Source: Actinobacteria bacterium HGW-Actinobacteria-7 (GTDB lineage Bacteria > Actinomycetota > Coriobacteriia > Anaerosomatales > PHET01). Taken from it: a stretch of DNA of 64,000 bases. Location: positions 62,001 through 126,000 of the forward strand of contig PHET01000003.1 of NCBI GenBank assembly GCA_002841275.1, given 5' to 3'. The translations under genes were made by a program, and so were the position numbers. Below are positions 1 through 64,000 of the stretch, one piece after another; position 1 is the first letter of the stretch; every line of letters begins with the position of its first letter. Below the pieces are notes generated by a model, which made no database searches, was not told where the DNA came from, and saw only the letters and a program-made list of their open reading frames with translations.

Positions 1-2
1 AG

Positions 3-668
3 CTGACAAATGACACGAGCGTTGAGCATTCCTATGAACTGACGACGACGGGCCTGCCAGGCCGGGCGACCGCCACGTTTGCCGAGACCGGTCCCGTGGT
101 CACTGCAATCAAGGTCGGTGCGGGCAAGACCGCCCAAGTGAACATGCGGGTGCAGGTGCTACCAGAGGCGGCGCTTGCGATCTCGGAAGTCACATTCGTC
201 ACCCGCAGGGACGACGGCGCGGTAGTCAGAACGCCGTTCGGGCTTGAGGTGCAGAGCACCTATGCGCTTCGCATCACCAGCGCCTCGAAGAGCGTTTCCA
301 CGTTCAGCGGACAGGACTTCAAGCTCGACATGGTGGTGGCCAATGCCGGCGCAGCCGCGGTGACCAACGTACTCCCGAAGCTGGAGATGCCGCCCAAGTG
401 GGTGCTCGTCTCCGACCCTCAGTTCGTCCCCAATCTCGACCCGGGTAAGGAAGCGGTCTTTCACCTCACGATCACTGTGCCGGCGTCTCAAGTCGCCATC
501 GATCAGCCTGTCTCGGTTGGCGTGGCGGGTGACCAGACCGCAAGTCCGGCCAGTCCGGTGACGGTGCGAGTACAGAACAACCCGGTGTATCTGCCCGTGG
601 CCGGTGGTGTCGTGATCATTGCCCTCGGTGCGGTTGTGATCTACTTCCGCCGCAAAGGTCGCCGCTGA
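3..668 (+). CDS. C-terminal part of an exported NEW3-type beta-sandwich protein, membrane-anchored
   Basis: The reading frame is already open at the left edge, so the start lies outside the window. The visible 221 residues look like two tandem immunoglobulin-like domains of the NEW3 (alpha-galactosidase-associated) type, followed by one C-terminal transmembrane helix and a short basic tail ending KGRR, so the bulk should be outside the cell. Its stop (TGA 666-668) is followed after about 30 bases by an ABC-2 permease gene, which suggests it is an accessory part of an ABC export system whose ATPase would be upstream. The domain call is from sequence pattern; the substrate is unknown. Confidence 0.65.
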   Translation: MTNDTSVEHSYELTTTGLPGRATATFAETGPVVTAIKVGAGKTAQVNMRVQVLPEAALAISEVTFVTRRDDGAVVRTPFGLEVQSTYALRITSASKSVSTFSGQDFKLDMVVANAGAAAVTNVLPKLEMPPKWVLVSDPQFVPNLDPGKEAVFHLTITVPASQVAIDQPVSVGVAGDQTASPASPVTVRVQNNPVYLPVAGGVVIIALGAVVIYFRRKGRR

Positions 669-697
669 TGTCCGCTGAAACAACAAGGAGCAATCAG

Positions 698-1693
698 ATG
701 ACCGATTCCTCAACAGATGTACGCAAGCCGGGTCCAGTGCGTCGACTGCGTGTGCTCGCCATGAAGGAGTTCACAGACGCCTTTCGTAACAGGCTGTTTC
801 TCGTCGCGCTCCTCATGCTGCTGGCACTCACGCTGACTGCGGTGGGCATGGGCGCGGCCGCAGTACATACGAGAGTGACGGAGTACAGCCAGTCCGTGCA
901 AGTGCTCAGGGACCTGGGGCGCACCGATGTCCCGCCAATGCCCTCGCTGAACCCCATCGCAGTATCGAAGGCCTTCATCAACTACCTGGCCATGGTGGGT
1001 GCATTGCTCGCGATGATCCTGGGGTTCACGACCATCCGCAAAGAGCGGGAGGGTGGGACGTTGGGACTCATCTTGTCCAGGCCCGTCTACCGAGACCAGT
1101 TGCTCGCCGGCAAGATCGTGGGTAACGCTGGCCTGCTGCTGGTGCTCGTCGCCGCCGTCGGCGTGGTGACGGCAGGCGCGTTGGCGATTGTGGGAGGTGT
1201 TTCTCTCACACACAGCGAGCTGATCAAGCTAGCGCTAACCATGGTCATGTCGTGGCTCTACATGCTGACCTTCTTCCTGCTTGCGATGTTCATGACCATT
1301 TGGCGGCCCGAGGGAAACCAAGCGCTTTTGCTCACAGTGGTTGTGTGGCTCGTCTTTGCATTCATCCTGCCGCAGATCGGCGACACGATGGACCTCGACA
1401 ATCAGCTGCCGGGCGGATTCTTCGCGACCCTCGGTATGGACAGAGCCGGCGAGACTGCCGCGCTACAGCAGTTCAAATGGTATGAGACGGTGCGAAATGG
1501 CGTGGAGGAACTCTCTCCAACAAAGCACTACGAGCGCATCAGCTTCGCTCTTCTGGGCATCAAGACCGAATTCGTGAACAACACCCCTGCCGAGATACTC
1601 AAGCTCAAGTTGGTGAACCTAGTGGGGCTACTCGTGCCCATCGTGTTGCTCACTGGCGCCTCGTATGTGGTGTTTCTCAGACAGGAGTCATAA
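698..1693 (+). CDS. ABC-2 type transporter permease
   Basis: The 331-residue product has an N-terminal helix after a basic stretch, a large extracellular loop, then a cluster of about five further transmembrane segments and a last one near the C-terminus, as in ABC-2/NosY-like export permeases. An upstream ATG at 668 is in frame, but AAGGAG at 685-690 sits seven bases before ATG 698, so 698 is preferred. It lies between the NEW3-type protein and a lipoprotein and probably works with an ATPase encoded left of the window. The residues after the second helix (KEREGGT) match the typical cytoplasmic loop of this family. The cargo cannot be inferred. Confidence 0.8.
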   Translation: MTDSSTDVRKPGPVRRLRVLAMKEFTDAFRNRLFLVALLMLLALTLTAVGMGAAAVHTRVTEYSQSVQVLRDLGRTDVPPMPSLNPIAVSKAFINYLAMVGALLAMILGFTTIRKEREGGTLGLILSRPVYRDQLLAGKIVGNAGLLLVLVAAVGVVTAGALAIVGGVSLTHSELIKLALTMVMSWLYMLTFFLLAMFMTIWRPEGNQALLLTVVVWLVFAFILPQIGDTMDLDNQLPGGFFATLGMDRAGETAALQQFKWYETVRNGVEELSPTKHYERISFALLGIKTEFVNNTPAEILKLKLVNLVGLLVPIVLLTGASYVVFLRQES

Positions 1694-1725
1694 CCATGCA
1701 GAAGACGACTACGAAAGGAACGGAC

Positions 1726-2433
1726 ATGAAGAGATGGACTGCAGCGCTGATGATCCCAGGGGCACTGGTCACTGTGCTTGCGCTGGGCGGCTGCGCGGGT
1801 TCGAATGTCGCGAAGGTCGGCGGAAACCCGACGGCATCCAGTATCGCTACGAGCGCTACCACCGGAAGCAGCGGTGCCTCCGGTGCCGATAGCGACGGCG
1901 ACGGGATTCCTGATAGCGCCGAAGCTCTGCTGGGCACCGACCCGCAGAACCCCGACACGGACGGCGACGGTCAAACAGACAAGGTCGATCCAGCTCCGCT
2001 CAAGGCCGACAGTCCGATCTCTGAAACCTCCACGACCAAAGGCTTCAAGATCGACGCAGTTCTCGCTGAGAACAATGTGGATTCTGGTGGCGCGGCAGTC
2101 GATGACCACCTTGAACTCACCGTCACGAACACGACGAATGCCGATATCACCGACGGGTGGGATCTGTACTACACCATGACGGACCAGGTGACCAAGGAGG
2201 TACAGAGCTTCTACCTCAAGCTGCCGGGGTTCTCGATCAAAGCGGGCCAGACAGCGCATCTGCACGTCGATACCAAAGAGCAGCCGGGTCACTTCCGCGC
2301 GGACCCCAACACAAGCTTCTACAAGGGGCAGAATGCCCTCGTCATCGAAACCACCCTGCATGCAAGCGGGTTTGCACCGCAGACGTCAAGCGTGAAGAAG
2401 GACGCGGCAGGGGCGGAAGCTGGAGGAGACTGA
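1726..2433 (+). CDS. Lipoprotein with thrombospondin type 3-like calcium-binding repeats
   Basis: The start at 1726 is chosen because AAAGGAA precedes it and it gives a normal lipoprotein signal (MKRW, hydrophobic core, lipobox LGGC); an ATG at 1696 is less well placed. After a Ser/Thr/Gly-rich spacer there are two Asp-rich repeats (DSDGDGIPD and DTDGDGQTD) typical of TSP3 calcium-binding repeats, then a C-terminal beta-sandwich of about 130 residues resembling DUF4352-type extracellular domains. It follows the ABC permease closely and may be its extracellular partner. The specific function is unknown. Confidence 0.7.
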   Translation: MKRWTAALMIPGALVTVLALGGCAGSNVAKVGGNPTASSIATSATTGSSGASGADSDGDGIPDSAEALLGTDPQNPDTDGDGQTDKVDPAPLKADSPISETSTTKGFKIDAVLAENNVDSGGAAVDDHLELTVTNTTNADITDGWDLYYTMTDQVTKEVQSFYLKLPGFSIKAGQTAHLHVDTKEQPGHFRADPNTSFYKGQNALVIETTLHASGFAPQTSSVKKDAAGAEAGGD

Positions 2434-2489
2434 TTCCTGAACGCCCGGTACGGTCGGGGGGCGCACAACGTCCCTCGACCGATGACCGT

Positions 2490-3368
2490 CTAGAGGCCCA
2501 TGAGCACGTCTCGGCGTCCCGAACCGCCGTGCCGGGATGCTCGCTCGGCCGATGCGCGGAGCCACAGGATGTAGCCCACCTGCGGGTCGGCTTGGTAGCT
2601 GCGTCCGCTGGCAATCTCGATGAGCTGCGGCGCCGGGTAGACCGGTCCGGACGCCGCGTAGCCGCCGGGAAGCTGACCGACGTACGCGGGTTCGGTGGTC
2701 TCTACAAACGCGTAGCCAGTGTGTGCGAACCCCTCACCCGACGTGAGTACTCCGGCACCCACGTGGCTGTGGCCCTTGAGCGACCATACCGCCGCGCCGT
2801 AGCCTTCGTGCACGAGCAGGGAGGCGAGCAGCACGCTCTTCTCGGTACAGACCCCCGAACCGGTCGCCACCACCTCGAGCGGGGTCTTCAGCGGGTCGCC
2901 CACGTGCCCGTAGGGGATGCTCTGGGTGGCGCGGGTCATCAGCTCGACGTACTCGTCAGCGTCGAGCTCCAAGCGCGTGCGCTGGCGCCGCAGAGAAGTC
3001 GCCAGAGCGTCCATGAAGCCGGTTCGTGACTCGGTGAGGACCGCTGCCGAGACGTACCTCTCGCGCCAGTGGCCGACCCGCCCGAAGGTGGGGGAGAAGT
3101 CGAACTCCTCGGCACGTCGCACGGCATAATCGGACACCGGCACGTCGAGCGTCACCAGGCGACCGTGAAACCCGAAACTGAGCGTCACAAGCTTGTCAGG
3201 GGACGGTGACGCCGCTTCGAGTGCGGTGAGCTGGCTGGTGAACACGCGCCACTGTATCCACGTTGCACCCTCCTGGGCCAGAACACCGAGAAGCGCGATG
3301 GCGCACAGGGCCGCCAGGACCGTTCGTACCGGCCTTCGCCCCAACCGCTGTCGCAGTGCGCGTCTCAT
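2490..3368 (-). CDS. Membrane-anchored transglutaminase-like protein
   Basis: The product has one N-terminal transmembrane helix (about residues 14-34) and an extracellular domain of about 250 residues. The centre carries a Cys in GSGVCTEKS and a following His in KGHSHVG, the layout of a transglutaminase-like cysteine protease/amidase fold (Cys-His, with a probable Asp/Glu further on). ATG 3368 gives MRRALRQRLG; an upstream in-frame ATG at 3389 is possible. It is transcribed towards the lipoprotein gene and is alone in its orientation. Family members act on cell-surface proteins or peptides; the substrate here is not predictable. Confidence 0.65.
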   Translation of the reverse strand: MRRALRQRLGRRPVRTVLAALCAIALLGVLAQEGATWIQWRVFTSQLTALEAASPSPDKLVTLSFGFHGRLVTLDVPVSDYAVRRAEEFDFSPTFGRVGHWRERYVSAAVLTESRTGFMDALATSLRRQRTRLELDADEYVELMTRATQSIPYGHVGDPLKTPLEVVATGSGVCTEKSVLLASLLVHEGYGAAVWSLKGHSHVGAGVLTSGEGFAHTGYAFVETTEPAYVGQLPGGYAASGPVYPAPQLIEIASGRSYQADPQVGYILWLRASAERASRHGGSGRRDVLMGL

Positions 3369-3498
3369 CTCGTACCTGTCGCAACACATCCCGTGCCATC
3401 CCGCTGCGTGGAGTATGTTCCGCGATTACGCGTCTGGTAGTCGCGCTGCCGTCTCGTCGGGGTGGAAGCCATGGGTCGGGTGGCGTAGTGTACGCAGC

Positions 3499-3574
3499 GC
3501 CCCCATCGTCTAGTGGCCAAGGACGCCGGTCCCTCAGATCGGAAACCGAGATTCGAATTCTCGTGGGGGCACCA
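3499..3574 (+). tRNA. tRNA-Glu (CTC)
   Basis: A full cloverleaf can be folded. The acceptor stem GCCCCCA pairs with TGGGGGC, the anticodon stem CCGGT pairs with ATCGG around loop CCCTCAG (anticodon CTC), and the T arm is CGAGA/TCTCG around TTCGAAT. The CCA end is encoded at 3572-3574. Confidence 0.95.
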
Positions 3575-3602
3575 GCGCACACCTGCCACACGGAGGTGCC
3601 AC

Positions 3603-5429
3603 GTGCGCACCAGCTGTCGCTGCATGATCGCCGCTCTCGTGCTTGTGGGAGCGCTCGTGTGCGCAGCAACGCCCGCCTTGGCTGTGCAACAGCTGAATCT
3701 GGGCGGGACGACGCCGTCGGGCACCTCGATCGAGATATCGCGCTCCTCGTTTCCCACAGGGTGCACCACGGTAGTGATCGCCGAGGAAACTGTCTGGCAA
3801 GACCAGTTGCTTGGTGCTGGACTCGCAGGAGCCGTACGTGGCCCCTTGCTGCTTTCGTCGCCTGCAGTTCCGTCAGCCGCGCTGAACACGGAGATCGCAC
3901 GCCTGGGAGCCACACGCGCATTCGTGCTCACCCACTCCCGCATGTCGATGCAGCTCGCGTGGGCGCTCGTGTCGTCGATGCCGGATGGTGCCGAGATACT
4001 CACTGTCCGCACAGAGGACGTGCCTCGTGGCGCGCGCGCCATCGCACGCCTGGTCGCAGCAGAACGATTGGTGGCGCCCACGTGCGCACTCGTACTGAAC
4101 CCGGAGTCGTGGCCTACTGCCATCGCTGCCGCTGGCCCGGCTGCCGCCGCCTGGCCGGTGCTGTTCGCCGATCCCGCGCGGCCGAGTGCCAACACGAGCA
4201 CCTTGGCAGAACTGGATATCACAGACGTAGTGGTTGTCGGTGGGCCGTCTGCCGCGCTTGACGGCGAGATGACGGCGCTGCTTCCCGCAGTGGGATCGAG
4301 CCATATCCGTCGCGTCAGTGGTGCGAATCGCTATGCGCTTGCGCAAGCCATGACCGACTCGGTCGCGGTTTCCGCCGGCCTTGGCTACTCTGCACCGGTG
4401 ATCGTGTCGGGGGCCGGGTCAGCAGGGGCGATTCTCGCAGGAACCCTCGCCGCCCGCCGCCGCTCCGTGACGCTGTTCGCAGGACCGGCCGGGGTTGGCG
4501 ACCACGCGTCTGCGAACCTGTTCGCCCACCGAGCGTCCGTTGGCGCTCTGGCGTTCGTAGGTACCACGAGTTCGCTTCCAACGCGCCTTCGGGTCGAGGC
4601 GCAGCAGGCTCTGCGCGCGTTGCCCTTCTCGGAAGCGAAGGCGATGGCGCACATCAAGGCGCTCACGGGATTCGGTTCACGGCGCGCCGGTGGCTCGGCG
4701 GAGCACAAGGCCGCGGACTACATGGCCGCTCAGCTTCGCGCGTACGGCTACAAGGTCACCATCCAAAGCGTGGCGATTCCCGGCGGCAAGACGTCGCGAA
4801 ACGTCATCGCCCAGAAGGCCGGCTCGTCGAGCGACGTGATCGTGCTCGGCGCGCATCTCGACTCGAAGTATCCGTCTCCCGGCGGCAACGACAACGCCTC
4901 GGGTGTAGCAGTCACCCTCGAGATTGCCCGTTGTCTGGCGAATGCCGAGGGGCTCGTGCCTACAGTACGGTTCATCGGTTTTGGTGCGGAGGAGATCTCC
5001 GGAGCCCGCTCGGCTGACCACCACTTCGGGTCGCGTCGCTACGTGAAGTCGCTGTCATCCAGCCAGCTCGCTGCTGTCGAAAGCATGGTCTCGATCGATA
5101 TGGTGGGCTACGGCAGCGTGTTCAACGCCCGCAACCTCAGAGTCGGTCCCATGACCACGGTGAAATCGCTGCAGTCGTGGGGAAGCTTCACCAAACAGCC
5201 CTTGCCGTTCCTCAAAGATCCCGGCCGTGACGGCTGGAGCGATCATGAAGCGTTTGAATTCCGAGGAGTCCCGGTGGCGTGGCTCGAGTGGCGAAACGAC
5301 CCCGTCTACCACACGACGCGTGATACACACCGGCACGTCTCGGCGAATCGGGTTCGGCGCACGGGACGGCTGGTTCGCGGCTGGCTTCTCGATCTCGCGC
5401 GTACCGAGGTGGCGGCGCTCAGGCCATAG
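3603..5429 (+). CDS. Secreted CWB2-domain protein fused to an M28 family metallopeptidase
   Basis: GTG 3603 is the likely start: GGAGG lies six bases upstream and it follows the tRNA by only 28 bases. A signal peptide (ending near ATPALA) is followed by about three CWB2 (cell wall binding repeat 2) units, seen as repeated pattern GPLLLSS...EI.RLGAT..FVL, to about residue 335. The C-terminal 250 residues are an M28 aminopeptidase domain with metal ligands H418/D420 (GAHLDS), D430 (NDNASG), the E463-E464 pair, an Asp in SIDMVGYG and a final His in PVYHTTRD. It should be held in the cell wall and trim peptides. All catalytic residues appear present. Confidence 0.88.
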   Translation: MRTSCRCMIAALVLVGALVCAATPALAVQQLNLGGTTPSGTSIEISRSSFPTGCTTVVIAEETVWQDQLLGAGLAGAVRGPLLLSSPAVPSAALNTEIARLGATRAFVLTHSRMSMQLAWALVSSMPDGAEILTVRTEDVPRGARAIARLVAAERLVAPTCALVLNPESWPTAIAAAGPAAAAWPVLFADPARPSANTSTLAELDITDVVVVGGPSAALDGEMTALLPAVGSSHIRRVSGANRYALAQAMTDSVAVSAGLGYSAPVIVSGAGSAGAILAGTLAARRRSVTLFAGPAGVGDHASANLFAHRASVGALAFVGTTSSLPTRLRVEAQQALRALPFSEAKAMAHIKALTGFGSRRAGGSAEHKAADYMAAQLRAYGYKVTIQSVAIPGGKTSRNVIAQKAGSSSDVIVLGAHLDSKYPSPGGNDNASGVAVTLEIARCLANAEGLVPTVRFIGFGAEEISGARSADHHFGSRRYVKSLSSSQLAAVESMVSIDMVGYGSVFNARNLRVGPMTTVKSLQSWGSFTKQPLPFLKDPGRDGWSDHEAFEFRGVPVAWLEWRNDPVYHTTRDTHRHVSANRVRRTGRLVRGWLLDLARTEVAALRP

Positions 5430-5549
5430 CTGCGTGCGGCCCGGGCGAGATGCGGCGGCGCAGGCTGATGGATTCCGAGCAGAATCGCGCGTCGCGCGCT
5501 ACAATGTCGTCTCGCTGGGCGGCTCGCAGTTGCCGCTGCAGCGCAAACT

Positions 5550-5624
5550 GGGCGATTGGCGCAGCGGGAGCGCAGGTGCTTTACACGCACAAGGTCGGGG
5601 GTTCAAATCCCTCATCGCCCACCA
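5550..5624 (+). tRNA. tRNA-Val (TAC)
   Basis: The acceptor stem GGGCGAT pairs with ATCGCCC, the anticodon loop is TTTACAC (anticodon TAC), and the T arm is GGGGG/TTCAAAT/CCCTC. CCA is encoded at 5622-5624. The outermost anticodon-stem pair is a G-A mismatch; the rest folds normally. Confidence 0.93.
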
Positions 5625-5632
5625 ACACTACT

Positions 5633-5661
5633 GGTCTCGAACCTCCGGGTTCGGGACCTTT
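5633..5661 (+). terminator. Rho-independent terminator after tRNA-Val
   Basis: An 11-bp stem (GGTCTCGAACC against GGTTCGGGACC, with one T-G wobble) closes a TCCG loop and is followed by a T-rich run TTTGTTGTT. It begins nine bases after the tRNA CCA end. Confidence 0.85.
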
Positions 5662-5774
5662 GTTGTTCGAAGCGCATCCGGCACCACCATCAATGAGTCA
5701 GGTCCCTCGGGGGTCTGTGCGTACCAAGCGGTATGATGCTCGAAGGTTGTCGCTCTTGAGGAAGGCGCCCGGCA

Positions 5775-6050
5775 ATGTCGCTCGTCGAATGGGAAGCGGA
5801 GGTTCGCGAGTTGTACCTTCGCGAGCACCTCGTACTTGAGCCGCACGATCAAACCACCTTCACCATCGGTCATGACGTTGCGGCTGACTTGGACAGAGCG
5901 CTCCTTGTGCTCTCGTGTATGAACAATGGCGTCCTTCGGACCAAGTCCTACACGCTGGATGGGCTCGACTCGTTGGGGTCCGATTGGTCGGCGCGCATTA
6001 TCGCGGACGCACGCGCTCTTGAGTGTGACCGCCGAGCAGAACCACGATGA
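5775..6050 (+). CDS. Small hypothetical protein (91 aa)
   Basis: The frame starts with ATG 5775 after GAGGAAGG at about 5758-5765, a long but usable spacing. The product is soluble, slightly acidic and has no recognisable motif. It has two predicted parts, an N-terminal segment rich in Glu/Leu and a C-terminal segment ending in basic residues. It follows the tRNA-Val terminator and converges with the histidine kinase gene downstream. I do not recognise the family. A further in-frame ORF overlapping its stop runs into the antisense of the kinase and is not believed. Confidence 0.5.
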   Translation: MSLVEWEAEVRELYLREHLVLEPHDQTTFTIGHDVAADLDRALLVLSCMNNGVLRTKSYTLDGLDSLGSDWSARIIADARALECDRRAEPR

Positions 6051-6144
6051 TGCGTCGCAACCTATCGACCGTTACAGCGCTAGAAGCCAGGGATACCGCG
6101 GTAGAAGCAGTCTTCGCGCAGGCGGTGCGGGAGACGGGGGGCAC

Positions 6145-7524
6145 TCACGCACTGGGGAAGCTGGCCGTGAATGTGCTCCCCACATCGGGCTCGCTCATGA
6201 CCTTGATGGTGCCGCCATGCGCCAGCATGATCTCCTGGGAGATTGCGAGCCCCAGGCCTGTCCCTCCAGTGCCTTCTGAGCGCGAAGTCTCGACTCGGTA
6301 GAACCTGTCGAAGAGGTGCTCCAATGATTCCGCGGGTATCCCCACCCCTGCGTCGCTGACCACCAGCATGGCGACATCATCCTCGTGTTTCGTCAGGATT
6401 CCGACCTTGTCGCCTTGGTGTGAGTATTTGATCGCGTTCTCTATGAGGTTCACCGCGACGAGCGCCAGGTATTCGGAATCACCAAGCACACTCGAAGCAC
6501 CCCCCGTCACCTCCAGGGTCACCGAACGCTCACGTGCTAGTGCCTCAAGCGAGAGAGCGGCTGAGCGAGCCACTTCCGACAGGTCGACCGGCTTGGTGAG
6601 CAGTCTCAGGGTACCTTCGTCAAACCGGCCCAGAGCGAGCAGGTTGCGAACGATCCGAGACATGCGGTCGGCTTCTTCGCGAGCGGATTCGAGAACCTCA
6701 ACAGCTTCCGGCGGCAGCGTGGTCGAGGAGAGGCTCACATCGAGTTCAGCGCGCATGATCGCGAGCGGCGTCTGCAGCTCGTGCGAGGCATCGTTCACGA
6801 ATCGGCGTTTGTCCTCGACATCGGATTCCAAGCGGCTCAGCATGCCATTGAGCGTTGCGGCCAGAACTGACAGTTCGTCGTTGCCAGCTGGTTGAGGGAC
6901 GCGGTCACCCAGGCGGTCGATGCCGATGCAGGCGGCGGTCTCGGCCATACGCACCACGGGTCTGAGCGCGCGGCGTGCGAGCAGCCACCCGCCAAGGGCT
7001 GCAGCGGCAAGCGCGAGCGGGCCGGTGAACAGCATGACCAACACGAGGCGCAACATCGTATTGTCGGTCGTCTCGGTGGATTGACCCACCACAATGAAGT
7101 TGCTGGATTTTGGCTGCCCCACGATAAGGATACGGAAGGTCTCCCCGGTCGTCTTTACGCTCTCGATATGCGCCGAGCCCGCCCGTTGGACGGTCTCCAG
7201 AGTCGAGCGCTTGACGAGGGGCCTTCTGGAGATGGCGTCACCCGAGTAGGCGAGCAAGCTGCCTTGGGCCGAGAGGAGCTGCGCGGTCGCTTCAGCTCTC
7301 GGCACGCGAAGCAGGGTGGGCTCAGTAACATCCGCGAACTTGCTGCTCCCCGGAGTACCAAGTCCGACGGCTATCTGTGTCGCGCGTTGAGCGAGGGCTC
7401 GGTCGATGTCCGCATACAAATCGGCGCGAACGATGGTGACCACGAACACGCTCCATCCACCCACGATGAGTGCGAACAGCAGGACATACCAGAGCGTGAT
7501 CCGCGTCTTGAGTGCAAACTTCAT
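6145..7524 (-). CDS. Two-component sensor histidine kinase
   Basis: The 459-residue protein has two transmembrane helices (about 10-32 and 160-185) flanking an extracellular sensor, then a HAMP linker, a HisKA dimerisation domain with H-box SHELQTPLA, and a HATPase domain with N (NLIENAIKYS), G1 (DAGVGIP) and G2 (GTGLGLAI) boxes. It overlaps the stop of the upstream response regulator by four bases (ATGA), so the two are translationally coupled. The arrangement is that of QseC/CusS-like kinases acting with OmpR-family regulators. The signal is unknown; the divergent DUF347 membrane protein is the obvious target. Confidence 0.93.
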   Translation of the reverse strand: MKFALKTRITLWYVLLFALIVGGWSVFVVTIVRADLYADIDRALAQRATQIAVGLGTPGSSKFADVTEPTLLRVPRAEATAQLLSAQGSLLAYSGDAISRRPLVKRSTLETVQRAGSAHIESVKTTGETFRILIVGQPKSSNFIVVGQSTETTDNTMLRLVLVMLFTGPLALAAAALGGWLLARRALRPVVRMAETAACIGIDRLGDRVPQPAGNDELSVLAATLNGMLSRLESDVEDKRRFVNDASHELQTPLAIMRAELDVSLSSTTLPPEAVEVLESAREEADRMSRIVRNLLALGRFDEGTLRLLTKPVDLSEVARSAALSLEALARERSVTLEVTGGASSVLGDSEYLALVAVNLIENAIKYSHQGDKVGILTKHEDDVAMLVVSDAGVGIPAESLEHLFDRFYRVETSRSEGTGGTGLGLAISQEIMLAHGGTIKVMSEPDVGSTFTASFPSA

Positions 7525-8192
7525 TGATCCACCTCGAGCGCGTAGCCGACCCCGCGCACCGCCTTGATGACCGAGGAGTCGAATGGGTGTTCAATCTTCT
7601 TTCGCAAGTAGCCGACGTAGACGTCGACCACATTCGACATCCCCTCGTAGTCGTACGCCCAGACGTTGTCCAGAATGTCGCCTCGGCGAAGCACTTCGCC
7701 CGGGTGACGCGCCAGGTACTCCAGCAGTGCGAACTCTCGGGGCGACAGGTCGATGGGGACCCCGCGACGTGACACGGTATGGGCTGCAGGATCTATGACG
7801 ATGTCTCCTACGGCTATATGTGGTGCGCGCTCCGTGGGTCCGCGCCGCAGAAGTGCTCGAAGCCGCGCCAGCAATTCTCCCAAGGCAAACGGTTTGACCA
7901 AGTAGTCGTCCGCGCCGGCATCCAGCCCGGCGATACGATCCTCGACGGCACTGCGCGCTGTGAGCATCAGAACGGGAGTCCATATCCGAGCCGCACGTAG
8001 CCCTCGGCACACGGCGAACCCATCCTGACCCGGCAGCATCACGTCGAGGACGACGGCATCGAACCTCTGCTCGCTTGCCCAGAAGAGTGCGTCATCGCCG
8101 TTGTCGACGGTCTCAACGACATGACCGTCGTTCTCCAGCCCGCGTCGGATGGCTCGGGCCATCTTCATTTCGTCTTCAGCCACAAGAATCCG
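7521..8192 (-). CDS. OmpR/PhoB-family response regulator
   Basis: The N-terminal receiver domain (VRILVAEDE, phospho-acceptor Asp in VVLDVMLPG, Lys in DYLVKPF) is followed by a winged-helix DNA-binding domain ending in the RGVGY motif. GTG 8192 is preferred because GGAG lies five bases upstream; a GTG at 8210 would add six residues. It is the first gene of the operon with the histidine kinase and is divergent from the DUF347 protein, so both genes probably share a regulated intergenic region (8193-8388). Confidence 0.93.
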   Translation of the reverse strand, partial: RILVAEDEMKMARAIRRGLENDGHVVETVDNGDDALFWASEQRFDAVVLDVMLPGQDGFAVCRGLRAARIWTPVLMLTARSAVEDRIAGLDAGADDYLVKPFALGELLARLRALLRRGPTERAPHIAVGDIVIDPAAHTVSRRGVPIDLSPREFALLEYLARHPGEVLRRGDILDNVWAYDYEGMSNVVDVYVGYLRKKIEHPFDSSVIKAVRGVGYALEVDQ

Positions 8193-8388
8193 CACACCGG
8201 CTCCAATCACCCGACCACCAGTATGCCCATTTCAGATGAGAGTCCGATGAGAGCGCGCGGCATTCCTCTCATCGTTATCTCATTGTCGGCGTGCGATAAA
8301 CACCCAGGGTCGCGGCCAGCCGTGATCGCGAACCGACCGCGGTTCGAAACCAAGCGTCGTCTTGTGTCAAAGGAGGATGAGTCTGCGA

Positions 8389-9195
8389 ATGGAGTCCCAA
8401 ATCAGACAGATGCTGAACAAGGTGCCGGAGGTGACGGCCTTTTTCTGGATCATCAAGGTGCTGTGCACGACTATCGGTGAGACTGCCGCCGACTACCTGA
8501 ACGAGACGCTGCATTTCGGGCTCACCGGTACGTCACTCGTGATGGGCGCTCTTCTGGTGCTCACTCTGGTCTTCCAGTTCAGGTCGAAGAAGTATGTTCC
8601 ATCGGTCTACTGGCTGTCAGTAGTCTTGATCAGCGTCGTCGGGACGCTCATAACCGACAACTTGACTGATGGCATGGGAGTCCCGCTGCTGACGACCACC
8701 TTGGTGTTCTCGGTGTTGCTCACTCTCACTTTCGCCGCGTGGTATGTGGTTGAGAGGACGCTGTCAGTCCACGCCATCGTCACGACACGGCGCGAGGCAT
8801 TCTACTGGCTCACTATCTTGTTCACCTTCGCTCTGGGAACGGCGGCCGGAGACTTGGTTGCCGAGAAGTATGGTTTGGGCTATCTGACCTCGCTGCTCCT
8901 CTTCGCCAGTCTGATTGCGGTCGTCACCGCTGGACACTATGCAGTGAGAGGGTTCTTGGCTGCAGAGCACAAGCATCAGTCAACGAATGCGGTTCTGGCA
9001 TTCTGGCTGGCCTACATCCTGACTCGGCCTTTGGGTGCGTCCATTGGCGACTACTTGTCGCAGACTCGTCCCGATGGAGGTCTTGGGCTTGGCACGACCG
9101 TGACCAGCGCCCTGTTCTTCGCTGCCATTCTGGGCTTGGTCGCCTTCCTGTCGGCAACGAAGAAGGACGAGATCCGTCCCGAGAAGGTCGGTTGA
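8389..9195 (+). CDS. DUF347 repeat multi-pass membrane protein (COG4705-like)
   Basis: The product (268 aa from ATG 8389; AAAGGAGG lies 12 bases upstream, with another in-frame ATG at 8377) has about eight transmembrane helices arranged as four repeats. Each repeat carries an acidic polar motif within or next to the membrane, such as GETAADYL, TDNLTDG, AGDLVAEK and SIGDYLSQ. This is the DUF347 pattern. Members often sit beside two-component systems and have been linked to metal or stress responses, but no transport activity can be assigned here. It is transcribed away from the adjoining regulator-kinase pair. Confidence 0.8.
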   Translation: MESQIRQMLNKVPEVTAFFWIIKVLCTTIGETAADYLNETLHFGLTGTSLVMGALLVLTLVFQFRSKKYVPSVYWLSVVLISVVGTLITDNLTDGMGVPLLTTTLVFSVLLTLTFAAWYVVERTLSVHAIVTTRREAFYWLTILFTFALGTAAGDLVAEKYGLGYLTSLLLFASLIAVVTAGHYAVRGFLAAEHKHQSTNAVLAFWLAYILTRPLGASIGDYLSQTRPDGGLGLGTTVTSALFFAAILGLVAFLSATKKDEIRPEKVG

Positions 9196-9229
9196 TCTCG
9201 CCACCAGCCCGCATACTTCCAACGCTCTC

Positions 9230-9252
9230 GAACCGGTCCTCTGGGCCGGTTC
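9230..9252 (+). terminator. Probable terminator of the DUF347 gene
   Basis: GAACCGG and CCGGTTC form a 7-bp stem with a loop of nine bases, followed by TTGCATCTTC. It sits 35 bases after the stop. The T-tract is poor, so this is moderate evidence. Confidence 0.55.
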
Positions 9253-9471
9253 TTGCATCTTCGCAACCAGAATCAGAGCCACAGCGTTTGTCATCCTCAT
9301 CAATGCGTCTCGAACTGCCGATGCACAACCTAAGAACGGCACCCCGGGCGGCACCGCATGTGAGCGCCCGCTGTCTCCGAAATTGATGTTGCTGGCAACC
9401 GCACCCAACTGCTTGAAGCGGTCGCTGGTTCAAGCTCGCGAAAGTTGGAACCTGTGGGAATCGATAGGTTC

Positions 9472-11340
9472 ATGTCGGCGGAGGTCGTCGACCAACTGGT
9501 TGATGCGGTGTTCTTGGTGGAGCCCGATGGTTCCGTCTTGGATGCTAGCCCCGCGGCACTGCAACGGTATGGCTACTCGCTCGATGAGATGCTCGCACTC
9601 AACCTTCGCGACCTTCGGGTGCAGCCGGATGGAGCACTTGCGGAGGACAGATACGGCGAGCCCGTCCAGCATGGGGTGATGTTCGAACTGCTTGCGCGGC
9701 GAAGCGACGGTACGTTGTTCCCGGCCGAATGCCGCTCGGTCGCCGTCCAGCTCGATGGCAGGCCAGCAGTTCTCAGCATCGTGAGCGACATCGCCGAACG
9801 CGAGCAGGTGGCCGAGGCGCTTCGTGAGAGTGAGATGCGGCTTCGGCTGCTATTCGATCGAGATCCGGACGGCATCGTGATCCTCGACCCGTCGACGGCC
9901 CGTCTGTTGGAGTTCAACGAGACAGCGCACAAGCAGCTCGGCTACACGCGTGAGGAGTTCGCGCGCCTGATGGTCTCGGATATCGAGGACATGGAGACGC
10001 CTGCAGACACCAGAGAGCGAATCGATTCGGTGTTGCGTGAGAGCCGCGCCGACTTTGACACCCGGCAACGCACGAAGAGCGGTGAGGTCAGGAACGTACG
10101 CGTGACCGCACAGCTCATCGAGGTAGCCGGGCACCCGGTTTACCACTGCATCTGGCGTGATGTAACCGATCAAGTTCGCGAGCGCGCGCAGCTCGACCTG
10201 TCGCTCTCGGTCATCGAGGCAGTGCTCGAGTCGGTCGACAGCGGGGTTCTTGTTGTGAGCGGCGATGGGGAGATCCTCAGGACCAATCGCAAGTTCGCCG
10301 AACTGTGGAACGTTCCCGAGCCGATTCTGGCCTCGGGCGATGACGCAGAGCTGCTTGGATACGTGGTCGACCAACTGTCAGACCCCGAGGAGTTCCTCAG
10401 CACAGTGGCGCGGTTGTACGACGACCCCGGCGGGGCGTTTGACGAACTCAACTTCAAGGACGGCCGAGTCTTCGAGCGTAGTTCGCGCTCCATGCTCGCC
10501 GCAGGCGGACTGACCGGCCGCGTCTGGTCCTTCCGTGACATCACTGAGCGCAAACGGGTCGAAGAGGAGATTCGGCGCTTGAACAACGAACTCGAGGATC
10601 GGGTTCAGGAGCGCACGAGGGAACTCACGGCGATAAACGAGGAACTCGTCGAGGCGAACCGTGCCAAGAGTGACTTCTTGGCATCCATGAGCCATGAACT
10701 GCGCACTCCGCTCAATTCGATAATCGGCTTCTCTGGGATCATGCTCAAAGGACTTTCAGGTCCCTTGAGCGCGGAGCAAGAGCTGCAAATCAGCATGGTC
10801 AGCTCGTCAGGCAAGCGCCTCCTTGCGCTCGTCGACGACATTCTCGACCTCTCAAAGGTCGAATCGGGGCAGAGTGCCGCCGTCGTGGAGGAGTTCGAGA
10901 TACAGCCGATTATCAGTGCCACTGTGGAGATGCTCCGACCTCTTGCAGACGCCAAAGGTATCGGTCTGAAACTTGTTTGCGAACCGGGAATCGAATCCTT
11001 GAGGTCTGATCCGCGCGTTCTGGTTCAGATCATGACCAACCTTCTGGGCAACGCGATCAAGTTCACGGATTCCGGTGAGGTGTCGCTCAGCGTTGTTGCG
11101 GAAGATGGTTTCGTCGTCGTCGTCGCCGTGACCGATACCGGGCGTGGCATTACAGAGGCCGAGTTGCCGCACATCATGGAACGTTTCTATCAGGCGGCAC
11201 CCGTGGCAGAAGCGAAGAATGAAGGCGCAGGTCTCGGGCTAGCCATTTCGTCGCGGCTGGCCGAGTTGATCGGCGCGACGATCGACGTCTCGAGCACGTA
11301 TGGGGCAGGGTCGACGTTCACTCTCCGTGTTCCAATGTAA
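9472..11340 (+). CDS. Orphan cytosolic histidine kinase with three PAS domains
   Basis: The protein has no membrane helices. Three PAS domains span about residues 1-120, 125-245 and 250-375, the first two ending in PAC-like segments (SDIAERE, RDVTDQV, then RDITERK). A coiled coil of about 50 residues follows, then HisKA with SHELRTPLN and a HATPase with NLLGNAIKF, DTGRGI and GAGLGLAIS. ATG 9472 is used; TTG 9445 is an in-frame alternative, and neither has a strong ribosome binding site. No response regulator adjoins it. It closely resembles the kinase at 41978-43852 in its coiled-coil and catalytic part. Confidence 0.9.
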   Translation: MSAEVVDQLVDAVFLVEPDGSVLDASPAALQRYGYSLDEMLALNLRDLRVQPDGALAEDRYGEPVQHGVMFELLARRSDGTLFPAECRSVAVQLDGRPAVLSIVSDIAEREQVAEALRESEMRLRLLFDRDPDGIVILDPSTARLLEFNETAHKQLGYTREEFARLMVSDIEDMETPADTRERIDSVLRESRADFDTRQRTKSGEVRNVRVTAQLIEVAGHPVYHCIWRDVTDQVRERAQLDLSLSVIEAVLESVDSGVLVVSGDGEILRTNRKFAELWNVPEPILASGDDAELLGYVVDQLSDPEEFLSTVARLYDDPGGAFDELNFKDGRVFERSSRSMLAAGGLTGRVWSFRDITERKRVEEEIRRLNNELEDRVQERTRELTAINEELVEANRAKSDFLASMSHELRTPLNSIIGFSGIMLKGLSGPLSAEQELQISMVSSSGKRLLALVDDILDLSKVESGQSAAVVEEFEIQPIISATVEMLRPLADAKGIGLKLVCEPGIESLRSDPRVLVQIMTNLLGNAIKFTDSGEVSLSVVAEDGFVVVVAVTDTGRGITEAELPHIMERFYQAAPVAEAKNEGAGLGLAISSRLAELIGATIDVSSTYGAGSTFTLRVPM

Positions 11341-11422
11341 TCGGAAAACCTTACTGAATTAGTCATGAATGGCATCCAGCTTGCACGTTTATCTCACTAC
11401 CTATGAACAAGAGGTGAGATCG

Positions 11423-12280
11423 ATGGCCAATCGACGATCCGCGAAGATGGTCTTCTCGGCGAAGCCAACAATTGAGGGGGCGGGCGTTCGTTTGCACCGC
11501 GCCTTCGGATTCGGCTCCGAGCGTGACTTCGACCCCTTCTTGATGCTCGATGACTTCCGCTCAGACGAGCCGAGCGATTTCCTTGCAGGCTTCCCTTGGC
11601 ATCCGCATCGGGGAATCGAGACGATCACATACGTTCTGCGTGGCGATGTCGAGCATGGTGACTCGCTGGGCAACTCCGGGGTGATCGGCACCGGCGACGT
11701 GCAGTGGATGACAGCCGGGTCCGGAATCGTCCACCAGGAGATGCCCAAAGGCGACGACGGCCACATGTGGGGGTTCCAGCTCTGGGCCAACCTGCCTGCT
11801 GCCGAGAAGATGTGCGATCCCCGGTATCGCGGGATCACCGACTGCGAGATTCCCACCTACGTTTCGAGCGAAGGCGCGATAGTGCGTGTTGTCGCGGGAG
11901 AGGTCGAAGGAGTCCGGGGGCCGGTCCAAGGGATCGTGATCGATCCGGAGTACTTGGACGTGACGCTGCCGGCCGGTGTTTCGTTCGCGCATCCTACAGA
12001 CCCGGGTCACACCGTGATCGCCTTCTGCATAGAGGGTGAGGCCGACTTCGCCGAAGGCGTCTCTCTGGGCAACCGCGAGGGCGTGCTGTATGCCGCAGGA
12101 GATTGCGTCGAGGTCGAGGCATCGTCTGCACCGGCCAGATTCCTTTTGCTGTCGGGCAAGCCGCTGGGTGAACCGATCGCGTGGCGCGGCCCTATCGTGA
12201 TGAACACCCCGGAGGAGCTACGCACCGCGTTTCGCGAGTACGACCAAGGGACATTCGTGAAGGTCGGAAAACAGCGATAG
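11423..12280 (+). CDS. Pirin family protein
   Basis: The 285-residue product is a bicupin of the pirin family. The N-terminal metal site is intact: H60 and H62 in WHPHRG, H104 and E106 in IVHQE. ATG 11423 is preceded by GAGGTGAG and fits the usual pirin N-terminus; an ATG at 11369 would add an unlikely leader. Pirins are iron-binding cupins, some with quercetinase activity or roles in redox-linked regulation. The gene stands alone between the PAS kinase and a convergent small ORF, so the context gives no further hint. Confidence 0.92.
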   Translation: MANRRSAKMVFSAKPTIEGAGVRLHRAFGFGSERDFDPFLMLDDFRSDEPSDFLAGFPWHPHRGIETITYVLRGDVEHGDSLGNSGVIGTGDVQWMTAGSGIVHQEMPKGDDGHMWGFQLWANLPAAEKMCDPRYRGITDCEIPTYVSSEGAIVRVVAGEVEGVRGPVQGIVIDPEYLDVTLPAGVSFAHPTDPGHTVIAFCIEGEADFAEGVSLGNREGVLYAAGDCVEVEASSAPARFLLLSGKPLGEPIAWRGPIVMNTPEELRTAFREYDQGTFVKVGKQR

Positions 12281-12289
12281 GTGCCCTGT

Positions 12290-12373
12290 CTACTTCCGTC
12301 GACGCCAGCGGTTGATAGCGTAGTTCAGCGCAATCGTGAGAATCAGTGACACTACGATCGACTTCAGCAGCAT
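12290..12373 (-). CDS. 27-residue single-span membrane peptide
   Basis: A short frame encodes a 27-residue peptide: MLLK, a hydrophobic span of about 14 residues, then a strongly basic tail NRWRRRK, which predicts one membrane helix with a cytoplasmic C-terminus. GAGGAG lies eight bases before the ATG, a strong ribosome binding site for a window gene. Its stop is ten bases from the pirin stop (convergent), and its start is five bases downstream of the stop of the GGQ-domain gene on the same strand, so it may be the last gene of the ferredoxin/GGQ operon. Function unknown. Confidence 0.55.
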   Translation of the reverse strand: MLLKSIVVSLILTIALNYAINRWRRRK

Positions 12374-12378
12374 CGTGA

Positions 12379-12753
12379 CTACTCCTCGTGCCCTGGGCGT
12401 TTGCGGGTTGCTTTGGTGCTTGAGCGCAGGGACTTCTCGGCGAGTCTGCGTTCTTTGGCCCCGCGTGAGGGGCGGGTGGCCTTGCGTGGCGGAGGCGGCG
12501 GAGCCATCGACTCCTCGATACGCTCGCGAAGCCGCTTGAGGCAGGTCTCCTTGTTGCGGAGTTGGCTGCGCTCGCGACGGCAGACCACCACGATGCCCGT
12601 GGGGCGGTGCTTGAGCCTAACGGCGGAATCGGTCGTGTTCACGCCTTGGCCGCCGGGTCCTGTGGCGCGGAAGGCCGACACGTCGCACTCACCCAGGAGC
12701 GCCTCAGCGCTCTCGGGAAGCTGGTAGCCCTCGGGGACGGGGAATCGTTTCAT
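12379..12753 (-). CDS. Release-factor-like peptidyl-tRNA hydrolase (GGQ domain protein)
   Basis: The 124-residue protein keeps only the catalytic RF-1 domain: GGQ at residues 34-36 within [11 protein letters not shown], followed by a central conserved Arg/Lys region and a basic tail ([10 protein letters not shown]... to the end) like that of ArfB/YaeJ, which inserts into the mRNA channel. Such proteins release peptides from stalled ribosomes without needing a stop codon. The ATG overlaps the stop of the upstream ferredoxin gene (ATGA), so the two are coupled. It could alternatively be a PrfH-like factor, but its small size favours ArfB-like rescue. Confidence 0.82.
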
Positions 12754-12941
12754 TCGCCGATCGAGATCGCGCTGACGGGGCAGCCGTCTGCCGCATCTCG
12801 TACGCACCCATACAGCTCCAAGTCAGGGGAAGTCGTGATCACATGGGAGACCCCGTCCTCACCCAACTCGAACACCTCGGGACACGTGTCTTCGCAGGCA
12901 CCGCAGCCAATGCACAGGTCTTCGTCGACCGTAGGCTTCAT
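12750..12941 (-). CDS. Single-cluster [4Fe-4S] ferredoxin
   Basis: The 63-residue protein has cysteines C10, C13, C16 and C20 with a later C54 followed by Pro, the layout of a monocluster ferredoxin of the Thermotoga/Desulfovibrio type with an additional C46. GGGAGG stands seven bases before the ATG, which decides this start over upstream in-frame codons. It is an electron carrier, plausibly for the 2-oxoacid:ferredoxin oxidoreductase elsewhere in the window. It heads a coupled pair with the GGQ-domain hydrolase. Confidence 0.9.
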
Positions 12942-13160
12942 GGATGAACCTCCCGGTTCAGGGTCTGGTGGCGGCCTCAAAGGCCTCTTGGGAGAGTCTA
13001 CCCATATGGCGGGGGAGATGCGGAGCGCCAAGGGCGCCGCTTGGAGCCGACCGCCGGATTGTGACCGCTTGATGACAGCCCGCTGCGTGACCCGCTGCAG
13101 GAGTAGAATCCCCTCCGGAGTTCGAGAGCGACCTCCGTGGCTCATCGGCATTCGAGAGTG

Positions 13161-15833
13161 ATGGTGGCAGTGGCAAAGAAGCGGATAGCTTGGCGGGTCG
13201 CAATGACCGCAGGCGCGGTCGGCGTGTTCATCGCCGCGATAGCCGCCCTGTTGGTGTTCTTGCGCGCTCTCACCGACTACCAGTGGTTCGCAAGCTTGGG
13301 CCAACAAAGGGTGCTCGTGACGCAGGTCCTATCCGCCGGCGGTCTGCTGTTGGTGGGTTCCCTAGCGTCATTCGCCGTGATCTTCTCATGCGGCCGAGCA
13401 GCACAGGCCGTGCTTGAGCCGGAGGCTCGCTCCCCGCGTCTCGTGCTCTGGTCAGCAGTGGTTCTGTCGGTCGCTACCAATCTGGGACTTGCGAGCCAGT
13501 GGTCGGTGATCAGGCTTGCGCTGGTGCAGGTTCCCTTTGGCGTCTCTGATCCCCAGACCGGGTTTGACGTCGGCTTCTTCGTGTTCACGCTTCCTGCACT
13601 TCAGGTGCTGGCGGGGTGGTTCACGTCTGCGCTCTTCCTGGCGATCGTGTTCGCGGTTGCAGCTGCGCTCATCCCGAGCCGTGCAACCGGTTCGACCCCG
13701 TTGAGTTCTGAGCAGTGGAGCTCGATCCGCGCGATGGTCCAGAGGCTAGCTGCGGTAATGGTGATGGGCGGAGCGGTCGGCTACGTGCTGTCCGTCTTGG
13801 GCCTGAGTCTGTCCAACCGCACCGCCTCGTTCGGGGCGTCCTACACCGATGTGCACGCACAGCTGCCCGCGTACATAGTGATGCTCGTGCTGACCGCGGT
13901 CCTCTCGGTGATCCTGTTCGTCACGGCGAGGTCCAAGCGCCTGAGGGTACCTGTGTTCTCGATCGGCGTCTGGGTCATCTCGGCGTTTCTGATCAGCAGC
14001 TTGTGGCCTGCGATCGTTCAGCAGTACGGGGCCAGCCCCAACGACATCGCGCTTGAGAAACCCTACATCGAGCGCAACATCAAGATGACGCGCGAAGCGT
14101 TCGACCTGTCGGCGGTCCAGGGGCAGCAGTACTCGGTGAGCGACACGTTCACACCCGAGACATCCGCCAAGACACAGGCGGCCTTGGCAGATGCCCGCAT
14201 ATGGACTCCCGAGACGGTCAAGCAGGCGTATTCGCAGCTGCAGACGATCCGTCCCTACTACCGCCTTTCCAAGATCGATACCGACCGCTATGAAGTCAAC
14301 GGCGAGTCGCGCCAGGTGCTCGTCTCAGCGCGCGTGATCGACACGTCGCTGTTGCCCAAGCGCGCCCAGACGTGGGCGAACCGCCATCTGGTCTACACGC
14401 ACGGCTATGGCATGGTGATCAGTGCGTCCAGCGGTGCGAGCGAGCGAGGATTCCCGCTGTTCCTGGTGGGCGATGTGCCGCCGCAGGTCTCCAGTGAAGC
14501 TTCGGGTTCGCCTGCGCTTCAGACCACGCAACCTCGAATCTACTTCGGCCCCGGGATGAGCGACTATGCCATCGTTGACACCGGGGTCGACGAGTTCGAC
14601 TACCCGCAGGGTGAGACGAACGTCAAATGTCGCTATGAGTCCAAGACGGGCATCGCGCTGGACTCTGTGTTCGAGCGGATCGCCTGGGCGTTGAGACTCG
14701 GCTCGAACGAGGTCGTGCTGTCTTCGTACCTGAAGCCCACCAGCAGGCTGCTGTTCAATCGCGACATCAGTGCCCGGGTCCAGCGCATCGCGCCGTGGCT
14801 GCAGTACGACAAGGACCCCTACCCGGCGCTGGTGGACGGCCGGATCACGTGGATCCTCGACGGCTACACGTCAAGTGCCAACTACCCGTACTCTCAGCCA
14901 CTCTCGGATGGCACCAACTACATCCGGGACTCGGTGAAGGTCAGCGTCGATGCCCTCACCGGCGACATGCACTTCTACGCCATCGGCGAAGATCCCATTC
15001 GCGACTCGTGGGCGAAGATCTTCCCCACGGTCCTGACGCCCGCCGATCAGATCCCGGCATCGTTGGCCGAGCACTTCCGCTACCCCAAGCGCATGTTCAG
15101 TGCTCAGACCAGCGTCTATCGGATGTACCACATGACCGACTCGCAGGTCTTCTACAACAAAGAGGACCAGTGGCAGATTCCCGGCAAGGGATCCACGAAG
15201 GTCAAGCCGACCTACCTGATGGTGGACCTGCCGGATTCCAAGAGTGGGCGAGGCTTCTACCTCATGCAGCCCTACTCGCCGGCGAACCGCGACAACATGA
15301 TCGGCTGGATGGCCGCGTCGTGCGATCCGCAGGACTTTGGCAAGCAGACGGTCTATCTCTTGCCCAAGGACCGTGTGATTCTAGGCGCCCAGCAGGTAAC
15401 CGCCCGCATCAACCAGGACCCGATCATCTCTCCGCAGCTCTCGCTGTGGAACCAGCGAGGCAGCCATGTGCTCTTCGGCGACATGCTTGTGCTGCCCGTT
15501 GATGGCACGATCGCCTACGTGCAGCCGCTGTTCCTCCAAGCCGAGAAGAGCGCCGCCACAGAGCTCGTAGGCGTCGTGGTCGTGGCCGGCGAGAGGCTGG
15601 AGATGGCCGGCACCCTGCACGCCGCGCTCGCGAAGGTGTTCGGTCCGGATGCCGGGTCTGCGATGGAAGCGACCACGCCCGCCGACAAGGCCGCAGCGGC
15701 CGTCAAGGTCGATGCGCTGCTTGAGCAGGTTGTCGCGGCGAAGCAGAAGGGCGACTTCGCCGCCTACAGCGCGGGGTTGAAGGCGTTGCAGGGCGCTCTC
15801 GACGAGCTGTTGAGCACCACACAGGCGAAGTGA
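13161..15833 (+). CDS. UPF0182 family large membrane protein
   Basis: The product of about 890 residues has seven N-terminal transmembrane helices (first at about 10-30, last ending near residue 290) and a large extracytoplasmic region of about 580 residues with family motifs such as ERNIKMTREAF and a DYPQGE segment. This matches UPF0182, widespread in actinobacteria and some Firmicutes, of unknown function. Several GTG/ATG codons cluster at the start (13137, 13158, 13161, 13170); ATG 13161 is used without strong support from a ribosome binding site. The C-terminal 40 residues are Ala/Lys-rich and may be a coiled coil. Confidence 0.9.
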   Translation: MVAVAKKRIAWRVAMTAGAVGVFIAAIAALLVFLRALTDYQWFASLGQQRVLVTQVLSAGGLLLVGSLASFAVIFSCGRAAQAVLEPEARSPRLVLWSAVVLSVATNLGLASQWSVIRLALVQVPFGVSDPQTGFDVGFFVFTLPALQVLAGWFTSALFLAIVFAVAAALIPSRATGSTPLSSEQWSSIRAMVQRLAAVMVMGGAVGYVLSVLGLSLSNRTASFGASYTDVHAQLPAYIVMLVLTAVLSVILFVTARSKRLRVPVFSIGVWVISAFLISSLWPAIVQQYGASPNDIALEKPYIERNIKMTREAFDLSAVQGQQYSVSDTFTPETSAKTQAALADARIWTPETVKQAYSQLQTIRPYYRLSKIDTDRYEVNGESRQVLVSARVIDTSLLPKRAQTWANRHLVYTHGYGMVISASSGASERGFPLFLVGDVPPQVSSEASGSPALQTTQPRIYFGPGMSDYAIVDTGVDEFDYPQGETNVKCRYESKTGIALDSVFERIAWALRLGSNEVVLSSYLKPTSRLLFNRDISARVQRIAPWLQYDKDPYPALVDGRITWILDGYTSSANYPYSQPLSDGTNYIRDSVKVSVDALTGDMHFYAIGEDPIRDSWAKIFPTVLTPADQIPASLAEHFRYPKRMFSAQTSVYRMYHMTDSQVFYNKEDQWQIPGKGSTKVKPTYLMVDLPDSKSGRGFYLMQPYSPANRDNMIGWMAASCDPQDFGKQTVYLLPKDRVILGAQQVTARINQDPIISPQLSLWNQRGSHVLFGDMLVLPVDGTIAYVQPLFLQAEKSAATELVGVVVVAGERLEMAGTLHAALAKVFGPDAGSAMEATTPADKAAAAVKVDALLEQVVAAKQKGDFAAYSAGLKALQGALDELLSTTQAK

Positions 15834-15916
15834 CAGCGGGCCGCTCACTCGTTATAGTCTTCACTAACCTGTACCGGTGCTGCATGCACCTATCTACGTC
15901 TCGGAGGTCTGCAACG

Positions 15917-16201
15917 ATGGCCGCAAAGAAGATCGCCGCAATCATCGTCGCCGCGCTTGTCGCTGGTGTCGTCTTGGGTACTCTCGGTGTCGCCAACGCG
16001 GGCGGTACGGTCAGCCTGCCTGGTGCCTCCGCCGAATGTGCCACCTGCCCGGGCGAGACTGGCGCATCTGCCGCCGCCGGCTGCGCGGACTGTACCGAGG
16101 GTCAGGTTTCCGCTCCTGCGGCAGCTCCCGCAGCGGCCCCGGCCGCTCCCGCGGAAGCGTGTGGTATGGCCGCAGGTGCGTGCGCGGACTGCCAGCAGTA
16201 G
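15917..16201 (+). CDS. Small exported Cys-rich protein with CxxC motifs
   Basis: ATG 15917 has GGAGG nine bases upstream and gives a 94-residue protein with an N-terminal signal or anchor (AAIIVAALVAGVVLG...ANA). The mature part has CATC, CADC and a C-terminal CADCQQ, plus a lone Cys in EACGM: seven Cys, mostly in CxxC pairs, spaced by Ala/Pro-rich linkers. This suggests an extracytoplasmic metal-binding or redox polypeptide, or a heme-less relative of small multi-Cys proteins (no CxxCH motif is present). It is monocistronic, with its own terminator. The family is not recognised. Confidence 0.65.
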   Translation: MAAKKIAAIIVAALVAGVVLGTLGVANAGGTVSLPGASAECATCPGETGASAAAGCADCTEGQVSAPAAAPAAAPAAPAEACGMAAGACADCQQ

Positions 16202-16232
16202 TAGGCGCTTGAACACCACATCAGTTGGCTCT

Positions 16233-16256
16233 GAAGGCCGCCGCAAGGCGGCCTTC
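16233..16256 (+). terminator. Terminator of the small Cys-rich gene
   Basis: A perfect 10-bp stem (GAAGGCCGCC / GGCGGCCTTC) closes a GCAA tetraloop 31 bases after the stop. The downstream run GTGTTG is only weakly T-rich. Confidence 0.75.
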
Positions 16257-16336
16257 GTGTTGCGTCCGGTGACGAAATCGTAGACTCTCGGTCGAGAGAG
16301 GCTGATGACCGGAACCGGAGTGCGAAGGGGGCAGGC

Positions 16337-17347
16337 GTGGGCGACATGGTCGTTGGCACGTGTTCCTGGACGGATCGCACGATGGTTGAGCGATGGTACC
16401 CGCGCGGGGTCTCCTCGGCCGAGCAGCGCCTTCGTTACTACGCCGAGAGGTTCGATACCGTCGAGGTCGACTCGGCCTTCTACGCGATTCCAAAGCCCGA
16501 GTATGCGGTGAACTGGGCGCGAAGGACGCCGCCCGGGTTCACCTTCCACGTCAAGGCGTACGGCATGATGACCGGCCACGAGGTGGATGAGCGGGCGCTG
16601 CACCCCGACCTGGCCGATGGCTACGAGTACCGCATCACCCCCAGGGGCCGGGTGCGCGATCCAGATGAGCGCATGGTGGAGCGGGCTTTCGAGCTGTTTG
16701 TCGAGTCGATCTCACCGCTCGTTGAGGCCGGCAAGATGGGCGGCGTGCTCATGCAGTATCCGCCGTGGTTCACTGCCGTCGACCAGGAGCACCGGCACCG
16801 GGCCATGGCGCGGATCGAGCGTGATGCGGCGCTGCTCGCGCCCTTGCCGATGTTCGTGGAGTTCCGCGACTCGAGCTGGGTGAAGGGGCCCAACCTCGAA
16901 CGCACGATGCGGTTCCTCTCGGACCGGGGACTCACCTTCGTCGCCGTGGACGCTCCGCAACTTGCGAGCGGCAAGGTCATGCCTCCCGTCACCGCTGCGA
17001 CGTCCGCCCTGGGCTACGTCCGCTTCCACGGCCGCAACCAGGGCACGTGGAACGCACGCACTGTGAGCGCCGCCGACCGGTTCGACTACCTCTATACGCC
17101 CGAGGAACTCGCGCCGTGGCACGAGCCGCTAGTGGAACTCGCCGAGCAGACAGAGCGCACGTGGGTGATGTTCAACAACTGCAAGTACGACTACGCGCCG
17201 AGAAACGCCCGCGAGATGGCCGAGATTCTGGGCGATGTGGTCGCCCCGCGGGCGGGAGCAGCTGCCACTGGCGAGCCGGTTGCCCAGACCGACCTGGAGC
17301 GCTCCGGACCCGACGTGACGGACGGGCAGCTCGGTCTCGAGTTCTAG
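16337..17347 (+). CDS. DUF72 (YecE-like) protein
   Basis: The 336-residue product is a TIM-barrel-like DUF72 protein. It begins with the family hallmark VGTCSWTD, contains RYYAERFDTVEVDSAFY, PPGFTFHVKAYG, and ends in FNNCKYDYAPRNA, which match the conserved strands of this family. GTG 16337 has AAGGGGG upstream. The family function is not established, though the fold resembles enzymes acting on phosphosugars or nucleic acids. Its stop overlaps the stop of the convergent metallophosphoesterase gene. The last 50 residues are a low-complexity Ala/Gly/Asp tail. Confidence 0.88.
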   Translation: MGDMVVGTCSWTDRTMVERWYPRGVSSAEQRLRYYAERFDTVEVDSAFYAIPKPEYAVNWARRTPPGFTFHVKAYGMMTGHEVDERALHPDLADGYEYRITPRGRVRDPDERMVERAFELFVESISPLVEAGKMGGVLMQYPPWFTAVDQEHRHRAMARIERDAALLAPLPMFVEFRDSSWVKGPNLERTMRFLSDRGLTFVAVDAPQLASGKVMPPVTAATSALGYVRFHGRNQGTWNARTVSAADRFDYLYTPEELAPWHEPLVELAEQTERTWVMFNNCKYDYAPRNAREMAEILGDVVAPRAGAAATGEPVAQTDLERSGPDVTDGQLGLEF

Positions 17348-18249
17348 TGCTGGGCGTCAGCTGGCCCGCGTCTGAGCTCGATCACATGGAACTGGGGCTG
17401 AGCGAAGAAGCGCAGCGGGAGTCCGGTTGTGCCGATACCGCGCGTTACGAGCACGGGAATGCCCTGCTCGGTGCGCCAGCCCCCGCGGTAGCGTTGACCG
17501 TATGCCGAAGGAATGACCGGAGCGTAGAGCCCGAACAGTGTGACCTGGCCGCCGTGTGTGTGGCCGGCGAGGGCGAGGTCGAAGACCCCGTCCGTTGCCG
17601 GAAGCGCCGTTGGGAACGTATCTGGTGTGTGGGCCACGAAGATCGCGAATTCGCTAGGAGAGATGCCGTCCGCAGCGGCGGAGGTGATGTCCGACCCGGC
17701 CCAAGGGTCATCGACAACGGCAACACGGATGTGACCTCCACGGCGTTGGAGGGTGACTGAGCCGTTGACCACGAGCGGGATGTTGGCCGACGCGAATCCG
17801 GCGACCGCGACGTCGCGGCCCTCGCGGATGTCATGGTTGCCCATCGCGGCGACGACTCCACTGGGCGCGACCAGCTTGGCGATTTCGGGGTAGAAGAGCT
17901 TGTCGCCGCCATTCTGGCCGCCCACATAGTCGCCGCCCAGGATCACCACGTCTGGCTTCTCGGCATTCACCCGTGCCACGAGCTTCGCGACGCTTCTGCG
18001 CGAACGGTACGCCGCGCGCCCCGTGTGCACATCGGCCAGAAATACGATGCGCGCTCCGTCGAACCCGGGCGGAACATCGGGGCTGGTGATGACGGTGCGG
18101 TCGACACTGAGGCTATAGGGCTCGGTAAGGCCCCGCGCCAGAAGAATGGCGAGAAGAACCAAGAGCACGATGAGTGCTCGTTTCGCCGGCGAGGTGGGGC
18201 TCCAGCGAACGGTTCTTTGTCTGCGCGGGTTCTGAATCGTAAGTGACAT
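17344..18249 (-). CDS. Membrane-anchored metallophosphoesterase (YaeI/YkuE-like)
   Basis: ATG 18249 gives a 301-residue protein with one N-terminal helix (about 25-42). Calcineurin-like metal motifs are all visible: FLADVHTG, GGDYVGG, GNHD and GHTHGGQ. This is the type 2 periplasmic/extracytoplasmic phosphoesterase layout of YkuE, which in Bacillus is exported and hydrolyses lipid-linked or phosphodiester substrates. An upstream in-frame start at 18315 would add an improbable leader. It converges with the DUF72 gene, sharing stop-codon bases. Confidence 0.88.
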   Translation of the reverse strand: MSLTIQNPRRQRTVRWSPTSPAKRALIVLLVLLAILLARGLTEPYSLSVDRTVITSPDVPPGFDGARIVFLADVHTGRAAYRSRRSVAKLVARVNAEKPDVVILGGDYVGGQNGGDKLFYPEIAKLVAPSGVVAAMGNHDIREGRDVAVAGFASANIPLVVNGSVTLQRRGGHIRVAVVDDPWAGSDITSAAADGISPSEFAIFVAHTPDTFPTALPATDGVFDLALAGHTHGGQVTLFGLYAPVIPSAYGQRYRGGWRTEQGIPVLVTRGIGTTGLPLRFFAQPQFHVIELRRGPADAQH

Positions 18250-18401
18250 GGGTTCAGAGTCGCACGAGACTCGTCTTCGCGGCGCTCTCGTCACCGGCCC
18301 GTAACACGCTATCATCTAACGTGGTTCGACGCTGCAGGAATCGAAACCGGCAACTCCCTTTCGAGCGCCGAGGCCACTCAGAGCACCAGGAAGGCGGCGC
18401 G

Positions 18402-19502
18402 ATGAGGTCCACAGCTCTCAGAATCGCAGGAGTCGTCCTGTCCGCGGCGATCATGGTCGCGATGGGCGGTTGTACTGGTGCGCGTGCGACCGTGTCCATG
18501 GGTGTGGCCTCGGCCGACGCCTCGACAGTGGCCACGTTCAGTGCCGAGCCCCTGCCTGCATCACCGGTTATTGGCACGGTGACTTCGCACACTGACCAAG
18601 ATGATGTGTACTCGGTGGAGTTGCAGAAGGGCGAAGCGTTCACCGCGCGGATCAAGCCGCCAAGCTCCGCTGTCATGGCGCTGCTTCTGTACCTGCCTGG
18701 GGCCGAGTCACTCGATCAGAATGAGTTCGTGGTCGCCGGATGGGAGACGGACCGCTATCCCAGCTATCTTGTCAGCGAGAACGGTGCGACGTTCGTAGCA
18801 CCTGAGACGGGCAACTACTACTTGCGCATCATCGAGCTTGGAGGACTGGGCGACTACACGGTCGACTGGGCCAAGGGCGCCGTTCCGCACATGACGACAT
18901 GGGCGTCTGCCTCAGCAGTGTCGTACGGCCGCGCGGTCAGGTTCTCGGGAGCGCTCAGCGGTTCGAACGCCCAAAGCATCGTCGGCGAGCGCATGGAACT
19001 CTGGTCCGCACCCTATCCCAGCCGGTACGCGACGAAGTTCGTGGCCTCGACCATCACTACCACTGGCGGCCTCTACTCCTTCTCGGTCGTACCTCGATAT
19101 CGGACGAGCTACAAGGTGGTCTCGGCTGGAACCGTTGACGGTTATGCCATGGCACGATCTGCGAGCAAGGCCGTGGCACCACGGGTGTACCTTGGGACGC
19201 CCAGAGTCTCCACCAGTACCAAGTACCGCAACCGTGTGTTCTACACGTGGGGAACTCTCAAGCCTCGGCACGCCGTGGGCTCGCGAGCCATCAAGATCCG
19301 CTGCTACCTGCGCCGGAGCGACGGCAAGTACGTGTTGCGAAAGACGGTCAGCGCCGTCAACGCGAACTATGGGGACTACACGAGGTACAGGGCGAAGATC
19401 ACGCTTCCGTATCGCGGGCGGTGGAAGCTGTACGCGTACACATCCGCGGACGCGCTGCACGCCGCGACGCTGAGCTATCCGCGCTCGATCACGGTCAGGT
19501 AG
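18402..19502 (+). CDS. Lipoprotein with a PPC-like beta-sandwich
   Basis: ATG 18402 is chosen because AGGAAGG precedes it and it yields a clean lipoprotein signal (MRSTALRIAG...MGGC). Residues about 45-150 look like a bacterial pre-peptidase C-terminal (PPC) domain: TVTSHTDQDDVYSVELQKGE and a closing FVAPETGNYYLRI. The rest forms two beta-rich Ig-like domains with many Tyr/Arg and SKAVAPRVYLG-type strands, as in secreted actinobacterial proteins. It precedes a GH26-like glycosidase by nine bases and probably helps it bind polysaccharide or the wall. No catalytic motif is seen. Confidence 0.7.
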   Translation: MRSTALRIAGVVLSAAIMVAMGGCTGARATVSMGVASADASTVATFSAEPLPASPVIGTVTSHTDQDDVYSVELQKGEAFTARIKPPSSAVMALLLYLPGAESLDQNEFVVAGWETDRYPSYLVSENGATFVAPETGNYYLRIIELGGLGDYTVDWAKGAVPHMTTWASASAVSYGRAVRFSGALSGSNAQSIVGERMELWSAPYPSRYATKFVASTITTTGGLYSFSVVPRYRTSYKVVSAGTVDGYAMARSASKAVAPRVYLGTPRVSTSTKYRNRVFYTWGTLKPRHAVGSRAIKIRCYLRRSDGKYVLRKTVSAVNANYGDYTRYRAKITLPYRGRWKLYAYTSADALHAATLSYPRSITVR

Positions 19503-19511
19503 GGAGGCGAC

Positions 19512-20669
19512 ATGAAGCGCACCAGCATACCGACACGATTCCGAGTGAGTGTGCTCGTCGTGATCTTTGGACTCGTGGCGGCGGCGTATGCAGTCCTTCC
19601 TCGGCAGGCATCTGTGGCGGGCGCGGTCAGCACGCAGGCCGTCGACGGCGTTGTGGTCTCGGGAGCGGGGAAGGTCCTGCCTCCGGCGAACGGGGCCTAT
19701 CTGGGAGTGTTCGAGCCCGATGCCCCGTTCGACATGAGCGCGCTGGACACCTACGCCTCGGTGTCGAGCAGAACGCCGGCGATAGTCATGTGGTTCCAGG
19801 CGTGGGATCCTTCGGGCAACTCCTCTTTCGACGCTTCCGCGTGTGCGGACATACTCGCACGCGGGTCTGTGCCGCTGATCACCTGGGAGCCGTGGAATCC
19901 CGGAGCCGACGCGAACTACGTCGTCAATCCGGCGCTTCAGTCGCAGTACAGTCTCGCCAAGATCAACTCCGGCAAGTACGACAGCTACATTCGTTCGTGG
20001 GCGCGCGGGGTGAAGTCGGTCGAGGGCCCGGTGATGATACGCCCTCTGCACGAGATGAACGGCACGTGGTATCCGTGGGGCGGGACGGTGAACGGGAACT
20101 CGCCGGCCGCGTTCAGGGCAGCGTGGATCCGGATTCACAAGATCTTCGCCAACGAAGGAGCGACCAACGTCACATGGGTTTGGAGCATCAACCACGCTAG
20201 CGTTCCAAATACCTACCAGAACCGGTATGCAGCCTACTACCCGGGCTCGGCCTATGTGGACTGGACCTCGATAAGCGGCTTCAACTGGGGAACCAGCAGA
20301 CCCGGATTCAAGTGGCGGGTGTTCAGCCAGATCTTCAATGCGCCGCTTACCTACCTGATCGACCCGAAGGGCCCCAGAAAACCGATCATCCTGACCGAGT
20401 TCGGCACTGCTACGAACGGCGGTGACAAGCCGGGATGGATTCGCAGCTCCTACGGTTCGATCAAGGCGCGGCCCTATATCGACGCGGTCGTCTACTACGA
20501 CAAGCGCGAGGTTGGGCTGAAGGGCGAGCAGGACTGGCAGATAACCACTTCCTGGCAGGCGTGGCTTGCCTATCGGAAGGCGACCGGCGACCCGTACTTC
20601 GTCGCTGGCGTTCTTCCGACTCCGACCGTCGAGGCGACCGCGTCACCGGGCGCGACTCCAGCGCCGTAG
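19512..20669 (+). CDS. Secreted GH26-like glycoside hydrolase (beta-mannanase type)
   Basis: The 385-residue product has a signal anchor (about 10-30) and a TIM-barrel domain. The GH26 catalytic pair is visible: E181 in PLHEMNG (acid/base) and E296 in LTEFGT (nucleophile), with WEPWNPGAD and WVWSINHAS also matching strands of the family. GH26 enzymes cleave beta-1,4-mannan or related beta-glucans; the actual substrate cannot be read here, and in bacteria with extracellular polysaccharide some act on self-made matrix. A Pro/Thr-rich tail ends the protein. It follows the PPC lipoprotein by nine bases, so they form a two-gene operon. Confidence 0.85.
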   Translation: MKRTSIPTRFRVSVLVVIFGLVAAAYAVLPRQASVAGAVSTQAVDGVVVSGAGKVLPPANGAYLGVFEPDAPFDMSALDTYASVSSRTPAIVMWFQAWDPSGNSSFDASACADILARGSVPLITWEPWNPGADANYVVNPALQSQYSLAKINSGKYDSYIRSWARGVKSVEGPVMIRPLHEMNGTWYPWGGTVNGNSPAAFRAAWIRIHKIFANEGATNVTWVWSINHASVPNTYQNRYAAYYPGSAYVDWTSISGFNWGTSRPGFKWRVFSQIFNAPLTYLIDPKGPRKPIILTEFGTATNGGDKPGWIRSSYGSIKARPYIDAVVYYDKREVGLKGEQDWQITTSWQAWLAYRKATGDPYFVAGVLPTPTVEATASPGATPAP

Positions 20670-20685
20670 GCAAGGCAGGCCGGCC

Positions 20686-21396
20686 TCAGGTCGCCCGGGC
20701 GTAGTCGTTACGGATGTCCTGGACCAATCTGCCGTCGGTGACCTCGAGGATGCGGTCGGTGCGCTGGGCCACCCCGCGGTCGTGCGTCACGATCATGAAC
20801 GCGGTGCCCGTCTCGGCGCTGATCTTCCGGAACAGGTCGTAGACGAGGTCCGTGTTGACGGTGTCGAGGTTGCCGGTGGGTTCATCGGCAAGCAGGAGCG
20901 CGGGCCGGTTCATGAGCGCGCGCGCGATGGCGACACGCTGCTTCTGACCGCCGGAGAGCTGGTTGGCGTTCTTGCCTTCGAGTCCTTCGAGCCCCAGCAG
21001 CGCCAGCGCTTCCTCCGCGCGAGCCTGGATCTCCCCGGGGGCGAGTGTTCCGCCGATGAAAGCGGGCATCGCGACGTTCTCGAAGACGGAGAACTCGGGC
21101 AGCAGGTAGTGGAACTGGAAGACGAAGCCGATGAGTTCGTTGCGCATCCGCGCCAGCTCCGGTCGGGGCAGGGCCTCGGCATTGCGTCCCCGGAAACGGA
21201 CCTCTCCCGCGGTGGGTGTGTCGAGCAGGCCCACCATGTTGAGCAGCGTCGATTTTCCCGAGCCCGACTGGCCCACGATTGCGGCGAATTCGCCCTCGTT
21301 CAGCTCGAAGCTCACGCCGCGCAACGCGTGTGTTGCGCCCTCGCCGGTTCCGTAGACCTTGTCCAGCGAGTCTGCCACCAGAAGCTTCTCAGCCAT
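20686..21396 (-). CDS. ABC transporter ATP-binding protein (MacB/LolD type)
   Basis: The 236-residue ATPase has Walker A GQSGSGKST, signature LSGGQKQRVAIARA, Walker B LLLADEPTGNLD and the switch His in MIVTHDRG. The ADEPTGNLD form and length are typical of the MacB/LolD/FtsE group that pairs with FtsX-fold permeases. Its start overlaps the end of the permease gene by eight bases. It is the last gene of a three-gene operon headed by a cobalamin-binding protein. Confidence 0.93.
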   Translation of the reverse strand: MAEKLLVADSLDKVYGTGEGATHALRGVSFELNEGEFAAIVGQSGSGKSTLLNMVGLLDTPTAGEVRFRGRNAEALPRPELARMRNELIGFVFQFHYLLPEFSVFENVAMPAFIGGTLAPGEIQARAEEALALLGLEGLEGKNANQLSGGQKQRVAIARALMNRPALLLADEPTGNLDTVNTDLVYDLFRKISAETGTAFMIVTHDRGVAQRTDRILEVTDGRLVQDIRNDYARAT

Positions 21397-22528
21397 TCTG
21401 GATCACCTCGATCGGGTCGAGCTTCGACGTTCGCCGAGTGGGGAAGATGCTCGACGCCAGCGCCACGCCGATTCCAACGCCCGCCGAGAGGAGCACGAAG
21501 GACAGCTTGGGTTGGATGCTGAAACTGGCTCCTGAGAACGAGAACCCGAACAAGAGGAAGTAGGCGAGTGCAACTCCTGCCGTCGAGCCCACACCCCCCA
21601 AGATGATCGCCTGCCACAGGAAGATGCGCCCTGCTCGGCCATCCGAGAGCCCCATGGCCTTCAGAATCCCTATCTGGCGGGTCTTCTGCACCGCGGCGAT
21701 GGCAAGCGTCGATGCGATGCCCAAGGCGATGGCCACCAGCACGAACGTCTGGATGATGTAGCTCGACGAGCCCTGGCTCTGGAGGGCAACCAGCAGATCG
21801 GCATTCTGTGCCTGCCACTCAACCACCTCGACGCCCGGTACTTTGCGGCGCCAGTCGGTGGCGACTTGGGCGGACTCGAACGGCTTGACCAACTGCACCT
21901 GAACCGCCGAGTACTGATCGGCTGACCAACCCAGGAGCGAGCGGGGAACGTCTCCGTTCACGAATGCCTGGCGCTCGTTGAAAGCTGCCGAGCCCAGATC
22001 GAAGATCCCCGCGACCGTGAAGGTCGCTCGAGAACCGCCTTGCAGGGTCAGCGCGATCGAGTCGCCGGGCGTGAGTTTGAACTTGGCGGCGAAGTCCTTG
22101 CCGACCAGGATGTCGGTGGCCCGCAGTGATGCCGTACCGTCTGTGACCCGCTTGGACACGTTGTAGATGCCGTCCAGTTCTCGCAGCTCACCGCCGATGA
22201 GGCTCAGCGAGGCGCTGTCGGTTCCGTTGGTATACAGCGAGGTTGCGAAGCGAACCGGTGACACGCTGCCGCGCTTGACCCGCGGGTCGTTCGCGATGAC
22301 ATCCTGCATCTTGGGTGAGTAGCGCACGGGGTCGCCATCGGTGAGCGCCTGGAATGTCACCTGAGGCGCAGAGCCGATCGTCTGGTCCACCAAAGATCCC
22401 TGCAGGCTGGTTATCAGCGAACCGACGAAGATCTGGACCGCGATGCCCACCGCGATACCGCTGATTATGAGGAGCGACTGGACTGGCGCGGAGCGCAGGA
22501 ACCTCCACGCGATTCGAAGCGACAACAT
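21389..22528 (-). CDS. ABC transporter permease, MacB/FtsX family
   Basis: ATG 22528, preceded by GGTGAG, gives a 379-residue protein: one N-terminal helix, an extracytoplasmic MacB-PCD domain of about 210 residues, then three helices in the C-terminal FtsX domain ending in PTRRTSKLDPIEVIQNG, the classic end of this family. Such permeases use ATP to push lipoproteins, peptides or toxins across or out of the membrane by a mechanotransmission cycle. It starts five bases after the stop of the cobalamin-binding gene and overlaps the ATPase gene. Confidence 0.92.
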   Translation of the reverse strand: MLSLRIAWRFLRSAPVQSLLIISGIAVGIAVQIFVGSLITSLQGSLVDQTIGSAPQVTFQALTDGDPVRYSPKMQDVIANDPRVKRGSVSPVRFATSLYTNGTDSASLSLIGGELRELDGIYNVSKRVTDGTASLRATDILVGKDFAAKFKLTPGDSIALTLQGGSRATFTVAGIFDLGSAAFNERQAFVNGDVPRSLLGWSADQYSAVQVQLVKPFESAQVATDWRRKVPGVEVVEWQAQNADLLVALQSQGSSSYIIQTFVLVAIALGIASTLAIAAVQKTRQIGILKAMGLSDGRAGRIFLWQAIILGGVGSTAGVALAYFLLFGFSFSGASFSIQPKLSFVLLSAGVGIGVALASSIFPTRRTSKLDPIEVIQNG

Positions 22529-22533
22529 GCGGC

Positions 22534-23205
22534 TCACCCGTCCGTTTCGGGCAGCGGGCACGAGCCCGACGGCGCTTCATCCAGACCAAGCTCGTCGGAG
22601 AGCAGCAGGTCCTCGGCCGGCCACTTGTGGTTGCACGCGAAAGCCGGACCGCCAACGCCGATGCGTACACCGGGAAGTCCGGCCTTCACTTCATCGACGA
22701 ACGCACGAAGCAGCACGAGGTTGTAGTGAGTAGCCGCAGAAAGCGCCACGAGGTCGGCTCCGAGTGACTGAGCTGCCGAGACGACTTCGGCCGCGGGGGT
22801 GTCCGCGCCCAGGAAGTACGCGCTCCACCCGCGCAGCAGAAGACGATCGGCCAGCATGCGCAGTCCTAGGTCGTGTTGCTCCCCCGAAGGGCATGCCAGA
22901 ACCGCAGTGCGGCCGATCTTCGGGGCCTTCTCGGCGATTGAGGCGACGTCGGTGCTCAGCGCTTCGATGATCGTGCGGACGATCGAGGTGACGAAGTGCT
23001 CTTCCCATACCCGAGTGGTGCCTGCCTGCCAGGCGGCGCCGGTGTCTATCAGGAGCCTCGTGAGCACGTCAGGGTAGATCTCGTCGAGATCGACCTCGCC
23101 CGAGTGGACCGCATCAAGAACCGCGGCGACGGCGCCTGCCCGGTCGTGAGCCGCGAGTAGCACATCGAGTTGTTGGCGCAGCGTGTTGGTTGCGGATTCG
23201 CCCAC
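22534..23205 (-). CDS. Stand-alone cobalamin-binding sensor, CarH-like light-sensor domain
   Basis: GTG 23205 has AAAGGAG six bases upstream. The 223-residue protein consists of a B12-binding_2 four-helix cap (about 5-95) and a Rossmann-type B12-binding domain (about 98-215) with the lower-ligand His H111 in SGEQHDLG. The cap carries W59, nine residues, then E69-H70, matching the Wx9EH signature of CarH/LitR adenosylcobalamin photoreceptors. No MerR DNA-binding domain is attached, and Gln60 occupies the place next to the Trp where CarH has a His. A methyltransferase-type corrinoid protein is the alternative. It heads the operon with the ABC exporter. Confidence 0.75.
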   Translation of the reverse strand: MGESATNTLRQQLDVLLAAHDRAGAVAAVLDAVHSGEVDLDEIYPDVLTRLLIDTGAAWQAGTTRVWEEHFVTSIVRTIIEALSTDVASIAEKAPKIGRTAVLACPSGEQHDLGLRMLADRLLLRGWSAYFLGADTPAAEVVSAAQSLGADLVALSAATHYNLVLLRAFVDEVKAGLPGVRIGVGGPAFACNHKWPAEDLLLSDELGLDEAPSGSCPLPETDG

Positions 23206-23430
23206 GCAGAGCTCCTTTCAACGTCCAAGCTTAAGGTACCCGAACGCAGGTCATAGTGCGCAGTGCGGATTGATGTTCCTGCGCTTGCAGGGTGGGTTTC
23301 GTCGACCCTGTCATGCCCCAGTGCGACGTCTGCGCGTGTTCGCGGGGGCGGAATCGAATCGCCTATGGACAACATAGGCACTGGTCGGTAGAATTCCGTT
23401 CGCTGTCCGCCTCGGTGGAAAGCCCCAAAT

Positions 23431-23507
23431 GGGGGTGTAGCTCAGTTGGTTAGAGCGCTGGCCTGTCAAGCCAGAGGTCGCGGGTTCGAGCCCCGTCACT
23501 CCCGCCA
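23431..23507 (+). tRNA. tRNA-Asp (GTC)
   Basis: The acceptor stem GGGGGTG pairs with CACTCCC (one G-T), the anticodon stem CTGGC/GCCAG encloses CTGTCAA (anticodon GTC), and the T arm is GCGGG/TTCGAGC/CCCGT. CCA is encoded at 23505-23507 after discriminator G. Confidence 0.95.
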
Positions 23508-23612
23508 CACGAACATCGCAGGTCGTCAGGCATAGCGCCGTGGCGGCCTGTTCTCGTTGCGGGGCGCATGTCGGAAGGCGCCGGCTGTCCGTGGCCTCCC
23601 TGATACTTCGCT

Positions 23613-24209
23613 CTAGGCGAGCTCGGTCTCATTCTCGCCAACGGTGAGTGCAGAGACGATGAACTCGCCCAACTGGCTCATCGCTTCTTCGGGACTCAGG
23701 TTGGCAGCACTCAGGAACTCACGGTCCCTGACGGCCAACGAGCCCAACCACCCCAAGTAGGCGATGAACTCGGCGTTCACCGTTCGGAAGACTCCTTCGC
23801 GGATACCCTGCTCGACGAAGCTCTTCACGTGCCCCATGCCCTCGTGATGTGCCACCGAGCGCGCTTCGGCCGTGGGTTGCCACGCCATCACATCGTGCCA
23901 GAAGGCGTCGCTCGTGCTCGTCTCGGCCTCGCGTGCCGTGTCGAAGTACGCGCGAATCTGAGCGACAGCGTTGTCGCATGCCTCAGCAGCGAGGCGACAG
24001 CGGTCCAAAGAATGCACCATCATGCGGTTGTAGACGCGCAGCACAAGCTCGTCTTTTGTGGGAGCGAGTTGGTAGAGCGTCGTTCTCGAACAGTGCAGCC
24101 GCTCGGCCAATTCGCCCATGTGCAGCGTGGAGAAGCCTTCGGCGAGAATGATCTTCTCGATCTGGTCCAGCAGCTCCTCGCGACGCGCCTCGTCGGGCTT
24201 GCGCCCCAT
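23613..24209 (-). CDS. TetR-family transcriptional regulator
   Basis: The N-terminal 55 residues form a TetR helix-turn-helix (DQIEKIILAEGF, then HMGELAERLHCSRTTLYQLAPTK), and the remaining 140 residues are an all-helical ligand domain without a close assignment. ATG 24209 (MGRKPDEAR) is used; GTG codons just upstream would add three residues. It has no partner gene in the same orientation. The divergent small acidic protein gene begins 237 bases away, and no clear palindrome was seen between them. Confidence 0.85.
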   Translation of the reverse strand: MGRKPDEARREELLDQIEKIILAEGFSTLHMGELAERLHCSRTTLYQLAPTKDELVLRVYNRMMVHSLDRCRLAAEACDNAVAQIRAYFDTAREAETSTSDAFWHDVMAWQPTAEARSVAHHEGMGHVKSFVEQGIREGVFRTVNAEFIAYLGWLGSLAVRDREFLSAANLSPEEAMSQLGEFIVSALTVGENETELA

Positions 24210-24446
24210 GACCACCACCGCGATTCTTCTGGTCGCTGATTAGATCCTGACAGCGCACCTCAGATTGGTCGCCTGAGACATGATTACCCGATGAGGCGCA
24301 CTACGCCATGGCTCGTGTCGGTGGAAACGGCGAACGGTCGCCGACCAACTGTGTGCGGAAGTAGGGCCAGTTGTGGCGCTGGGCTGCACGGCACGCATTT
24401 CTCGGCGTAGAATCAACGTAGTGGATTCACGACTTGAGAGGCTGTT

Positions 24447-24680
24447 ATGACTGACGAGCATTCCGAGAATGTAGAGCAGGAACCCGTCGCGTCTGAGCCG
24501 GAGCCTGACAAGCACACGCTCAAAGAGGGCATCCGTGAAGGCGCAGCCAAAGCTTGGGGCGTCGCGGTGGAGGTCGGATCGCTTCTGGGCGGAGAGAGCG
24601 GAACGATCGTTGACGCCGAGCGGGAGCTGGCCGAGGGAAGGGCCGAGGAGCTTCTGGACCGCTTGGATGGCGAGGGCTAG
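24447..24680 (+). CDS. Small acidic hypothetical protein (77 aa)
   Basis: ATG 24447 is preceded by GAGAGG, and the frame ends before a good terminator, which supports a real monocistronic gene. The product is very acidic at its N-terminus (DEHSENVEQEP), with a central segment KEGIREGAAKAWGVAVEVGSLL that could form one amphipathic or short membrane-associated helix, and a C-terminal EE/LLDRLDGEG helix. I do not recognise the family. A stress-related role would be only a guess. Confidence 0.6.
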   Translation: MTDEHSENVEQEPVASEPEPDKHTLKEGIREGAAKAWGVAVEVGSLLGGESGTIVDAERELAEGRAEELLDRLDGEG

Positions 24681-24718
24681 AGCTTGGTTTGGCGGTGCGG
24701 GTGGATAGCAAGAATCGA

Positions 24719-24745
24719 GGGACCGGGGAGTTTCCGGTCCCTTCT
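24719..24745 (+). terminator. Terminator of the small acidic gene
   Basis: GGGACCGG and CCGGTCCC form a perfect 8-bp stem with a seven-base loop, followed by TTCT, 38 bases after the stop at 24680. Confidence 0.8.
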
Positions 24746-24889
24746 GCATCGGTCACGTCATGTGTGGGAAGCGGCCGCCTTGCGCACGGTGGGGTGTGTG
24801 GACTGATTGGGTGACTCTCTTCGCGTATCATGCGCGTAAGTCTGCATGGGTGGCGGTCGTGGCACGACCGCTCGGGGAGAGGTGGGTCA

Positions 24890-25462
24890 ATGGTTGAGCA
24901 CACGGCTGTGGGAGACAAGATCACCACACTGCGGAAGTCGCTGTCGTTGTCGATCGAGGAGCTAGCCGAGCGGTGTGATTGTGACGCCGCGACCATCGAG
25001 CAGCTTGAAGCAGGCTCGATCGCCCCTTCACTCGCTCCGCTGATCAAGATCACGAGGGCGCTGGGTGTTCGACTGGGCACTCTGCTGGACGACGATTCCC
25101 ATCTGGGGCCTGTTATCACGCGAAGGGACGCCGCGTCCTCGGTCGCTCGGACTCACGACCTTGAGACTGGCATCGGCACTGGCACGCTGGACTTCTTCTC
25201 CCTGGCCGAGGGCAAGGCCACCCGGCACATGGAGCCGTTCATGATCACCGTGAACCCCTCGACCGAAAAGCAGCTCTCTGCGCACGAAGGCGAGGAGTTC
25301 ATCTACGTTCTGGAGGGAACCATCGAGGTCGAATACGGCAAGGACACACACGTCCTCGCTGTTGGCGACAGCATCTACCTCGACTCGATCGTCCCGCACC
25401 AGGTGCGTGGCGCCAGTCCTTCGCCGGCCCGGATACTCGCCGTCGTCTACGCGCCGTTCTAG
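24890..25462 (+). CDS. XRE-family regulator with C-terminal cupin
   Basis: ATG 24890 is preceded by GGAGAGGTG. Residues about 8-65 are an XRE helix-turn-helix ([23 protein letters not shown]) and residues 110-190 a cupin_2 barrel with [12 protein letters not shown] and a later His in PHQV. This one-component architecture (SutR/PuuR-like) controls adjacent metabolic genes by sensing a small ligand in the cupin. It is ten bases upstream of an acyl-CoA synthetase gene, so the ligand may be a fatty or aromatic acid or its CoA ester. Confidence 0.9.
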
Positions 25463-25472
25463 GGGACAGAAG

Positions 25473-27152
25473 ATGACCACTACCGAGAAGCGCGGACCCT
25501 ACACCGATCTTACGATCGGCCAGTACTTCGAAGAGCAGGTCGCACGCGACCCGGGGCGCGAATTCATCGTCTACCCAGACCGCGACCTGAGATGGACCTA
25601 CGAAGACTTCGACGCACGAACGACGTCACTCGCCAAAGGGTTGCTGGCCATTGGAATGCAGCCCGGCGACCACCTGGGCATATGGGCGCGCAACGTGCCG
25701 GACTGGCTCACCTTCATGTTCGCGACGGCCAAGATCGGCGTCGTGCTCGTGACTGTGAACCCGGTGTACAAGAGCCACGAGCTCGCATACGTGATCAAGC
25801 AGTCCGACATGAAGGCGTTCTGCATCATCGACGCGTTTCGCGATGTCGACTACGTCGAGATCGTCCGCGAGCTGGTTCCTGAGGCCGCGACCCAGCAGCG
25901 AGGCCACTTGGACTCTCCGGAGTTTCCGAAGCTCAAGAACCTCATCTACATGGGTCCCGAGAAGCACCGCGGCTTCTACACGGTGCCGGAGTTGATCCTT
26001 CTCGGCGAGCACTGTGACGACGTGCTCTACGATGCGGCGCGCTCAGGCCGCCATGCAGACGAGGTCATCAACATGCAGTACACCTCGGGAACCACAGGCT
26101 TTCCCAAGGGCGTCATGCTGACCAGTCGCAACATCCTCAACAACGGCTACTACATCGGCGAGAAGCAGAAGTTCACGCCTGAAGACCGCGTCTGTCTTCC
26201 GGTGCCGCTGTTCCACTGCTTCGGCTGTGTGCTGGGTGTGCTTGCTACGCTCACACACGGTGCGACCGCGGTGATGGTCGAGAGCTTCGACCCGGTGATG
26301 GTGCTGGCGGCGGTTCAGAAGGAGAAGGCGACCGCGCTCTACGGGGTGCCCACGATGTTCATCGCCGAACTCGACCACCCCATGTTCAAGATGTTCGATA
26401 CCACGAGCCTGCGCACCGGGATCATGGCGGGCTCCCCGTGCCCGATCGAGACCATGAAGCAGGTCATCGAGGAGATGCACGCCTCCGAGATCACCATCGC
26501 CTACGGTCTGACCGAGGCGAGCCCGGTGTTTACGCAGACCTCGACTGACGACACCATGGAGCGACGCTGCGAGACCGTGGGGACCGCGCTGCCCGAGATC
26601 GAGGTACGAGTGGTCGATCCGGACACGGGTGAAGACTGCCCGCCGGGCGTACCGGGCGAGCTGTTGTGTCGTGGCTACAACATCATGAACGGCTACTACA
26701 ACATGCCAGAGGCGACCGCCGCGGCAATCGACAAGGACGGCTGGCTGCACTCGGGCGACTTGGGCACTGTCGATGAGGATGGCTACTACCGAATCACTGG
26801 CCGGATCAAGGACATGATCATCCGGGGGGGAGAGAACATCTACCCGCGCGAGATCGAGGAGTTCCTCTACACCATGCCGGGGGTCAAAGACGTTCAGGTC
26901 GTCGGCGTTCCCGACCCCAAGTACGGCGAGGTGGTCGGCGCCTTCATCATGCGGTTCTCGGGCTCCGACATCACCGAGTCTGATGTGCAGGAGTATGCGC
27001 GCACCCGCATTGCCCGTTACAAGGCGCCCAAGTACGTCTTCTTCGTCGAGGAGTTCCCGATGACCGCGAGCGGGAAGATCCAGAAATTCAAGCTTCGCGA
27101 GATAGCGTCCGATATCTCCGGAATGGGAGATGTGAAGGTGTTCGCTGGTTGA
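25473..27152 (+). CDS. AMP-forming acyl-CoA synthetase
   Basis: The 559-residue enzyme is a complete ANL-superfamily ligase. Visible motifs are the P-loop [11 protein letters not shown], the A5 region [10 protein letters not shown]7/A8 HSGDLG and [22 protein letters not shown], and A10 Lys in [11 protein letters not shown]. It activates a carboxylic acid with ATP and loads it onto CoA; overall layout is closest to medium/long-chain fatty acyl-CoA ligases. Translation starts at ATG 25473 just after the XRE-cupin stop, making a regulator-enzyme operon. Exact chain length preference cannot be read from the sequence. Confidence 0.92.
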
Positions 27153-27340
27153 GGCCAGCCGCGGCTCGGGGGCAGGTGTGATCTCAGAACGCATGTTTGG
27201 GCAGGCGGGCGTAGAGGAATCAACCCCGCAGTCCGAATTGATGATAGGGTCATTCTGGCTACAGATGACGGTGCTCGGGGGATGCCGAGCGCCGTCATTG
27301 TGCAGGGTAGGGGATGAAGCACGCAACGATAGGGGGCACC

Positions 27341-30300
27341 ATGTCTAGAACGCACCATGTCCGTGTGACACGTGTCGCGGCGGTTCTGCTGCTGCTTGCG
27401 CTGTCTCTCGCGCTTGTCGCGGTGGCTGGCGCTGCCGTGATGGAGGGCACCGTCACTACGTATGCGGGCACAGGGGCCGCGGCTGACGCTGCTGCAACGG
27501 CGACCACCGCGACGGCCGCATTCCGATCTCCAAGAGGCGGCGCGTTGGATTCCAACGGAAATGTGTTCATCGCGGACACGTCAAACAACTGTATCCGGAA
27601 GGTAACCCCGTCAGGCACGGTGACGTTGTTCGCCGGCAGCGGGAGCTCGTCGGCCGGAGTGACCAATGGCACGGGCAGCGCGGCTCGGTTCGATGGCCCG
27701 CGCAGCATCGCCATCGACTCCTCTGACAACCTGTACGTCGCTGATTCCGCCAACAACCAGATCCGCAAGATCACTCCTGCAGGAGTAGTCACTCTGTTTG
27801 CAGGCAGTGCGAGCGGCGGCCTCGGCACAACGAATGGCACGGGCAGCGCTGCGCGGTTCAAGGATCCGCGCGGCATTGCAATCGATTCAGACGGCAATCT
27901 GTTCGTGGCCGACTACGGCAACAACCAGATTCGCAAGATCACCTCGGCGGCGGTTGTCTCACTGTTCGCCGGAAGTGCTGCAGGCACTGCGGGGACAACG
28001 AACGCGACGGGCTCGTCCGCGCGCTTCGATAGCCCCAGCGGGCTGAAGGTCGACTCTGACGGCAATGTGTGGGTTGCGGATCGCCAGAACAACCAGATTC
28101 GCAAGATCACCTCGGCGGCGGTTGTCTCACTGTTCGCCGGTAGCGCCACAGGCACGTCGGGGCTCGCCAACGGTACGGGAGACACGGCTCGGTTCAATTC
28201 CCCCCGCGACGTCGCCCTGGATACGAATGGCGACCTGTATGTGGCCGATGACGGTAACAACCAGATCCGCCGGATTACCTCTGCTGCCGAGGTGTCGCTG
28301 TTGGCAGGGAGCGCGACGGGAACCAGCGGATCCACCAACGGTGTGGGTACTGCGGCTCGGTTCAACGGACCAGAAGGCATCTGGTTGGCGGGGCCGGGGA
28401 CGCTTCTGGTTGGAGACACCGGCAACAACCGGATTCGAAGCATCGCTGTTGTCGAGCACGACGCGACCTCCCCCGTGACCACATGGGAAGACGAAGTGGC
28501 CGGATGGCAAACTGCGGACGTCTCGGTGACGCTATCCGCCACTGACACGATCAGTGGTGTGGCGAGTACGCTCTATCGCCTCAATGGCGGTTCGGATCAG
28601 CCGTACAGTGACCCCTTCACGATAAGTGCGGAGGGCACTACGACCCTTCGGTATCACTCCGTGGACAAGCGTGGAAATGTCGAAGCCGAGAATCTCAGGT
28701 ACGTGTTGATTGACAAGTCGGCACCTGTCACGACGGATGACTCGCCGGTTGGGTGGTCCAACTCGCTGTCGGCAGTGCACCTCACCGCGACTGATGAATG
28801 CAGTGGCGTGGCGTACACAGAGTTCAGCCTCAACGGCGATCCGTGGGCACCCTATCTGGGCGGAGTCCCGATTGTCGCGGATGGAACGTGGACGATCGAC
28901 TATCGATCTGTCGATAACCTTGGCCATGTAGAAGACACACGGACCGCCACGGTGATGCTTGATACGGTTGCTCCGGACCTTTCGGTGACCGGCGTCGAGA
29001 ACGGTGCCTCGTACAAGAGCAGCGTCACACCACAGGCGTCCACGACCGATCCGAGCGCGGAGATTACTGCCACCCTCAACGGAGATCCCTATGTTCCGGG
29101 TGACGCAATCACTGCCGAGGATGTCTACGTACTCGTGGTGAGCTCCGTGGATCAGGCGGACAACCAGACGACTGAGACTCGGATCTTCACCATCGACACG
29201 ACGGCACCTGACCTCGCCATCTCGGGTGTCACGGACGGCGAGTTCTACAACACCGACGTCAGCCCCGATGCCAGCTCGACTGACGGCAGTGCGGTGCTCG
29301 CCGCGACCCTCAACGGCGCCGAGTTCGTCTTGGGCACGGTCGTATCGGACGAGGGCATGTACTCCCTCGAGGTCACGGCCACCGATCCGGCGGGCAACGA
29401 GACTGCGGCATCCGCGAGCTTCACCATCGACAAGACTGCGCCCAGCGGCACAATGACTGTGAACGATGGCCACAACTACACGAACCAGGTCGGGGTAAAC
29501 GTTGACTCCGATGTAGCCGGTGCGACGGAGATGCGCCTCGATGCCGGTACCGGTTGGGGCGAGTGGTTCGTCTACGCCAGCCAGGTAGCCACTGAAGTTA
29601 CTGCAGGCGACGGTGAGAAGACCGTCTACGTCGAGTATCGCGACCAGGCCGGGAACGTCCTGGAGCTCTCCGACGCCATCACGCTCGATACGCTGGCACC
29701 GGATGTGGCCGTCGACGGTGTGTCCGACAGCGGTTTCTACGGTTCCGCGGTCACACCCACGGCCACCTCGACCGATCCCGACGCAATCATCACCGCCACC
29801 CTGAACGGCGGCCCCTTCACCCTGGGCACCGAGATCAACGGGGACGGCGCTTTCACGCTGGTGGTGCGCTCGACTGACCCAGCGGGCAACTACACCGAGG
29901 AGACGCTGGGCTTCGGCCTCGACGTCACGGCTCCCGATCTCACGATCACGGGTGTGGAACAGGGTGGCTCATACAACACCACGGTGACGCCCGACGCCTC
30001 TTCGAGCGACCCCTCGGCGGAGTTTGTCGCCACGCTCAACGGCGCGGAGTTCGAGCTCGGATCTGAGGTCTTCGACGAGGGCGACTACTCGCTCGAGGTC
30101 ACCGCGACCGACCAGTTCTCGCACGTCACCGCTAAGGCCGTTCAGTTCACCGTCGACAAGACCGCTCCCGACGTCATGATCGCCGGAGTGACCGACGGTG
30201 CTGTCTACACATCGGCAGTCACGCCCACAGGATCGTCCTCCGATCCGTCAGCTGTCCTGAGCGCCACGCTCAACGGCGATCCGTTCACGCTTGGCACGGC

Positions 30301-31336
30301 AGTCTCGGCCATCGGCATCTACGACCTCACGGTCACGGCCGTCGATCCTGCGGGTAACAGCGCGGAGGCTTCGCTGAGTTTCGAGATACAGGCGCCTCCT
30401 GTCACCGTCGAGCCCGTGGGCGGTTCCGGTCGCGTGGATGCTGCGGTCCAGTTCTCGAAGGACTCCTGGACCTCGAGCAAGGTTGTCATCCTGGCTCGTT
30501 GGGACGTCCACGCCGACGTGCTGGCCGCAAGCGGGCTCGCGGGATCGTACCGGGCCCCGATTCTGCTCACCTCAAGCAGCGTGCTTTCCCCTGTCGCCAG
30601 AGCCGAGATCAGGCGCCTGGGTGCCACGAAGGTCTTCATCATCGGCGGCACATCCGCGATCAAACCCGCCGTGTCCAACTCGCTCACCAAGATGGGCATC
30701 TCCGTCGAGAGGCTCGGCGGCAAGAACCGTTACGAGACCTCGCTGCTTGTGGGCAAGAGGATCCAGAAGCACGACGGCGCCAACTTCTCCAAGTACGTAA
30801 TTGTTGCCAACGGCAGTAGCTGGAAGACCACGCTGGCGGTCTCCGCCCTGGCATACCAGCTCAAGGCCCCGGTCCTCTTCGTCACCAGTACCGCCTATAC
30901 GGCCTCCGAGAAGAGCTTTGTGACCGCGGCTAGGTTCAAGACGCTCATCGTCATCGGTCCCAAAGGCGCGGTGTCTGACGGCGTCAAGACCGCCTTGGCC
31001 AAGGCCAGCAAGGCCACGGCCGTGCGCGCTGACGGCGCGACCAGGTATGAGGTGGCCGAACAGGTCACCCGTCTGGCCTACAGTTACGACCACAGCCGTG
31101 CGAAGACCATCGGTCTGATACATGGACAGGCGTGGATCTACTCCACGACGGCGGGACCTGCCATGGCGCACGACGGCGGCCTGCTGGCAATCACCAATCC
31201 CTACGTGCTAAGCACGCCTACCAAGCGGTTGTTCACGGACTGGGCGGGCTCGGTCAAGACGATCAAGCTTCTGGGTGATGGAAAGACGCCCACGCAGACC
31301 GTCGCCGATCAGGCGATAGCGGCCATGATGAAGTAG
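27341..31336 (+). CDS. Giant secreted NHL-repeat / Ig-like / CWB2 surface protein
   Basis: The product of about 1331 residues (ATG 27341; ATG 27314 is an in-frame alternative with similar spacing to G-rich sites) has a signal peptide, then five to six NHL repeats of about 56 residues (LYVADSANNQIRKI...), probably a beta-propeller to about residue 380. A segment of chitobiase-like Ig domains follows, then about six bacterial Ig-like repeats of about 80 residues, each opening APDL.I.GV..G..Y and ending FTID. The C-terminal 300 residues are three CWB2 repeats that should bind the cell wall. It stands alone and ends in a strong terminator. Likely an adhesin or scaffold. Confidence 0.88.
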   Translation: MSRTHHVRVTRVAAVLLLLALSLALVAVAGAAVMEGTVTTYAGTGAAADAAATATTATAAFRSPRGGALDSNGNVFIADTSNNCIRKVTPSGTVTLFAGSGSSSAGVTNGTGSAARFDGPRSIAIDSSDNLYVADSANNQIRKITPAGVVTLFAGSASGGLGTTNGTGSAARFKDPRGIAIDSDGNLFVADYGNNQIRKITSAAVVSLFAGSAAGTAGTTNATGSSARFDSPSGLKVDSDGNVWVADRQNNQIRKITSAAVVSLFAGSATGTSGLANGTGDTARFNSPRDVALDTNGDLYVADDGNNQIRRITSAAEVSLLAGSATGTSGSTNGVGTAARFNGPEGIWLAGPGTLLVGDTGNNRIRSIAVVEHDATSPVTTWEDEVAGWQTADVSVTLSATDTISGVASTLYRLNGGSDQPYSDPFTISAEGTTTLRYHSVDKRGNVEAENLRYVLIDKSAPVTTDDSPVGWSNSLSAVHLTATDECSGVAYTEFSLNGDPWAPYLGGVPIVADGTWTIDYRSVDNLGHVEDTRTATVMLDTVAPDLSVTGVENGASYKSSVTPQASTTDPSAEITATLNGDPYVPGDAITAEDVYVLVVSSVDQADNQTTETRIFTIDTTAPDLAISGVTDGEFYNTDVSPDASSTDGSAVLAATLNGAEFVLGTVVSDEGMYSLEVTATDPAGNETAASASFTIDKTAPSGTMTVNDGHNYTNQVGVNVDSDVAGATEMRLDAGTGWGEWFVYASQVATEVTAGDGEKTVYVEYRDQAGNVLELSDAITLDTLAPDVAVDGVSDSGFYGSAVTPTATSTDPDAIITATLNGGPFTLGTEINGDGAFTLVVRSTDPAGNYTEETLGFGLDVTAPDLTITGVEQGGSYNTTVTPDASSSDPSAEFVATLNGAEFELGSEVFDEGDYSLEVTATDQFSHVTAKAVQFTVDKTAPDVMIAGVTDGAVYTSAVTPTGSSSDPSAVLSATLNGDPFTLGTAVSAIGIYDLTVTAVDPAGNSAEASLSFEIQAPPVTVEPVGGSGRVDAAVQFSKDSWTSSKVVILARWDVHADVLAASGLAGSYRAPILLTSSSVLSPVARAEIRRLGATKVFIIGGTSAIKPAVSNSLTKMGISVERLGGKNRYETSLLVGKRIQKHDGANFSKYVIVANGSSWKTTLAVSALAYQLKAPVLFVTSTAYTASEKSFVTAARFKTLIVIGPKGAVSDGVKTALAKASKATAVRADGATRYEVAEQVTRLAYSYDHSRAKTIGLIHGQAWIYSTTAGPAMAHDGGLLAITNPYVLSTPTKRLFTDWAGSVKTIKLLGDGKTPTQTVADQAIAAMMK
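27920..28140 (+). repeat. Nearly identical NHL repeat units, 168-bp period
   Basis: A 53-bp segment beginning AACAACCAGATTCGCAAGAT is repeated without a mismatch at 27920-27972 and 28088-28140, exactly 168 bases (56 codons) apart. Neighbouring repeats of the same protein have diverged in DNA, so this pair reflects recent duplication or gene conversion inside the NHL propeller. Confidence 0.85.
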
Positions 31337-31361
31337 CTCGTGCACGCGCACTCGGACCAAC

Positions 31362-31396
31362 CGATCGCCCTGGGCACCACGTGCTCAGGGCGATCG
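31362..31396 (+). terminator. Strong terminator after the NHL/CWB2 gene
   Basis: CGATCGCCCTG, a single G opposite T, then GCAC pair with GTGC and CAGGGCGATCG around a CAC loop, forming a stem of about 16 bp followed by ACTTTCTC. It lies 26 bases past the stop. Confidence 0.85.
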
Positions 31397-31472
31397 ACTT
31401 TCTCGGTATACTGGCGTGGCGCTTGTCGCATGCAGGCGCGGTGGTCACATAGCCGAGAGGACCTGCGCGGAC

Positions 31473-32051
31473 ATGACTGACTCCACATCAATGGTCGAGA
31501 TTCGCTGGCATGGCCGCGGCGGCCAAGGTGCTGTCACCAGCGCCAAGTTGCTCGCCGAGGCTGCCTTTCTCAGCGGTTGGAAGGGTGTGACCAGCGCTCC
31601 GTCGTTCGGCGCGGAACGGCGCGGCGCGCCCATCACCGCATCGACGAGGCTCGATTCCGAGCCCATCCGCATCTACTCTCAGGTCACCAGTCCCGACATC
31701 GCCATCGTGCTTGATGACTCGCTGCTCGAAGTGGGCGGGGCGGCCACCGGTCTCAAGCCGGGCGCCACAGTCATCGTGAACACGACGCGCTCGGCGGCAG
31801 AGCTGGGAGTCGCAGGAGACGCGCGTGTTGTCACGGCCGACGTGACTGGGGCGGCGCAGGCGGCCGGCGTGTTGGTGGGCGGCAATGCCATCGTGAGCGC
31901 TGCCATTCTCGGCAGTATCGCCAAGGCGACCGGCGTGGTGACCATGGAATCGGTTGAGTCTGCGATCACGCACATGTTCAACGGATCTGCGGCGGCGAAG
32001 AACGTCGAGGCCGCCCGCATCGCATATGAATGCACGGAAGGGGCTCGCTGA
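31473..32051 (+). CDS. porG: 2-oxoacid:ferredoxin oxidoreductase, gamma subunit
   Basis: The 192-residue subunit has the family signature IRWHGRGGQGAVTSAKLLAEAAF and SFGAERRGAPI near the N-terminus. It is the first gene of a porGDAB set encoding the four-subunit enzyme that oxidatively decarboxylates pyruvate (or a related 2-oxoacid) to acyl-CoA with reduction of ferredoxin, central to anaerobic metabolism. ATG 31473 is used; ATG 31491 is possible. Its stop overlaps the next start (TGATG). Pyruvate is the most probable substrate, inferred from the family, not proved. Confidence 0.92.
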   Translation: MTDSTSMVEIRWHGRGGQGAVTSAKLLAEAAFLSGWKGVTSAPSFGAERRGAPITASTRLDSEPIRIYSQVTSPDIAIVLDDSLLEVGGAATGLKPGATVIVNTTRSAAELGVAGDARVVTADVTGAAQAAGVLVGGNAIVSAAILGSIAKATGVVTMESVESAITHMFNGSAAAKNVEAARIAYECTEGAR

Positions 32052-32374
32052 TGGGCACGCGTGAGTGCGGTTCTCCGATCTCGATGTCCAAGCCATCAGC
32101 GGGCGAGGCGGGGCGTACGGGTGACTGGCGGGCGAACCGCCCCGTCATGACGGCCCAGGCCTGCCTTGCGGTGAAGAAGGGCGAGGTCGTCTGCCAGCTG
32201 TGCTGGGCGTACTGCCCGGATGCATGCATCTCTCGCGGAGTCGGTCCGGTGATCGATATGGAGTACTGCAAAGGATGCGGGATCTGCTCTGAGGTCTGCC
32301 CGGCGAACGCCATCGAGATGGTGCCCGAGGCAGCGCACGGCGTGTGTAACGTCGGCGAAGGGAGCGAGCGGTGA
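32051..32374 (+). CDS. porD: 2-oxoacid:ferredoxin oxidoreductase, delta (ferredoxin) subunit
   Basis: The 107-residue subunit binds two [4Fe-4S] clusters. The motif CQLCWAYCPDAC serves the first and CKGCGICSEVCP the second, with the fourth ligands crossed over as in 8Fe ferredoxins. It passes electrons from the catalytic alpha-beta core to external ferredoxin. It overlaps both neighbours: one base with porG and four with porA (GTGA), showing tight coupling. The N-terminal 35 residues are a poorly conserved extension typical of PorD. Confidence 0.93.
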   Translation: MGTRECGSPISMSKPSAGEAGRTGDWRANRPVMTAQACLAVKKGEVVCQLCWAYCPDACISRGVGPVIDMEYCKGCGICSEVCPANAIEMVPEAAHGVCNVGEGSER

Positions 32375-33588
32375 GCGATACGGCCATCAAGCGCACGGTC
32401 ATGGCCGGCAACGAGGCCGCGGCCACAGCCGCGAAGCTCGCGCGGGTGCAGGTCATCGCCGCGTACCCCATCACCCCTCAGACTTCGGTCGTCGAGCAGC
32501 TGAGCGCCTGGGTCGAGTCCGGCGAGCTGCCAGCGGAATTCGTCACCGTCGAGTCCGAACACTCGGCGCTCACGGTCTGCATCACCGCATCCACCGTGGG
32601 CGCGCGCGTCTTCACCGCGACCTCGGCCAACGGCCTCGCCTACATGACCGAGCAGGTCTGGTGGGCCGCCGGCGCGCGTCTGCCCATCGTGATGTGCATC
32701 GCGAACCGAGCGATGGCGGCGCCGTGGAACGTGCTCAACGACCAGCAGGACTCCATGAGCGTCCGAGACGCGGGCTGGATCCAGCTCTACTGCCGAGACA
32801 ACCAGGAGATCCTCGATACGACGATACAGGCGTACCGCATCGCCGAGCAGCTCCACGTCCCTGTGATGGTTTGCTACGACGGCTTCCTGCTGTCCCACAC
32901 CGTCATGCCGGTCGAGGTCCCCTCTGCCGAGCAGGTCGACGCGTATCTGCCCCCCTACGAGCCGCTGACCGTTGTCGACCCGGACGACCCGCGCAACATC
33001 GGGCCCGTCACGCTTGCGGATCCGCGCGCCAATGCGGACGGCGTGTCATGCCACGGCTACATGGAGGTACGCGCTCTGCATCAGCAGGCGCTTCTCGGTG
33101 CGCTCGAGACGATTCCGGCCGCGGACGCCGAGTGGTCGGAGCTCACGGGACGCGAATGGGGCGGTCTGACGTGGGAGCATCTGCTCGACGACGCCGAGGT
33201 CGTGCTGGTGGCGGCTGGCTCTGTGGGCATGCAGCTCACCGTGGCCGCCGAAGCTCTGCGCGAACAGGGCGTGAAGGCGGGCGTGTTGGGAATCCGCTCG
33301 TATCGGCCGTTCCCGGTCGACGCGTTGCGCGGCAAGCTGGCCGGACGCAAGCTCGCGCTCGTCTTCGACAAGGCGCTCAGTTACGGCAATGAAGGCCCAA
33401 TCTGCGGCGATCTCAAAGCCGCTCTCTACGGGCAACCGGAAGCCCCTGTCGTGTTCGGTGCGGTCTGCGGCCTTGGTGGCCGTGATGTGACCGTCGAGCA
33501 GCTTAACGACGCAGCGAATCGCGCCATCGCCGATCTGGCTGACGGCGTCACCGACCGTGCAGCCGACTGGCTGAACCTACATCTCTAA
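32371..33588 (+). CDS. porA: 2-oxoacid:ferredoxin oxidoreductase, alpha subunit
   Basis: GTG 32371 begins a 405-residue subunit with the pyrimidine-binding domain of thiamine enzymes: MAGNEAAATAAKLA, AAYPITPQT and VESEHSAL near the N-terminus, then FTATSANGLAYMTE and a C-terminal transketolase-like domain. It forms the active site with the beta subunit, where residues around YPITPQ and VESEHS bind the substrate and thiamine ring. It is full length. Its start overlaps porD, and porB follows after ten bases with its own ribosome binding site. Confidence 0.94.
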   Translation: MSDTAIKRTVMAGNEAAATAAKLARVQVIAAYPITPQTSVVEQLSAWVESGELPAEFVTVESEHSALTVCITASTVGARVFTATSANGLAYMTEQVWWAAGARLPIVMCIANRAMAAPWNVLNDQQDSMSVRDAGWIQLYCRDNQEILDTTIQAYRIAEQLHVPVMVCYDGFLLSHTVMPVEVPSAEQVDAYLPPYEPLTVVDPDDPRNIGPVTLADPRANADGVSCHGYMEVRALHQQALLGALETIPAADAEWSELTGREWGGLTWEHLLDDAEVVLVAAGSVGMQLTVAAEALREQGVKAGVLGIRSYRPFPVDALRGKLAGRKLALVFDKALSYGNEGPICGDLKAALYGQPEAPVVFGAVCGLGGRDVTVEQLNDAANRAIADLADGVTDRAADWLNLHL

Positions 33589-33598
33589 GGGCGAGCAC

Positions 33599-34495
33599 AT
33601 GACCAAGATCATCGACCTTCCTGATACCAGCTACGTACTGCCGGGCAACCGCGCCTGTGCGGGCTGCGGTATAGGCATAGGGCTGCGCCAGATAACTGCG
33701 GCGCTCGAGGGGCAGATGGTGATGACCGTGCCTGCCAGCTGCTTGACGGTCTTCGGCGGCATGTACCCGATCAGCTCAGTCGAGGTGCCGTGGGTAAACG
33801 TCGCGTTTCCGTCGACGGCCGCAGCGGCAACCGGCTTGGCGGCCGGGCTGCGCGCCACCGGCAAGGCCGACAAGATGACCGTGCTTGCGATGGCGGGCGA
33901 CGGTGGTACCGGCGACATCGGCATCCAGGCGCTCTCGGGCGCTGCCGAGCGCAACGAGGACTTCATCTACCTCTGCTACGACAACGAGGCGTACATGAAC
34001 ACCGGTACGCAGCGCTCGGGCCTTACGCCCAGCGGCGCGCGTACGACCACCACATGGGCGGGCAAGCGCGAGAATCCCAAGGACCTGCCCGCGATCATGG
34101 AGGCCCACAACGTCCCGTATGTCGCGTCCACCAGCGCGGTGTTCCCCGAGGACGTGTACGACAAGGTCGTCAAAGCACGAGCGATTCACGGACTTCGCTA
34201 CATCCACATGAACACCCCGTGCCCCTCTGGCTGGTCGTTCGACCCGAAGGACACGGTGCGCCTGGGCAAGATGGCAGTCGATGCCGGCATCGTCGTGCTC
34301 TACGAGGCTGCGGCGGGCGAGTTTCGCCTCACCGGCCGTAGCAAGACGCTCGCGAAAGCCGGCCTGCAGGCGACGGTGGCGGACTACGTCGCCACTCAGG
34401 GCCGCTTCAAGGGCATGACCGCCGAGACGATCGCCGACGTCCAAGCATGGGTCGACGCGCGATGGGCGCGTTACCTCGTGAGAGATGCCGGCTAA
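33599..34495 (+). CDS. porB: 2-oxoacid:ferredoxin oxidoreductase, beta subunit
   Basis: The 298-residue subunit binds thiamine diphosphate and a [4Fe-4S] cluster. CAGCGIG near residue 18 supplies two cluster ligands, with more Cys downstream (PASC, NTPCPSGW). The TPP motif GDGGTGDIG...YDNEAYMNTGTQRS is intact. It completes the porGDAB operon, giving acetyl-CoA and reduced ferredoxin from pyruvate if the usual substrate holds. Its stop codon overlaps that of the convergent UPF0126 gene. Confidence 0.94.
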   Translation: MTKIIDLPDTSYVLPGNRACAGCGIGIGLRQITAALEGQMVMTVPASCLTVFGGMYPISSVEVPWVNVAFPSTAAAATGLAAGLRATGKADKMTVLAMAGDGGTGDIGIQALSGAAERNEDFIYLCYDNEAYMNTGTQRSGLTPSGARTTTTWAGKRENPKDLPAIMEAHNVPYVASTSAVFPEDVYDKVVKARAIHGLRYIHMNTPCPSGWSFDPKDTVRLGKMAVDAGIVVLYEAAAGEFRLTGRSKTLAKAGLQATVADYVATQGRFKGMTAETIADVQAWVDARWARYLVRDAG

Positions 34496-35397
34496 CGAGG
34501 CCCTCGGTCTCTGGACCGGAACGTGCGTCGTACGACCCTCCCGCCTACTTCCCATAGCCGGAGTGGGACGCCGGTCACGTGATGTGTCAGGTCGCGTGGT
34601 TCCGGTGACTCCCAGCCAAGCCACAGCGAGCCCAGACGCAGCGCGATGGCCACTGTTGCTGACACGACCATGGCCACAGGCTTGGCAAAGTGAAGCCATT
34701 CGATCATGGTCACGAAGATGCTGCTGCCCACCACCGCGGCGACAGCGAACAGGCTGCCGCGCCGGAGCACCGCTGGTTCGCGGCCGCATAACAGATCGCG
34801 GATGATGCCTCCGCCGATGGCCGTGATGGTTCCCAGCATGATGGCTGCAAGCGGCGAGAGGCCAGCCACGAGTGCCTTGTCCGCACCCACCAAAGCGAAT
34901 AGCCCCAGAGACAGCGCGTCAACGGCCCCCAGCAGTGGTCGGATCTTCTCGGCGGCCGAGAAGAAGTATGCGCCCACAACGCTGGCTGCCAAGACCGCCA
35001 CTAGCGCCCGCGGGTTGTTGAGCGCGAAGATGCCATGGTTCTGTAGCAGCACGTCGCGCATGATGCCGCCGCCCAACCCGTTGACCAGCGCCAGAATAAC
35101 CAGCCCGGTCAGGTCGAAACGCCGGCTCACCGCGACCATGGCACCGGACAACGCCCCGGCGAAGGTCGCGGCAACCTCGAAGTAGACGGGAAGGAAGATC
35201 GGTTGTGCGGTGACCGGCGCTGTAGTGGTCGCGCCGGACGGTAGTACAGAAGCAATGATGCTGGGCACGACACTGGTGACGATGCTCTCCAGCGTGCCGG
35301 TACCGGGGACGCTGGTGGCCGACGCGGACACCGCAGCGCTGGTCGCCGAACTGGCGGCCATGCTGATGGAAGATGCGAGTAGAAGCAGGTCGGTCAT
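34492..35397 (-). CDS. Trimeric intracellular cation channel-like (UPF0126) membrane protein
   Basis: From ATG 35397 (GGAG five to six bases upstream) the 301-residue protein has a Ser/Ala-rich N-terminal extension of about 65 residues, then seven helices in two UPF0126/TRIC repeats, each with a conserved glycine-rich segment: GLGGGIMRDVLL and AIGGGIIRDLL. Bacterial TRIC homologues form K+-permeable channels; the motif spacing is normal. The long N-terminal extension, which includes a further hydrophobic stretch, is unusual for this family, whose members start directly at the first helix. It converges with porB. Confidence 0.88.
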   Translation of the reverse strand: MTDLLLLASSISMAASSATSAAVSASATSVPGTGTLESIVTSVVPSIIASVLPSGATTTAPVTAQPIFLPVYFEVAATFAGALSGAMVAVSRRFDLTGLVILALVNGLGGGIMRDVLLQNHGIFALNNPRALVAVLAASVVGAYFFSAAEKIRPLLGAVDALSLGLFALVGADKALVAGLSPLAAIMLGTITAIGGGIIRDLLCGREPAVLRRGSLFAVAAVVGSSIFVTMIEWLHFAKPVAMVVSATVAIALRLGSLWLGWESPEPRDLTHHVTGVPLRLWEVGGRVVRRTFRSRDRGPR

Positions 35398-35521
35398 TTC
35401 GGCTCCGCACTTGGGGCGATGCGTCCTACTACCTAATGTGCCCCAACCAACGCCGTACGCACGTAGACGCAACCCAAATGAGAAGCCCACGTAGGGCTGC
35501 CGTGCTCCCCGGATCGCGAGC

Positions 35522-36238
35522 CTACGCCAGCCAGATCAGGTACGCCGCTGCCACAATCATGCCTGCACCGCCCAGCTTAGTGAGCGCTCCTGTGACCCGG
35601 GACAGCCGGCGCATGAGCACCAGTGAGCCCGAGGCGACCCCCAGCAGCATCAGGGGCACGCCTTTGCCCAGGCCGTAGACGAACAGTAGTAGCGCGCCCA
35701 GCGCGACCGAGCCGCGCATCGCTGCGATTGTCGCAATCGCCGCGAGAATCGGCGTTGAGCACGGCGATGCCACAGCACCGAACAGCATTCCAAGAAGCAG
35801 CGCTCCTAGAAATCCCGTGCGCTTCGAGCGGACCGCGGGGAAGAAGCGGTTGAGCGCGTCGAAGTGCAGGTCGACCACGCCCAACAGGTGAAGTCCCAGG
35901 AGCGTACAGACCGCTGCTGCTACCCAGTAACCAGCCGACGTCATGAGCAGGGCATGCCCCAGCGCCCCCGCGACAGCGCCAATCGCGGCGAACACCAGAC
36001 TCATGCCCAGCACGAACGTCGCGGACAGCGCGAGGCCGCGGCCCCAAGCGGCGCGCGCGGACAGGTCGGGTGTCTCGGCGACCTGACCGGTGACGTAGCC
36101 GAAGATGGCGGGGAGCATCGGCAGTACACACGGGCCGAATCCCGCAACAAGCCCGCCGGCGAACGCGACCCCGAAGGCGGCGACACCGGTGATGGTGCCC
36201 TCACTCAGCTGGGCGGCGAACGACTCGATCCAGCTCAT
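35522..36238 (-). CDS. ccdA: CcdA/DsbD-like transmembrane thiol-disulfide transporter
   Basis: The 238-residue protein has six transmembrane helices with the two redox cysteines of the CcdA core: FGPCVLPMLP in helix 1 and ASPCSTPILA in helix 4. It carries reducing equivalents from cytoplasmic thioredoxin across the membrane to an extracytoplasmic thioredoxin partner. That partner is likely the adjacent Cys-x-x-Cys protein, whose stop overlaps this start by four bases. It is the last gene of the operon headed by the arsenite-type ArsR. No cytochrome c biogenesis genes adjoin, so the role in that process is doubtful. Confidence 0.92.
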   Translation of the reverse strand: MSWIESFAAQLSEGTITGVAAFGVAFAGGLVAGFGPCVLPMLPAIFGYVTGQVAETPDLSARAAWGRGLALSATFVLGMSLVFAAIGAVAGALGHALLMTSAGYWVAAAVCTLLGLHLLGVVDLHFDALNRFFPAVRSKRTGFLGALLLGMLFGAVASPCSTPILAAIATIAAMRGSVALGALLLFVYGLGKGVPLMLLGVASGSLVLMRRLSRVTGALTKLGGAGMIVAAAYLIWLA

Positions 36239-36717
36239 CGGGCGGTGAGGCTGTCGAGGTAGGTGCGCAGCCCGGGTTCGTCGAGCGGCCCCACGTACGA
36301 GTCGACTATCTTGCCCTTCCCGTCGATGAAGAACGAGGTGGGGATGTACTGGAACTCGAACCGGTCCGCCAGGCTGCGCGCGCCAGGGTCATCGGTGATG
36401 GCGTTCACGAACGTGAGACGGTCCGCATATTCCGGTAGTACGCCGTCGACCACCCTTGAGATGTCGATGCATGACTGGCAAGTGGTTGAGTGGAACAGCA
36501 CGTAGACCGGCTTACCCGCCCGGAGCGCCGCATCGTACTCGGCGCTCGCATCCCCTCGGGCGGCCGTGGGGGTGAGGCTCGGCTCGGCGGGCGTACTCAC
36601 GGAGTTGGCCGCTGGAGCGACCGCTGTCGGCTTGATTGCCGCCCCGCCGAGCTTCATGCCCAGCACCACCGCGAACACCACGGCGACGCCCAGCAGAATC
36701 TTCGCTTTGCCGCTCAT
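36235..36717 (-). CDS. Membrane-anchored thioredoxin-like protein
   Basis: The 160-residue protein has an N-terminal helix (about 6-26), a Pro/Ala/Thr-rich linker, and a thioredoxin domain with active site HSTTCQSC followed by a cis-Pro in YIPTSFF. The fold faces outside. It overlaps both neighbours by four bases (ArsP-like permease upstream, CcdA downstream), so it is probably kept reduced by CcdA and acts on the permease substrate or on nearby thiols. Family: thioredoxin-like/TlpA-related; the exact target is unknown. Confidence 0.9.
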   Translation of the reverse strand: MSGKAKILLGVAVVFAVVLGMKLGGAAIKPTAVAPAANSVSTPAEPSLTPTAARGDASAEYDAALRAGKPVYVLFHSTTCQSCIDISRVVDGVLPEYADRLTFVNAITDDPGARSLADRFEFQYIPTSFFIDGKGKIVDSYVGPLDEPGLRTYLDSLTAR

Positions 36718-37679
36718 CGCAGCACCCAGTTGAACAGGTAGCCGATGGCGGTGATGGTGACGAAGTTGATACTGATGAAGATCGCGATCAGCTTGGGCTT
36801 GATCACTTTGCGCAGGATGATGAACTCAGGTACCGAGAGCGCCACGACCGCCATCATGAAGGCGAGCACGGTGCCCATCGCCACACCCTTCTCGGTGAGC
36901 ACGCTCACGAGCGGGATGATGCCGGCGGCGTTGCTATAGAGCGGGATGCCCATGAGCACGGCCACGGGCACGGCCAGCGGGTTGCCCGGCCCCGCCCACT
37001 TGGCGAGCGCGTCGGTGGGGATGTAGCCGTGCATCACGGCACCCAGTGCGATGCCGCCCACTACGTACGGCCAGACTTTGCCCACGATGTCGGCCACGTA
37101 GCCGCGCGCGTACGCGAATCGCTGCGCCCATGTGAGCTCGACCGCATCGGACTCGCCCACTTTGATCTGGCGCACGTAGTCTTCGACTTGGTCCTCGAGA
37201 TCGAGCTTGCCGATGACGATGCCACCAATGATGGCGACGGTCAGCCCGCTCACCAGATACAGCCCGGCGACCTTCCAGCCGAACAGCCCCAGAAGCAGTA
37301 CGAGGGCGACCTCGTTGACCATGGGACTCGCGATGAGAAACGAGAACGTCACGCCCAGCGGAACGCCGCTCTCGACGAAACCGATGAACAACGGCACGGC
37401 CGAGCAGGAGCAGAATGGCGTGACGACGCCCAGCAACGCCGCAAGCACGTTGCCGCCGTAGAGTCGCGAATGCGAGAGGAAGCCGCGGGTCTTCTCGGGA
37501 GGGAAGAACGAGCGGATCACCGCGACCGCGAAGACGATGACCACAAGCATCGCGAGGATCTTGGGCACGTCGTAGAGGAAGAAGTCGACCGATGCGCCCA
37601 GTTTGGATGCGGGGTCGAGGCCGAGCAGGTCATAGGTCAGTCGGTCTGCGACCCACTGGAACGGATAGAAGATGTCCAC
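36714..37679 (-). CDS. DUF318/ArsP-like (SO_0444-type) permease
   Basis: The 321-residue protein has about eight transmembrane helices in two halves. The first half carries the hallmark VTPFCSCSAVPLFIGF, with Cys pair, as in ArsP and related permeases. ArsP exports trivalent organoarsenicals, and other members have been linked to copper or zinc. The second half contains GIPLYSNAAGIIPL, the matching internal repeat. It sits between a small redox-disulfide protein and a thioredoxin in an ArsR-headed operon, consistent with handling a thiol-reactive metalloid. The substrate is inferred only from context. Confidence 0.88.
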   Translation of the reverse strand: MDIFYPFQWVADRLTYDLLGLDPASKLGASVDFFLYDVPKILAMLVVIVFAVAVIRSFFPPEKTRGFLSHSRLYGGNVLAALLGVVTPFCSCSAVPLFIGFVESGVPLGVTFSFLIASPMVNEVALVLLLGLFGWKVAGLYLVSGLTVAIIGGIVIGKLDLEDQVEDYVRQIKVGESDAVELTWAQRFAYARGYVADIVGKVWPYVVGGIALGAVMHGYIPTDALAKWAGPGNPLAVPVAVLMGIPLYSNAAGIIPLVSVLTEKGVAMGTVLAFMMAVVALSVPEFIILRKVIKPKLIAIFISINFVTITAIGYLFNWVLR

Positions 37680-37685
37680 GATGGT

Positions 37686-37925
37686 CTACTGGTCCCGGGT
37701 GAGTATGGTGACGACTTCACCGTAGGTGGGGACGCGTCCAGCGAGGCGGAGTTGCTCATCGACCACGAGGGCCGGAGTGGACATGACGCCGTAGCCCATG
37801 ATCTCGCCCATGTCGGTGACTTTCACGACCTGCGCGTCGAGCACGAGGTCTGCCACGACCTGCTTGGCGACCTGCTCGAGCTTCTGGCAGTTCGCGCAAC
37901 CGGAACCCAGTACCTTGATGATCAT
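37686..37925 (-). CDS. Redox-active disulfide protein 2-like small thioredoxin
   Basis: The 79-residue protein begins MIIKVLGSGCANCQK, with Cys-Ala-Asn-Cys active site in the first loop, and has the thioredoxin-like STPALVVDE cis-Pro segment. This is the cytosolic redox-active disulfide/thioredoxin family often found with ArsP-type permeases and ArsR. It is six bases from the permease start and 21 bases after the arsR stop. It may shuttle the metalloid or its electrons to the permease, which is inference. Confidence 0.9.
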   Translation of the reverse strand: MIIKVLGSGCANCQKLEQVAKQVVADLVLDAQVVKVTDMGEIMGYGVMSTPALVVDEQLRLAGRVPTYGEVVTILTRDQ

Positions 37926-37946
37926 CGTGCGTCCTTTCGCTTGAGG

Positions 37947-38279
37947 TCAGAGCCGATCGAGTTCGTCCGATACACGACGCAGCTCGTCGCGGCGTAGCGT
38001 GTAATACATCCAGAGCCCGTCCTTGCGTGCGTCGATCAGTCCTGCGTCGCGCAGCACATTCATGTGGTGTGAGATGGTCGAGGGCGCGAGGTCGAGCCGC
38101 TCGGCGAGTTTGCACGCACACACCTCTGCGGGGCCGCAACACGTCTTGCCGGACTGTGGCGTCGAGTCGCCTAGGATGCGCAGGATCTCCCGGCGGTGGC
38201 CCGATGCGAGCGCCTTGAACGCAGCGTCGAGCCCCCGGTCTGCGGCAACCGATGCGACTGGCCCGTTAGTGTTTGGCAT
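37947..38279 (-). CDS. arsR: ArsR-family metalloid-responsive repressor
   Basis: ATG 38279 (GGGAG six bases upstream) gives 110 residues. The winged helix-turn-helix is clear (CKLAERLDLAPSTISHHMNVLRDAGLI). The helix just before it carries EVCACKL, which aligns with the arsenite-sensing ELCVCDL motif of ArsR, and an extra Cys-Cys pair lies upstream (GKTCCGPA), giving four Cys for As(III)/Sb(III)-type binding. It is the first gene of the redox/permease operon and is itself preceded by a palindromic operator that recurs before an MFS exporter gene. Repression relieved by metalloid is inferred from the family. Confidence 0.92.
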   Translation of the reverse strand: MPNTNGPVASVAADRGLDAAFKALASGHRREILRILGDSTPQSGKTCCGPAEVCACKLAERLDLAPSTISHHMNVLRDAGLIDARKDGLWMYYTLRRDELRRVSDELDRL

Positions 38280-38296
38280 GTGACACTCCCGCATAG

Positions 38297-38321
38297 TAGT
38301 TCGATGATTATCGAAGTATAG
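38297..38321 (-). promoter_or_regulatory. ArsR operator overlapping the arsR -10 box
   Basis: The palindrome TTCGAT-gatt-ATCGAA lies 18-42 bases before the arsR start. On the transcribed strand a -10 hexamer TATACT (38315-38320 in + coordinates) overlaps its edge, the usual geometry for autorepression. The 25-bp block matches the copy at 43947-43971 at 22 positions by my alignment. No good -35 hexamer was found at the right spacing. Confidence 0.7.
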
Positions 38322-38405
38322 CAGGATGGGGAAGTACTGCTAGGTGTGAATTTCACTGCCGAGGAGACATGTGGGCCGCCAAGGCACTGCGAGAGAGGCA
38401 CTCCG

Positions 38406-39797
38406 ATGCCGGTAGCACAGGTACCTGCCAACTCAGTTCTTCCATCGGGCGCGCGGATCATCATCATTGTGTCGAGCGGACCGTCGGCGCTTGCCCCCGG
38501 CGCCTACGTGGTGATGCCCGAGCTGCTGGGCAAGTCGCAAGGCAAGGCCCTCGCGCAGTTGCAGGAAGAGGGTCTCTCGGCCCAGGTGTTCAACGACTAC
38601 AGCGACGCCTACAAGCGCGGCGACGTGATCGGCCAACTTCCCGCGGGTGGTGTAGGTGTTCCGGCCGGTGCCGAGGTGGTGCTGCTGATCTCGAGCGGGA
38701 AGGCGTCCACCCCTTCTCACGAGCAGATGCTCCCCGACGTGATCGGTCAGCATGAGGCCCAGGCGGTCTCGACGCTGCAGGGCGCGGGATTCTCTCCGCA
38801 GATCGTTCGTCGCCCGAGTGCGACCGTTCCCGCCGGTGTGGTGGAGGAGCAGTTGCCCAGCAGAGGCTCTCTGGCGTCCACCTCGGCCAAGAAGGGTACC
38901 CCGTGGTGGGTGTGGGCGCTCCTGGCCGCTGTTCTGGTCGTGGCGGGTCTGGTGGCGGCTTTCGCGCTGGGCGGTTCAAAGACCGTTATGGTTCCGGACC
39001 TGGTGGGGTTGACGCAGGCCGAGGCGGTCAAGGTCCTCGAAGCAGCAGGCCTTGGCGTCACGGTCGTTGCGGCGCCCGAGGGAGACCCTGGCGTGGTGAC
39101 CTCACAGGATCCTGCAGCGGGTAGCGAGGTCGGCAAGAGTTCGGTGGTGCAGATCGCTGTCTTCCAGGGAACCGAGTTGACCGCGGTGCCTGACGTGCGC
39201 GGCAAGAACCAGTCTGAAGCGACACGGGCCTTGCAGGACGCGGGGTTCGAAGTGCGCGTCACGCGCAAGGACAGCGCATTTGTCGACAAGGGCCTCGTGA
39301 TCGAGCAAGACCCTGCAGGCGGCGATGGTGCACCGCAGGGGTCGACCGTGAGCATCGTCATCTCCAGCGGGCCGGCGCAGAACAACGTGAGCGTCCCCGA
39401 CGTCGAAGGTCTCACGCGCGCAGACGCCCAGTCGATGCTTCTGAACCTCGGTCTGAAGGTCGTGGTCGCCGAGAACCCAAGCACCGAAGTGGCTACCGAC
39501 GTCGTGATCGCGCAACTGCCGGCGGCGGGGGACTCCGTTGCGCCGGGTACGAGCATCGGCATCGTCGTCTCGACCGGACCTCCGACCACGGTCGACCAGG
39601 TGCCGACCCCGGACGTAGTGGGGATCACGCTGGCCGATGCTCAGCAGGTCATCAGCGACGCGGGGCTGGAGGCGATTCCGGTCGTCTCGGTGGGAAGCGG
39701 CAAGCCGGCCAACCAAGTGGTCGCCCAGACGCCGGCCGCCGGAGTCCAGACACAGGTGGGCAGCAAGGTCGTGCTGTTCTACTCGTCGGGCCCCTAG
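38406..39797 (+). CDS. Membrane protein with multiple PASTA domains and no kinase
   Basis: ATG 38406 (GAGAGAGG eight bases upstream) gives 463 residues. The N-terminus begins in the middle of a PASTA-like unit (AQVPANSVLPSG...VSSG), then come two more (about 30-110 and 112-165), one transmembrane helix (about 172-198), and four PASTA domains (VPDLVGLT, VPDVRGKN, VPDVEGLT, TPDVVGIT) to the end. PASTA domains bind peptidoglycan fragments outside the cell, usually in PknB/StkP kinases. Here there is no kinase, and the first units would be cytoplasmic if the helix is the only one. It is divergent from arsR. Confidence 0.8.
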   Translation: MPVAQVPANSVLPSGARIIIIVSSGPSALAPGAYVVMPELLGKSQGKALAQLQEEGLSAQVFNDYSDAYKRGDVIGQLPAGGVGVPAGAEVVLLISSGKASTPSHEQMLPDVIGQHEAQAVSTLQGAGFSPQIVRRPSATVPAGVVEEQLPSRGSLASTSAKKGTPWWVWALLAAVLVVAGLVAAFALGGSKTVMVPDLVGLTQAEAVKVLEAAGLGVTVVAAPEGDPGVVTSQDPAAGSEVGKSSVVQIAVFQGTELTAVPDVRGKNQSEATRALQDAGFEVRVTRKDSAFVDKGLVIEQDPAGGDGAPQGSTVSIVISSGPAQNNVSVPDVEGLTRADAQSMLLNLGLKVVVAENPSTEVATDVVIAQLPAAGDSVAPGTSIGIVVSTGPPTTVDQVPTPDVVGITLADAQQVISDAGLEAIPVVSVGSGKPANQVVAQTPAAGVQTQVGSKVVLFYSSGP

Positions 39798-39879
39798 TCC
39801 AGCCAGGCTGACGTGAAGCCTGCGAATGGGCGTTTGACCCGACCGGAACGACTCGCTACCATACAACGGCACCACCCAT

Positions 39880-39955
39880 GGCCAGGTAGCTCAGTTGGTA
39901 GAGCAGGGGACTGAAAATTCCCGTGTCGGCGGTTCAAGTCCGTCTCTGGCCACCA
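39880..39955 (+). tRNA. tRNA-Phe (GAA)
   Basis: The acceptor stem GGCCAGG pairs with TCTGGCC, the anticodon arm is GGGGA-CTGAAAA-TTCCC (anticodon GAA), and the T arm is GGCGG/TTCAAGT/CCGTC. CCA is encoded at 39953-39955. Confidence 0.95.
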
Positions 39956-39966
39956 TAGAACTGATT

Positions 39967-39995
39967 GAAGCCTCGGTCGATTTGACCGGGGCTTC
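39967..39995 (+). terminator. Terminator after tRNA-Phe
   Basis: GAAGCCTCGGTC pairs with GACCGGGGCTTC (one T-G wobble) around GATTT, followed by TTCTCTTTCC, 12 bases after the tRNA. It separates the tRNA from the downstream regulator operon. Confidence 0.85.
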
Positions 39996-40033
39996 TTCTC
40001 TTTCCTGCTGCCGAAGATGTCTTGCGCAGGGTG

Positions 40034-40071
40034 TTGACACATCTGAACATCACGTGTCAGAATTACCTGAC
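40034..40071 (+). promoter_or_regulatory. Promoter with overlapping operator for the 40.1-kb operon
   Basis: A perfect -35 TTGACA (40034-40039) is followed after 18 bases by CAGAAT (40058-40063) as -10. A palindrome GTCAG-aattac-CTGAC (40056-40071) covers the -10 box, and AAAGGAGA follows just before the ATG at 40087. The layout suggests autorepression by the ArsR-like protein encoded next. Confidence 0.65.
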
Positions 40072-40086
40072 GGGTAAAGGAGAGAT

Positions 40087-40422
40087 ATGACGGACGATCG
40101 AACAGGCGACCAGTTGCTCCAGATGCTGAGCGCACTTGCGAACCCTCATCGGCTGCGGATTCTTGCGGCCCTGAGAGCTCGCGAGAGCTATGTCAGCGAG
40201 TTGGCTCGGGAGCTTGGGATCGGACGTCCGCTTCTCCACATGCACCTGCAAGTACTGGAGAAAGCGGGACTCGTGGTTGGACGCCACGAGATCTCGGAAG
40301 ACGGAAAGGCACTTCGCTTCTTCAGCGTGGCGGACTTCGACGAGCACCTGACGCCAGAGCGCATCACGGACGCGACGAAGACTCTCAGCGCAGAGAGCGA
40401 AACACAAGGAAGGAGTAAGTAA
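40087..40422 (+). CDS. ArsR-like winged-helix repressor without metal cysteines
   Basis: The 111-residue protein has an ArsR-type winged helix: LANPHRLRILAAL, YVSELARELGIGRPLLHMHLQVLEKAGLV and a wing GRHEISEDGKALRFF. It lacks Cys entirely, so a soft-metal site of the arsenite kind is absent; the sensed signal is unknown. It starts a tightly packed operon of at least five genes whose other members are small or medium membrane proteins. Its stop overlaps the next ATG (TAATG). A palindrome over the promoter is its likely target. Confidence 0.88.
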   Translation: MTDDRTGDQLLQMLSALANPHRLRILAALRARESYVSELARELGIGRPLLHMHLQVLEKAGLVVGRHEISEDGKALRFFSVADFDEHLTPERITDATKTLSAESETQGRSK

Positions 40423-40691
40423 TGGAATGGCTTGATGGATCTCTGGGGTTCGTTGTTGTGATTCTCGTGTTCTTCGCTGTCGCCTCGCTCGGTCTGCCCT
40501 CGTATCGGCGTCAGCAGATCAAGATGGCGGAGATAAAGGCGAGCAGCGGTGAGCAGTTCAAAGAGCTCAACGCCGAGTACCTCCAGCTCGCGCAGGAGAC
40601 TCGCGAGGCGCAAGCGAACATGCAGACCGATCTAGCGGCAATCCGCGCGTCGGTCGAGTCTATGGAGAAGATGATGAGCGATGTCGGATAA
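40422..40691 (+). CDS. Single-span membrane protein with coiled coil (89 aa)
   Basis: One N-terminal helix (about residues 8-27) is followed by a basic turn (YRRQQIK) and a coiled coil of about 50 residues (SGEQFKELNAEYLQLAQETREAQANMQ...). The first base of its ATG overlaps the regulator stop, and its stop lies inside the start of the DUF4386 gene. Similar regulator-plus-small-membrane pairs exist in actinobacteria, sometimes involving membrane-stress proteins, but I cannot name this family. It should face the cytoplasm. Confidence 0.75.
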   Translation: MEWLDGSLGFVVVILVFFAVASLGLPSYRRQQIKMAEIKASSGEQFKELNAEYLQLAQETREAQANMQTDLAAIRASVESMEKMMSDVG

Positions 40692-41406
40692 GAGAACCGC
40701 GCGTGAAATCAGCGACCGCAAGGCCGCAACGGTCATTGGCGTGCTCTACATCATCGGCACCCTTGCGGGCATTGCGGCCGCGGTCGTAATGCCTTCGATG
40801 TCTGGCCCGGACGTTCTCGCGAACATTGCCGCCCATCGCACAGCTGCGGTCGCCGGCACACTGCTCATCCTTACGATGGGATTTGCACTCTCGGCACTTT
40901 CCGCGGTCTTCTATCCGGTCGGCCGCCGCTACAGTGAAGTGCTTTCGATGGGCTATGTGATCTTCCGCGGCGCGCTTGAGGGAATGCTGTACGTCGTCGG
41001 CGCATTGATTCTGCTGCTGCTTGTCGCGTTGAGTGCAACACCCTCCGCCGCATCTCCGGTGGCGGCCGCGCTGCAATCTGCGTACGGGGTGATATGGGAT
41101 CAGCTGCTCGCACTACCGTTCCTCATCGGCGCGAGCATGTTCTACTGGGTGCTTTTCCGCGCGCGGCTTGTGCCTGGATGGATTACCGTTTGGGGTTTGG
41201 TTGGAGCCGTGCTCTACCTCGCGGCGCCTCTCGCGCGCATGGCCGGTCTCAACCTCGACATTCTCATGGCCCCGCTTGCGCTGCAGGAAATGGTTCTTGC
41301 GGTATGGCTCATCGTCAAGGGCTTCAGCCCGGATGCGCTCACTTCCGTGGATCGCCAGCTGCAGGCAGCCCCGCGGCAGCTCGACGCCAGCTGGGTGGTC
41401 GTGTGA
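40681..41406 (+). CDS. DUF4386 family membrane protein
   Basis: The 241-residue protein has six transmembrane helices and matches DUF4386: the N-terminal KAATVIGVLYIIGTLAGI, the central PVGRRYSEVLSMGYVIFRGALEG and the APLALQEMVLAVWLIVKGF segment near the end. Function is unknown in this family, which often lies next to PadR or ArsR-like regulators. It overlaps the upstream coiled-coil gene by 11 bases and the downstream 57-residue gene by one base. Confidence 0.88.
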   Translation: MSDKRTAREISDRKAATVIGVLYIIGTLAGIAAAVVMPSMSGPDVLANIAAHRTAAVAGTLLILTMGFALSALSAVFYPVGRRYSEVLSMGYVIFRGALEGMLYVVGALILLLLVALSATPSAASPVAAALQSAYGVIWDQLLALPFLIGASMFYWVLFRARLVPGWITVWGLVGAVLYLAAPLARMAGLNLDILMAPLALQEMVLAVWLIVKGFSPDALTSVDRQLQAAPRQLDASWVVV

Positions 41407-41579
41407 TGGACAGCCCATTCTTCGTCCCGATCGCGGCGATGCTCACGGGGCTCGGCACGTGGGTCGCCTACCTGATCGCTCGTGCTGCTAGCGCCACCGT
41501 GAAGGGCTGGCCGTCGCAGGTTCCTGCGGGACTGGCCCTCGCAGCTGGCGGCCTGATCGCCTTCTCGGCCTACGCTTGA
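41406..41579 (+). CDS. Small two-span membrane protein (57 aa)
   Basis: ATG 41406 overlaps the DUF4386 stop by one base (TGATG), indicating coupled translation. The 57-residue product has two hydrophobic helices (about 3-24 and 38-56) joined by a short polar loop SATVKGWPSQ. There is no recognisable family. It belongs to the operon of the ArsR-like regulator. Confidence 0.7.
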   Translation: MDSPFFVPIAAMLTGLGTWVAYLIARAASATVKGWPSQVPAGLALAAGGLIAFSAYA

Positions 41580-41600
41580 TTCAAGGCTGAAGGGCCGGCC

Positions 41601-41741
41601 GTGGGCCAGGTCGTTCGGCTCGGATTGTTGCTTGTGCTAGCGGCGTTCGCCTACTGGAAGATCGGAAACCTGCCCGCGCTCGTGCTGTTGATCGCGGCAC
41701 TCGTTCCAGGCGTCCTGACCGTTATTGCGTACGTGGGGTAG
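41601..41741 (+). CDS. Small two-span membrane protein (46 aa)
   Basis: GTG 41601, with GAAGGG eight bases upstream, begins a 46-residue frame: MGQVVRLG, a first helix, AYWKIGNLP turn, a second helix (ALVLLIAALVPGVL) and stop. It follows the 57-residue gene by 21 bases and is the last gene before the terminator, so it is probably a real member of this membrane operon. No homology is claimed. Confidence 0.55.
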   Translation: MGQVVRLGLLLVLAAFAYWKIGNLPALVLLIAALVPGVLTVIAYVG

Positions 41742-41863
41742 TGGGCCTACGGCTCGCGGGAAGAGGGAAGTGACTGGCATGTCTTCGAAGATCACGGATC
41801 GCCTGGTAGGGTGCGGCCGTCATTGGCAGCAACGCCACCGTCGGTCTCGATAGATGCATACAA

Positions 41864-41890
41864 GGACCCCGTCAACGTGTGACGGGGTCC
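41864..41890 (+). terminator. Terminator of the membrane-protein operon
   Basis: GGACCCCGTCA pairs with TGACGGGGTCC in a perfect 11-bp stem around ACGTG, 123 bases after the last small gene. No strong T-tract follows. Between 41742 and 41863 nothing else is seen. Confidence 0.7.
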
Positions 41891-41977
41891 TGAGTCCAAA
41901 CGATCCGCTGTTCAGCCTCTCCGGCAACGGGCACAATGGGGTAGCGGCCTTGCTCGTTCACCCCATGGAGTCTCGCG

Positions 41978-43852
41978 ATGACCACTGCCCTGGATATGCG
42001 TACGATCTTTCTGTCTGGTGCTGTGCTGATAGCGCTGACGGCGGCTGTGATTGTCCCCCTGTGGACGCGGAATCGTGTTCGCTCTCCGGAAATCGGATTC
42101 TGGCTCGTCGCGTACGTCATGCGCCTTGTGGGAATTCTGCTGATCGGCGCCCGGGGCGCGATTCCTGATCTTCTGTCCATCATGCTGGCGAACGCTCTTG
42201 TGCTGGGAAGCGGTCTGATTCTGTATCTCGGGCTTGAACGCTACCTCGGCAAGCGTGGGTCGCAAGCGCACAACTACGTGGTGTTCGCGGCCTTTCTGGG
42301 TGTCCATGCGTACTTCACGTACGTGCATCCAGACCTGCTGGTTCGCAACATCAACTCGGCAGTAGTGATCACGTTCATCGTGTTGCAGGCAGCGTGGCTC
42401 ACGCTCTTTCGGGTGGAGCCTGCGCAGCGGCCCGCGACAAGGGCCGTGGGTGTCACCTTTCTGGCCTACGCCGCGCTGTACACGGTGCGGGTCTTTGGGG
42501 ACCTGAGTGGGCCTACCTCCAGCCAGCTACTTCAGTCGGGCCCCTTCGACGCGACCATCACTCTCATTGATATGACGCTCTGGGTGGCACTGACCTTCGC
42601 GCTGTTCCTGATGGTGAACCGTCGTCTCTTCGGTGAACTCGAGCAGGACATCCGAGAGCGGATGGCTGCTGAGAATGCGCTGAAGTTGAGCGAAGCGAAG
42701 TTCTCCAACGCCTTTCACACGTCACCCGATGCGGTCAACATCAACCGGCTCTCCGACGGGCTATACCTCGACGTCAATGAGGGCTTCACGATGCTGACCG
42801 GATTCACCGCGGAAGACGTCGCCGCGAGGACATCGGCGGATATTCACATCTGGAACGATTCGGCGGATCGCGACCGCCTGGTGGCCGGTCTGCGCGCCAA
42901 CGGAGTGGTCAACAACTTGGAAGCGGTGTTTCGACGCAAGGACGGGAGTCTGACCACTGCACTGATGTCGGCCCGGGTGATCGATGTTGATGGGGAGCGA
43001 TGCATTCTCTCGGTCACCCGGGACATCTCGGATCGCAAGCGCGCCGAAGATGAGATTCGGCATCTGAATGCCGAGTTGGAACAGCGCGTTCAAGAACGCA
43101 CCGAGGAGCTTACCGCGACCAACGAGGAGCTTCTGGACGCGAACAACCGACTGGAAGAGGCGACGCGCGCCAAGAGCGTCTTTCTTGCGTCGATGAGCCA
43201 CGAGCTGCGCACCCCGCTCAACTCCATCATCGGCTTTTCGGACATCCTCGCCAGGGGACTCGCGGGCGAGCTCGCACCCGAGCAGCAGAAGCAGACGAAG
43301 ATGATCAACACATCGGGCAAGCACCTGCTCTTGCTCGTGAACGAGGTCCTCGATCTCTCAGCAATCGAGGCCGGGCAGATGAGGATCGAATATGCGCCGG
43401 TGGATACCGTCGGTGTCGTACGCACGGTCGCAGAGTCTCTCATGCCGCTCGCGGACAAGAAGAAGCTGGAACTGTCTTGGCAGGTGCATCCGGAGGCGTC
43501 TTCGCTCGTGTCCGATCACACGCGGCTTGAGCAGATACTCTTCAATCTGCTGGGCAACGCCATCAAGTTCACGGAAGTCGGCTCGATTCGGCTCGAGGTC
43601 CGACGTGCTGCGGACGACGTGGTGTTTGCGCTCTCGGACACGGGACGCGGCATCTCGGCGGAGCATCTGGTGCGGATATTCGACGAGTTCTACCAAGTCG
43701 AGCGTCAGGATGTTGCGAAGTCCGACGGTACCGGGCTTGGGCTGACCGTCTCAAAGCGGCTCGTCGAGATGTTGGGCGGTACGATCGAGGCCCAGAGCGA
43801 GTTGGGCGTCGGTTCAACGTTCACGGTGCGTCTTCCTGTCGCAGGCCTCTGA
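41978..43852 (+). CDS. Orphan membrane histidine kinase with MASE-like sensor and PAS
   Basis: The 624-residue protein has about seven N-terminal transmembrane helices (to about residue 215), a linker helix, one PAS domain (about 230-355), a coiled coil, HisKA with SHELRTPLN, and HATPase with NLLGNAIKF, DTGRGI and GTGLGLTV. GGAG stands seven bases before the ATG. No response regulator adjoins. The catalytic half is a close paralogue of the kinase at 9472-11340 (same EERVQERT-type coiled coil, IIGFS after the H-box), so they probably feed a common regulator elsewhere. Confidence 0.88.
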   Translation: MTTALDMRTIFLSGAVLIALTAAVIVPLWTRNRVRSPEIGFWLVAYVMRLVGILLIGARGAIPDLLSIMLANALVLGSGLILYLGLERYLGKRGSQAHNYVVFAAFLGVHAYFTYVHPDLLVRNINSAVVITFIVLQAAWLTLFRVEPAQRPATRAVGVTFLAYAALYTVRVFGDLSGPTSSQLLQSGPFDATITLIDMTLWVALTFALFLMVNRRLFGELEQDIRERMAAENALKLSEAKFSNAFHTSPDAVNINRLSDGLYLDVNEGFTMLTGFTAEDVAARTSADIHIWNDSADRDRLVAGLRANGVVNNLEAVFRRKDGSLTTALMSARVIDVDGERCILSVTRDISDRKRAEDEIRHLNAELEQRVQERTEELTATNEELLDANNRLEEATRAKSVFLASMSHELRTPLNSIIGFSDILARGLAGELAPEQQKQTKMINTSGKHLLLLVNEVLDLSAIEAGQMRIEYAPVDTVGVVRTVAESLMPLADKKKLELSWQVHPEASSLVSDHTRLEQILFNLLGNAIKFTEVGSIRLEVRRAADDVVFALSDTGRGISAEHLVRIFDEFYQVERQDVAKSDGTGLGLTVSKRLVEMLGGTIEAQSELGVGSTFTVRLPVAGL

Positions 43853-43905
43853 AGTCCGGCGAGCGATGGCCGGCAAGCTGATGCCGCCGAACCAGCGGAT
43901 CGAAC

Positions 43906-43935
43906 TTGACTGTGGATACCCGTAGGGGTAATCAT
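43906..43935 (+). promoter_or_regulatory. Probable promoter of the MFS gene
   Basis: TTGACT (43906-43911) is followed after 17 bases by TAATCAT (from 43929), a fair -10 match. The ArsR-type palindrome begins 12 bases further on, at the expected start of transcription, fitting repression of this promoter. Confidence 0.5.
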
Positions 43936-43946
43936 GGGCTTCCAAC

Positions 43947-43971
43947 TAGTTCGACGATTTTCGAAGTAAAG
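43947..43971 (+). promoter_or_regulatory. Second copy of the ArsR-type operator
   Basis: The block TAGTTCGACGATTTTCGAAG and its flank match the operator before arsR, with core TTCGA-cgattt-TCGAA. It ends ten bases before the MFS start codon and overlaps AAAGGAAG, so binding would block transcription. The match is by eye; no scan of the genome was possible. Confidence 0.7.
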
Positions 43972-43980
43972 GAAGCCCGC

Positions 43981-45183
43981 ATGCCTGCTCATTCGCGTCG
44001 TCTTGTGCTCCTGCTCGGTTTCGCCGGCTTCATCGTGATGGCGGACAACTGGGTCGTGTCACCGATTCTTCCGGCAATCTCGAAGAGTGTGGGCGTGACT
44101 CCCGAAGCGGCTGGGCTGCTGATTGCGGCGTACATGCTTCCCTTTGGCGTGTTCCAGCTCGTGTTCGGCCCGCTGGCCGACAGGTTTGGGAAGAGCCGGG
44201 TCATCCTGTCCACATTCACGGCTTTTGCGGTCGCCACCGCGCTGTGCGCGCTGGGAAACAGTCTGACCGGCATCGCCGCGTTTCGGGCGCTCACCGGGCT
44301 GTTCGCCGCGGCCACTATGCCAATCTCCCTGGCCCTGATCGCCGACACGGTGCCCATGGAACAGCGCCAGCAGGCCGTGGGCTCGTTCATGGGGATCGCG
44401 TTTCTCGGTCAAGCACTGTCCATGGGCATTGGAGGCGCCATCGCCTACTACTTCGACTGGCGGGGAGTGTTCATCGTCTACGCGCTGGCCGCTGTGGTGA
44501 TTGCGGTCGCGCTGTGGCGCGGGTTGCGCGGCATGGACATCGAACCGCCGCAGCGAGATCGGCACGAGTCGGTATTCAAGCCGTATCTTGCGCTCTTGGG
44601 ACACGGGCCAAGCCTGCGTACGTATCTGATCATCCTGGTCGAAGGGGCGTTCCTTCTTGGGAGCTTCAGCTATCTGGGCGCTCTGCTGGCGCACCGCTTC
44701 AGCCTGTCCTTTCTCGCGATAGGGGGCGTTCTGACCGCCTTTGGAGTTGCGGCGATCATTGCGGGCAGGACCAGTTCGAAACTCGCCGGGGCATGGGGCC
44801 GTACCCGGACGATCGCCGCCGGTATCGCTGTGGCCGCATTCGCCGATGGGCTGGTGTTCGCGGGCGGGCACAGCCTGATTCTCACCGGCATCGGTGTGTT
44901 CGCGCTCGGCTTCGGCTTCATGACCGCGCACTCGACACTGATTACGGTGGCAACCGAGTTCGCAGCTCGCTCAAGAGGCACTGCCATGTCGCTGGTGACA
45001 TTCGCGTTCATGGTGGGGGGCGCCATCGGCACGCAGGCGGGTGGGCGCATCGCACAAGCGACAGCGCTGACCTCGTTGTACGGCATATACGCGACGGGGC
45101 TGCTCGCCCTCGCCCTGGTCGCTCTGTTCGCAGTCGGTTCGGTGGGTGCACCTAAGATAGCGGCGCTGGATGGTGCCCGCTAG
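43981..45183 (+). CDS. MFS efflux transporter
   Basis: ATG 43981 (AAAGGAAG upstream) gives 400 residues with 12 transmembrane helices. The N-terminal loop motif A (GPLADRFGKSRVI) and an antiporter-like segment with Gly/Pro in helix 5 mark a drug:H+ antiporter-like MFS member of the DHA1/Bcr type. The ArsR-type operator before it and the thioredoxin-like gene after it suggest export of a thiol-reactive or metalloid compound, as for the arsenical MFS pumps ArsJ and ArsK, but the sequence alone does not show substrate. Confidence 0.88.
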   Translation: MPAHSRRLVLLLGFAGFIVMADNWVVSPILPAISKSVGVTPEAAGLLIAAYMLPFGVFQLVFGPLADRFGKSRVILSTFTAFAVATALCALGNSLTGIAAFRALTGLFAAATMPISLALIADTVPMEQRQQAVGSFMGIAFLGQALSMGIGGAIAYYFDWRGVFIVYALAAVVIAVALWRGLRGMDIEPPQRDRHESVFKPYLALLGHGPSLRTYLIILVEGAFLLGSFSYLGALLAHRFSLSFLAIGGVLTAFGVAAIIAGRTSSKLAGAWGRTRTIAAGIAVAAFADGLVFAGGHSLILTGIGVFALGFGFMTAHSTLITVATEFAARSRGTAMSLVTFAFMVGGAIGTQAGGRIAQATALTSLYGIYATGLLALALVALFAVGSVGAPKIAALDGAR

Positions 45184-45202
45184 TCAGCAGGGAGCTGAGC
45201 GC

Positions 45203-45562
45203 ATGCCCGAGGTGGTCGTGAAGATCGTGTCCGAGAGTTGCGGTTGAGGCGGCGGCACCGCCGACTGCGATGAGCTCGAGTTGGCGCTCGGAGTGATCAC
45301 CGAGGGCGCCGCATGTGAACTCCCGCTGGCATGGCGCCTCCAGGTCTTGGAGGCACAGCTGAAAGACAGGGTCGGCTACGAGATCCTCTTCGAGGAGGCC
45401 GACCTCTGGGGCCTGGTCGGCGCCGAGCGTGAGGCGGCGATCGACGCCCTCGCTGCAGGACACGAACTTCCCTTCGTGCTGGTCGCCGATCATGTGGTCG
45501 CCACAGGGCAGCTGGACGCCGAGAAGATCGAAGTGGCACTCGGGCGGTTGGCGCCGAGCTAG
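45203..45562 (+). CDS. Candidate thioredoxin-like selenoprotein read through an in-frame TGA
   Basis: AGGGAG lies nine bases before ATG 45203. The frame reads MPEVVVKIVSESCG, then TGA (45245-45247, codon 15), then GGGTADCDELEL and continues without stop to TAG 45562, 119 residues if TGA is selenocysteine. The C-terminus is thioredoxin-like: LPFVLVADHVVATGQLDAEKIEVALGRL, an end found in thioredoxin-like metal or redox proteins. The TGA follows strand 1, in the loop where this fold has its redox Cys, and next to Cys13. Alternative: pseudogene or sequencing error. A SECIS hairpin could not be proved by eye. It follows the MFS stop by 19 bases. Confidence 0.65.
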
Positions 45563-45622
45563 ACGATTGGGCCAGACGTTCGCCGTGGGGCATACTATGA
45601 TTGGCCACGTTGTCGCTCTACC

Positions 45623-45645
45623 ATGAGCGAGTTGTTCTCGCTCAT
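45623..45645 (+). promoter_or_regulatory. Perfect hairpin in the leader of the lysozyme-like gene
   Basis: ATGAGCGAG pairs perfectly with CTCGCTCAT around TTGTT (9-bp stem). It ends one base before the GGGAGG ribosome binding site at 45647-45652. It could be a terminator-like or translation-control hairpin, or a protein-binding palindrome. It also resembles a terminator for the preceding gene but lacks a T-tract. Confidence 0.5.
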
Positions 45646-45657
45646 CGGGAGGTCTCG

Positions 45658-46866
45658 GTGCTCACCAGGGCAAGTCGGCGTCTGTCGTACACCACAGCGG
45701 TAGTGACGCTGTGCGTTCTGGCGTTGCCGCACATCGCTTATGCCGTCCCGGCCACTGTTGGCACCCCAAACCAGATCGAGACGAAGAAAGCGCAGCGTGA
45801 TGCGGCCGTCGCCGCACTCCAGCAGGCGCAGTTCGATCTGAACGTCAAGACTTCCGAGTACATCGAGGGCGCTCGTGAGCTTGAGCGAACCCGGGCCGAG
45901 GTCTCAGAGGTGTCCACGCAGATGGCAGCGCTTGATGAATCCATCACGCGGGCCGAGACTGCGCTGGTTCAACGTGCGATCGAACTGTATCGCGGCGACC
46001 GCCTCAACCTGCTGGCTCTCCTGCTGGACTCGCGGTCAGTATCGGACTTCATGACCCGGGCCAACTACCTGGTCACTATCAATGGGCACGACTCCAGGAT
46101 GGTGACGGGGCTGCGTCAGGCGCGTACCGAAAGCGCGTGGCTGCACGAGCGTCTCTCGGAGCGAGTTGCTCGGCAGGAAGCGCTCCAGCTCGCGACCGAG
46201 AACGCGCGCAAGGACCTCGATCTACGGATGAAGCAGCAGCAGGCCGAGGCAACGGCGCTTGGCGAGGATCTCGCGGAACTGATGCGTCGAGCCCGCACTT
46301 TCGCGGGCAGCGAAGCCTCGGGAGCTTTCGACCCCGATACGATCATCACGGATGCGAACTTCCGTGATGTCGGGTCCATGACGGTCGCGGAGATCCAGAC
46401 GTTTCTCGAGCGGCAGCCGGGGACACTGGACACCTACCGCGCGAAGGACCACAACGGAAGAACCAGTTCGGTGGCCGAGATGATCGTCGAAGCCGCCGTG
46501 GCCTACCGGATCAGCCCCAAGGTCATCCTTGTGACACTCCAGAAGGAGCAGTCGCTACTGGAGAAGAGGAACCCGACTCAGAAGAGCTATGACTGGGCCA
46601 TGGGGTGCGGTCGGGCGGACAGCCGTACCTACACGCAGTACAAGGGGTTCGGCAAGCAGATATGGTTCGGAGCAGAGAAGCTCAACAAGAACGCGGCGCC
46701 TTGGCACGCAGGAATCGAGCGGAAGATTGACGGCAGCGTGGTCAGAATGACCAACGAGGCCACTTACTCGCTGTACAAGTACACACCGCACTTCCACGGA
46801 AACCAGATGTTCTGGAGTCTGTACTGGCGATATTTCGGAAGCCCGCTCGAGTCGCCCGCGGGCTAG
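45658..46866 (+). CDS. Secreted coiled-coil protein with lysozyme-like C-terminal domain
   Basis: GTG 45658, five bases after GGGAGG, gives 402 residues; the ATG upstream at 45601 is in the palindrome region and unlikely. After a signal peptide, residues about 40-230 form long coiled coils like those of CwlO/PcsB-type peptidoglycan hydrolases. The last 150 residues are a lysozyme-like domain with AVAYRISPKVILVTLQKEQSLL and a GCGRADSRTYTQYKGFGKQ segment, where the Glu in LQKEQ is the probable catalytic residue. It could cut glycan strands or act as a division/envelope protein. Confidence 0.75.
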   Translation: MLTRASRRLSYTTAVVTLCVLALPHIAYAVPATVGTPNQIETKKAQRDAAVAALQQAQFDLNVKTSEYIEGARELERTRAEVSEVSTQMAALDESITRAETALVQRAIELYRGDRLNLLALLLDSRSVSDFMTRANYLVTINGHDSRMVTGLRQARTESAWLHERLSERVARQEALQLATENARKDLDLRMKQQQAEATALGEDLAELMRRARTFAGSEASGAFDPDTIITDANFRDVGSMTVAEIQTFLERQPGTLDTYRAKDHNGRTSSVAEMIVEAAVAYRISPKVILVTLQKEQSLLEKRNPTQKSYDWAMGCGRADSRTYTQYKGFGKQIWFGAEKLNKNAAPWHAGIERKIDGSVVRMTNEATYSLYKYTPHFHGNQMFWSLYWRYFGSPLESPAG

Positions 46867-46942
46867 CAGTGTCGTAGGCGCGCCCTTGCGTCTGGGTATG
46901 AACTCACACACGTATTCGTCGACTGCAGGAGGCGCGGGTCAG

Positions 46943-47620
46943 ATGTCCAAGGAACGGTCGAATAATGCTCTGCAGATCATATTCTCGTTCTTCCTGGGCT
47001 TGATGGTTCTTGCGCTGATCGGCATCGGTGTGAACACGTTCTATCCGTCTCCCCAAAGCGGCACTGACAAGGCGCAACAGAAGCTCTACAGCGAGCAGCA
47101 GCTGCTTGATCGGAAGTCGAGTGGAACCACGATGTCGGCCGCTGATCAGGCACGCTATGCCGAGCTTCAGAAGGAGATAGACGCTCTTAACAACAGGACG
47201 CAAGACGCTATGCAGGGGTGGCAGCGCAACACGAGCATCGTGCTCATCGTGTTCGCCACCTTGGTGATGAGCGTCTCGCTCGTGCGTAGTGAGCAGCTCC
47301 GCGTCATCTCGAACGGCTTGCTGTTGGGCGGACTGTTCACAATGGTCTACGGCGTTGGGTGGATGATCTCGAGCGGCGAATCCATCGCACGATTCGTTGT
47401 GATCGTGTTTGCTTTCGGGGTCACCGTCGCCCTGGGCTACCTCAAGTTCGTACGCAGCCGAGAAGAGGTTCAGGCCCCGCCGGGTTCGACCGAGTACACG
47501 GGCGAGCTTGCGGACGCAGGTGCGCTGGGCGCCCTGGCGGCCCGGGTAGAGCAGCTCGAGGCGCGCAATGCGGCCGCGGCCGCGGCGTTCGGGCTCACCG
47601 ACGCAGAGCACGACAGATAG
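46943..47620 (+). CDS. Membrane protein with cytoplasmic and extracellular coiled coils
   Basis: ATG 46943 has GGAGG about ten bases upstream. The 225-residue protein has one N-terminal helix (about 12-32), a coiled coil of about 45 residues with SEQQLLDRKSSG, then three more helices (about 92-110, 118-136, 145-163), and a C-terminal coiled coil (GALAARVEQLEARNAAAAAA). I do not recognise the family. It follows the lysozyme-like gene after 76 bases in the same direction and converges with the HD-GYP gene. Confidence 0.7.
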   Translation: MSKERSNNALQIIFSFFLGLMVLALIGIGVNTFYPSPQSGTDKAQQKLYSEQQLLDRKSSGTTMSAADQARYAELQKEIDALNNRTQDAMQGWQRNTSIVLIVFATLVMSVSLVRSEQLRVISNGLLLGGLFTMVYGVGWMISSGESIARFVVIVFAFGVTVALGYLKFVRSREEVQAPPGSTEYTGELADAGALGALAARVEQLEARNAAAAAAFGLTDAEHDR

Positions 47621-47669
47621 GCGAGGAGCTGCTGCTCCTTGCCTCGGTCAACGTCTTGCGTCGAGCCGC

Positions 47670-49175
47670 CTAGAGGTACTGCCAGATATCGTCCACACCT
47701 GCCTCGACGGCGGGGATACAATCGACGATCGCGCTGACAGGCAGGCCGGTCTCCACGTTGATGACTCGCAGGTCGAGAACCTCCGGACTCTCGAGCCAAC
47801 GCCCCACCGGATCGCAGAGCACCTTCACGCGAGGGTGCAGCAGGTCGTCGTTGTTGACGCGGTACACGACAGCGACGGTACCGTCGTCGAGCTTGACGAC
47901 CGCTCCCATGGGATAGATGCCCAGCATGGCGACGAGTGACTTGGTCACACCGGGGTCATAGGCCTTGCCGCGGCCCTGCATGAGCACGGCCAGCGCTTTG
48001 TCGGGACGGATCTCCCTGCGGAACGGCCGCATGGTGGTCATCGCATCGTAGGCATCGCACACACCCACGATCTTGCTGAACAGGTGCTGTTCCGCGCCCG
48101 CTGCGGGCTCGGGATAGCCCATCAGATCGTGCCGCTGGTGGTGCTCGTAGGCGACGATCATCGGCATCTTGTCGGCGAGTTGTATCCGCTTGAGCAGGTC
48201 CGCGCCCTCCTCGGTATGGCGCTTCACAAGCTGCCACTCTTCCGCTGTGAGCGGACCGGCCTTCATCAGCACGTCTTCGGGGATGCGGACCTTCCCTATG
48301 TCGTAGAGCAACGCTGCCAGCCCAAGAGAATGCAGTTCCTCCGCCGAGAGGCCCAGCGCCGATCCAAGAGACAGCGCGAGGATACACACGTTCAGCGAGT
48401 GGTTGAGGGTGTAGTCGTCATGCCCCTTGATGGCCGTCAGACCAAGAACGGCCGCGGGGTCCTGCAACAGGTTGTCGAGCATCGATTCGACCACGCGTTG
48501 CAGTGAGCCGACCTCCATGGCGCGGCCCAGCTTCGCCTGTGCCTCGATATCGCGCATCGCCGTGACGCCGGTGTCGTAGCTCTCACGGGCCCGGGCGCGG
48601 ACCTCCTTGTTCCGGGCCTCGTTACCGGCTTCATCCAGGCTGCTTGTCTCAGCGACCGTGACACCCGAGACGCCTCGCGTCTCGAGGAACGCCCGGGCAT
48701 CCTGGATGTCTGTGATCCGGGGATCTCCCAGAAGCTCGATCAGAGTCGCTCCTTCCGCAGGGGTTAGCCCGCGCGCGAAGGTGACCGCCGAGATACCCCG
48801 TGCCAGGAGGTCTTCGATGAGCTTGCGATAGGTCACGCTCTCCTCGGGGAACACCTGGTTCTCGACGAAGAGAGTCTTCTTGTAGATGTTCAGCGTCACG
48901 GCCTCGAAACCGAACTCTCCCAGGTCGTTGACGGCCGCTGCGAGGTCCTCGAGCGAGCTTGCCACGAGCGGATGGGTCGTCGGGTACAGCGCAGCGTTGG
49001 CGTAGGCCACAGCGAGTGTACGGACCATATCGCGAGCGCGCCCCAGCTTCTCCGGGGTAGCGAACGGGGCCCGCACGGCCACCATTCCGGCAGACGGCTC
49101 GGCGGCCTCGGCGGCGATCTGGGCAGGGCTGGCCAGAGGGCCTTCGTTTTCGGGGCGATACGGTGTGTCCGTCAC
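47670..49175 (-). CDS. HD-GYP-like protein with degenerate HD motif
   Basis: The 501-residue protein has an N-terminal domain of about 220 residues without clear motifs, then an HD-GYP domain (about 225-410). The HD motif that should read HD-x-GK is YDIGK in ALLYDIGKVRI; the second His cluster (VKRHTEEGADLL) and the GYP region (EHHQRHDLMGYPEP) remain. Loss of the metal-binding His argues against c-di-GMP phosphodiesterase activity and for a binding or regulatory role. Its start overlaps the HEAT-repeat gene stop by four bases, so they are coupled. Confidence 0.85.
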   Translation of the reverse strand: MTDTPYRPENEGPLASPAQIAAEAAEPSAGMVAVRAPFATPEKLGRARDMVRTLAVAYANAALYPTTHPLVASSLEDLAAAVNDLGEFGFEAVTLNIYKKTLFVENQVFPEESVTYRKLIEDLLARGISAVTFARGLTPAEGATLIELLGDPRITDIQDARAFLETRGVSGVTVAETSSLDEAGNEARNKEVRARARESYDTGVTAMRDIEAQAKLGRAMEVGSLQRVVESMLDNLLQDPAAVLGLTAIKGHDDYTLNHSLNVCILALSLGSALGLSAEELHSLGLAALLYDIGKVRIPEDVLMKAGPLTAEEWQLVKRHTEEGADLLKRIQLADKMPMIVAYEHHQRHDLMGYPEPAAGAEQHLFSKIVGVCDAYDAMTTMRPFRREIRPDKALAVLMQGRGKAYDPGVTKSLVAMLGIYPMGAVVKLDDGTVAVVYRVNNDDLLHPRVKVLCDPVGRWLESPEVLDLRVINVETGLPVSAIVDCIPAVEAGVDDIWQYL

Positions 49176-51067
49176 GGTGCACCCACTCCTCGCTTGTTCG
49201 CCATGCTCTCGGCGGCATGTACGGCTCTGTACTTCAGCTCTCTTGTCTTCCTGCCCACAACGAGCGAGCGTTGCGCGAATCTGCGCAATGCCTTCTCGGC
49301 TTCAGGTGTGCCGATAAGCTCAAGCGATCCCACGATATCCTTTCGGGTCTCGTAGGTCCGTTGGAAGATGTTGAGATCTTCGAGCGCCCTCCAGAGTGCC
49401 GGGACCGCCGACGCGATCCGGGCCCTCCCGATCTCGCGCACCACATGGCGCTGTGTTTCGGGCTCGCGGTGGTTGATTGCGCGCACCAGCGCCGCTTCGG
49501 CATCAGCCGTCGAGACGGTCGCGAGTGAGCTGACCGCTGCGAATCGCACCTGCTCGTCCAGATTGTTGATCGCTTCGGCGATCAACGGGATCGCACGCGC
49601 ATCGCCCAGAGACGGCAGCACGTGGACGATGGCCACGGCCAGCTGCGGGTCCGCGGTGCGCATGCGCTGCCGCGCCACACCCAGCACGCTCTCGCTCATG
49701 CCCCGCAGGATGGGTCTCAGCAGGGAGCGCCGAGGTTCGCCGGCGCGCACATAGCTTTCGAGTAGGGCTTCGGCGCCCGCGGGGCCTGCAGCGTGCAGGA
49801 TCTCCCCGGCGATGGCGGCGTCAGCGTCGGTGATCGGGGAGCGGCAGACGTCCCGCAAAACGAGCGGGTCCGAAAGCATCGAACGGGCGCTTTCGACCGC
49901 GTCTCGCAGTGTGGGCTCGGCCTCGATCTCATCGAGACGTCGGAGTGCTTCTCGGATGGTCGAGAAGGCTCCGTCCCGCGCAGCCTGCGGGAGAACCTCT
50001 CCCATGGCTTTCACGGTGTCGAGGTCGAGTCGGACTCTGGAGACGGCGGTCGCAGTCGCAAGAGCGCGTCCCGAGGTCAGAGTGGGCGATGCCACAGCGA
50101 CTTGGCGCTCGATGTCCGAGTTGTCGGTGTCGGTGGCTATGATCTCGGCGATCGTCTCGGCCTGAGCGGTCGTCGACAGTTCGAAGTCGGGTTCGACCGA
50201 GGCAGTGGGGTTGAGCATCATCTGCAGCAGTCTCGCCGTTTCCGGGGGGAGTTGGAGCGCCTGAGCGATTCGTCGGGGGTCGGCTCCTGCCTGTGCCGCC
50301 GATAGCTTCAGCAGGCGCGCCAGAGCAGCAGGCTTCATGCGCGCGACGACGCTGAGCATGCCTTCCATCCGGCGTCCCTGGGTATCGGCGCTCAGCGCCA
50401 TCGCCAGTACGCGCGTGCGAGTGGCCTCATCCAGCCGCATCATCGCTGCGGCAACCCGCTCCATCGCGAGCTCCCGAGTCGCATCCTCAAGCTTCCCGAT
50501 GGCCTCTGCGACTTCGTCGATGGCGGGACCATGAGCGGCACTCTCTTCCCGCTGGGCAGCTGCCTGCGCGACCCGTTCGGCTATCTCGTCCAAGGGGGCT
50601 GCCGTGAGGTCGACACCCGCGAGCCCTCCCTCTTCCGAGGCGCGAAGCGACACTTCGATCACCGCGATGTGTGAGACGGCCGTGCTCACCAGCGCGGCTC
50701 GCGCACCGCCGGTGCTACGTACATCGGCGGCTTCTCGGAGACACAGGTTCACGAACCCGGCAGCCTCGGACTCCTTGATTCCCGGGACGAACACCAGCTG
50801 CCCCACCTGCATCGAGTGTAGTGTCTCGGCCAACGCGACCACTTGGCTCTGACCGGCGGCCAGATTGGTAGTGCCGAGTCGGAACCCGTGAGGGTCGACG
50901 GCGTAGCGTAGCGGCCCGGAGGCGGCTAGTTCGTTGGCGCGGGTCGTGAAGCGCGCGATCGCTTCCTGCGGCAAGGCCGACGCCGGGGGATACAGGCGTG
51001 CGGCACCCACCGCTGCGGCTATCAGTCGCAGGGCTTCATCGGCTCGCGGGAATCCCTCGGTCTCCAA
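49172..51067 (-). CDS. HEAT-like repeat scaffold protein
   Basis: TTG 51067 is preferred: GAGAGGG stands about seven bases upstream, while in-frame starts further up lack one and run over a TATACCC promoter-like site. The 631-residue protein shares an N-terminal domain with the HD-GYP partner (RLYPPAS...YAVDPHGF against ALYPTTH...), has a central alpha-helical part with Asp/Glu-rich turns, and ends in HEAT-like repeats (AIPLIAEAINNLDEQVRFAAVSSL and similar). It is probably an adaptor that works with the degenerate HD-GYP protein. Confidence 0.75.
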   Translation of the reverse strand: METEGFPRADEALRLIAAAVGAARLYPPASALPQEAIARFTTRANELAASGPLRYAVDPHGFRLGTTNLAAGQSQVVALAETLHSMQVGQLVFVPGIKESEAAGFVNLCLREAADVRSTGGARAALVSTAVSHIAVIEVSLRASEEGGLAGVDLTAAPLDEIAERVAQAAAQREESAAHGPAIDEVAEAIGKLEDATRELAMERVAAAMMRLDEATRTRVLAMALSADTQGRRMEGMLSVVARMKPAALARLLKLSAAQAGADPRRIAQALQLPPETARLLQMMLNPTASVEPDFELSTTAQAETIAEIIATDTDNSDIERQVAVASPTLTSGRALATATAVSRVRLDLDTVKAMGEVLPQAARDGAFSTIREALRRLDEIEAEPTLRDAVESARSMLSDPLVLRDVCRSPITDADAAIAGEILHAAGPAGAEALLESYVRAGEPRRSLLRPILRGMSESVLGVARQRMRTADPQLAVAIVHVLPSLGDARAIPLIAEAINNLDEQVRFAAVSSLATVSTADAEAALVRAINHREPETQRHVVREIGRARIASAVPALWRALEDLNIFQRTYETRKDIVGSLELIGTPEAEKALRRFAQRSLVVGRKTRELKYRAVHAAESMANKRGVGAP

Positions 51068-51233
51068 AGCGCCACCCTCTCGTATGCGCTTGCCCCTGCT
51101 AGGGTATATCGGCTTGGGCGATGGCGCGAGACATGACACCTGTGCGCTTGCTCACAGTCACTCCGTGACGGCGTCCTCGCGTTCTCGGGCATCAACCCGA
51201 TACAGTAGGCATAGGTGACATAGAGGGAGTCCA

Positions 51234-51725
51234 GTGGCGCTCAGGACCGAAGCATACTTTCGGACCCTCGCATCTGAAGCGCTTGAGCGCTCCGGATGTG
51301 CTGAACCGCCCGTGCCCGTCGAAGATATCGTGGCGAGGCTGGGTATCCCGATTCGCTATGTGAACCTGCCGCAGTTCTTCACCTCGGCGCTGGTCTCCGA
51401 GGATGGGATGCCGGTGATGATCGTCAACTGGGCCAAGAGCGACCTCGAGCGACGAACCGCTTTGGCCCACATGCTGGGCCACATCCTGATTCTCATGGCC
51501 GGTGACGAACAATACCCGCGCGACAACGCCGATCACCGCGACGCGGACATGGTCGCGCGTGAGTTGGTGCTACCTACCTCGATGGTGATAGAACAGGCGC
51601 GCCTGTGGTTCAACGACTACCGATACCTCGCGCGCCTCTTCGGGGTGACAGAGGCCGCCATGCTCGAACGCATGCGCGATATGGGGCTGATCAAGGGTCC
51701 CGACGGTCTGATGTGGGACTACTGA
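51234..51725 (+). CDS. ImmA/IrrE-like protein with lost catalytic glutamate
   Basis: GTG 51234 follows GGAG by four bases. The 163-residue protein aligns with the ImmA/IrrE (Peptidase_M78) family: VEDIVARLGIPIRYV at the N-terminus, then RRTALAHMLGHILILM where active members have HExxH, and a later DADMVARELVLPTSM. The zinc His residues are kept but the catalytic Glu is Met, so peptidase activity is unlikely. A short winged-helix-like tail follows. It may bind and regulate rather than cut. It precedes a ROK kinase by 93 bases. Confidence 0.8.
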   Translation: MALRTEAYFRTLASEALERSGCAEPPVPVEDIVARLGIPIRYVNLPQFFTSALVSEDGMPVMIVNWAKSDLERRTALAHMLGHILILMAGDEQYPRDNADHRDADMVARELVLPTSMVIEQARLWFNDYRYLARLFGVTEAAMLERMRDMGLIKGPDGLMWDY

Positions 51726-51818
51726 CGCCCCAACTTCTCTGAGAGCGGTATCATCGACCAGTGAGAACCTGACGCGAGCTGACGTCGGTGTTCTTCGCTG
51801 CAGAAAGAAGGGGGCTGA

Positions 51819-52793
51819 ATGCGGACCAACTACGCAATCGGCGTTGATGTGGGCGGTACTCGAATCGCTGTCGGGCTCGTGGAGCGCAAGGGCCGCATCG
51901 TGAAGGATGCGAAGCGGCTCACGCCGAAGACGGGCCCGTTCGCCGTAGTCGATGCGATCATCGAGCTGGTAGATGAGGTCGGCGCTGGCGTGCAGGCGGC
52001 CGAGATCGCCGGTGTGGGTATAGGACTGCCCGCGCAGGTGGACTTCTTGAGGCAGGAGGTCGAGTACTGTACGAACCTGCCTCTTGCCGGCATCGATGTA
52101 CGTTCGCTGGTCATGGCGCGCACGAAACGCGAGGTGACCATCGACAACGACGGGCACCTCGCTACCGTGGGTGAATCGCGCTACGGAGCTGCGAAGGGCT
52201 TCCGCGACTTCGTTATGATCACGCTGGGCACCGGCGTCGGTGGTGGCATGTTCCTAGGTGGCGAGCCATATCGTGGCAGTCGCGGACTTGGTGGCGAAGT
52301 GGGGCACACGGTCATCGATTTCGATGGGCCTCCGTGTCCCTGTGGCGGCAACGGCCACCTCGAGGCCTACCTGGGCCGTCCGGCGATCGCCGCACGAGGC
52401 AAGGCGGCTGCCCGGCTGTTCTCGGGAAAAGCGATCTTGGATGCTTCGGGGGGCGCACTCGATGACGTGAGCGCCGAATCGGTCGTCATCGCGGCGCGCG
52501 GTGGGGATGCGGTTGCCCGCGGCATCCTTATGGAATGTGGGGAGATACTTGGTCGGGCACTCGTGGGGTTCGTGAACGTGCTGAACCCCAAGCTGGTGTG
52601 CATCGGCGGCGGCATCGGCGAGTCTGCCGACTTCCTGGTCGAGCGAGCGGCAGAAGTCGTCCAGTCCGAGGCGCTGGCGGGCCGGCGTGATGTCACCGTG
52701 GTGCAAGCGGTCCTGGGTAACGACGCCGGGATTCTCGGCGCGGCGGCTATGGCTTTTGATGAACATGATTCACGTGAGGGACTCCACCGATAG
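51819..52793 (+). CDS. ROK family sugar kinase (glucokinase-like)
   Basis: The 324-residue protein has the ASKHA phosphate loop GVDVGGTRIAVGLV, a second phosphate motif LGTGVGGGMFL, and the ROK zinc-site motif CPCGGNGHLEAY. These are typical of ATP-dependent glucokinases of the ROK family; the catalytic Asp is in TIDNDGHLAT. It should phosphorylate glucose or N-acetylmannosamine-like sugars in the cytosol. GGGGG lies just before the ATG. The gene after it follows by 18 bases, forming a possible operon. Confidence 0.92.
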   Translation: MRTNYAIGVDVGGTRIAVGLVERKGRIVKDAKRLTPKTGPFAVVDAIIELVDEVGAGVQAAEIAGVGIGLPAQVDFLRQEVEYCTNLPLAGIDVRSLVMARTKREVTIDNDGHLATVGESRYGAAKGFRDFVMITLGTGVGGGMFLGGEPYRGSRGLGGEVGHTVIDFDGPPCPCGGNGHLEAYLGRPAIAARGKAAARLFSGKAILDASGGALDDVSAESVVIAARGGDAVARGILMECGEILGRALVGFVNVLNPKLVCIGGGIGESADFLVERAAEVVQSEALAGRRDVTVVQAVLGNDAGILGAAAMAFDEHDSREGLHR

Positions 52794-52811
52794 GCGACCC
52801 GGGAGGTCACG

Positions 52812-54563
52812 ATGTCTGACGATCGTATCGAGTCGCACGAGGAACGCCTGTACGTGCTGCGCGACAAGGCCGCACGCGAAGGCTTCACCGTGCCTGACGA
52901 GGCGCTTGAGTACATCGCCGAGAAGTACGCGATGGCGACCACCCTCAAGGGGGCGCTCATAAACGTCGCTGCCTACGCTGCACGCCGCGGGCTCACGGTC
53001 GACCGTGCGATGGCGGCTCTCGTGTTGGACGGCGTTCGTGCTGAGGTATCGGTGCCCGAGGCTCAGGTGCCCGCTACCGATGACGCCTCCCCTGAGACCG
53101 ACGTCCTGGAACCGATTGAGACGGTCTACGAGCCGCATGCGACCGATGCCTACGATGAAGAGCCGTTCGTGGCAGACGACTCCGACGGCACGGCCGAGGA
53201 GCACCCGTTCGTGCCCATCACGGACACGCTGTTCGCCCCTCCGGCTGCCGTCACGCCAGCGCCTGTGGCCACACCTGAGCTAGCGCCTCAACCTGCACCT
53301 GAGCCTGTATTCGAACCAGCCTTCGAGCCGGAGTTGCCGCCGTTCGTTTCGGCGTCTGCGCCCGAGCCGATCTGGGAGTCGGAAGCCGCACCCGAACCTG
53401 CACCCGAACCTGCGCCCGAACCCGTTGCACCGCCGATACCTCAGCCGGCCGCAGCCGAGCGGGCCGAAGTCTGGTTCGCGCCCATGCGCAGCGTCAAGAA
53501 GGAGTCGCTGGTCAAGCGTGTCGGCAAACTGCTGAAGCACGCCGGTCTCGCCGCCGCGATCGAAGACGGCGACCTGGTCGCGATCAAGCTGCACTTCGGC
53601 GAGGAAGGCAACACGGGGTTCGTGCACCCGGTCTTCCTGCGCGAGGTCGTCCGCCGCGTACGGAAGCATGGTGGCAAACCCTTCCTGACTGACAGCAACA
53701 CGCTCTACCGCGGTAAGCGCGCCAATGCCGTGGATCACGTGACCTGCGCGGTTCGCAACGGATTCAGCTTCGCGACTGTCAACGCGCCGGTCATCATCGC
53801 GGACGGCCTGACCGGCACCGACGGTGTCGACGTGCCCATCTCGGGATTCAAACACTTCGAGTCGGTGCGTATCGGTGCCGCCGCCGTTCTTGCGGATGCG
53901 ATGGTGGTCGTGAGCCACGTCAAGGGCCACGAGGCCACCGGCTTCGGCGGAGCGATGAAGAACGTCGGCATGGGCCTGGGCACCCGCGCCGCCAAGCAGC
54001 GGATGCACAGCGATCTAAAACCCCAGGTCACCGCCGAGAAGTGCACTGCGTGCAAGCGTTGTGTGAAGTCGTGCCCGGTTGAGGCGATCCACATCGTCGA
54101 CAAGGTTGCCGTCATCGACTACGAGCTGTGCTATGGCTGCGGCGAATGTGTGGCCGCCTGTCCTTACGGTGCGATCGGCATCCAGTGGAAGACGGAGCCC
54201 GAAGCCATCCAGGAAAAGATCGTCGAGCACTGTGCAGGCGCGCTTGCCGGCAAGGAGGGCAAGGTCATCTACCTCTCGTTCGTGACCAACGTGAGCCCCG
54301 ACTGTGACTGCTGGAGCTTCTCGGACGCGAGTGTCGTGGCCGATATCGGCGTACTCGCATCCACCGATCTCGTGGCGATCGACCAGGCGGCATACGACCT
54401 GGTGGTGGGCGCGAAGGGCCTGCCCGGCAGCCGCGGAGAAGGGCTTTCCGAGGGCAGCGACAAGTTCCGCGAGATCACCGGGATCGATGGCACGGTGGCT
54501 ATTCGCTATGCGGAGCAGGTCGGGCTGGGCACGCGCAGTTATGAGCTCAAGACGATCGAGTAG
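52812..54563 (+). CDS. DUF362 / dicluster ferredoxin protein with DnaA-lid-like N-terminus
   Basis: The 583-residue protein has three parts. Residues about 10-80 resemble the lid of DnaA domain III (VPDEALEYIAEKYAMATTLKGAL, then a helix AAYAARRGLTVDRAM). Residues about 80-220 are a Pro/Glu/Ala linker. The rest is DUF362 (IKLHFGEEGNTGFVHP, LTDSNTLYRG, SHVKGHEATGFGGAMKN), followed by two [4Fe-4S] sites (CTACKRCVKSCP, CYGCGECVAACP) and a closing domain. DUF362 proteins are iron-sulfur proteins of uncertain function. The DnaA-like part is inference. Confidence 0.85.
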   Translation: MSDDRIESHEERLYVLRDKAAREGFTVPDEALEYIAEKYAMATTLKGALINVAAYAARRGLTVDRAMAALVLDGVRAEVSVPEAQVPATDDASPETDVLEPIETVYEPHATDAYDEEPFVADDSDGTAEEHPFVPITDTLFAPPAAVTPAPVATPELAPQPAPEPVFEPAFEPELPPFVSASAPEPIWESEAAPEPAPEPAPEPVAPPIPQPAAAERAEVWFAPMRSVKKESLVKRVGKLLKHAGLAAAIEDGDLVAIKLHFGEEGNTGFVHPVFLREVVRRVRKHGGKPFLTDSNTLYRGKRANAVDHVTCAVRNGFSFATVNAPVIIADGLTGTDGVDVPISGFKHFESVRIGAAAVLADAMVVVSHVKGHEATGFGGAMKNVGMGLGTRAAKQRMHSDLKPQVTAEKCTACKRCVKSCPVEAIHIVDKVAVIDYELCYGCGECVAACPYGAIGIQWKTEPEAIQEKIVEHCAGALAGKEGKVIYLSFVTNVSPDCDCWSFSDASVVADIGVLASTDLVAIDQAAYDLVVGAKGLPGSRGEGLSEGSDKFREITGIDGTVAIRYAEQVGLGTRSYELKTIE

Positions 54564-54578
54564 CCGCGTGGACCGCGC

Positions 54579-54722
54579 ATGACGATCGTAGTGCCGCTCG
54601 TGCTCGTTGCGCTCTTCTCGGGAACGTTCTCGGTATGCACGTCGGTGGTCTTCACGCTGTTCTGGTACCAGTTCAACGGACAGTCTTCCGCCGAGGCGCA
54701 GGTGGCGCTCCCCTCCGAGTAG
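54579..54722 (+). CDS. Small single-span membrane protein (47 aa)
   Basis: The frame begins with ATG 54579, 15 bases after the DUF362 stop, with weak upstream support. The 47-residue product has one long hydrophobic span (VVPLVLVALFSGTFSV) containing a Cys, then a polar tail ending in a TAG. It is too short to judge and may be a coupled regulatory peptide. An alternative is chance. Confidence 0.35.
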   Translation: MTIVVPLVLVALFSGTFSVCTSVVFTLFWYQFNGQSSAEAQVALPSE

Positions 54723-54751
54723 AATGAGTGCATCAATCGAGAGGAAGAACG

Positions 54752-55867
54752 ATGGATTTCGGGTCGATCATCAAACGCTCCTGGCATATCACCTGGCGCT
54801 ACCGGGCCCTGTGGGTCCTGGGGATCTTCGCTGGTGTTTCGGGATGCCAAGGGGGCGGCGGCGGTGGGAACGGTGGAGGCAGCAGCAACATCTCCAACGA
54901 CCTGAGCAGTGGTGCGCCTGACTTCCGATCGTGGGCCGATTCCGTGCAGCAGTGGCTACCTGCGCTTGTGGCAGGCGCGGTTCTGCTGGTTTTGATCTCT
55001 ATCGTGTGGTGGGTCTTGGGTGTGGCCGCACGCGGCGGCATGGTCGTCGGTGTGGACCGTATCGAGCAGGGTTCCTCGCCGACTGTCGGCGAGCTCTGGG
55101 CGGCCGGGTTTGCCCGATTCTGGACGTTGCTCGGGCTCGAAGTGATGCTGCGGATTCCGATTCTCCTCGTACTTCTGTTCGTGCTCGCCGGGGTCTTCGT
55201 ACCTCTCATGGGGGCGATTGTCGGTACCGGTGATGTCGGTCCCGGAATCGTGGCTCCAATCTGCGGCAGTCTGGCGATCGGCCTGCCACTCCTACTGGTG
55301 TTGGGCTTCGTGCTGGGAGTCATGGAGCTCATCGCGAAGCGCTATGTGATGCTGGGCGGGCAGGGCGCAGTCCAAGCTGCGCAGAACGGCTGGCGCTTCT
55401 TCCGCGTGCGATTCAAGGACACATTCCTCATGTGGCTCATCAACGCGGGCCTCAACCTCGCGGCGTCGCTGGTGCTGATCGTGCCTGCGTTCGTCGTCGG
55501 TCTCGTTGTGGCCGTTCCTGCCGTACTCGCCGCGAGGAGCGAGAGTTGGACTGCGTTCATCCCGATCATCGGCGTGGCGATGCTCCTCTTGATCGCGCTG
55601 TCGATCGTCTACTCCGCGATCTGGGGAACGTTCACCTCGTCGTTGTGGACCATCTTCTTCCGCAGAGTCGCAGGGTTGGAGCAGCCGGTGGAGGCTCCCA
55701 TTTCGGGTTCCCCGTACGCTGGTGAGGGCATTTCCCTGGCGTCGCCGGCACCTCCGGGCCCGGTCACGACTCCGATGCCTGAGCCGCCGGCCCCACCTGC
55801 TGATCGCTACCCGCAGTACCCGCCCGCGCCGCCTACGCCGCCCGCTCCACCGGTGCCCGGTGCCTGA
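54752..55867 (+). CDS. Multi-pass membrane protein with proline-rich C-terminus
   Basis: ATG 54752 follows GAGGAAG. The 371-residue protein has about seven helices; the first region (GSIIKRSWHITWRYRALWVLGIF) and the central NGWRFFRVRFKDTFLMWLI match DUF7544/glycerophosphoryl-diester phosphodiesterase-type membrane domains of unknown role. A glycine-rich loop follows the first helix, and the last 50 residues are Pro/Ala-rich (PAPPTPPAPPVPGA) and predicted disordered. It overlaps the rsmI start by eight bases. Confidence 0.7.
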   Translation: MDFGSIIKRSWHITWRYRALWVLGIFAGVSGCQGGGGGGNGGGSSNISNDLSSGAPDFRSWADSVQQWLPALVAGAVLLVLISIVWWVLGVAARGGMVVGVDRIEQGSSPTVGELWAAGFARFWTLLGLEVMLRIPILLVLLFVLAGVFVPLMGAIVGTGDVGPGIVAPICGSLAIGLPLLLVLGFVLGVMELIAKRYVMLGGQGAVQAAQNGWRFFRVRFKDTFLMWLINAGLNLAASLVLIVPAFVVGLVVAVPAVLAARSESWTAFIPIIGVAMLLLIALSIVYSAIWGTFTSSLWTIFFRRVAGLEQPVEAPISGSPYAGEGISLASPAPPGPVTTPMPEPPAPPADRYPQYPPAPPTPPAPPVPGA

Positions 55868-56714
55868 GGCCGGCAGGCTCATCATCTGTGCCACGCCCAT
55901 CGGTAATCTGGGCGATGTCACGCTGCGCGTTCTCGAGGCGCTCAAGTCCGCCGATACGGTCCTGGCCGAGGATACCCGGGTGACTCGGAAGCTCTTCTCC
56001 CGGTATCTGATCACGACGCCGCTGGAGCGCTACGACGAGCACACGGCGGTGCGCCGTACGCCGGAGGTGATCGAGCGTATCAGGGGCGGCGAGACGATTG
56101 CCCTGGTCTCCGATGCCGGTACCCCGGGGATCAGTGATCCCGGTTCCATTCTCGTGGACGCGGCGATCGCCGCAGACGTGCTGGTAGACGTGCTTCCCGG
56201 GGCCGCCGCGGTCATAGCTGCGCTCGTTGCGAGTGGCCTGCCCACGTGGGCTTTCTACTTCGCGGGCTTCCTGCCTCGTAAGGCGGGTGATCGCACGCGT
56301 CTGCTCGCCTCGCTCGCACCGCTTGAGGCCACGCTGATCTTCTACGAGTCACCGCGCCGGACCGGTGCCACGCTTCGGGGACTGGCGGAGGCGTTTCCGG
56401 GACGTAGCGGGGCCATGGCCCGCGAACTGACCAAACTGCACGAAGAGATCGTGCGCGGTCCTCTCACGGAGCTTGCCGAGCAGATCAGTGAACGCGAACT
56501 ACTCAAAGGTGAGGTCGTCTTGCTTGTGGGGCCACCCCACTGGGGTCGCAACGCTGCGCCGGCTCCGATTGAGCCGGTCGACGCGTCGGTAGTAAGAGCG
56601 CGAGTGGCCGAACTCATGTCGGAGGGGACGGCGCGGACGGCGGCCGTCAAGCAGGTCGCCAAAGAAACCGGCATGTCTCGGCAGGATGTCTACGACTTGG
56701 CCTCGCGGCCCTGA
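55860..56714 (+). CDS. rsmI: 16S rRNA (cytidine(1402)-2'-O)-methyltransferase
   Basis: GTG 55860 gives a 284-residue SAM-dependent methyltransferase of the tetrapyrrole-methylase fold. Motifs GRLIICATPIGNLGD, LAEDTRVTRKLF, LVSDAGTPGISDPG and GGAIHARE-type FYESPRRT segments all match RsmI, which methylates C1402 in the ribosome P site. The C-terminal GTARTAAVKQVAKETG is the usual helix-turn-helix-like extension. It overlaps the membrane protein gene and starts the conserved housekeeping block. Confidence 0.93.
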   Translation: MPEAGRLIICATPIGNLGDVTLRVLEALKSADTVLAEDTRVTRKLFSRYLITTPLERYDEHTAVRRTPEVIERIRGGETIALVSDAGTPGISDPGSILVDAAIAADVLVDVLPGAAAVIAALVASGLPTWAFYFAGFLPRKAGDRTRLLASLAPLEATLIFYESPRRTGATLRGLAEAFPGRSGAMARELTKLHEEIVRGPLTELAEQISERELLKGEVVLLVGPPHWGRNAAPAPIEPVDASVVRARVAELMSEGTARTAAVKQVAKETGMSRQDVYDLASRP

Positions 56715-56739
56715 CGCCCCAGACGAAGTACCGCCTGAG

Positions 56740-56985
56740 CTAGGCCTTCTTCACGGCGCTCACGCAGGAACTGCACACCGCGCGGCCCTTGATGTCGGTC
56801 ATCTCGGTATCGGTGTCGCCGCAGATGGCACAGGAGTCCTTGTGCTTCTGCAAGATGATGCTCTCACCCTCGGTGTAGATGGCGATGGGGTCTTTGACCT
56901 TGATGCCGAGTGTGCGACGCAACTCCATCGGAATGACGATGCGCCCCAAGTCATCAACGCGCCTCACGATGCCGGTGTCATGCAT
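56740..56985 (-). CDS. AbrB/SpoVT-type transition regulator with C-terminal zinc ribbon
   Basis: ATG 56985 gives 81 residues; GTG 57009 would add eight. The swapped-hairpin AbrB domain is clear (TGIVRRVDDLGRIVIPMELRRTLGI...DPIAIYTEGESIILQK), and a C-terminal CAIC...CSSC zinc ribbon follows. The strand opposite to its neighbours and its place between rsmI and metG equal the place of abrB in Bacillus. It binds DNA as a dimer or tetramer and controls many genes in that genus; targets here are unknown. Confidence 0.9.
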   Translation of the reverse strand: MHDTGIVRRVDDLGRIVIPMELRRTLGIKVKDPIAIYTEGESIILQKHKDSCAICGDTDTEMTDIKGRAVCSSCVSAVKKA

Positions 56986-57112
56986 AGCAGCCGCCCTTCC
57001 ATCATCCACCGCGTGCTCTCAGCGGCAAACGGTTAGAATCGTATCTGTGGTCCTCTTAGCAGAATACGTTCCATGCTTCCAATATTACCCACGGTCTCGG
57101 AGTCCTGAACAC

Positions 57113-58675
57113 ATGAGTGACACTTCTTTCTATCTCACCACGCCGATCTACTACGTCAACTCGGTGCCGCATCTGGGTACCGCCTACACCACGGTGGCGG
57201 CAGACGCGCTGGCACGCTATCGCCGGATGATGGGCGACGATGTCCACTTCCTCACGGGGCTGGACGAGCACGGCCAGAAGGTCGAGCAGGCGGCAGCCGA
57301 GCACGGCATGACGCCGCAGGAGTGGTGTGACTCCATCGCGCCCAAGTTCCAGAGCGTCTGGGAACTGCTCGAGATATCCAACGATGACTTCATCCGCACC
57401 ACTGAGCCCCGTCACGAGCGCGGAGTCCAGCAGCTCGCGCAGGTGCTCTACGACCGGGGTGACATCTACAAGGGTCACTACGAGGGCTGGTACTGCGTGC
57501 CCGACGAGACGTATTGGACCGAGGGAGATCTGGGTGAGGGCCAGACCTGTCCTCAGTGCGGCCGCGTCGTAGAGTCCGTCCGAGAAGACAACTACTTCTT
57601 CAAGCTGTCGGCTTACGCTGACGAGCTGTTGGCGCTCTACGAGGCAAACCCGGGCTTCGTGGGTCCCGAGACCCGCCGCAACGAGGTGCTCTCCTTCGTG
57701 AAGGGTGGTCTCAAGGACCTGTCCATCTCGCGCTCCAACGTGAAGTGGGGAGTGCCGCTTCCCTGGGACGAGACGCACACGATGTACGTCTGGTTCGATG
57801 CGCTGATCAACTACATCACGGCAGTGGGCTACGGCGACCCCGCGCGCGCCGACGAGTTCGCGCGCCGCTGGCCGGCCCAGGTCCATTTCGTGGGCAAGGA
57901 CATCATCCGCTTCCACTGCGTGATCTGGCCGGCGCTGCTTCTGGCCGCCGGACTGCCCGTACCCAAGACGGTCTTCGCCCACGGTTTCCTGCTCACCAAG
58001 GGCGAGAAGATGTCGAAGTCCAAGGGCAACGCGCAGTCGCCACAGGACCTGGTGGCAAAGTTCGGTGTCGATGCCTACCGCTACTACTTCCTGCGTGATG
58101 TGCAGTTCGGCATGGACGGCTCGATCTCCATGGAGGCCATGGTCCAGCGCATCAACGGTGACTTGGCCAACGACTGGGGCAACCTGTGCTCACGGTTGTT
58201 CAACATGGTGGGGAAGTACTTCGACGGCCAGGTGCCCGATCCAGCCGGCGCTCCGTTGCTCACGCCCGAGGACACCGTGCTGCGTGAGATCGCGCTCGCT
58301 CTGCCGGGCCGCTTCGCCGCCGCGATGGACCGGCTCGACTACGCCGGCTCGCTCGAGGCTACTTGGGACCTGGTGAAGGGTGCCAACCGCTACATAGAGG
58401 ATTCGGCGCCGTGGAACCTCGCCAAGTCCGAGGAGACCATGGGACGTTTGGGCGCGGTACTCTACAACGCGCTCGAGGCCGTACGCATAGCCGCTCTGTT
58501 CTGCGCACCCGCCATGCCCCTGACCTCAGCCGAGGTCTGGCAGCGCATGGGACTGTCCGATATCCGTACGGTGACCGATCTGCCTGCGCAGTCGGCGTGG
58601 GGCCACCTGCCGGTGGGCAACACGGTGGTCAAGGGCGACCCGCTCTTCCCGCGCATCGACAAGGATGCCGAGTAG
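57113..58675 (+). CDS. metG: Methionine-tRNA ligase
   Basis: The 520-residue class I synthetase starts at ATG 57113 and has the HIGH-like PHLGTAYT, a zinc-binding knuckle including CPQCG, LPWDETHTMYVWFDALINY, and KMSKS in KGEKMSKSKGN. The tRNA-binding EMAPII-like C-terminal domain of longer forms is absent; the length fits the short Thermus-like type. It charges tRNA-Met with methionine. It is the first of a run of genes (metG, tatD, reductase, 3D protein) with close spacing. An upstream in-frame ATG region is noise. Confidence 0.95.
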   Translation: MSDTSFYLTTPIYYVNSVPHLGTAYTTVAADALARYRRMMGDDVHFLTGLDEHGQKVEQAAAEHGMTPQEWCDSIAPKFQSVWELLEISNDDFIRTTEPRHERGVQQLAQVLYDRGDIYKGHYEGWYCVPDETYWTEGDLGEGQTCPQCGRVVESVREDNYFFKLSAYADELLALYEANPGFVGPETRRNEVLSFVKGGLKDLSISRSNVKWGVPLPWDETHTMYVWFDALINYITAVGYGDPARADEFARRWPAQVHFVGKDIIRFHCVIWPALLLAAGLPVPKTVFAHGFLLTKGEKMSKSKGNAQSPQDLVAKFGVDAYRYYFLRDVQFGMDGSISMEAMVQRINGDLANDWGNLCSRLFNMVGKYFDGQVPDPAGAPLLTPEDTVLREIALALPGRFAAAMDRLDYAGSLEATWDLVKGANRYIEDSAPWNLAKSEETMGRLGAVLYNALEAVRIAALFCAPAMPLTSAEVWQRMGLSDIRTVTDLPAQSAWGHLPVGNTVVKGDPLFPRIDKDAE

Positions 58676-58679
58676 CCCG

Positions 58680-59591
58680 ATGTCTTCGGCCCCCCAGACC
58701 CCCGCGATGCTTCTGCCGCTGTTCGTGGACGGCAAGGGGCGCGAGGTTGCTGTCCCGGACTTCGGCGGCATGCCCATCGCCGATACACACGCACATCTCG
58801 ACATGCTCGACGACCCTGCACTTGCACTGGCGCGCGCCGCGCTGGCGGGCGTTGGCTTCGTTGCCACAGTGGCCGACGTAACCGAGGACGCGTGGCGGAC
58901 CTACGATGAGCTTCCCAGTTGGCTGGCGAATGCGCGCGAGCTGCTGGTCGCTGAAGGGCGCGAGGATGTTGCGGTACCGCGGGTGCGCGTCGTGGTCGGC
59001 GCCCATCCTCACAACGCAAAGGACTGGACGCAGGACACCGAAGCCGAGTTCCGTCGTCTCGCAGCGGATTCCGTCACCTGCGCGATCGGTGAGCTCGGCC
59101 TCGACTATCACTACGACCACTCGCCCCGCGATGTGCAGCGGGAGGCCATGAGAGCGCACCTCACGCTCGCGCACGAGTTCGGGCTACCCGCGGTGGTCCA
59201 CTTGCGCGAAGCGCACGCTGACGGGCTTGAGATCCTGCGCGAGGTGGGCCGCCCACCCGCAGGGTGCATCCTGCACTGCTTCAATCTCGCACCTGAAGTG
59301 ATGGAGCCCTTCCTCGAACTCGGCTGCCATGTGAGCTTCGCAGGTCCCGCGACCTTCAAGAAGGCCGAGGAGGTCCGCGAGGCCGCTCAAGCGGTGCCGG
59401 AGGACCGGCTTCTCACCGAGACGGACTGCCCGTTCATGGCCCCCGAGCCGTTTCGCGGTCGCACCAACGAACCGGCGTACGTGGTGTTCACTGCCGCCCG
59501 GCTCGCCCGTGCACGTTCCGAGGAGCCCGAGCCGTTCGCGCGCCATACCTTCGCGGCTGCACTCGCTCTGCTTGATGCGGAACGCCGATGA
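58680..59591 (+). CDS. tatD: TatD family metal-dependent hydrolase
   Basis: The 303-residue amidohydrolase-fold DNase has DTHAHLD (first metal site), GELGLDYHY, VVHLREAH and the closing TETDCPFMAPEP. TatD proteins are 3'-5' nucleases in DNA repair and tRNA quality control. ATG 58680 is used; an ATG at 58665 overlapping metG is also possible. Its stop overlaps the following flavoprotein gene by four bases (ATGA). Confidence 0.93.
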   Translation: MSSAPQTPAMLLPLFVDGKGREVAVPDFGGMPIADTHAHLDMLDDPALALARAALAGVGFVATVADVTEDAWRTYDELPSWLANARELLVAEGREDVAVPRVRVVVGAHPHNAKDWTQDTEAEFRRLAADSVTCAIGELGLDYHYDHSPRDVQREAMRAHLTLAHEFGLPAVVHLREAHADGLEILREVGRPPAGCILHCFNLAPEVMEPFLELGCHVSFAGPATFKKAEEVREAAQAVPEDRLLTETDCPFMAPEPFRGRTNEPAYVVFTAARLARARSEEPEPFARHTFAAALALLDAERR

Positions 59592-60187
59592 GCGGCCCAT
59601 CGAAGCCAGTCGTGCTCTGTATCGCTGGCAGCCCGCGTCGCGGCGGAAACAGTGATCGGTTCCTCGACGCACTCACGGACGGAGTCGAGGCGGGCGGGTG
59701 CACCGCTGTGAGGCTGGTGGCGTCGTCTGCCGGAGTTACTCCCTGCCGCGGGTGCAACAGCTGCTCGAAGGCGGGCGTCTGTGTCGTGCGCGATGGCATG
59801 GATGAGGTCTACGCCGCCATCGATTCGGCCCACGCGATCGCCATCTCTACGCCAGTCTTCTTCGCAACCGTGCCCGCGGTACTCAAGACGCTCTACGACC
59901 GCTTCCAACCATACTGGGCCAGGCGCTACGTTCTGGGTGAGCCTGCGCCTCAGGTACGCCGCCCTGCCGCGTTGATCGTGGTAGGCGGGGGAGGCGATCC
60001 CTATGGCATGGGCTGCGCGATCACGCCCACCCGCAGCGTGCTGGGGCCGGCCGGATTCGAACTGCTTGAAGTCCTTGAGATCGAGGGTCTCGACGGGCCT
60101 TCTGCGGCCGCCACGCATCCCGCCGAGCTCGAGCGCGCGCGAGCCTTGGGGACCGCATTGGCCGAGAAGACCGTGGCCCGCACCTGA
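59588..60187 (+). CDS. Iron-sulfur flavoprotein (Isf-like NADPH-dependent FMN reductase family)
   Basis: The 199-residue flavodoxin-fold protein begins with an FMN phosphate-binding loop GSPRRGGNSD. It has the compact cluster motif CRGCNSC-5-C (CRGCNSCSKAGVC), as in methanogen and clostridial iron-sulfur flavoproteins that move two electrons between FMN and a [4Fe-4S] cluster. The STPVFFATVPAVLKTLYDR segment is typical. It is coupled to tatD. In Bacillus the corresponding place holds rnmV; here that is absent. Confidence 0.88.
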   Translation: MSGPSKPVVLCIAGSPRRGGNSDRFLDALTDGVEAGGCTAVRLVASSAGVTPCRGCNSCSKAGVCVVRDGMDEVYAAIDSAHAIAISTPVFFATVPAVLKTLYDRFQPYWARRYVLGEPAPQVRRPAALIVVGGGGDPYGMGCAITPTRSVLGPAGFELLEVLEIEGLDGPSAAATHPAELERARALGTALAEKTVART

Positions 60188-60341
60188 CCTTCTCGGCGAC
60201 CGAAATGTCAGTCCAAAACAGCTGTTGTCGTGTTGTTCCGTGGCGACCTGCGGGTTTGCACGAGGACCTTTCTAGCGGTAGCATCGGCAGTCCCCGCCGT
60301 TACCGAGCGGTTGACAAGTTGTCGATATCCTGAGGACTTCC

Positions 60342-61367
60342 ATGAGGGTTCTGCCACCGCGCATGACCCGGTATCTGAAGCTCCAGTACGCCATCGCAGC
60401 CTTCGTCCCACTAGTGATCGTGACACTCAGTATCACCGGATTCGTGTGGGCTCAAAAACGCGTGACTGTCGTCGTCGACGGCCAGTGTCTGCATGTTGAG
60501 ACGCAGGCTGCCGATGTCGCGTCGCTGCTCCATGACGCCGGTGTCGCTGTAGACGGCGATGACGTGGTCTCGCCGGGTCTGGATTCGGCGGTCGATGACC
60601 GCATGAGCGTTGTCGTTCGCCACTCAGTGCCCGTCACCATCGACCTGGGTTCAGGCCCCATGAAGGTCGATGTGGTTGGCGAGACGGTCGCTGACGCCCT
60701 GGTTGCCGCAGGGGTCAAGCCCGACTCGCACCCCGCTGTGAACCCAGACGTCTCCACGCCGCTGAAGGCGGGCATGTCGATCTCCGTGCCGGGAGTCTTC
60801 GTCCGGCTTGCACAGGAGGAGGAGACGACCACCCCTCCGGTTGAGACACACCCCGACTCTTCGATGCCCCGCGGCACCAAGCGCGTCATCGCCACAGGGT
60901 CGCCGGGACGGGTTCTGCGCGTGTACCGCATGCTGGTGGCCGGCGGCGTCGAAGGGGATCCGGTACTCACGAAGTGCTGCGTGCTCAACACCGCAGAGCC
61001 GCGCATCATCGCCGTGGGTACCGGCGAGAGCAATACGATGACGGCGGCGGTCAACCGCACGTATGTGGTGGGCAGGCCCCCGAAACGCGGCCGCAAGATG
61101 CGCGTGGAGGCGACGGGCTATTCACCGCTCGAGCCAGGGCTCGACTACACCACCTCGACCGGGGCACGAGCGCAGCACGGTGTCATCGCAGTCGATCCGC
61201 GCGTCATTCCCTACGGCACGCACGTGTGGGTGCCCGGCTACGGCTATGCGGTCGCTGCTGACTGCGGTGGCGCGATCAAGCGCAACCGCATCGACCTGTG
61301 CTTCGATACGGTCGCCGAGGCGATCCAATGGGGTCGCCGCACCGTCACGATAATCATCCTCGACTGA
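60342..61367 (+). CDS. YabE-like resuscitation-promoting factor-type protein (DUF348, G5, 3D)
   Basis: The 341-residue secreted protein has a transmembrane anchor (about 18-38), two DUF348 repeats (RVTVVVDGQ...TQAADVASLLHDAG and a second), a G5 domain, and a C-terminal 3D domain with EATGYSP, ALGIVAVDP-like HGVIAVDPRVIPYGTHVWVPGYG and a last Asp in AADCGGAIKRNRIDLCFD. These are YabE-like cell-wall hydrolases/lytic transglycosylases. GAGGA stands seven to nine bases before ATG 60342. It probably reshapes peptidoglycan and continues into rsmA after two bases. Confidence 0.9.
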   Translation: MRVLPPRMTRYLKLQYAIAAFVPLVIVTLSITGFVWAQKRVTVVVDGQCLHVETQAADVASLLHDAGVAVDGDDVVSPGLDSAVDDRMSVVVRHSVPVTIDLGSGPMKVDVVGETVADALVAAGVKPDSHPAVNPDVSTPLKAGMSISVPGVFVRLAQEEETTTPPVETHPDSSMPRGTKRVIATGSPGRVLRVYRMLVAGGVEGDPVLTKCCVLNTAEPRIIAVGTGESNTMTAAVNRTYVVGRPPKRGRKMRVEATGYSPLEPGLDYTTSTGARAQHGVIAVDPRVIPYGTHVWVPGYGYAVAADCGGAIKRNRIDLCFDTVAEAIQWGRRTVTIIILD

Positions 61368-61369
61368 TC

Positions 61370-62227
61370 GTGACGACTTCCTACCTCGCGACGCCTCGGG
61401 CCACGCTCGACGTCTTGCGCCGTCATGAACTCCACACCAAGAAGCACCTCGGCCAGCACTTCCTCGTTGACGACAATGTCGTGGGCCGCATCATCGAACT
61501 TGCGGCCCTCGACCCAAGTCAGACGGTGCTCGAAGTCGGTCCGGGGATAGGCACGCTCACTGTCGCTCTGTGCGACGCGGCCGGTGCCGTAGTTGCGGTC
61601 GAGCGTGACGAGCGTCTCGAACCCGTGCTGATTGACACCACCAGGGCGTGTGAACGCTTCGCGTTGGTGCATGCCGATGCAACCACCGTCTCTGCGCAAG
61701 AGATCGCGGCTCCCTTTGGCGCCCCCACTGCGATGGTGGCCAATCTGCCCTATCAGGTGGCCGCGACGGTGGTCCTACGCTTCTTTGAGATGCTCCCCCA
61801 GCTCGAGCAGACCACCGTGATGGTGCAGTCCGAGGTCGCCGACCGGATGACCGCCGGCCCCAATACCAAGGCGTACGGTTCCTACACCGTCAAACTCCGG
61901 CTGCTGGCACAGGCCGCGGGGCGGTTTCAGGTCGCGAGAGGATGTTTCCTGCCGCCGCCGCGTGTCGACTCGTCGGTCGTGCGCTTGGAGCGCATGGAGG
62001 CCGCCGAGGATCTGACCTTGCTCAGAGAGGCGGCGCGTCTCGCAGATGCCGGATTCGCCCAGCGTCGCAAGACCATACGCAACTCGATGCGTGCGATGCT
62101 CACGGTGTCGGACGACTCCCTTGATGCGGCCTTCGCGGATGCGGGCATCGATGGCATGCGGCGCGCGGAGACCTTCCATCCCGGGACATTCATCGACCTT
62201 GCTCGGGCTTTTCGCTCCCAAACGTGA
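61370..62227 (+). CDS. rsmA: 16S rRNA (adenine(1518)-N(6)/adenine(1519)-N(6))-dimethyltransferase
   Basis: GTG 61370 gives 285 residues of a KsgA-type methyltransferase. Visible are LGQHFLVDDNVVGRI, motif I EVGPGIGTLT, NLPYQVAATV (motif IV), and a C-terminal helical domain with FAQRRKTIRNS. It dimethylates the two adenines in helix 45 of 16S rRNA. It starts three bases after the YabE stop. The synteny with yabE is as in Bacillus. Confidence 0.94.
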   Translation: MTTSYLATPRATLDVLRRHELHTKKHLGQHFLVDDNVVGRIIELAALDPSQTVLEVGPGIGTLTVALCDAAGAVVAVERDERLEPVLIDTTRACERFALVHADATTVSAQEIAAPFGAPTAMVANLPYQVAATVVLRFFEMLPQLEQTTVMVQSEVADRMTAGPNTKAYGSYTVKLRLLAQAAGRFQVARGCFLPPPRVDSSVVRLERMEAAEDLTLLREAARLADAGFAQRRKTIRNSMRAMLTVSDDSLDAAFADAGIDGMRRAETFHPGTFIDLARAFRSQT

Positions 62228-62348
62228 GTCAGAGCGTCGGCTGACTGGGCCCCGCATTGGATAATCTATCCTGATAGTGTGCCGTACGCTGGCATTTTGT
62301 CGCATTATCAGCTATAGTTACCAGTCAAATAAAAGGAGGGGTCACTTG

Positions 62349-62630
62349 ATGGACTTTGCGCGTCAGGCTGAGGTCGTTGGGCGTATACGATCCGACCTCG
62401 AAGGATTGACCGGAGCCCGCATCAGAGTCCGGGCGAATATGGGTAGGTCGAAGATTGTGGAGCGCGAGGGCGTGCTTATGCAGACGCATCCGGCGCTCTT
62501 CGTGGTTGAGGTGCAGGAGAAGCGTGAGCGCAAGGCGCGAGCGTCCTACCAGTACGTCGATGTGCTTACGGGCACGGTCGAGCTCACCCACCCTGAGAGC
62601 GGCGATTCCCTGTTTCCTTGGATGAACTAG
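62349..62630 (+). CDS. veg: Veg family protein
   Basis: ATG 62349 follows AAAAGGAGGGG by nine bases. The 93-residue protein begins with EVVGRIRSDLEGLTGARIRVRANMGRSKIVEREG, the conserved signature of DUF1021/Veg, an SH3-like-fold protein upstream of ispE in Firmicutes that is linked to biofilm formation. A -10-like TATAGT occurs at 62313-62318, 31 bases before the start. It stands between rsmA and ispE as in Bacillus. Confidence 0.9.
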   Translation: MDFARQAEVVGRIRSDLEGLTGARIRVRANMGRSKIVEREGVLMQTHPALFVVEVQEKRERKARASYQYVDVLTGTVELTHPESGDSLFPWMN

Positions 62631-62711
62631 CGAAACCGGATAGCGGTCTTGTTCGAGCGCGGTACCCACAAGGAGCCGCGCTCGTTCACGTTCAGGCAGG
62701 AGATTGACACC

Positions 62712-63587
62712 GTGCCACGCGTGATTGCCCCCGCGAAAGTAAACCTGTTTCTGGGAATCGGCTCGTTGCGCCCGGATGGCTATCATGGGCTGGTCTCGGT
62801 ATTCCACGCTCTGGCGCTCGCCGATGAGGTCGCTATCGAGCCTTCCGACCGTCTGACCCTCGAGTGCGACGCCGAGCTGGACGTGCCGCCGGAGCAGAAC
62901 CTCGCCTATCGTGCCGCCGTGGCATTCGGCGCGCAGGTCGGGCTGGAGCCCGCATTCACTATCCGGCTCACCAAGCGGATTCCGCATGGCGCAGGTCTTG
63001 GCGGAGGGTCGTCGGATGCGGCGGCAGTCATCGCCGGGCTGGCACACCTTTGGGGAATCGATCGCCAAGACGCCCGATGTGAGCTCGTGGCGGCCTCTCT
63101 CGGAGCCGATGTGCCGTTCTTCCTCACGGGGGGAGCTGCGCTCATGTCCGGTCGCGGAGACGAGCTCTCACGGGAGCTCCCCGCGATTTCAGGCGGTTCT
63201 GCGGTCCTCGTCCGTCCGCCCACACCCGTCCCCACTGCCGAGGCGTATCGCGCGTTCGATGCTGCCCCTCTCGCCCCGGGTGAGCCATCAGCGGTCGTCA
63301 TGGCGTTGGAGGCCGGCGACGTGAGGCTTCTGGCTGCTGCGCTGCAGAACAACATGGAACGAGCATCATCGGCGGTGGTGCCCGAAGTCGCAGAAGCGCT
63401 ACGATGGGTTCGAGACGAGGCGGGAGTGCTCGGCGCGATCGTGGCCGGGTCGGGTTCTGCGGTGTTCGCCCTGTGCGAGGACTCGGTTGGCGCCCAAGCG
63501 ACGGTTCGTCGTGCGCAAGAACGCGGGTGGTGGTCTGTGGCAACGCATCTCGTCGCACACGGTGCGACGGTGATCAGTGAGGGGTAG
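62712..63587 (+). CDS. ispE: 4-(cytidine 5'-diphospho)-2-C-methyl-D-erythritol kinase
   Basis: GTG 62712 (AGGAG nine bases upstream) gives 291 residues of a GHMP kinase. It has the N-terminal APAKVNLFLGI, the ATP-binding HGAGLGGGSSDAA, and a C-terminal GSGSAVFAL motif. It phosphorylates the 2-hydroxyl in the MEP route to isoprenoids. Intervening frames upstream were rejected because the GTG matches family N-termini. It follows veg by 81 bases. Confidence 0.93.
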   Translation: MPRVIAPAKVNLFLGIGSLRPDGYHGLVSVFHALALADEVAIEPSDRLTLECDAELDVPPEQNLAYRAAVAFGAQVGLEPAFTIRLTKRIPHGAGLGGGSSDAAAVIAGLAHLWGIDRQDARCELVAASLGADVPFFLTGGAALMSGRGDELSRELPAISGGSAVLVRPPTPVPTAEAYRAFDAAPLAPGEPSAVVMALEAGDVRLLAAALQNNMERASSAVVPEVAEALRWVRDEAGVLGAIVAGSGSAVFALCEDSVGAQATVRRAQERGWWSVATHLVAHGATVISEG

Positions 63588-63590
63588 CCG

Positions 63591-64000
63591 GTGAAGGTCG
63601 ATGCGGTGGTGTTGGCCGGTGGGGACGGCGAGGTCATCGACCCAGCTGTGCATATCAAAGGATTGGTCCCGATCGCAGGCAAGCCCATGGTCGAATGGGT
63701 CGTCGACGCTCTCCGCGCCGCGACTACCGTGGCAGAGATCGCCGTTGTGGTTCCCACGGCAGAGAATCTGGGAGCGTGGGCCGACAAGGTCGACAAGCTC
63801 GTTGTCAGCGACGCACGGTTCATCGACAACGCCATAGCCGGGATCGACTCTTTTCGCAACGACCGTCACGTGCTGTTGACGACGGGCGATCTGCCAGCAT
63901 TGACGCCCGAGGCCGTGGATGACTTCGTGACTCAGTCCCTCGAAGCCGACGCCGATTTCAGCTACCCGCTGGTTCGTGAGGCCGATGTGCTCGAGCAGTT
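63591..64000 (+). CDS. MobA/IspD-like nucleotidyltransferase, truncated at window end
   Basis: GTG 63591, preceded by GAGGGG, starts a frame open to the right edge (136 codons seen). The nucleotidyltransferase signature VVLAGGDG is at the N-terminus, with the characteristic IAGKPMVEWVVDALRAA and LLTTGDLPALTPE, as in MobA-like or GlmU-like NTP transferases. It starts three bases after ispE, consistent with co-transcription. The exact substrate cannot be judged because the C-terminus is missing. Confidence 0.8.
   Translation, partial: MKVDAVVLAGGDGEVIDPAVHIKGLVPIAGKPMVEWVVDALRAATTVAEIAVVVPTAENLGAWADKVDKLVVSDARFIDNAIAGIDSFRNDRHVLLTTGDLPALTPEAVDDFVTQSLEADADFSYPLVREADVLEQ

Follow-up and report, generated by a model that had tools for sequence, protein, structure and literature searches.

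A pair of closely similar 25-bp palindromes raises the question of whether a single ArsR repressor governs two separate gene units of the window (the whole stretch of 64,000 nucleotides analysed here), and how these units came to lie apart. The first unit consists of the arsR operon and the palindrome in front of it:

37947..38279, minus strand: arsR, ArsR/SmtB metalloregulator of 110 aa (HTH_5 and NF033788 above cut-off)
37686..37925, minus strand: MTH895/ArsE-family thioredoxin-like protein (TIGR00412, 101.2 bits, cut-off 62)
36714..37679, minus strand: ArsP-type permease (PF03773, E 7e-73)
36235..36717, minus strand: thioredoxin-domain protein, probably exported, judging from an N-terminal hydrophobic stretch (PF00085/PF13098 above cut-off)
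35522..36238, minus strand: CcdA/DsbD-TM protein (PF02683, E 2e-28)
38297..38321, minus strand: putative operator O1 (TAGTTCGATGATTATCGAAGTATAG) before arsR, with the core TTCGATGATTATCGAA at 38300-38315

The second unit is found on the opposite strand:

43906..43935, plus strand: predicted sigma-70 promoter of the MFS gene, TTGACT-18-AATCAT or TTGACT-17-TAATCA (promoter scan; the TTGAC-type -35 is conserved in orthologs)
43947..43971, plus strand: putative operator O2 (TAGTTCGACGATTTTCGAAGTAAAG) before the MFS gene, with the core TTCGACGATTTTCGAA at 43950-43965
43981..45183, plus strand: MFS transporter of 400 aa (PF07690), from a subfamily found repeatedly in ars clusters
45203..45562, plus strand: selenoprotein of 119 aa, starting 19 bp after the MFS gene, with Sec at UGA 45245-45247 (SCGUGGGTADC)

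The repressor and its putative operators

The winged HTH domain of ArsR was recognized by PF01022 (42.4 bits, cut-off 22) and NF033788 (78.4 bits, cut-off 55). Four cysteines are invariant in an alignment of 18 orthologs (TCC...E[VLM]CxC). Compared with the E. coli-type CxCxxC, the CxC is invariant and the third cysteine is missing, while an extra invariant CC pair is present just upstream.

The two palindromes differ at 3 of 25 positions, which agrees with the 22 identities given by an earlier sequence-only reading of this DNA. The exact pattern TTCGAN6TCGAA occurs in the window at O1 and O2 only; shuffled windows held 0.05 such sites on average, and none of 100 shuffles held two. When the whole genome (2.53 Mb) was scanned, O1 and O2 were its two best sites and the only ones within three mismatches of the 25-bp consensus. 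They were likewise the only places matching the core TTCGAYNATNRTCGAA with zero or one mismatch, the other 37 places having two. Since only O1 and O2 come near the consensus genome-wide, the objection that the motif might have many random copies, raised beforehand as one that could undo the proposal, fails. Besides, 59 sites of relatives, the window's own sites being left out, were used to train a position matrix; the two sites scored 37.5 and 34.0 bits with it, and no other place in the window exceeded 9.8. The likeness of O1 and O2 could be ascribed to chance or to a recent duplication without function, as the flanks are also common to both (22/25) beyond what a conserved core requires; however, the rarity of the sites genome-wide and the independent conservation of the site at each gene leave this a negligible probability.

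The positions of the palindromes are as the sequence-only reading had described them. At arsR, O1 overlaps the -10-like hexamer TATACT (38315-38320, minus strand); no sigma-70 promoter above the scan thresholds and no strong -35 were found on the arsR strand. At the MFS gene, the predicted TTGACT-18-AATCAT promoter at 43906-43935 places O2 just downstream of the predicted transcription start.

Conservation of the site in relatives

Among ArsR-ortholog loci of the same order, 39 of 46 carry an exact site between -1500 and +150 relative to arsR, against 1 of 920 shuffled control regions; several loci are without an intact site in the counted span. Across 69 genomes, TTCGAYNNNNRTCGAA is present mostly in 0-3 copies per genome and its reversed control is almost always absent. 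No paper on a TTCGAN6TCGAA operator was found in a search of the open literature.

As the genome holds a second ArsR-family gene (40087-40422) and three further, weaker ArsR-family matches, one or both sites might be bound by another of these proteins, and there would then be no shared regulon of the ArsR encoded at 37947-38279. Against this, the site tracks the orthologs of the latter across the order, usually just before them or their operon. Moreover, these orthologs all share the predicted recognition helix STxSHHM, from which the 40087 protein deviates; near the latter lies a palindrome of its own, of a different kind (TGACAC/GTGTCA). We consider this reading unlikely.

Another explanation is that O2 acts mainly as an RNA hairpin, the 8-bp arms around it (GGGCTTCC/GGAAGCCC) forming a stem that would hide the MFS ribosome-binding site and thereby control translation. 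Indeed, the window's MFS leader folds better than shuffled sequences (z -2.8) and the O2 stem covers GGAAG. However, the six orthologous leaders fold no better than shuffles, and all six lack the extra arms while keeping the TTCGAN6TCGAA core. In front of arsR and of other operons, the same core stands at various distances, sometimes in tandem copies, as expected of a DNA site. With its arms not conserved, the hairpin was rejected as very improbable, and O2 is treated below as a putative DNA operator.

Orthologs of the MFS protein (64-78% identity) were found in six other genomes of the order, always 5' of the arsR operon and each with its own exact site. Their arrangement varies. In one locus (L056), a single collinear cluster runs site-MFS-arsR-arsE-arsP-trx-ccdA-selenoprotein; two others (L114 and L115) read site-MFS-site-arsR; in L116 and L117 the MFS gene lies several kb from arsR, and in genomes G003 and G005 an ACR3 arsenite pump stands between arsR and the MFS gene. 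Many relatives also have selenoprotein genes inside their arsR/arsE/arsP/ccdA clusters. A tRNA-Phe gene adjoins the closest MFS ortholog (G121) and is also present in this region of the window. For the MFS protein elsewhere, 22 of 43 loci are near ArsP or an ArsE-type thioredoxin, and the subfamily is present in ars clusters of several phyla. ArsJ, also an MFS protein, was not among the best NCBIfam matches listed for the window proteins.

Since the site is shared and the genes are usually joined in one operon in relatives, the two units may be regarded as a single regulon pulled apart. The collinear cluster and the sites owned by the MFS orthologs suggest that the window holds a rearranged form in which the operators were kept. 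From this comparison, it is very likely that the ArsR gene at 37947-38279 encodes the repressor for which O1 and O2 serve as operators, and that one regulon is present in two units, split from an operon. The earlier proposal of a split ArsR regulon, linking the permease/thioredoxin/CcdA operon to the MFS-Sec unit, thus gains support from relatives that hold all of these genes in one cluster behind the palindrome.

A second palindrome in the MFS promoter

The sequence-only reading had missed a further site in this promoter, which is added here:

43916..43931, plus strand: second palindrome, ATACCCGTAGGGGTAA, a CsoR/CstR-type box between -35 and -10

Each of the seven MFS promoters has the box (ATACCCN4GGGTA[T], with 0-1 mismatch) between its -35 and -10, and in each of these genomes the exact TTCGAN6TCGAA follows 31-34 bp downstream. 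A MerR-type reading of the second palindrome was rejected: MerR promoters have a -35/-10 spacing of 19-20 bp, whereas the spacing here is 16-18 bp. A CsoR-family member (PF02583) is encoded in all seven MFS-bearing genomes, and boxes are present within or next to the CsoR loci in each of the seven, in some cases with a related spacing of 15 bp. The local protein scored below all cut-offs of the NCBIfam CsoR-family models. The three CsoR proteins examined have two cysteines 29 residues apart and no His at +25, features in common with CsoR-family sulfur sensors such as CstR. In the source organism, the genomic set of boxes includes rhodanese, CcdA and the CsoR-family locus, the rhodanese gene sitting behind a CsoR-type box. 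The second control site of the MFS unit is probably sulfur-sensing.

Both the constant place of this box and the company of its genomic set could mean that it is the working control of the MFS gene, O2 being a relic of the former operon. However, the ArsR site is intact at its regular spacing in 7/7 MFS promoters, also where the MFS gene lies several kb from arsR (L116 and L117), and is therefore probably under selection there. The probability of O2 being a relic is accordingly low, and O2 is retained as a putative ArsR operator.

The selenoprotein

The in-frame TGA is kept in nearly all homologs, homology continues beyond the UGA, and SelB is encoded in the genome (317 bits, cut-off 242). After the UGA, where a SECIS would be expected, a hairpin folds with a z of only -1.5. 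The family motif is CGU, often with a second Sec. Sequence searches of Pfam, NCBIfam and PDB with the family yielded no credible relative, and no paper on it was found in the open literature. By these searches, the family is undescribed and absent from Pfam and NCBIfam.

An AF2 model of the protein reached a pLDDT of 78, the CGU loop being under 50. Foldseek returned weak matches only (best E 0.011). In the fold comparison by VIA-align, SA0789 gave a Z of 8.0 and ArsD chains ranked 2-4 with Z 6.6-7.1, values at which sharing a fold may be enough to account for the likeness; the match to ArsD 3mwh had a Z of 7.1 and an rmsd of 3.6 A over 81 residues. At the sequence level, ArsD (PF06953) was matched by 1 of 28 family members, insignificantly (E 0.67). 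The fold is thus predicted to be thioredoxin-like, nearest to DUF1462 and ArsD structures. The name Sec-thioredoxin given by the first reading does not hold by sequence family; thioredoxin applies to the predicted fold only. The protein may act on the arsenical either as a thiol/selenol carrier or as a reductant.

A model of the proposed split regulon

As long as no inducer is present, both units would be kept silent by an ArsR dimer: arsR-arsE-arsP-trx-ccdA through O1, which covers the arsR promoter, and MFS-selenoprotein through O2, immediately after the MFS start. Once a trivalent arsenical (arsenite, antimonite or an organoarsenical) had been bound by the conserved cysteines, ArsR would be released and both units would be switched on together. 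Arsenite need not be the inducer: going by the presence of ArsP and ArsE, trivalent organoarsenicals are at least as plausible. The MFS unit would receive a second input through the CsoR/CstR-type box. ArsR binding to O1 and O2, the inducer, the export substrate and the binding of a CstR-like protein to the box are what we infer in this model.

Relatives still have these genes in one operon, with an operator before the MFS gene and frequently a second one before arsR. Such an operon, equipped with both operators from the start, could have been broken and inverted, the selenoprotein gene moving behind the MFS gene, with co-regulation kept. More speculatively, and with a rather low probability in our view, the MFS protein and the ArsD-like selenoprotein would form an undescribed branch of arsenical export, the selenoprotein handing a trivalent or thiolated arsenical to the MFS pump; ArsR and a CstR-like sulfur sensor would repress this branch jointly, expression then requiring both arsenic and reactive sulfur signals.

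If confirmed, this locus would show clearly how an operon can come apart and stay co-regulated owing to its internal operators. Membership in an arsenic regulon can now be tested for an MFS subfamily so far uncharacterised and for a selenoprotein family so far unmodelled. Besides, arsenic and sulfur sensing would be linked by the conserved pairing of an ArsR site with a CsoR/CstR-type site in a single promoter, a link of relevance to sulfidic, arsenic-bearing subsurface habitats.

Comparison with known systems

An ArsE-family thioredoxin beside an ArsP-type permease corresponds to the arrangement in ArsEFG/ArsP organoarsenical efflux. Unlike the latter, the present operon adds a thioredoxin, CcdA and, in relatives, the selenoprotein and the MFS protein. 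Like ArsD, an arsenic metallochaperone, the selenoprotein has a predicted thioredoxin-like fold with Cys/Sec after the first strand, but it carries Sec instead of Cys and its sequence match is the insignificant one given above.

The SAO and Tso operons are metal(loid)-related and combine selenoproteins, ArsP-family efflux (SaoE) and DsbD-like proteins (PMC13188914), a combination that the present genes share (selenoprotein, ArsP-family permease, DsbD-like protein). Membership in SAO was rejected, the permease reaching 123.6 bits for SaoE (cut-off 325) and the thioredoxin 15.2 for SaoT (cut-off 65), both far too low; and, unlike in SAO/Tso, no NCBIfam or Pfam model recognizes the selenoprotein. 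The box of the MFS promoter resembles the sites of the CsoR-family sulfur sensors CstR and TTHA1953, which are TAC..GTA palindromes overlapping promoters (PMC10318464), its binding by the local protein being putative.

A survey of ars operons counted 35 MFS proteins and called for proof of their function (PMC4435449). The present MFS protein also belongs to ars clusters; by gene partners, the surveyed proteins accompany ArsB or ACR3, whereas the partners here are mostly ArsP and the ArsE-type thioredoxin. In Thermus thermophilus HB27, one ArsR/SmtB repressor, TtSmtB, is reported to bind promoters of arsenic genes outside one operon, with arsenic weakening the binding (PMC5658604). Likewise, a single ArsR/SmtB repressor is predicted here to bind at arsenic genes of two separate units. 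The TtSmtB regulon is scattered, with arsC and a P-type ATPase among its genes, whereas the split units here are ArsP/ArsE/CcdA and MFS-selenoprotein; and, unlike for the TtSmtB regulon, relatives of the present bacterium show the unsplit operon.

Two operators in front of two units

The sequence-only reading had proposed that a single ArsR regulon is split between two units, each preceded by a copy of one 25-bp palindrome. Both copies were found at the positions claimed, and they are identical at 22 of 25 positions. The features concerned are the following:

37947-38279, minus strand, arsR
38297-38321, minus strand, operator O1, before arsR
43916-43931, palindrome of CsoR/CstR type, ATACCCGTAGGGGTAA, between -35 and -10 of the MFS gene
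43947-43971, plus strand, operator O2, before the MFS gene
43981-45183, plus strand, MFS transporter gene
45203-45562, plus strand, selenoprotein gene

From O1, tightly packed minus-strand genes encode ArsR, a thioredoxin-like protein of the ArsE family (TIGR00412), the permease ArsP, a thioredoxin-domain protein and CcdA. From O2, the MFS gene is followed, 19 bp past its stop, by a reading frame of 119 aa that contains a single in-frame UGA. Because nowhere else in the 2.53-Mb genome than at O1 and O2 did the 25-bp consensus match with three or fewer mismatches, the objection that the motif could occur in many random copies is answered. A shorter core occurred at zero or one mismatch at these two sites alone, and TTCGAN6TCGAA has its only two exact copies in the window there, compared with 0.05 expected. 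A matrix built from 59 sites of relatives (a few unrelated sites among them) and symmetrised, reading tASTTCGAYRNNYRTCGAASTa, scored O1 at 37.5 bits and O2 at 34.0 bits, the next place in the window reaching 9.8. In this genome only, O2 is extended by arms GGGCTTCC/GGAAGCCC (43936-43978) into a long hairpin over the MFS ribosome-binding site. Besides, a second ArsR-family gene (40087-40422), followed by small membrane proteins, has its own differing palindrome, TGACAC-N13-GTGTCA, just upstream (40035-40059).

Conservation of the operator and probable breakage of the operon

ArsR orthologs are present in most genomes of the order. Within -1500 to +150 around arsR, an exact TTCGAN6TCGAA was found at 39 of 46 ortholog loci (41 with one mismatch allowed), against 1 in 920 shuffled regions; at least one further locus (genome G003) with an exact site went uncounted solely because its arsR start is called too far upstream. 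Genome-wide, the motif mostly occurred in 0-3 copies per genome and the reversed control was almost absent. Genome G127 holds 14 copies, some resembling a 30-bp repeat array rather than operators; runs of TTCGAYN4RTCGAA at 30-bp spacing were seen there (L129, 3516-3591, and other contigs). Several relatives carry tandem cores 16-17 bp apart (L122, L123, L126, L128, L130, L131), before operons whose first gene, preceding arsR, encodes a distant ArsP-like permease (23-24% identity).

The MFS gene is present in six other genomes of the order (64-78% identity), and all seven MFS promoters contain an exact TTCGAN6TCGAA. It lies directly 5' of arsR in four of the six (L113, L114, L115, L056) and 3-4 kb upstream in two, where the gap holds a gene for ACR3, an arsenite pump (460 and 457 bits), and genes resembling, by eye, cation-efflux and phosphoesterase genes. 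Locus L056 reads operator-MFS-arsR-arsE-arsP-...-trx-ccdA-selenoprotein. Because L114 and L115 have one operator before MFS and another before arsR, the operon could be cut with both parts still under ArsR. For the closest MFS ortholog (G121, 79%), the contig begins within a tRNA-Phe (L113, 1-48) immediately before MFS, and a tRNA-Phe (39880-39955) separates the two units in the window. This fits a rearrangement at one shared place and suggests that the variable region is linked to the tRNA. A GTDB scan that reached beyond the order yielded 43 loci with this MFS, those of the order included; 22 of them, for example in Clostridium, Caloramator, Desulfosporosinus, Desulfobacula and Aquicultor, have a gene for ArsP or for a thioredoxin of ArsE type within 6 kb. 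Among the named matches, Coriobacteriaceae bacterium EMTCatB1 and a Coriobacteriia bin coincide with genomes of the order, which places the window in Coriobacteriia and probably in the order Anaerosomatales (OPB41). MFS genes in ars operons form a known class of untested function (PMC4435449).

A second palindrome in the MFS promoter

In 7/7 MFS promoters, ATACCCN4GGGTAT, with at most one mismatch, sits between the -10 and a -35 of TTGAC type, at a nearly fixed 31-34 bp before the ArsR core. TAC..GTA palindromes are bound by CsoR-family sulfur sensors (PMC10318464). All seven MFS-bearing genomes encode a CsoR-family protein, with similar boxes in or beside those loci, and this protein would bind the MFS box. 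The three CsoR proteins compared lack a His at +25 and their two Cys stand 29 residues apart, which we take to be closer to CstR than to the copper sensor CsoR. The window's genome contains the box 13 times at 0-1 mismatch, versus 2 for the control; some, inside reading frames, may be chance. Genes behind boxes include rhodanese and CcdA; a weak ACR3-like match follows one of the boxes at a distance of about 200 bp. This genome's CsoR-family gene (G000:C27:19356-19880; L148, L149, L203), flanked by boxes on both sides, appears to encode a protein with two domains in tandem (open frame 208 aa), where those of relatives have a single domain.

The selenoprotein and ArsR

Since SelB scores above the cut-off in the genome and the UGA is kept in homologs within the order, selenocysteine insertion is very likely. 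The family (28 members; family A3, L018-L047), found in arsR/arsE/arsP clusters, carries CGU after the first strand; many members have a second Sec at a further in-frame UGA (e.g. STUDMP; TU[DE]MP), replaced by Cys in the window protein, and some terminate in CC or CGCGC. No fitting family was found in Pfam or NCBIfam, and this selenoprotein family is undescribed. In the AF2 model (pLDDT 78, below 50 in the CGU loop), the elements follow one another as beta-alpha-beta-alpha-beta-beta-alpha. Its nearest solved structure is SA0789 (Z 8.0, 91 residues, 3.4 A), followed by ArsD (Z 7.1, 81 residues, 3.6 A; also 6.6), values that can reflect common fold only; both rank above thioredoxins. We hypothesize from this model that the protein may be ArsD-like in how it works, rather than a member of ArsD.

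Across 18 orthologs, ArsR keeps four Cys unchanged: a CC pair, plus the CxC of alpha-3. It lacks the third Cys of the E. coli-type site, so for the effector a soft trivalent arsenical or antimonite is a best guess.

Proposed regulation and precedent

The operators are present and conserved, and we infer binding, induction and transport as follows. In the best reading, ArsR would repress both the arsR unit and the MFS unit, a trivalent arsenical would release both, and the MFS unit would additionally be gated by a CsoR/CstR-type repressor. A precedent for one ArsR/SmtB protein controlling unlinked units is the regulon of Thermus (PMC5658604).

Follow-up and report, generated by a model that had tools for sequence, protein, structure and literature searches.

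RESULTS

A small gene interrupted by one in-frame TGA

The question raised by this locus is whether the in-frame TGA at codon 15 of a small thioredoxin-like gene encodes selenocysteine (Sec) and, if so, in which process the resulting protein might take part. The open reading frame (ORF) was reproduced in the window, by which we mean the whole stretch of 64,000 nucleotides that was analysed, with the coordinates given in the initial annotation: ATG at 45203, 14 codons, TGA, 104 sense codons and TAG at 45560-45562. The AGGGAG motif described upstream of the ATG was likewise present, at a distance of eight bases and not nine. The gene has the following features.

45203..45562, plus strand: selenoprotein gene, 119 residues, with Sec15 in the motif C13-G-U15, Cys38, and Pro90 in the cis-Pro position
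45189..45194, plus strand: AGGGAG, probable ribosome-binding site, eight bases 5' of the ATG
45245..45247, plus strand: Sec-coding TGA, codon 15, invariant in 31/31 full-length homologues
45317..45319, plus strand: region of Cys codon 38, TGT within GCA-TGT-GAA; relatives have their second Sec-UGA here

The translation reads MPEVVVKIVSESCGUGGGTADCDELELALGVITEGAACELPLAWRLQVLEAQLKDRVGYEILFEEADLWGLVGAEREAAIDALAAGHELPFVLVADHVVATGQLDAEKIEVALGRLAPS. Under a dinucleotide model, an open frame of 104 codons has a chance of about 8% in the GC-rich DNA of the window, and because the length of an open frame is by itself weak evidence, the case rests on comparison with relatives.

Conservation of the TGA among relatives

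Genomes from the order (69), the class (398) and the phylum (396) were searched for homologues with read-through of stops. The family was present in 30 of the 69 genomes of the order (Anaerosomatales), which consists mostly of underground bacteria, and these searches yielded no convincing relative elsewhere among the 398 class or 396 phylum genomes. Relatives aligned on both sides of the TGA with 27 to 56% identity, and UGA stood at the codon-15 site in all 31 full-length genes (28 rows of an alignment and three further genes). The Sec position and Pro90 were the only invariant columns of the 28-row alignment; Cys13 was nearly invariant and differed in L034 and L040. The TGA-interrupted frame rises above chance because it is conserved on both sides of an invariant TGA, and a sequencing error is untenable, since the same TGA recurs in some 30 genomes. 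Of the homologues with Cys or Sec at codon 15 that the initial annotation had looked to for a check, those with UGA exist, whereas Cys was not found at this site in any homologue from the 69 order, 398 class and 396 phylum genomes; Cys homologues usually accompany bacterial selenoproteins but are not a requirement.

These data also bear on the reading of the TGA as a true stop that separates a short peptide from an ORF of its own (TTG at 45281, 93 codons) in a decaying or split gene. Although that alternative TTG start is present and TGA ends other genes of the window normally, this explanation is highly improbable: codons 1-14 encode a conserved strand that runs into CG-U, the TGA is never another stop or a sense codon in the 31 genes, the sequence 3' of it is conserved, and a downstream start would drop the first strand together with the conserved motif. 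Reassignment of UGA through a change of code was rejected, as TGA is the ordinary stop of the arsR, arsP, trx and histidine kinase genes of the window.

Selenocysteine machinery

All four genes named beforehand as a check, selA, selB, selC and selD, are encoded in the window genome. The tRNA-Sec (69 bits) has the anticodon UCA, and the next four tRNA-like matches below it were Ser and Leu tRNAs. Matches to selA and selD reached 596 and 372 bits, and selD contains an in-frame TGA of its own in an N-terminal motif that we read as AGUAAKWG. The selB gene was recovered as two pieces at contig ends, and its main piece lies with selD and selA within 5 kb at one contig end. In G000, an assembly break inside selB involves contigs C34 and C2, with selC on the second contig. 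We considered whether a tRNA-Sec bearing a Cys anticodon might insert Sec at codon 38 and rejected this, as the match above the cut-off has the anticodon UCA.

Among relatives, selA was found in 50 of 61. Five family-positive drafts (G005, G053, G055, G043 and G021) had no selA match; despite this, G005 contained tRNA-Sec and selB, and G053, G055 and G043 contained selD with an in-frame UGA, while no sel gene was found in the draft genome G021. In these drafts the missing genes were likely lost in assembly, given that the window genome has its sel cluster (selA, selD and most of selB) at the end of one contig. With an invariant UGA in homologues and the sel machinery in the genome, the UGA of the window ORF is almost certainly read as Sec, and the proposal made for the TGA at 45245 is supported. 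Annotation pipelines will truncate such genes at the UGA.

A second Sec site

A second UGA, about 23 codons downstream of the first, was found in 21 of the 31 genes. Cys occupied this site in eight genes (the window gene, L022-L025, and L036, L043 and L044 of the CSUSGGG subtype), and the residue was neither Sec nor Cys in two (L034 and L042). In the phylogenetic tree the window gene grouped with L018 (support 91/87), and because this neighbour is a double-Sec gene, Cys38 (TGT) of the window gene would most simply be a replacement of Sec.

A scan for the DNA pattern of two UGA codons returned 43 stretches, nine of which matched the family profile; all nine came from actinobacterial records, most from Coriobacteriia or Anaerosomatales, and one was labelled Aeromicrobium yet belonged to the same order by genome search. 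No relative was found on plasmids, or on viral contigs with a scan pattern that included the second Sec codon.

Several variants were noted besides. G032 has three copies of the family, including L079 (G032:C92) and G032:C84, and two of the three belong to a divergent CSUSG subtype, in which the loop is longer and the second site is Cys. In several genes of the set L037, L038, L039, L041, L060, L062 and L072, the C-terminus reads ...C or CC before a TGA that may be an ordinary stop or encode a C-terminal Sec tail. A weak partial profile match at G056:C137:46393-46542 (minus strand) contains two TGA codons inside a long open frame.

SECIS-like hairpins

Bacterial SECIS elements have been modelled with a loop of 3-9 nt, G in the first two loop positions, a stem of 4-16 bp, a spacing of 16-37 nt for most and an energy of <= -7.5 kcal/mol (PMC13188914). 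Two hairpins downstream of the TGA are of interest here.

45277..45290, plus strand: candidate SECIS 1, CGAGT-TGGC-GCTCG, with G in loop position 2
45336..45354, plus strand: SECIS-like hairpin that follows the second Sec-UGA in relatives and is retained here (GCCTCCA-GGTCT-TGGAGGC; energy -11.4 kcal/mol)

The first corresponds to the CGAG/CTCG stem with loop TTGGCG that had been seen after the TGA, and was located at 45277-45290. Its apical loop begins 34 nt 3' of the TGA, and loop, stem, G and spacing lie within the model, whereas its energy is -5.7 kcal/mol (bulged extension included) against the limit of -7.5 kcal/mol. In four close relatives, 21 of 25 pairs were maintained, compared with 13.2 in synonymous shuffles, a comparison that is optimistic, since it was made on related sequences with a structure derived from the window itself. 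This stem, for which the initial annotation made no SECIS claim, is a plausible SECIS. The hairpins after the first UGA of several relatives agree with the model in every respect, energy included. The first-UGA stems differ between subtypes but are conserved within each (CTCGGACGGTCTGTCCGAG, CTCGGGCGGTCCGCTCGAG and GACCCCGGTTCGGAGGTC), with pairing above that in synonymous shuffles.

The hairpin at 45336-45354 is stronger than candidate SECIS 1 and lies about 95 bases 3' of the TGA at 45245; its equivalents after the second UGA of relatives are also strong. It is kept in the five genes of the clade that have a Cys codon at the second site (the window gene and L022-L025), and compensatory exchanges (G-C to C-G and C-G to U-A) were observed among relatives. 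In the Cys38 genes, the hairpin may be either a relic or an element that serves the first UGA. The idea of a long-range or shared SECIS acting from about 95 nt comes from the persistence of the hairpin, with compensatory changes, after the second UGA had become Cys; we regard it as unlikely, and if true, it would exceed the known bacterial spacing (16-37 nt for most).

Gene neighbourhood and a shared putative operator

The following features of the window bear on the context of the gene.

43981..45183, plus strand: MFS transporter gene, 19-nt gap to the selenoprotein gene, probably in the same operon
37947..38294, minus strand: arsR-family regulator
37686..37925, minus strand: Thioredoxin_3 (Trx_3) protein (CxxC)
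36714..37679, minus strand: ArsP-type permease; the PF03773 match was made on the cluster member from G050
36235..36717, minus strand: membrane-anchored thioredoxin-like protein
35522..36238, minus strand: ccdA/DsbD_TM-type electron carrier, named by similarity to a G021 protein matched to PF02683
43948..43968, plus strand: putative ArsR-type operator, AGTTCGACGATTTTCGAAGTA, upstream of the MFS-selenoprotein operon
38298..38318, minus strand: same putative operator, upstream of the arsR operon

In many relatives, the selenoprotein gene directly follows ccdA in an arsR-Trx_3-arsP-Trx-ccdA operon, and in others a DUF2703 domain is fused in front of it. The window has this operon (35522-38294, minus strand) without the selenoprotein gene, at a distance of 7 kb from it. 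An Acr3/SBF-type transporter gene was found in 10 of 21 loci, and in G047 and G014 relatives of the window MFS gene are likewise close to ars genes. Proteins with DUF2703 have been described as having a thioredoxin fold, and a Rhodococcus ars cluster encodes one of them (PMC6514093). In L088, L089, L095 and L098, a DUF2703-like ORF continues in frame into the selenoprotein domain; such genes have probably been annotated, wrongly, as truncated DUF2703 proteins, since ordinary rules end an ORF at a Sec-UGA. A second ArsR-type winged-helix gene is located between the two operons of the window (40087-40422, plus strand).

The initial annotation had referred to a shared operator, and the same palindrome indeed precedes the arsR operon and the MFS-selenoprotein operon. 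In the window, AGTTCGAYGATTWTCGAAGTA occurs only at 38298-38318 and 43948-43968, and the palindrome TTCGA-N6-TCGAA only at two sites, beside arsR and before the MFS gene, versus 0.05 expected. Over 21 loci (353 kb), 19 such sites were counted, versus 0.1 expected from base composition, and most were located 29-46 nt upstream of the starts of arsR, MFS, Trx_3 or DUF2703-selenoprotein genes. As judged from sequence, this distribution is the strongest functional evidence and would place the selenoprotein gene in an ArsR-type regulon, to which it very probably belongs; ArsR is predicted to bind the shared putative operator. A further palindrome, ATACCCGTAGGGGTAAT (43916-43932, plus strand), which occurs once in the window, lies 5' of the MFS gene between -35-like and -10-like boxes and resembles the operator of a metal sensor.

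Operon context and shared operator much reinforce the earlier hint at a metalloid role. ArsR-family repressors are able to sense other signals and the window gene has left the arsP operon, as might be expected of a selenoprotein that merely travels with ars genes and has a part in general thiol or peroxide homeostasis. Such a protein without a metalloid role is improbable, however: the operator is common to the arsR operon despite the separation of 7 kb, and the same palindrome lies upstream of the selenoprotein gene or its operon in several relatives.

Predicted fold and proposed function

Two AlphaFold2 models (pLDDT 78 and 81) had the order strand-loop-helix-strand-helix-strand-strand-helix, in agreement with the thioredoxin-like fold suggested initially. 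In these models, Sec15 follows strand 1 by a few residues, and helix 1 and strand 3 are immediately preceded by residue 38 and Pro90, respectively; the active loop (residues 14-37) was modelled below pLDDT 50. The top Foldseek match of both models was 1xg8 (SA0789, of the YuzD family; probability 0.99, TM 0.51-0.53), and ArsD entries ranked below it in both lists; the best E value was 0.018, with no match below 0.001. Sequence searches of Pfam, NCBIfam and PDB gave nothing above cut-off, and the window protein had no match in NCBIfam release 20. A match to MnmH was weak (E 0.003, six members), and in profile comparisons kinship to Thioredoxin_3 and to DUF2703 was not significant.

We propose that the gene encodes an ArsR-controlled selenoprotein of thioredoxin-like fold that probably acts in metalloid handling; the arsenic chemistry is what we infer. 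The protein would be small, probably cytoplasmic and made by UGA recoding via the SelA, SelB, SelC and SelD of the host. A trivalent metalloid would release ArsR from the shared operator, whereupon the arsR-Trx_3-arsP-Trx-ccdA operon would be induced together with the MFS-selenoprotein operon. The loop between strand 1 and helix 1, with Cys13, Sec15 and Cys38 (a second Sec in the majority of relatives), might then grip a soft metalloid, with arsenite or an organoarsenical as candidate ligand, which would be handed to an efflux permease as by ArsD. Cys13, Sec15 and residue 38 could form a soft-metalloid binding or redox centre.

In our analysis, binding and hand-off, as opposed to redox catalysis, may be given roughly an even chance; we lean slightly towards an ArsD-like hand-off because the likely ligand residues are in the loop between strand 1 and helix 1 and because the regulon contains efflux permeases. 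A redox function coupled to thioredoxin is nearly as probable. The same selenoprotein might be a catalyst in which Cys13-Gly-Sec15 cycles between selenol/thiol and selenenylsulfide, and an arsenical or a partner protein might be reduced with electrons from the thioredoxins of the operon. The predicted thioredoxin-like fold with Pro90 at the cis-Pro position, the C-x-U motif and the presence of two thioredoxins and of CcdA, an electron carrier, as operon partners are consistent with this, as is the expectation that most selenoproteins of unknown function are redox proteins (PMC13188914). Cys13 is not strictly conserved, however (L034 and L040 differ), and the second Sec or Cys, about 23 residues on, forms no CxxC, so that a chelating loop fits equally well.

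Comparison with known systems

ArsD takes up arsenite and delivers it to the efflux ATPase ArsA; the residues with which it binds metal are located in the loop that connects strand 1 with helix 1. The window family resembles ArsD (PF06953; PDB 3kgk, 3mwh and 3ktb) in its predicted thioredoxin-like fold and ars context, and may do so in the placing of ligand candidates between strand 1 and helix 1: both models show this order of elements, with the loop itself below pLDDT 50. It differs in having C-x-Sec with Sec or Cys38, whereas ArsD has a vicinal Cys pair and a third Cys; there was no match to PF06953 (one of 28 members at E 0.67). YuzD/DUF1462 (PF07315; PDB 1xg8) was the best fold match for both models, again with no significant match to its profile (one of 28 members at E 0.087); YuzD has CxxC and no Sec.

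Sec.1 of Brachyspira, a thioredoxin-like selenoprotein named 'redox-active disulfide protein 2' (PF13192) (PMC5330540), is listed as a small thioredoxin-like selenoprotein with a CxU motif (PMC13188914). The window family is likewise small, predicted to be thioredoxin-like and has a CxU motif, but the Sec of Brachyspira Sec.1 is in an N-terminal extension before the PF13192 domain; no member of the window family matched PF13192, and a profile comparison with PF13192 genes of the loci was not significant. The catalogued prokaryotic selenoprotein families number 119, a minority of which have two or three Sec (PMC13188914 Table 1). Like them, the window family has Sec within a motif of redox type; none of the 119, compared by name, domain and context, has this architecture or context (PMC13188914); many are listed in that catalogue under NCBIfam numbers, and NCBIfam release 20 was searched. 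On sequence comparison, we regard these genes as a new, thioredoxin-like family of selenoproteins that is absent from the libraries and catalogues searched, Cys homologues having been sought within Actinomycetota.

Discovery by way of Cys homologues is a limit stated by the authors of deep-Sep (PMC12013277). The present family often has two Sec and escapes the usual discovery because it is apparently Sec-only at its main site; it would thus be missed wherever discovery is based on Cys homologues. Its tie to an ArsR-type operator would make the use of selenium here a testable case of selenium being spent on metalloid defence.
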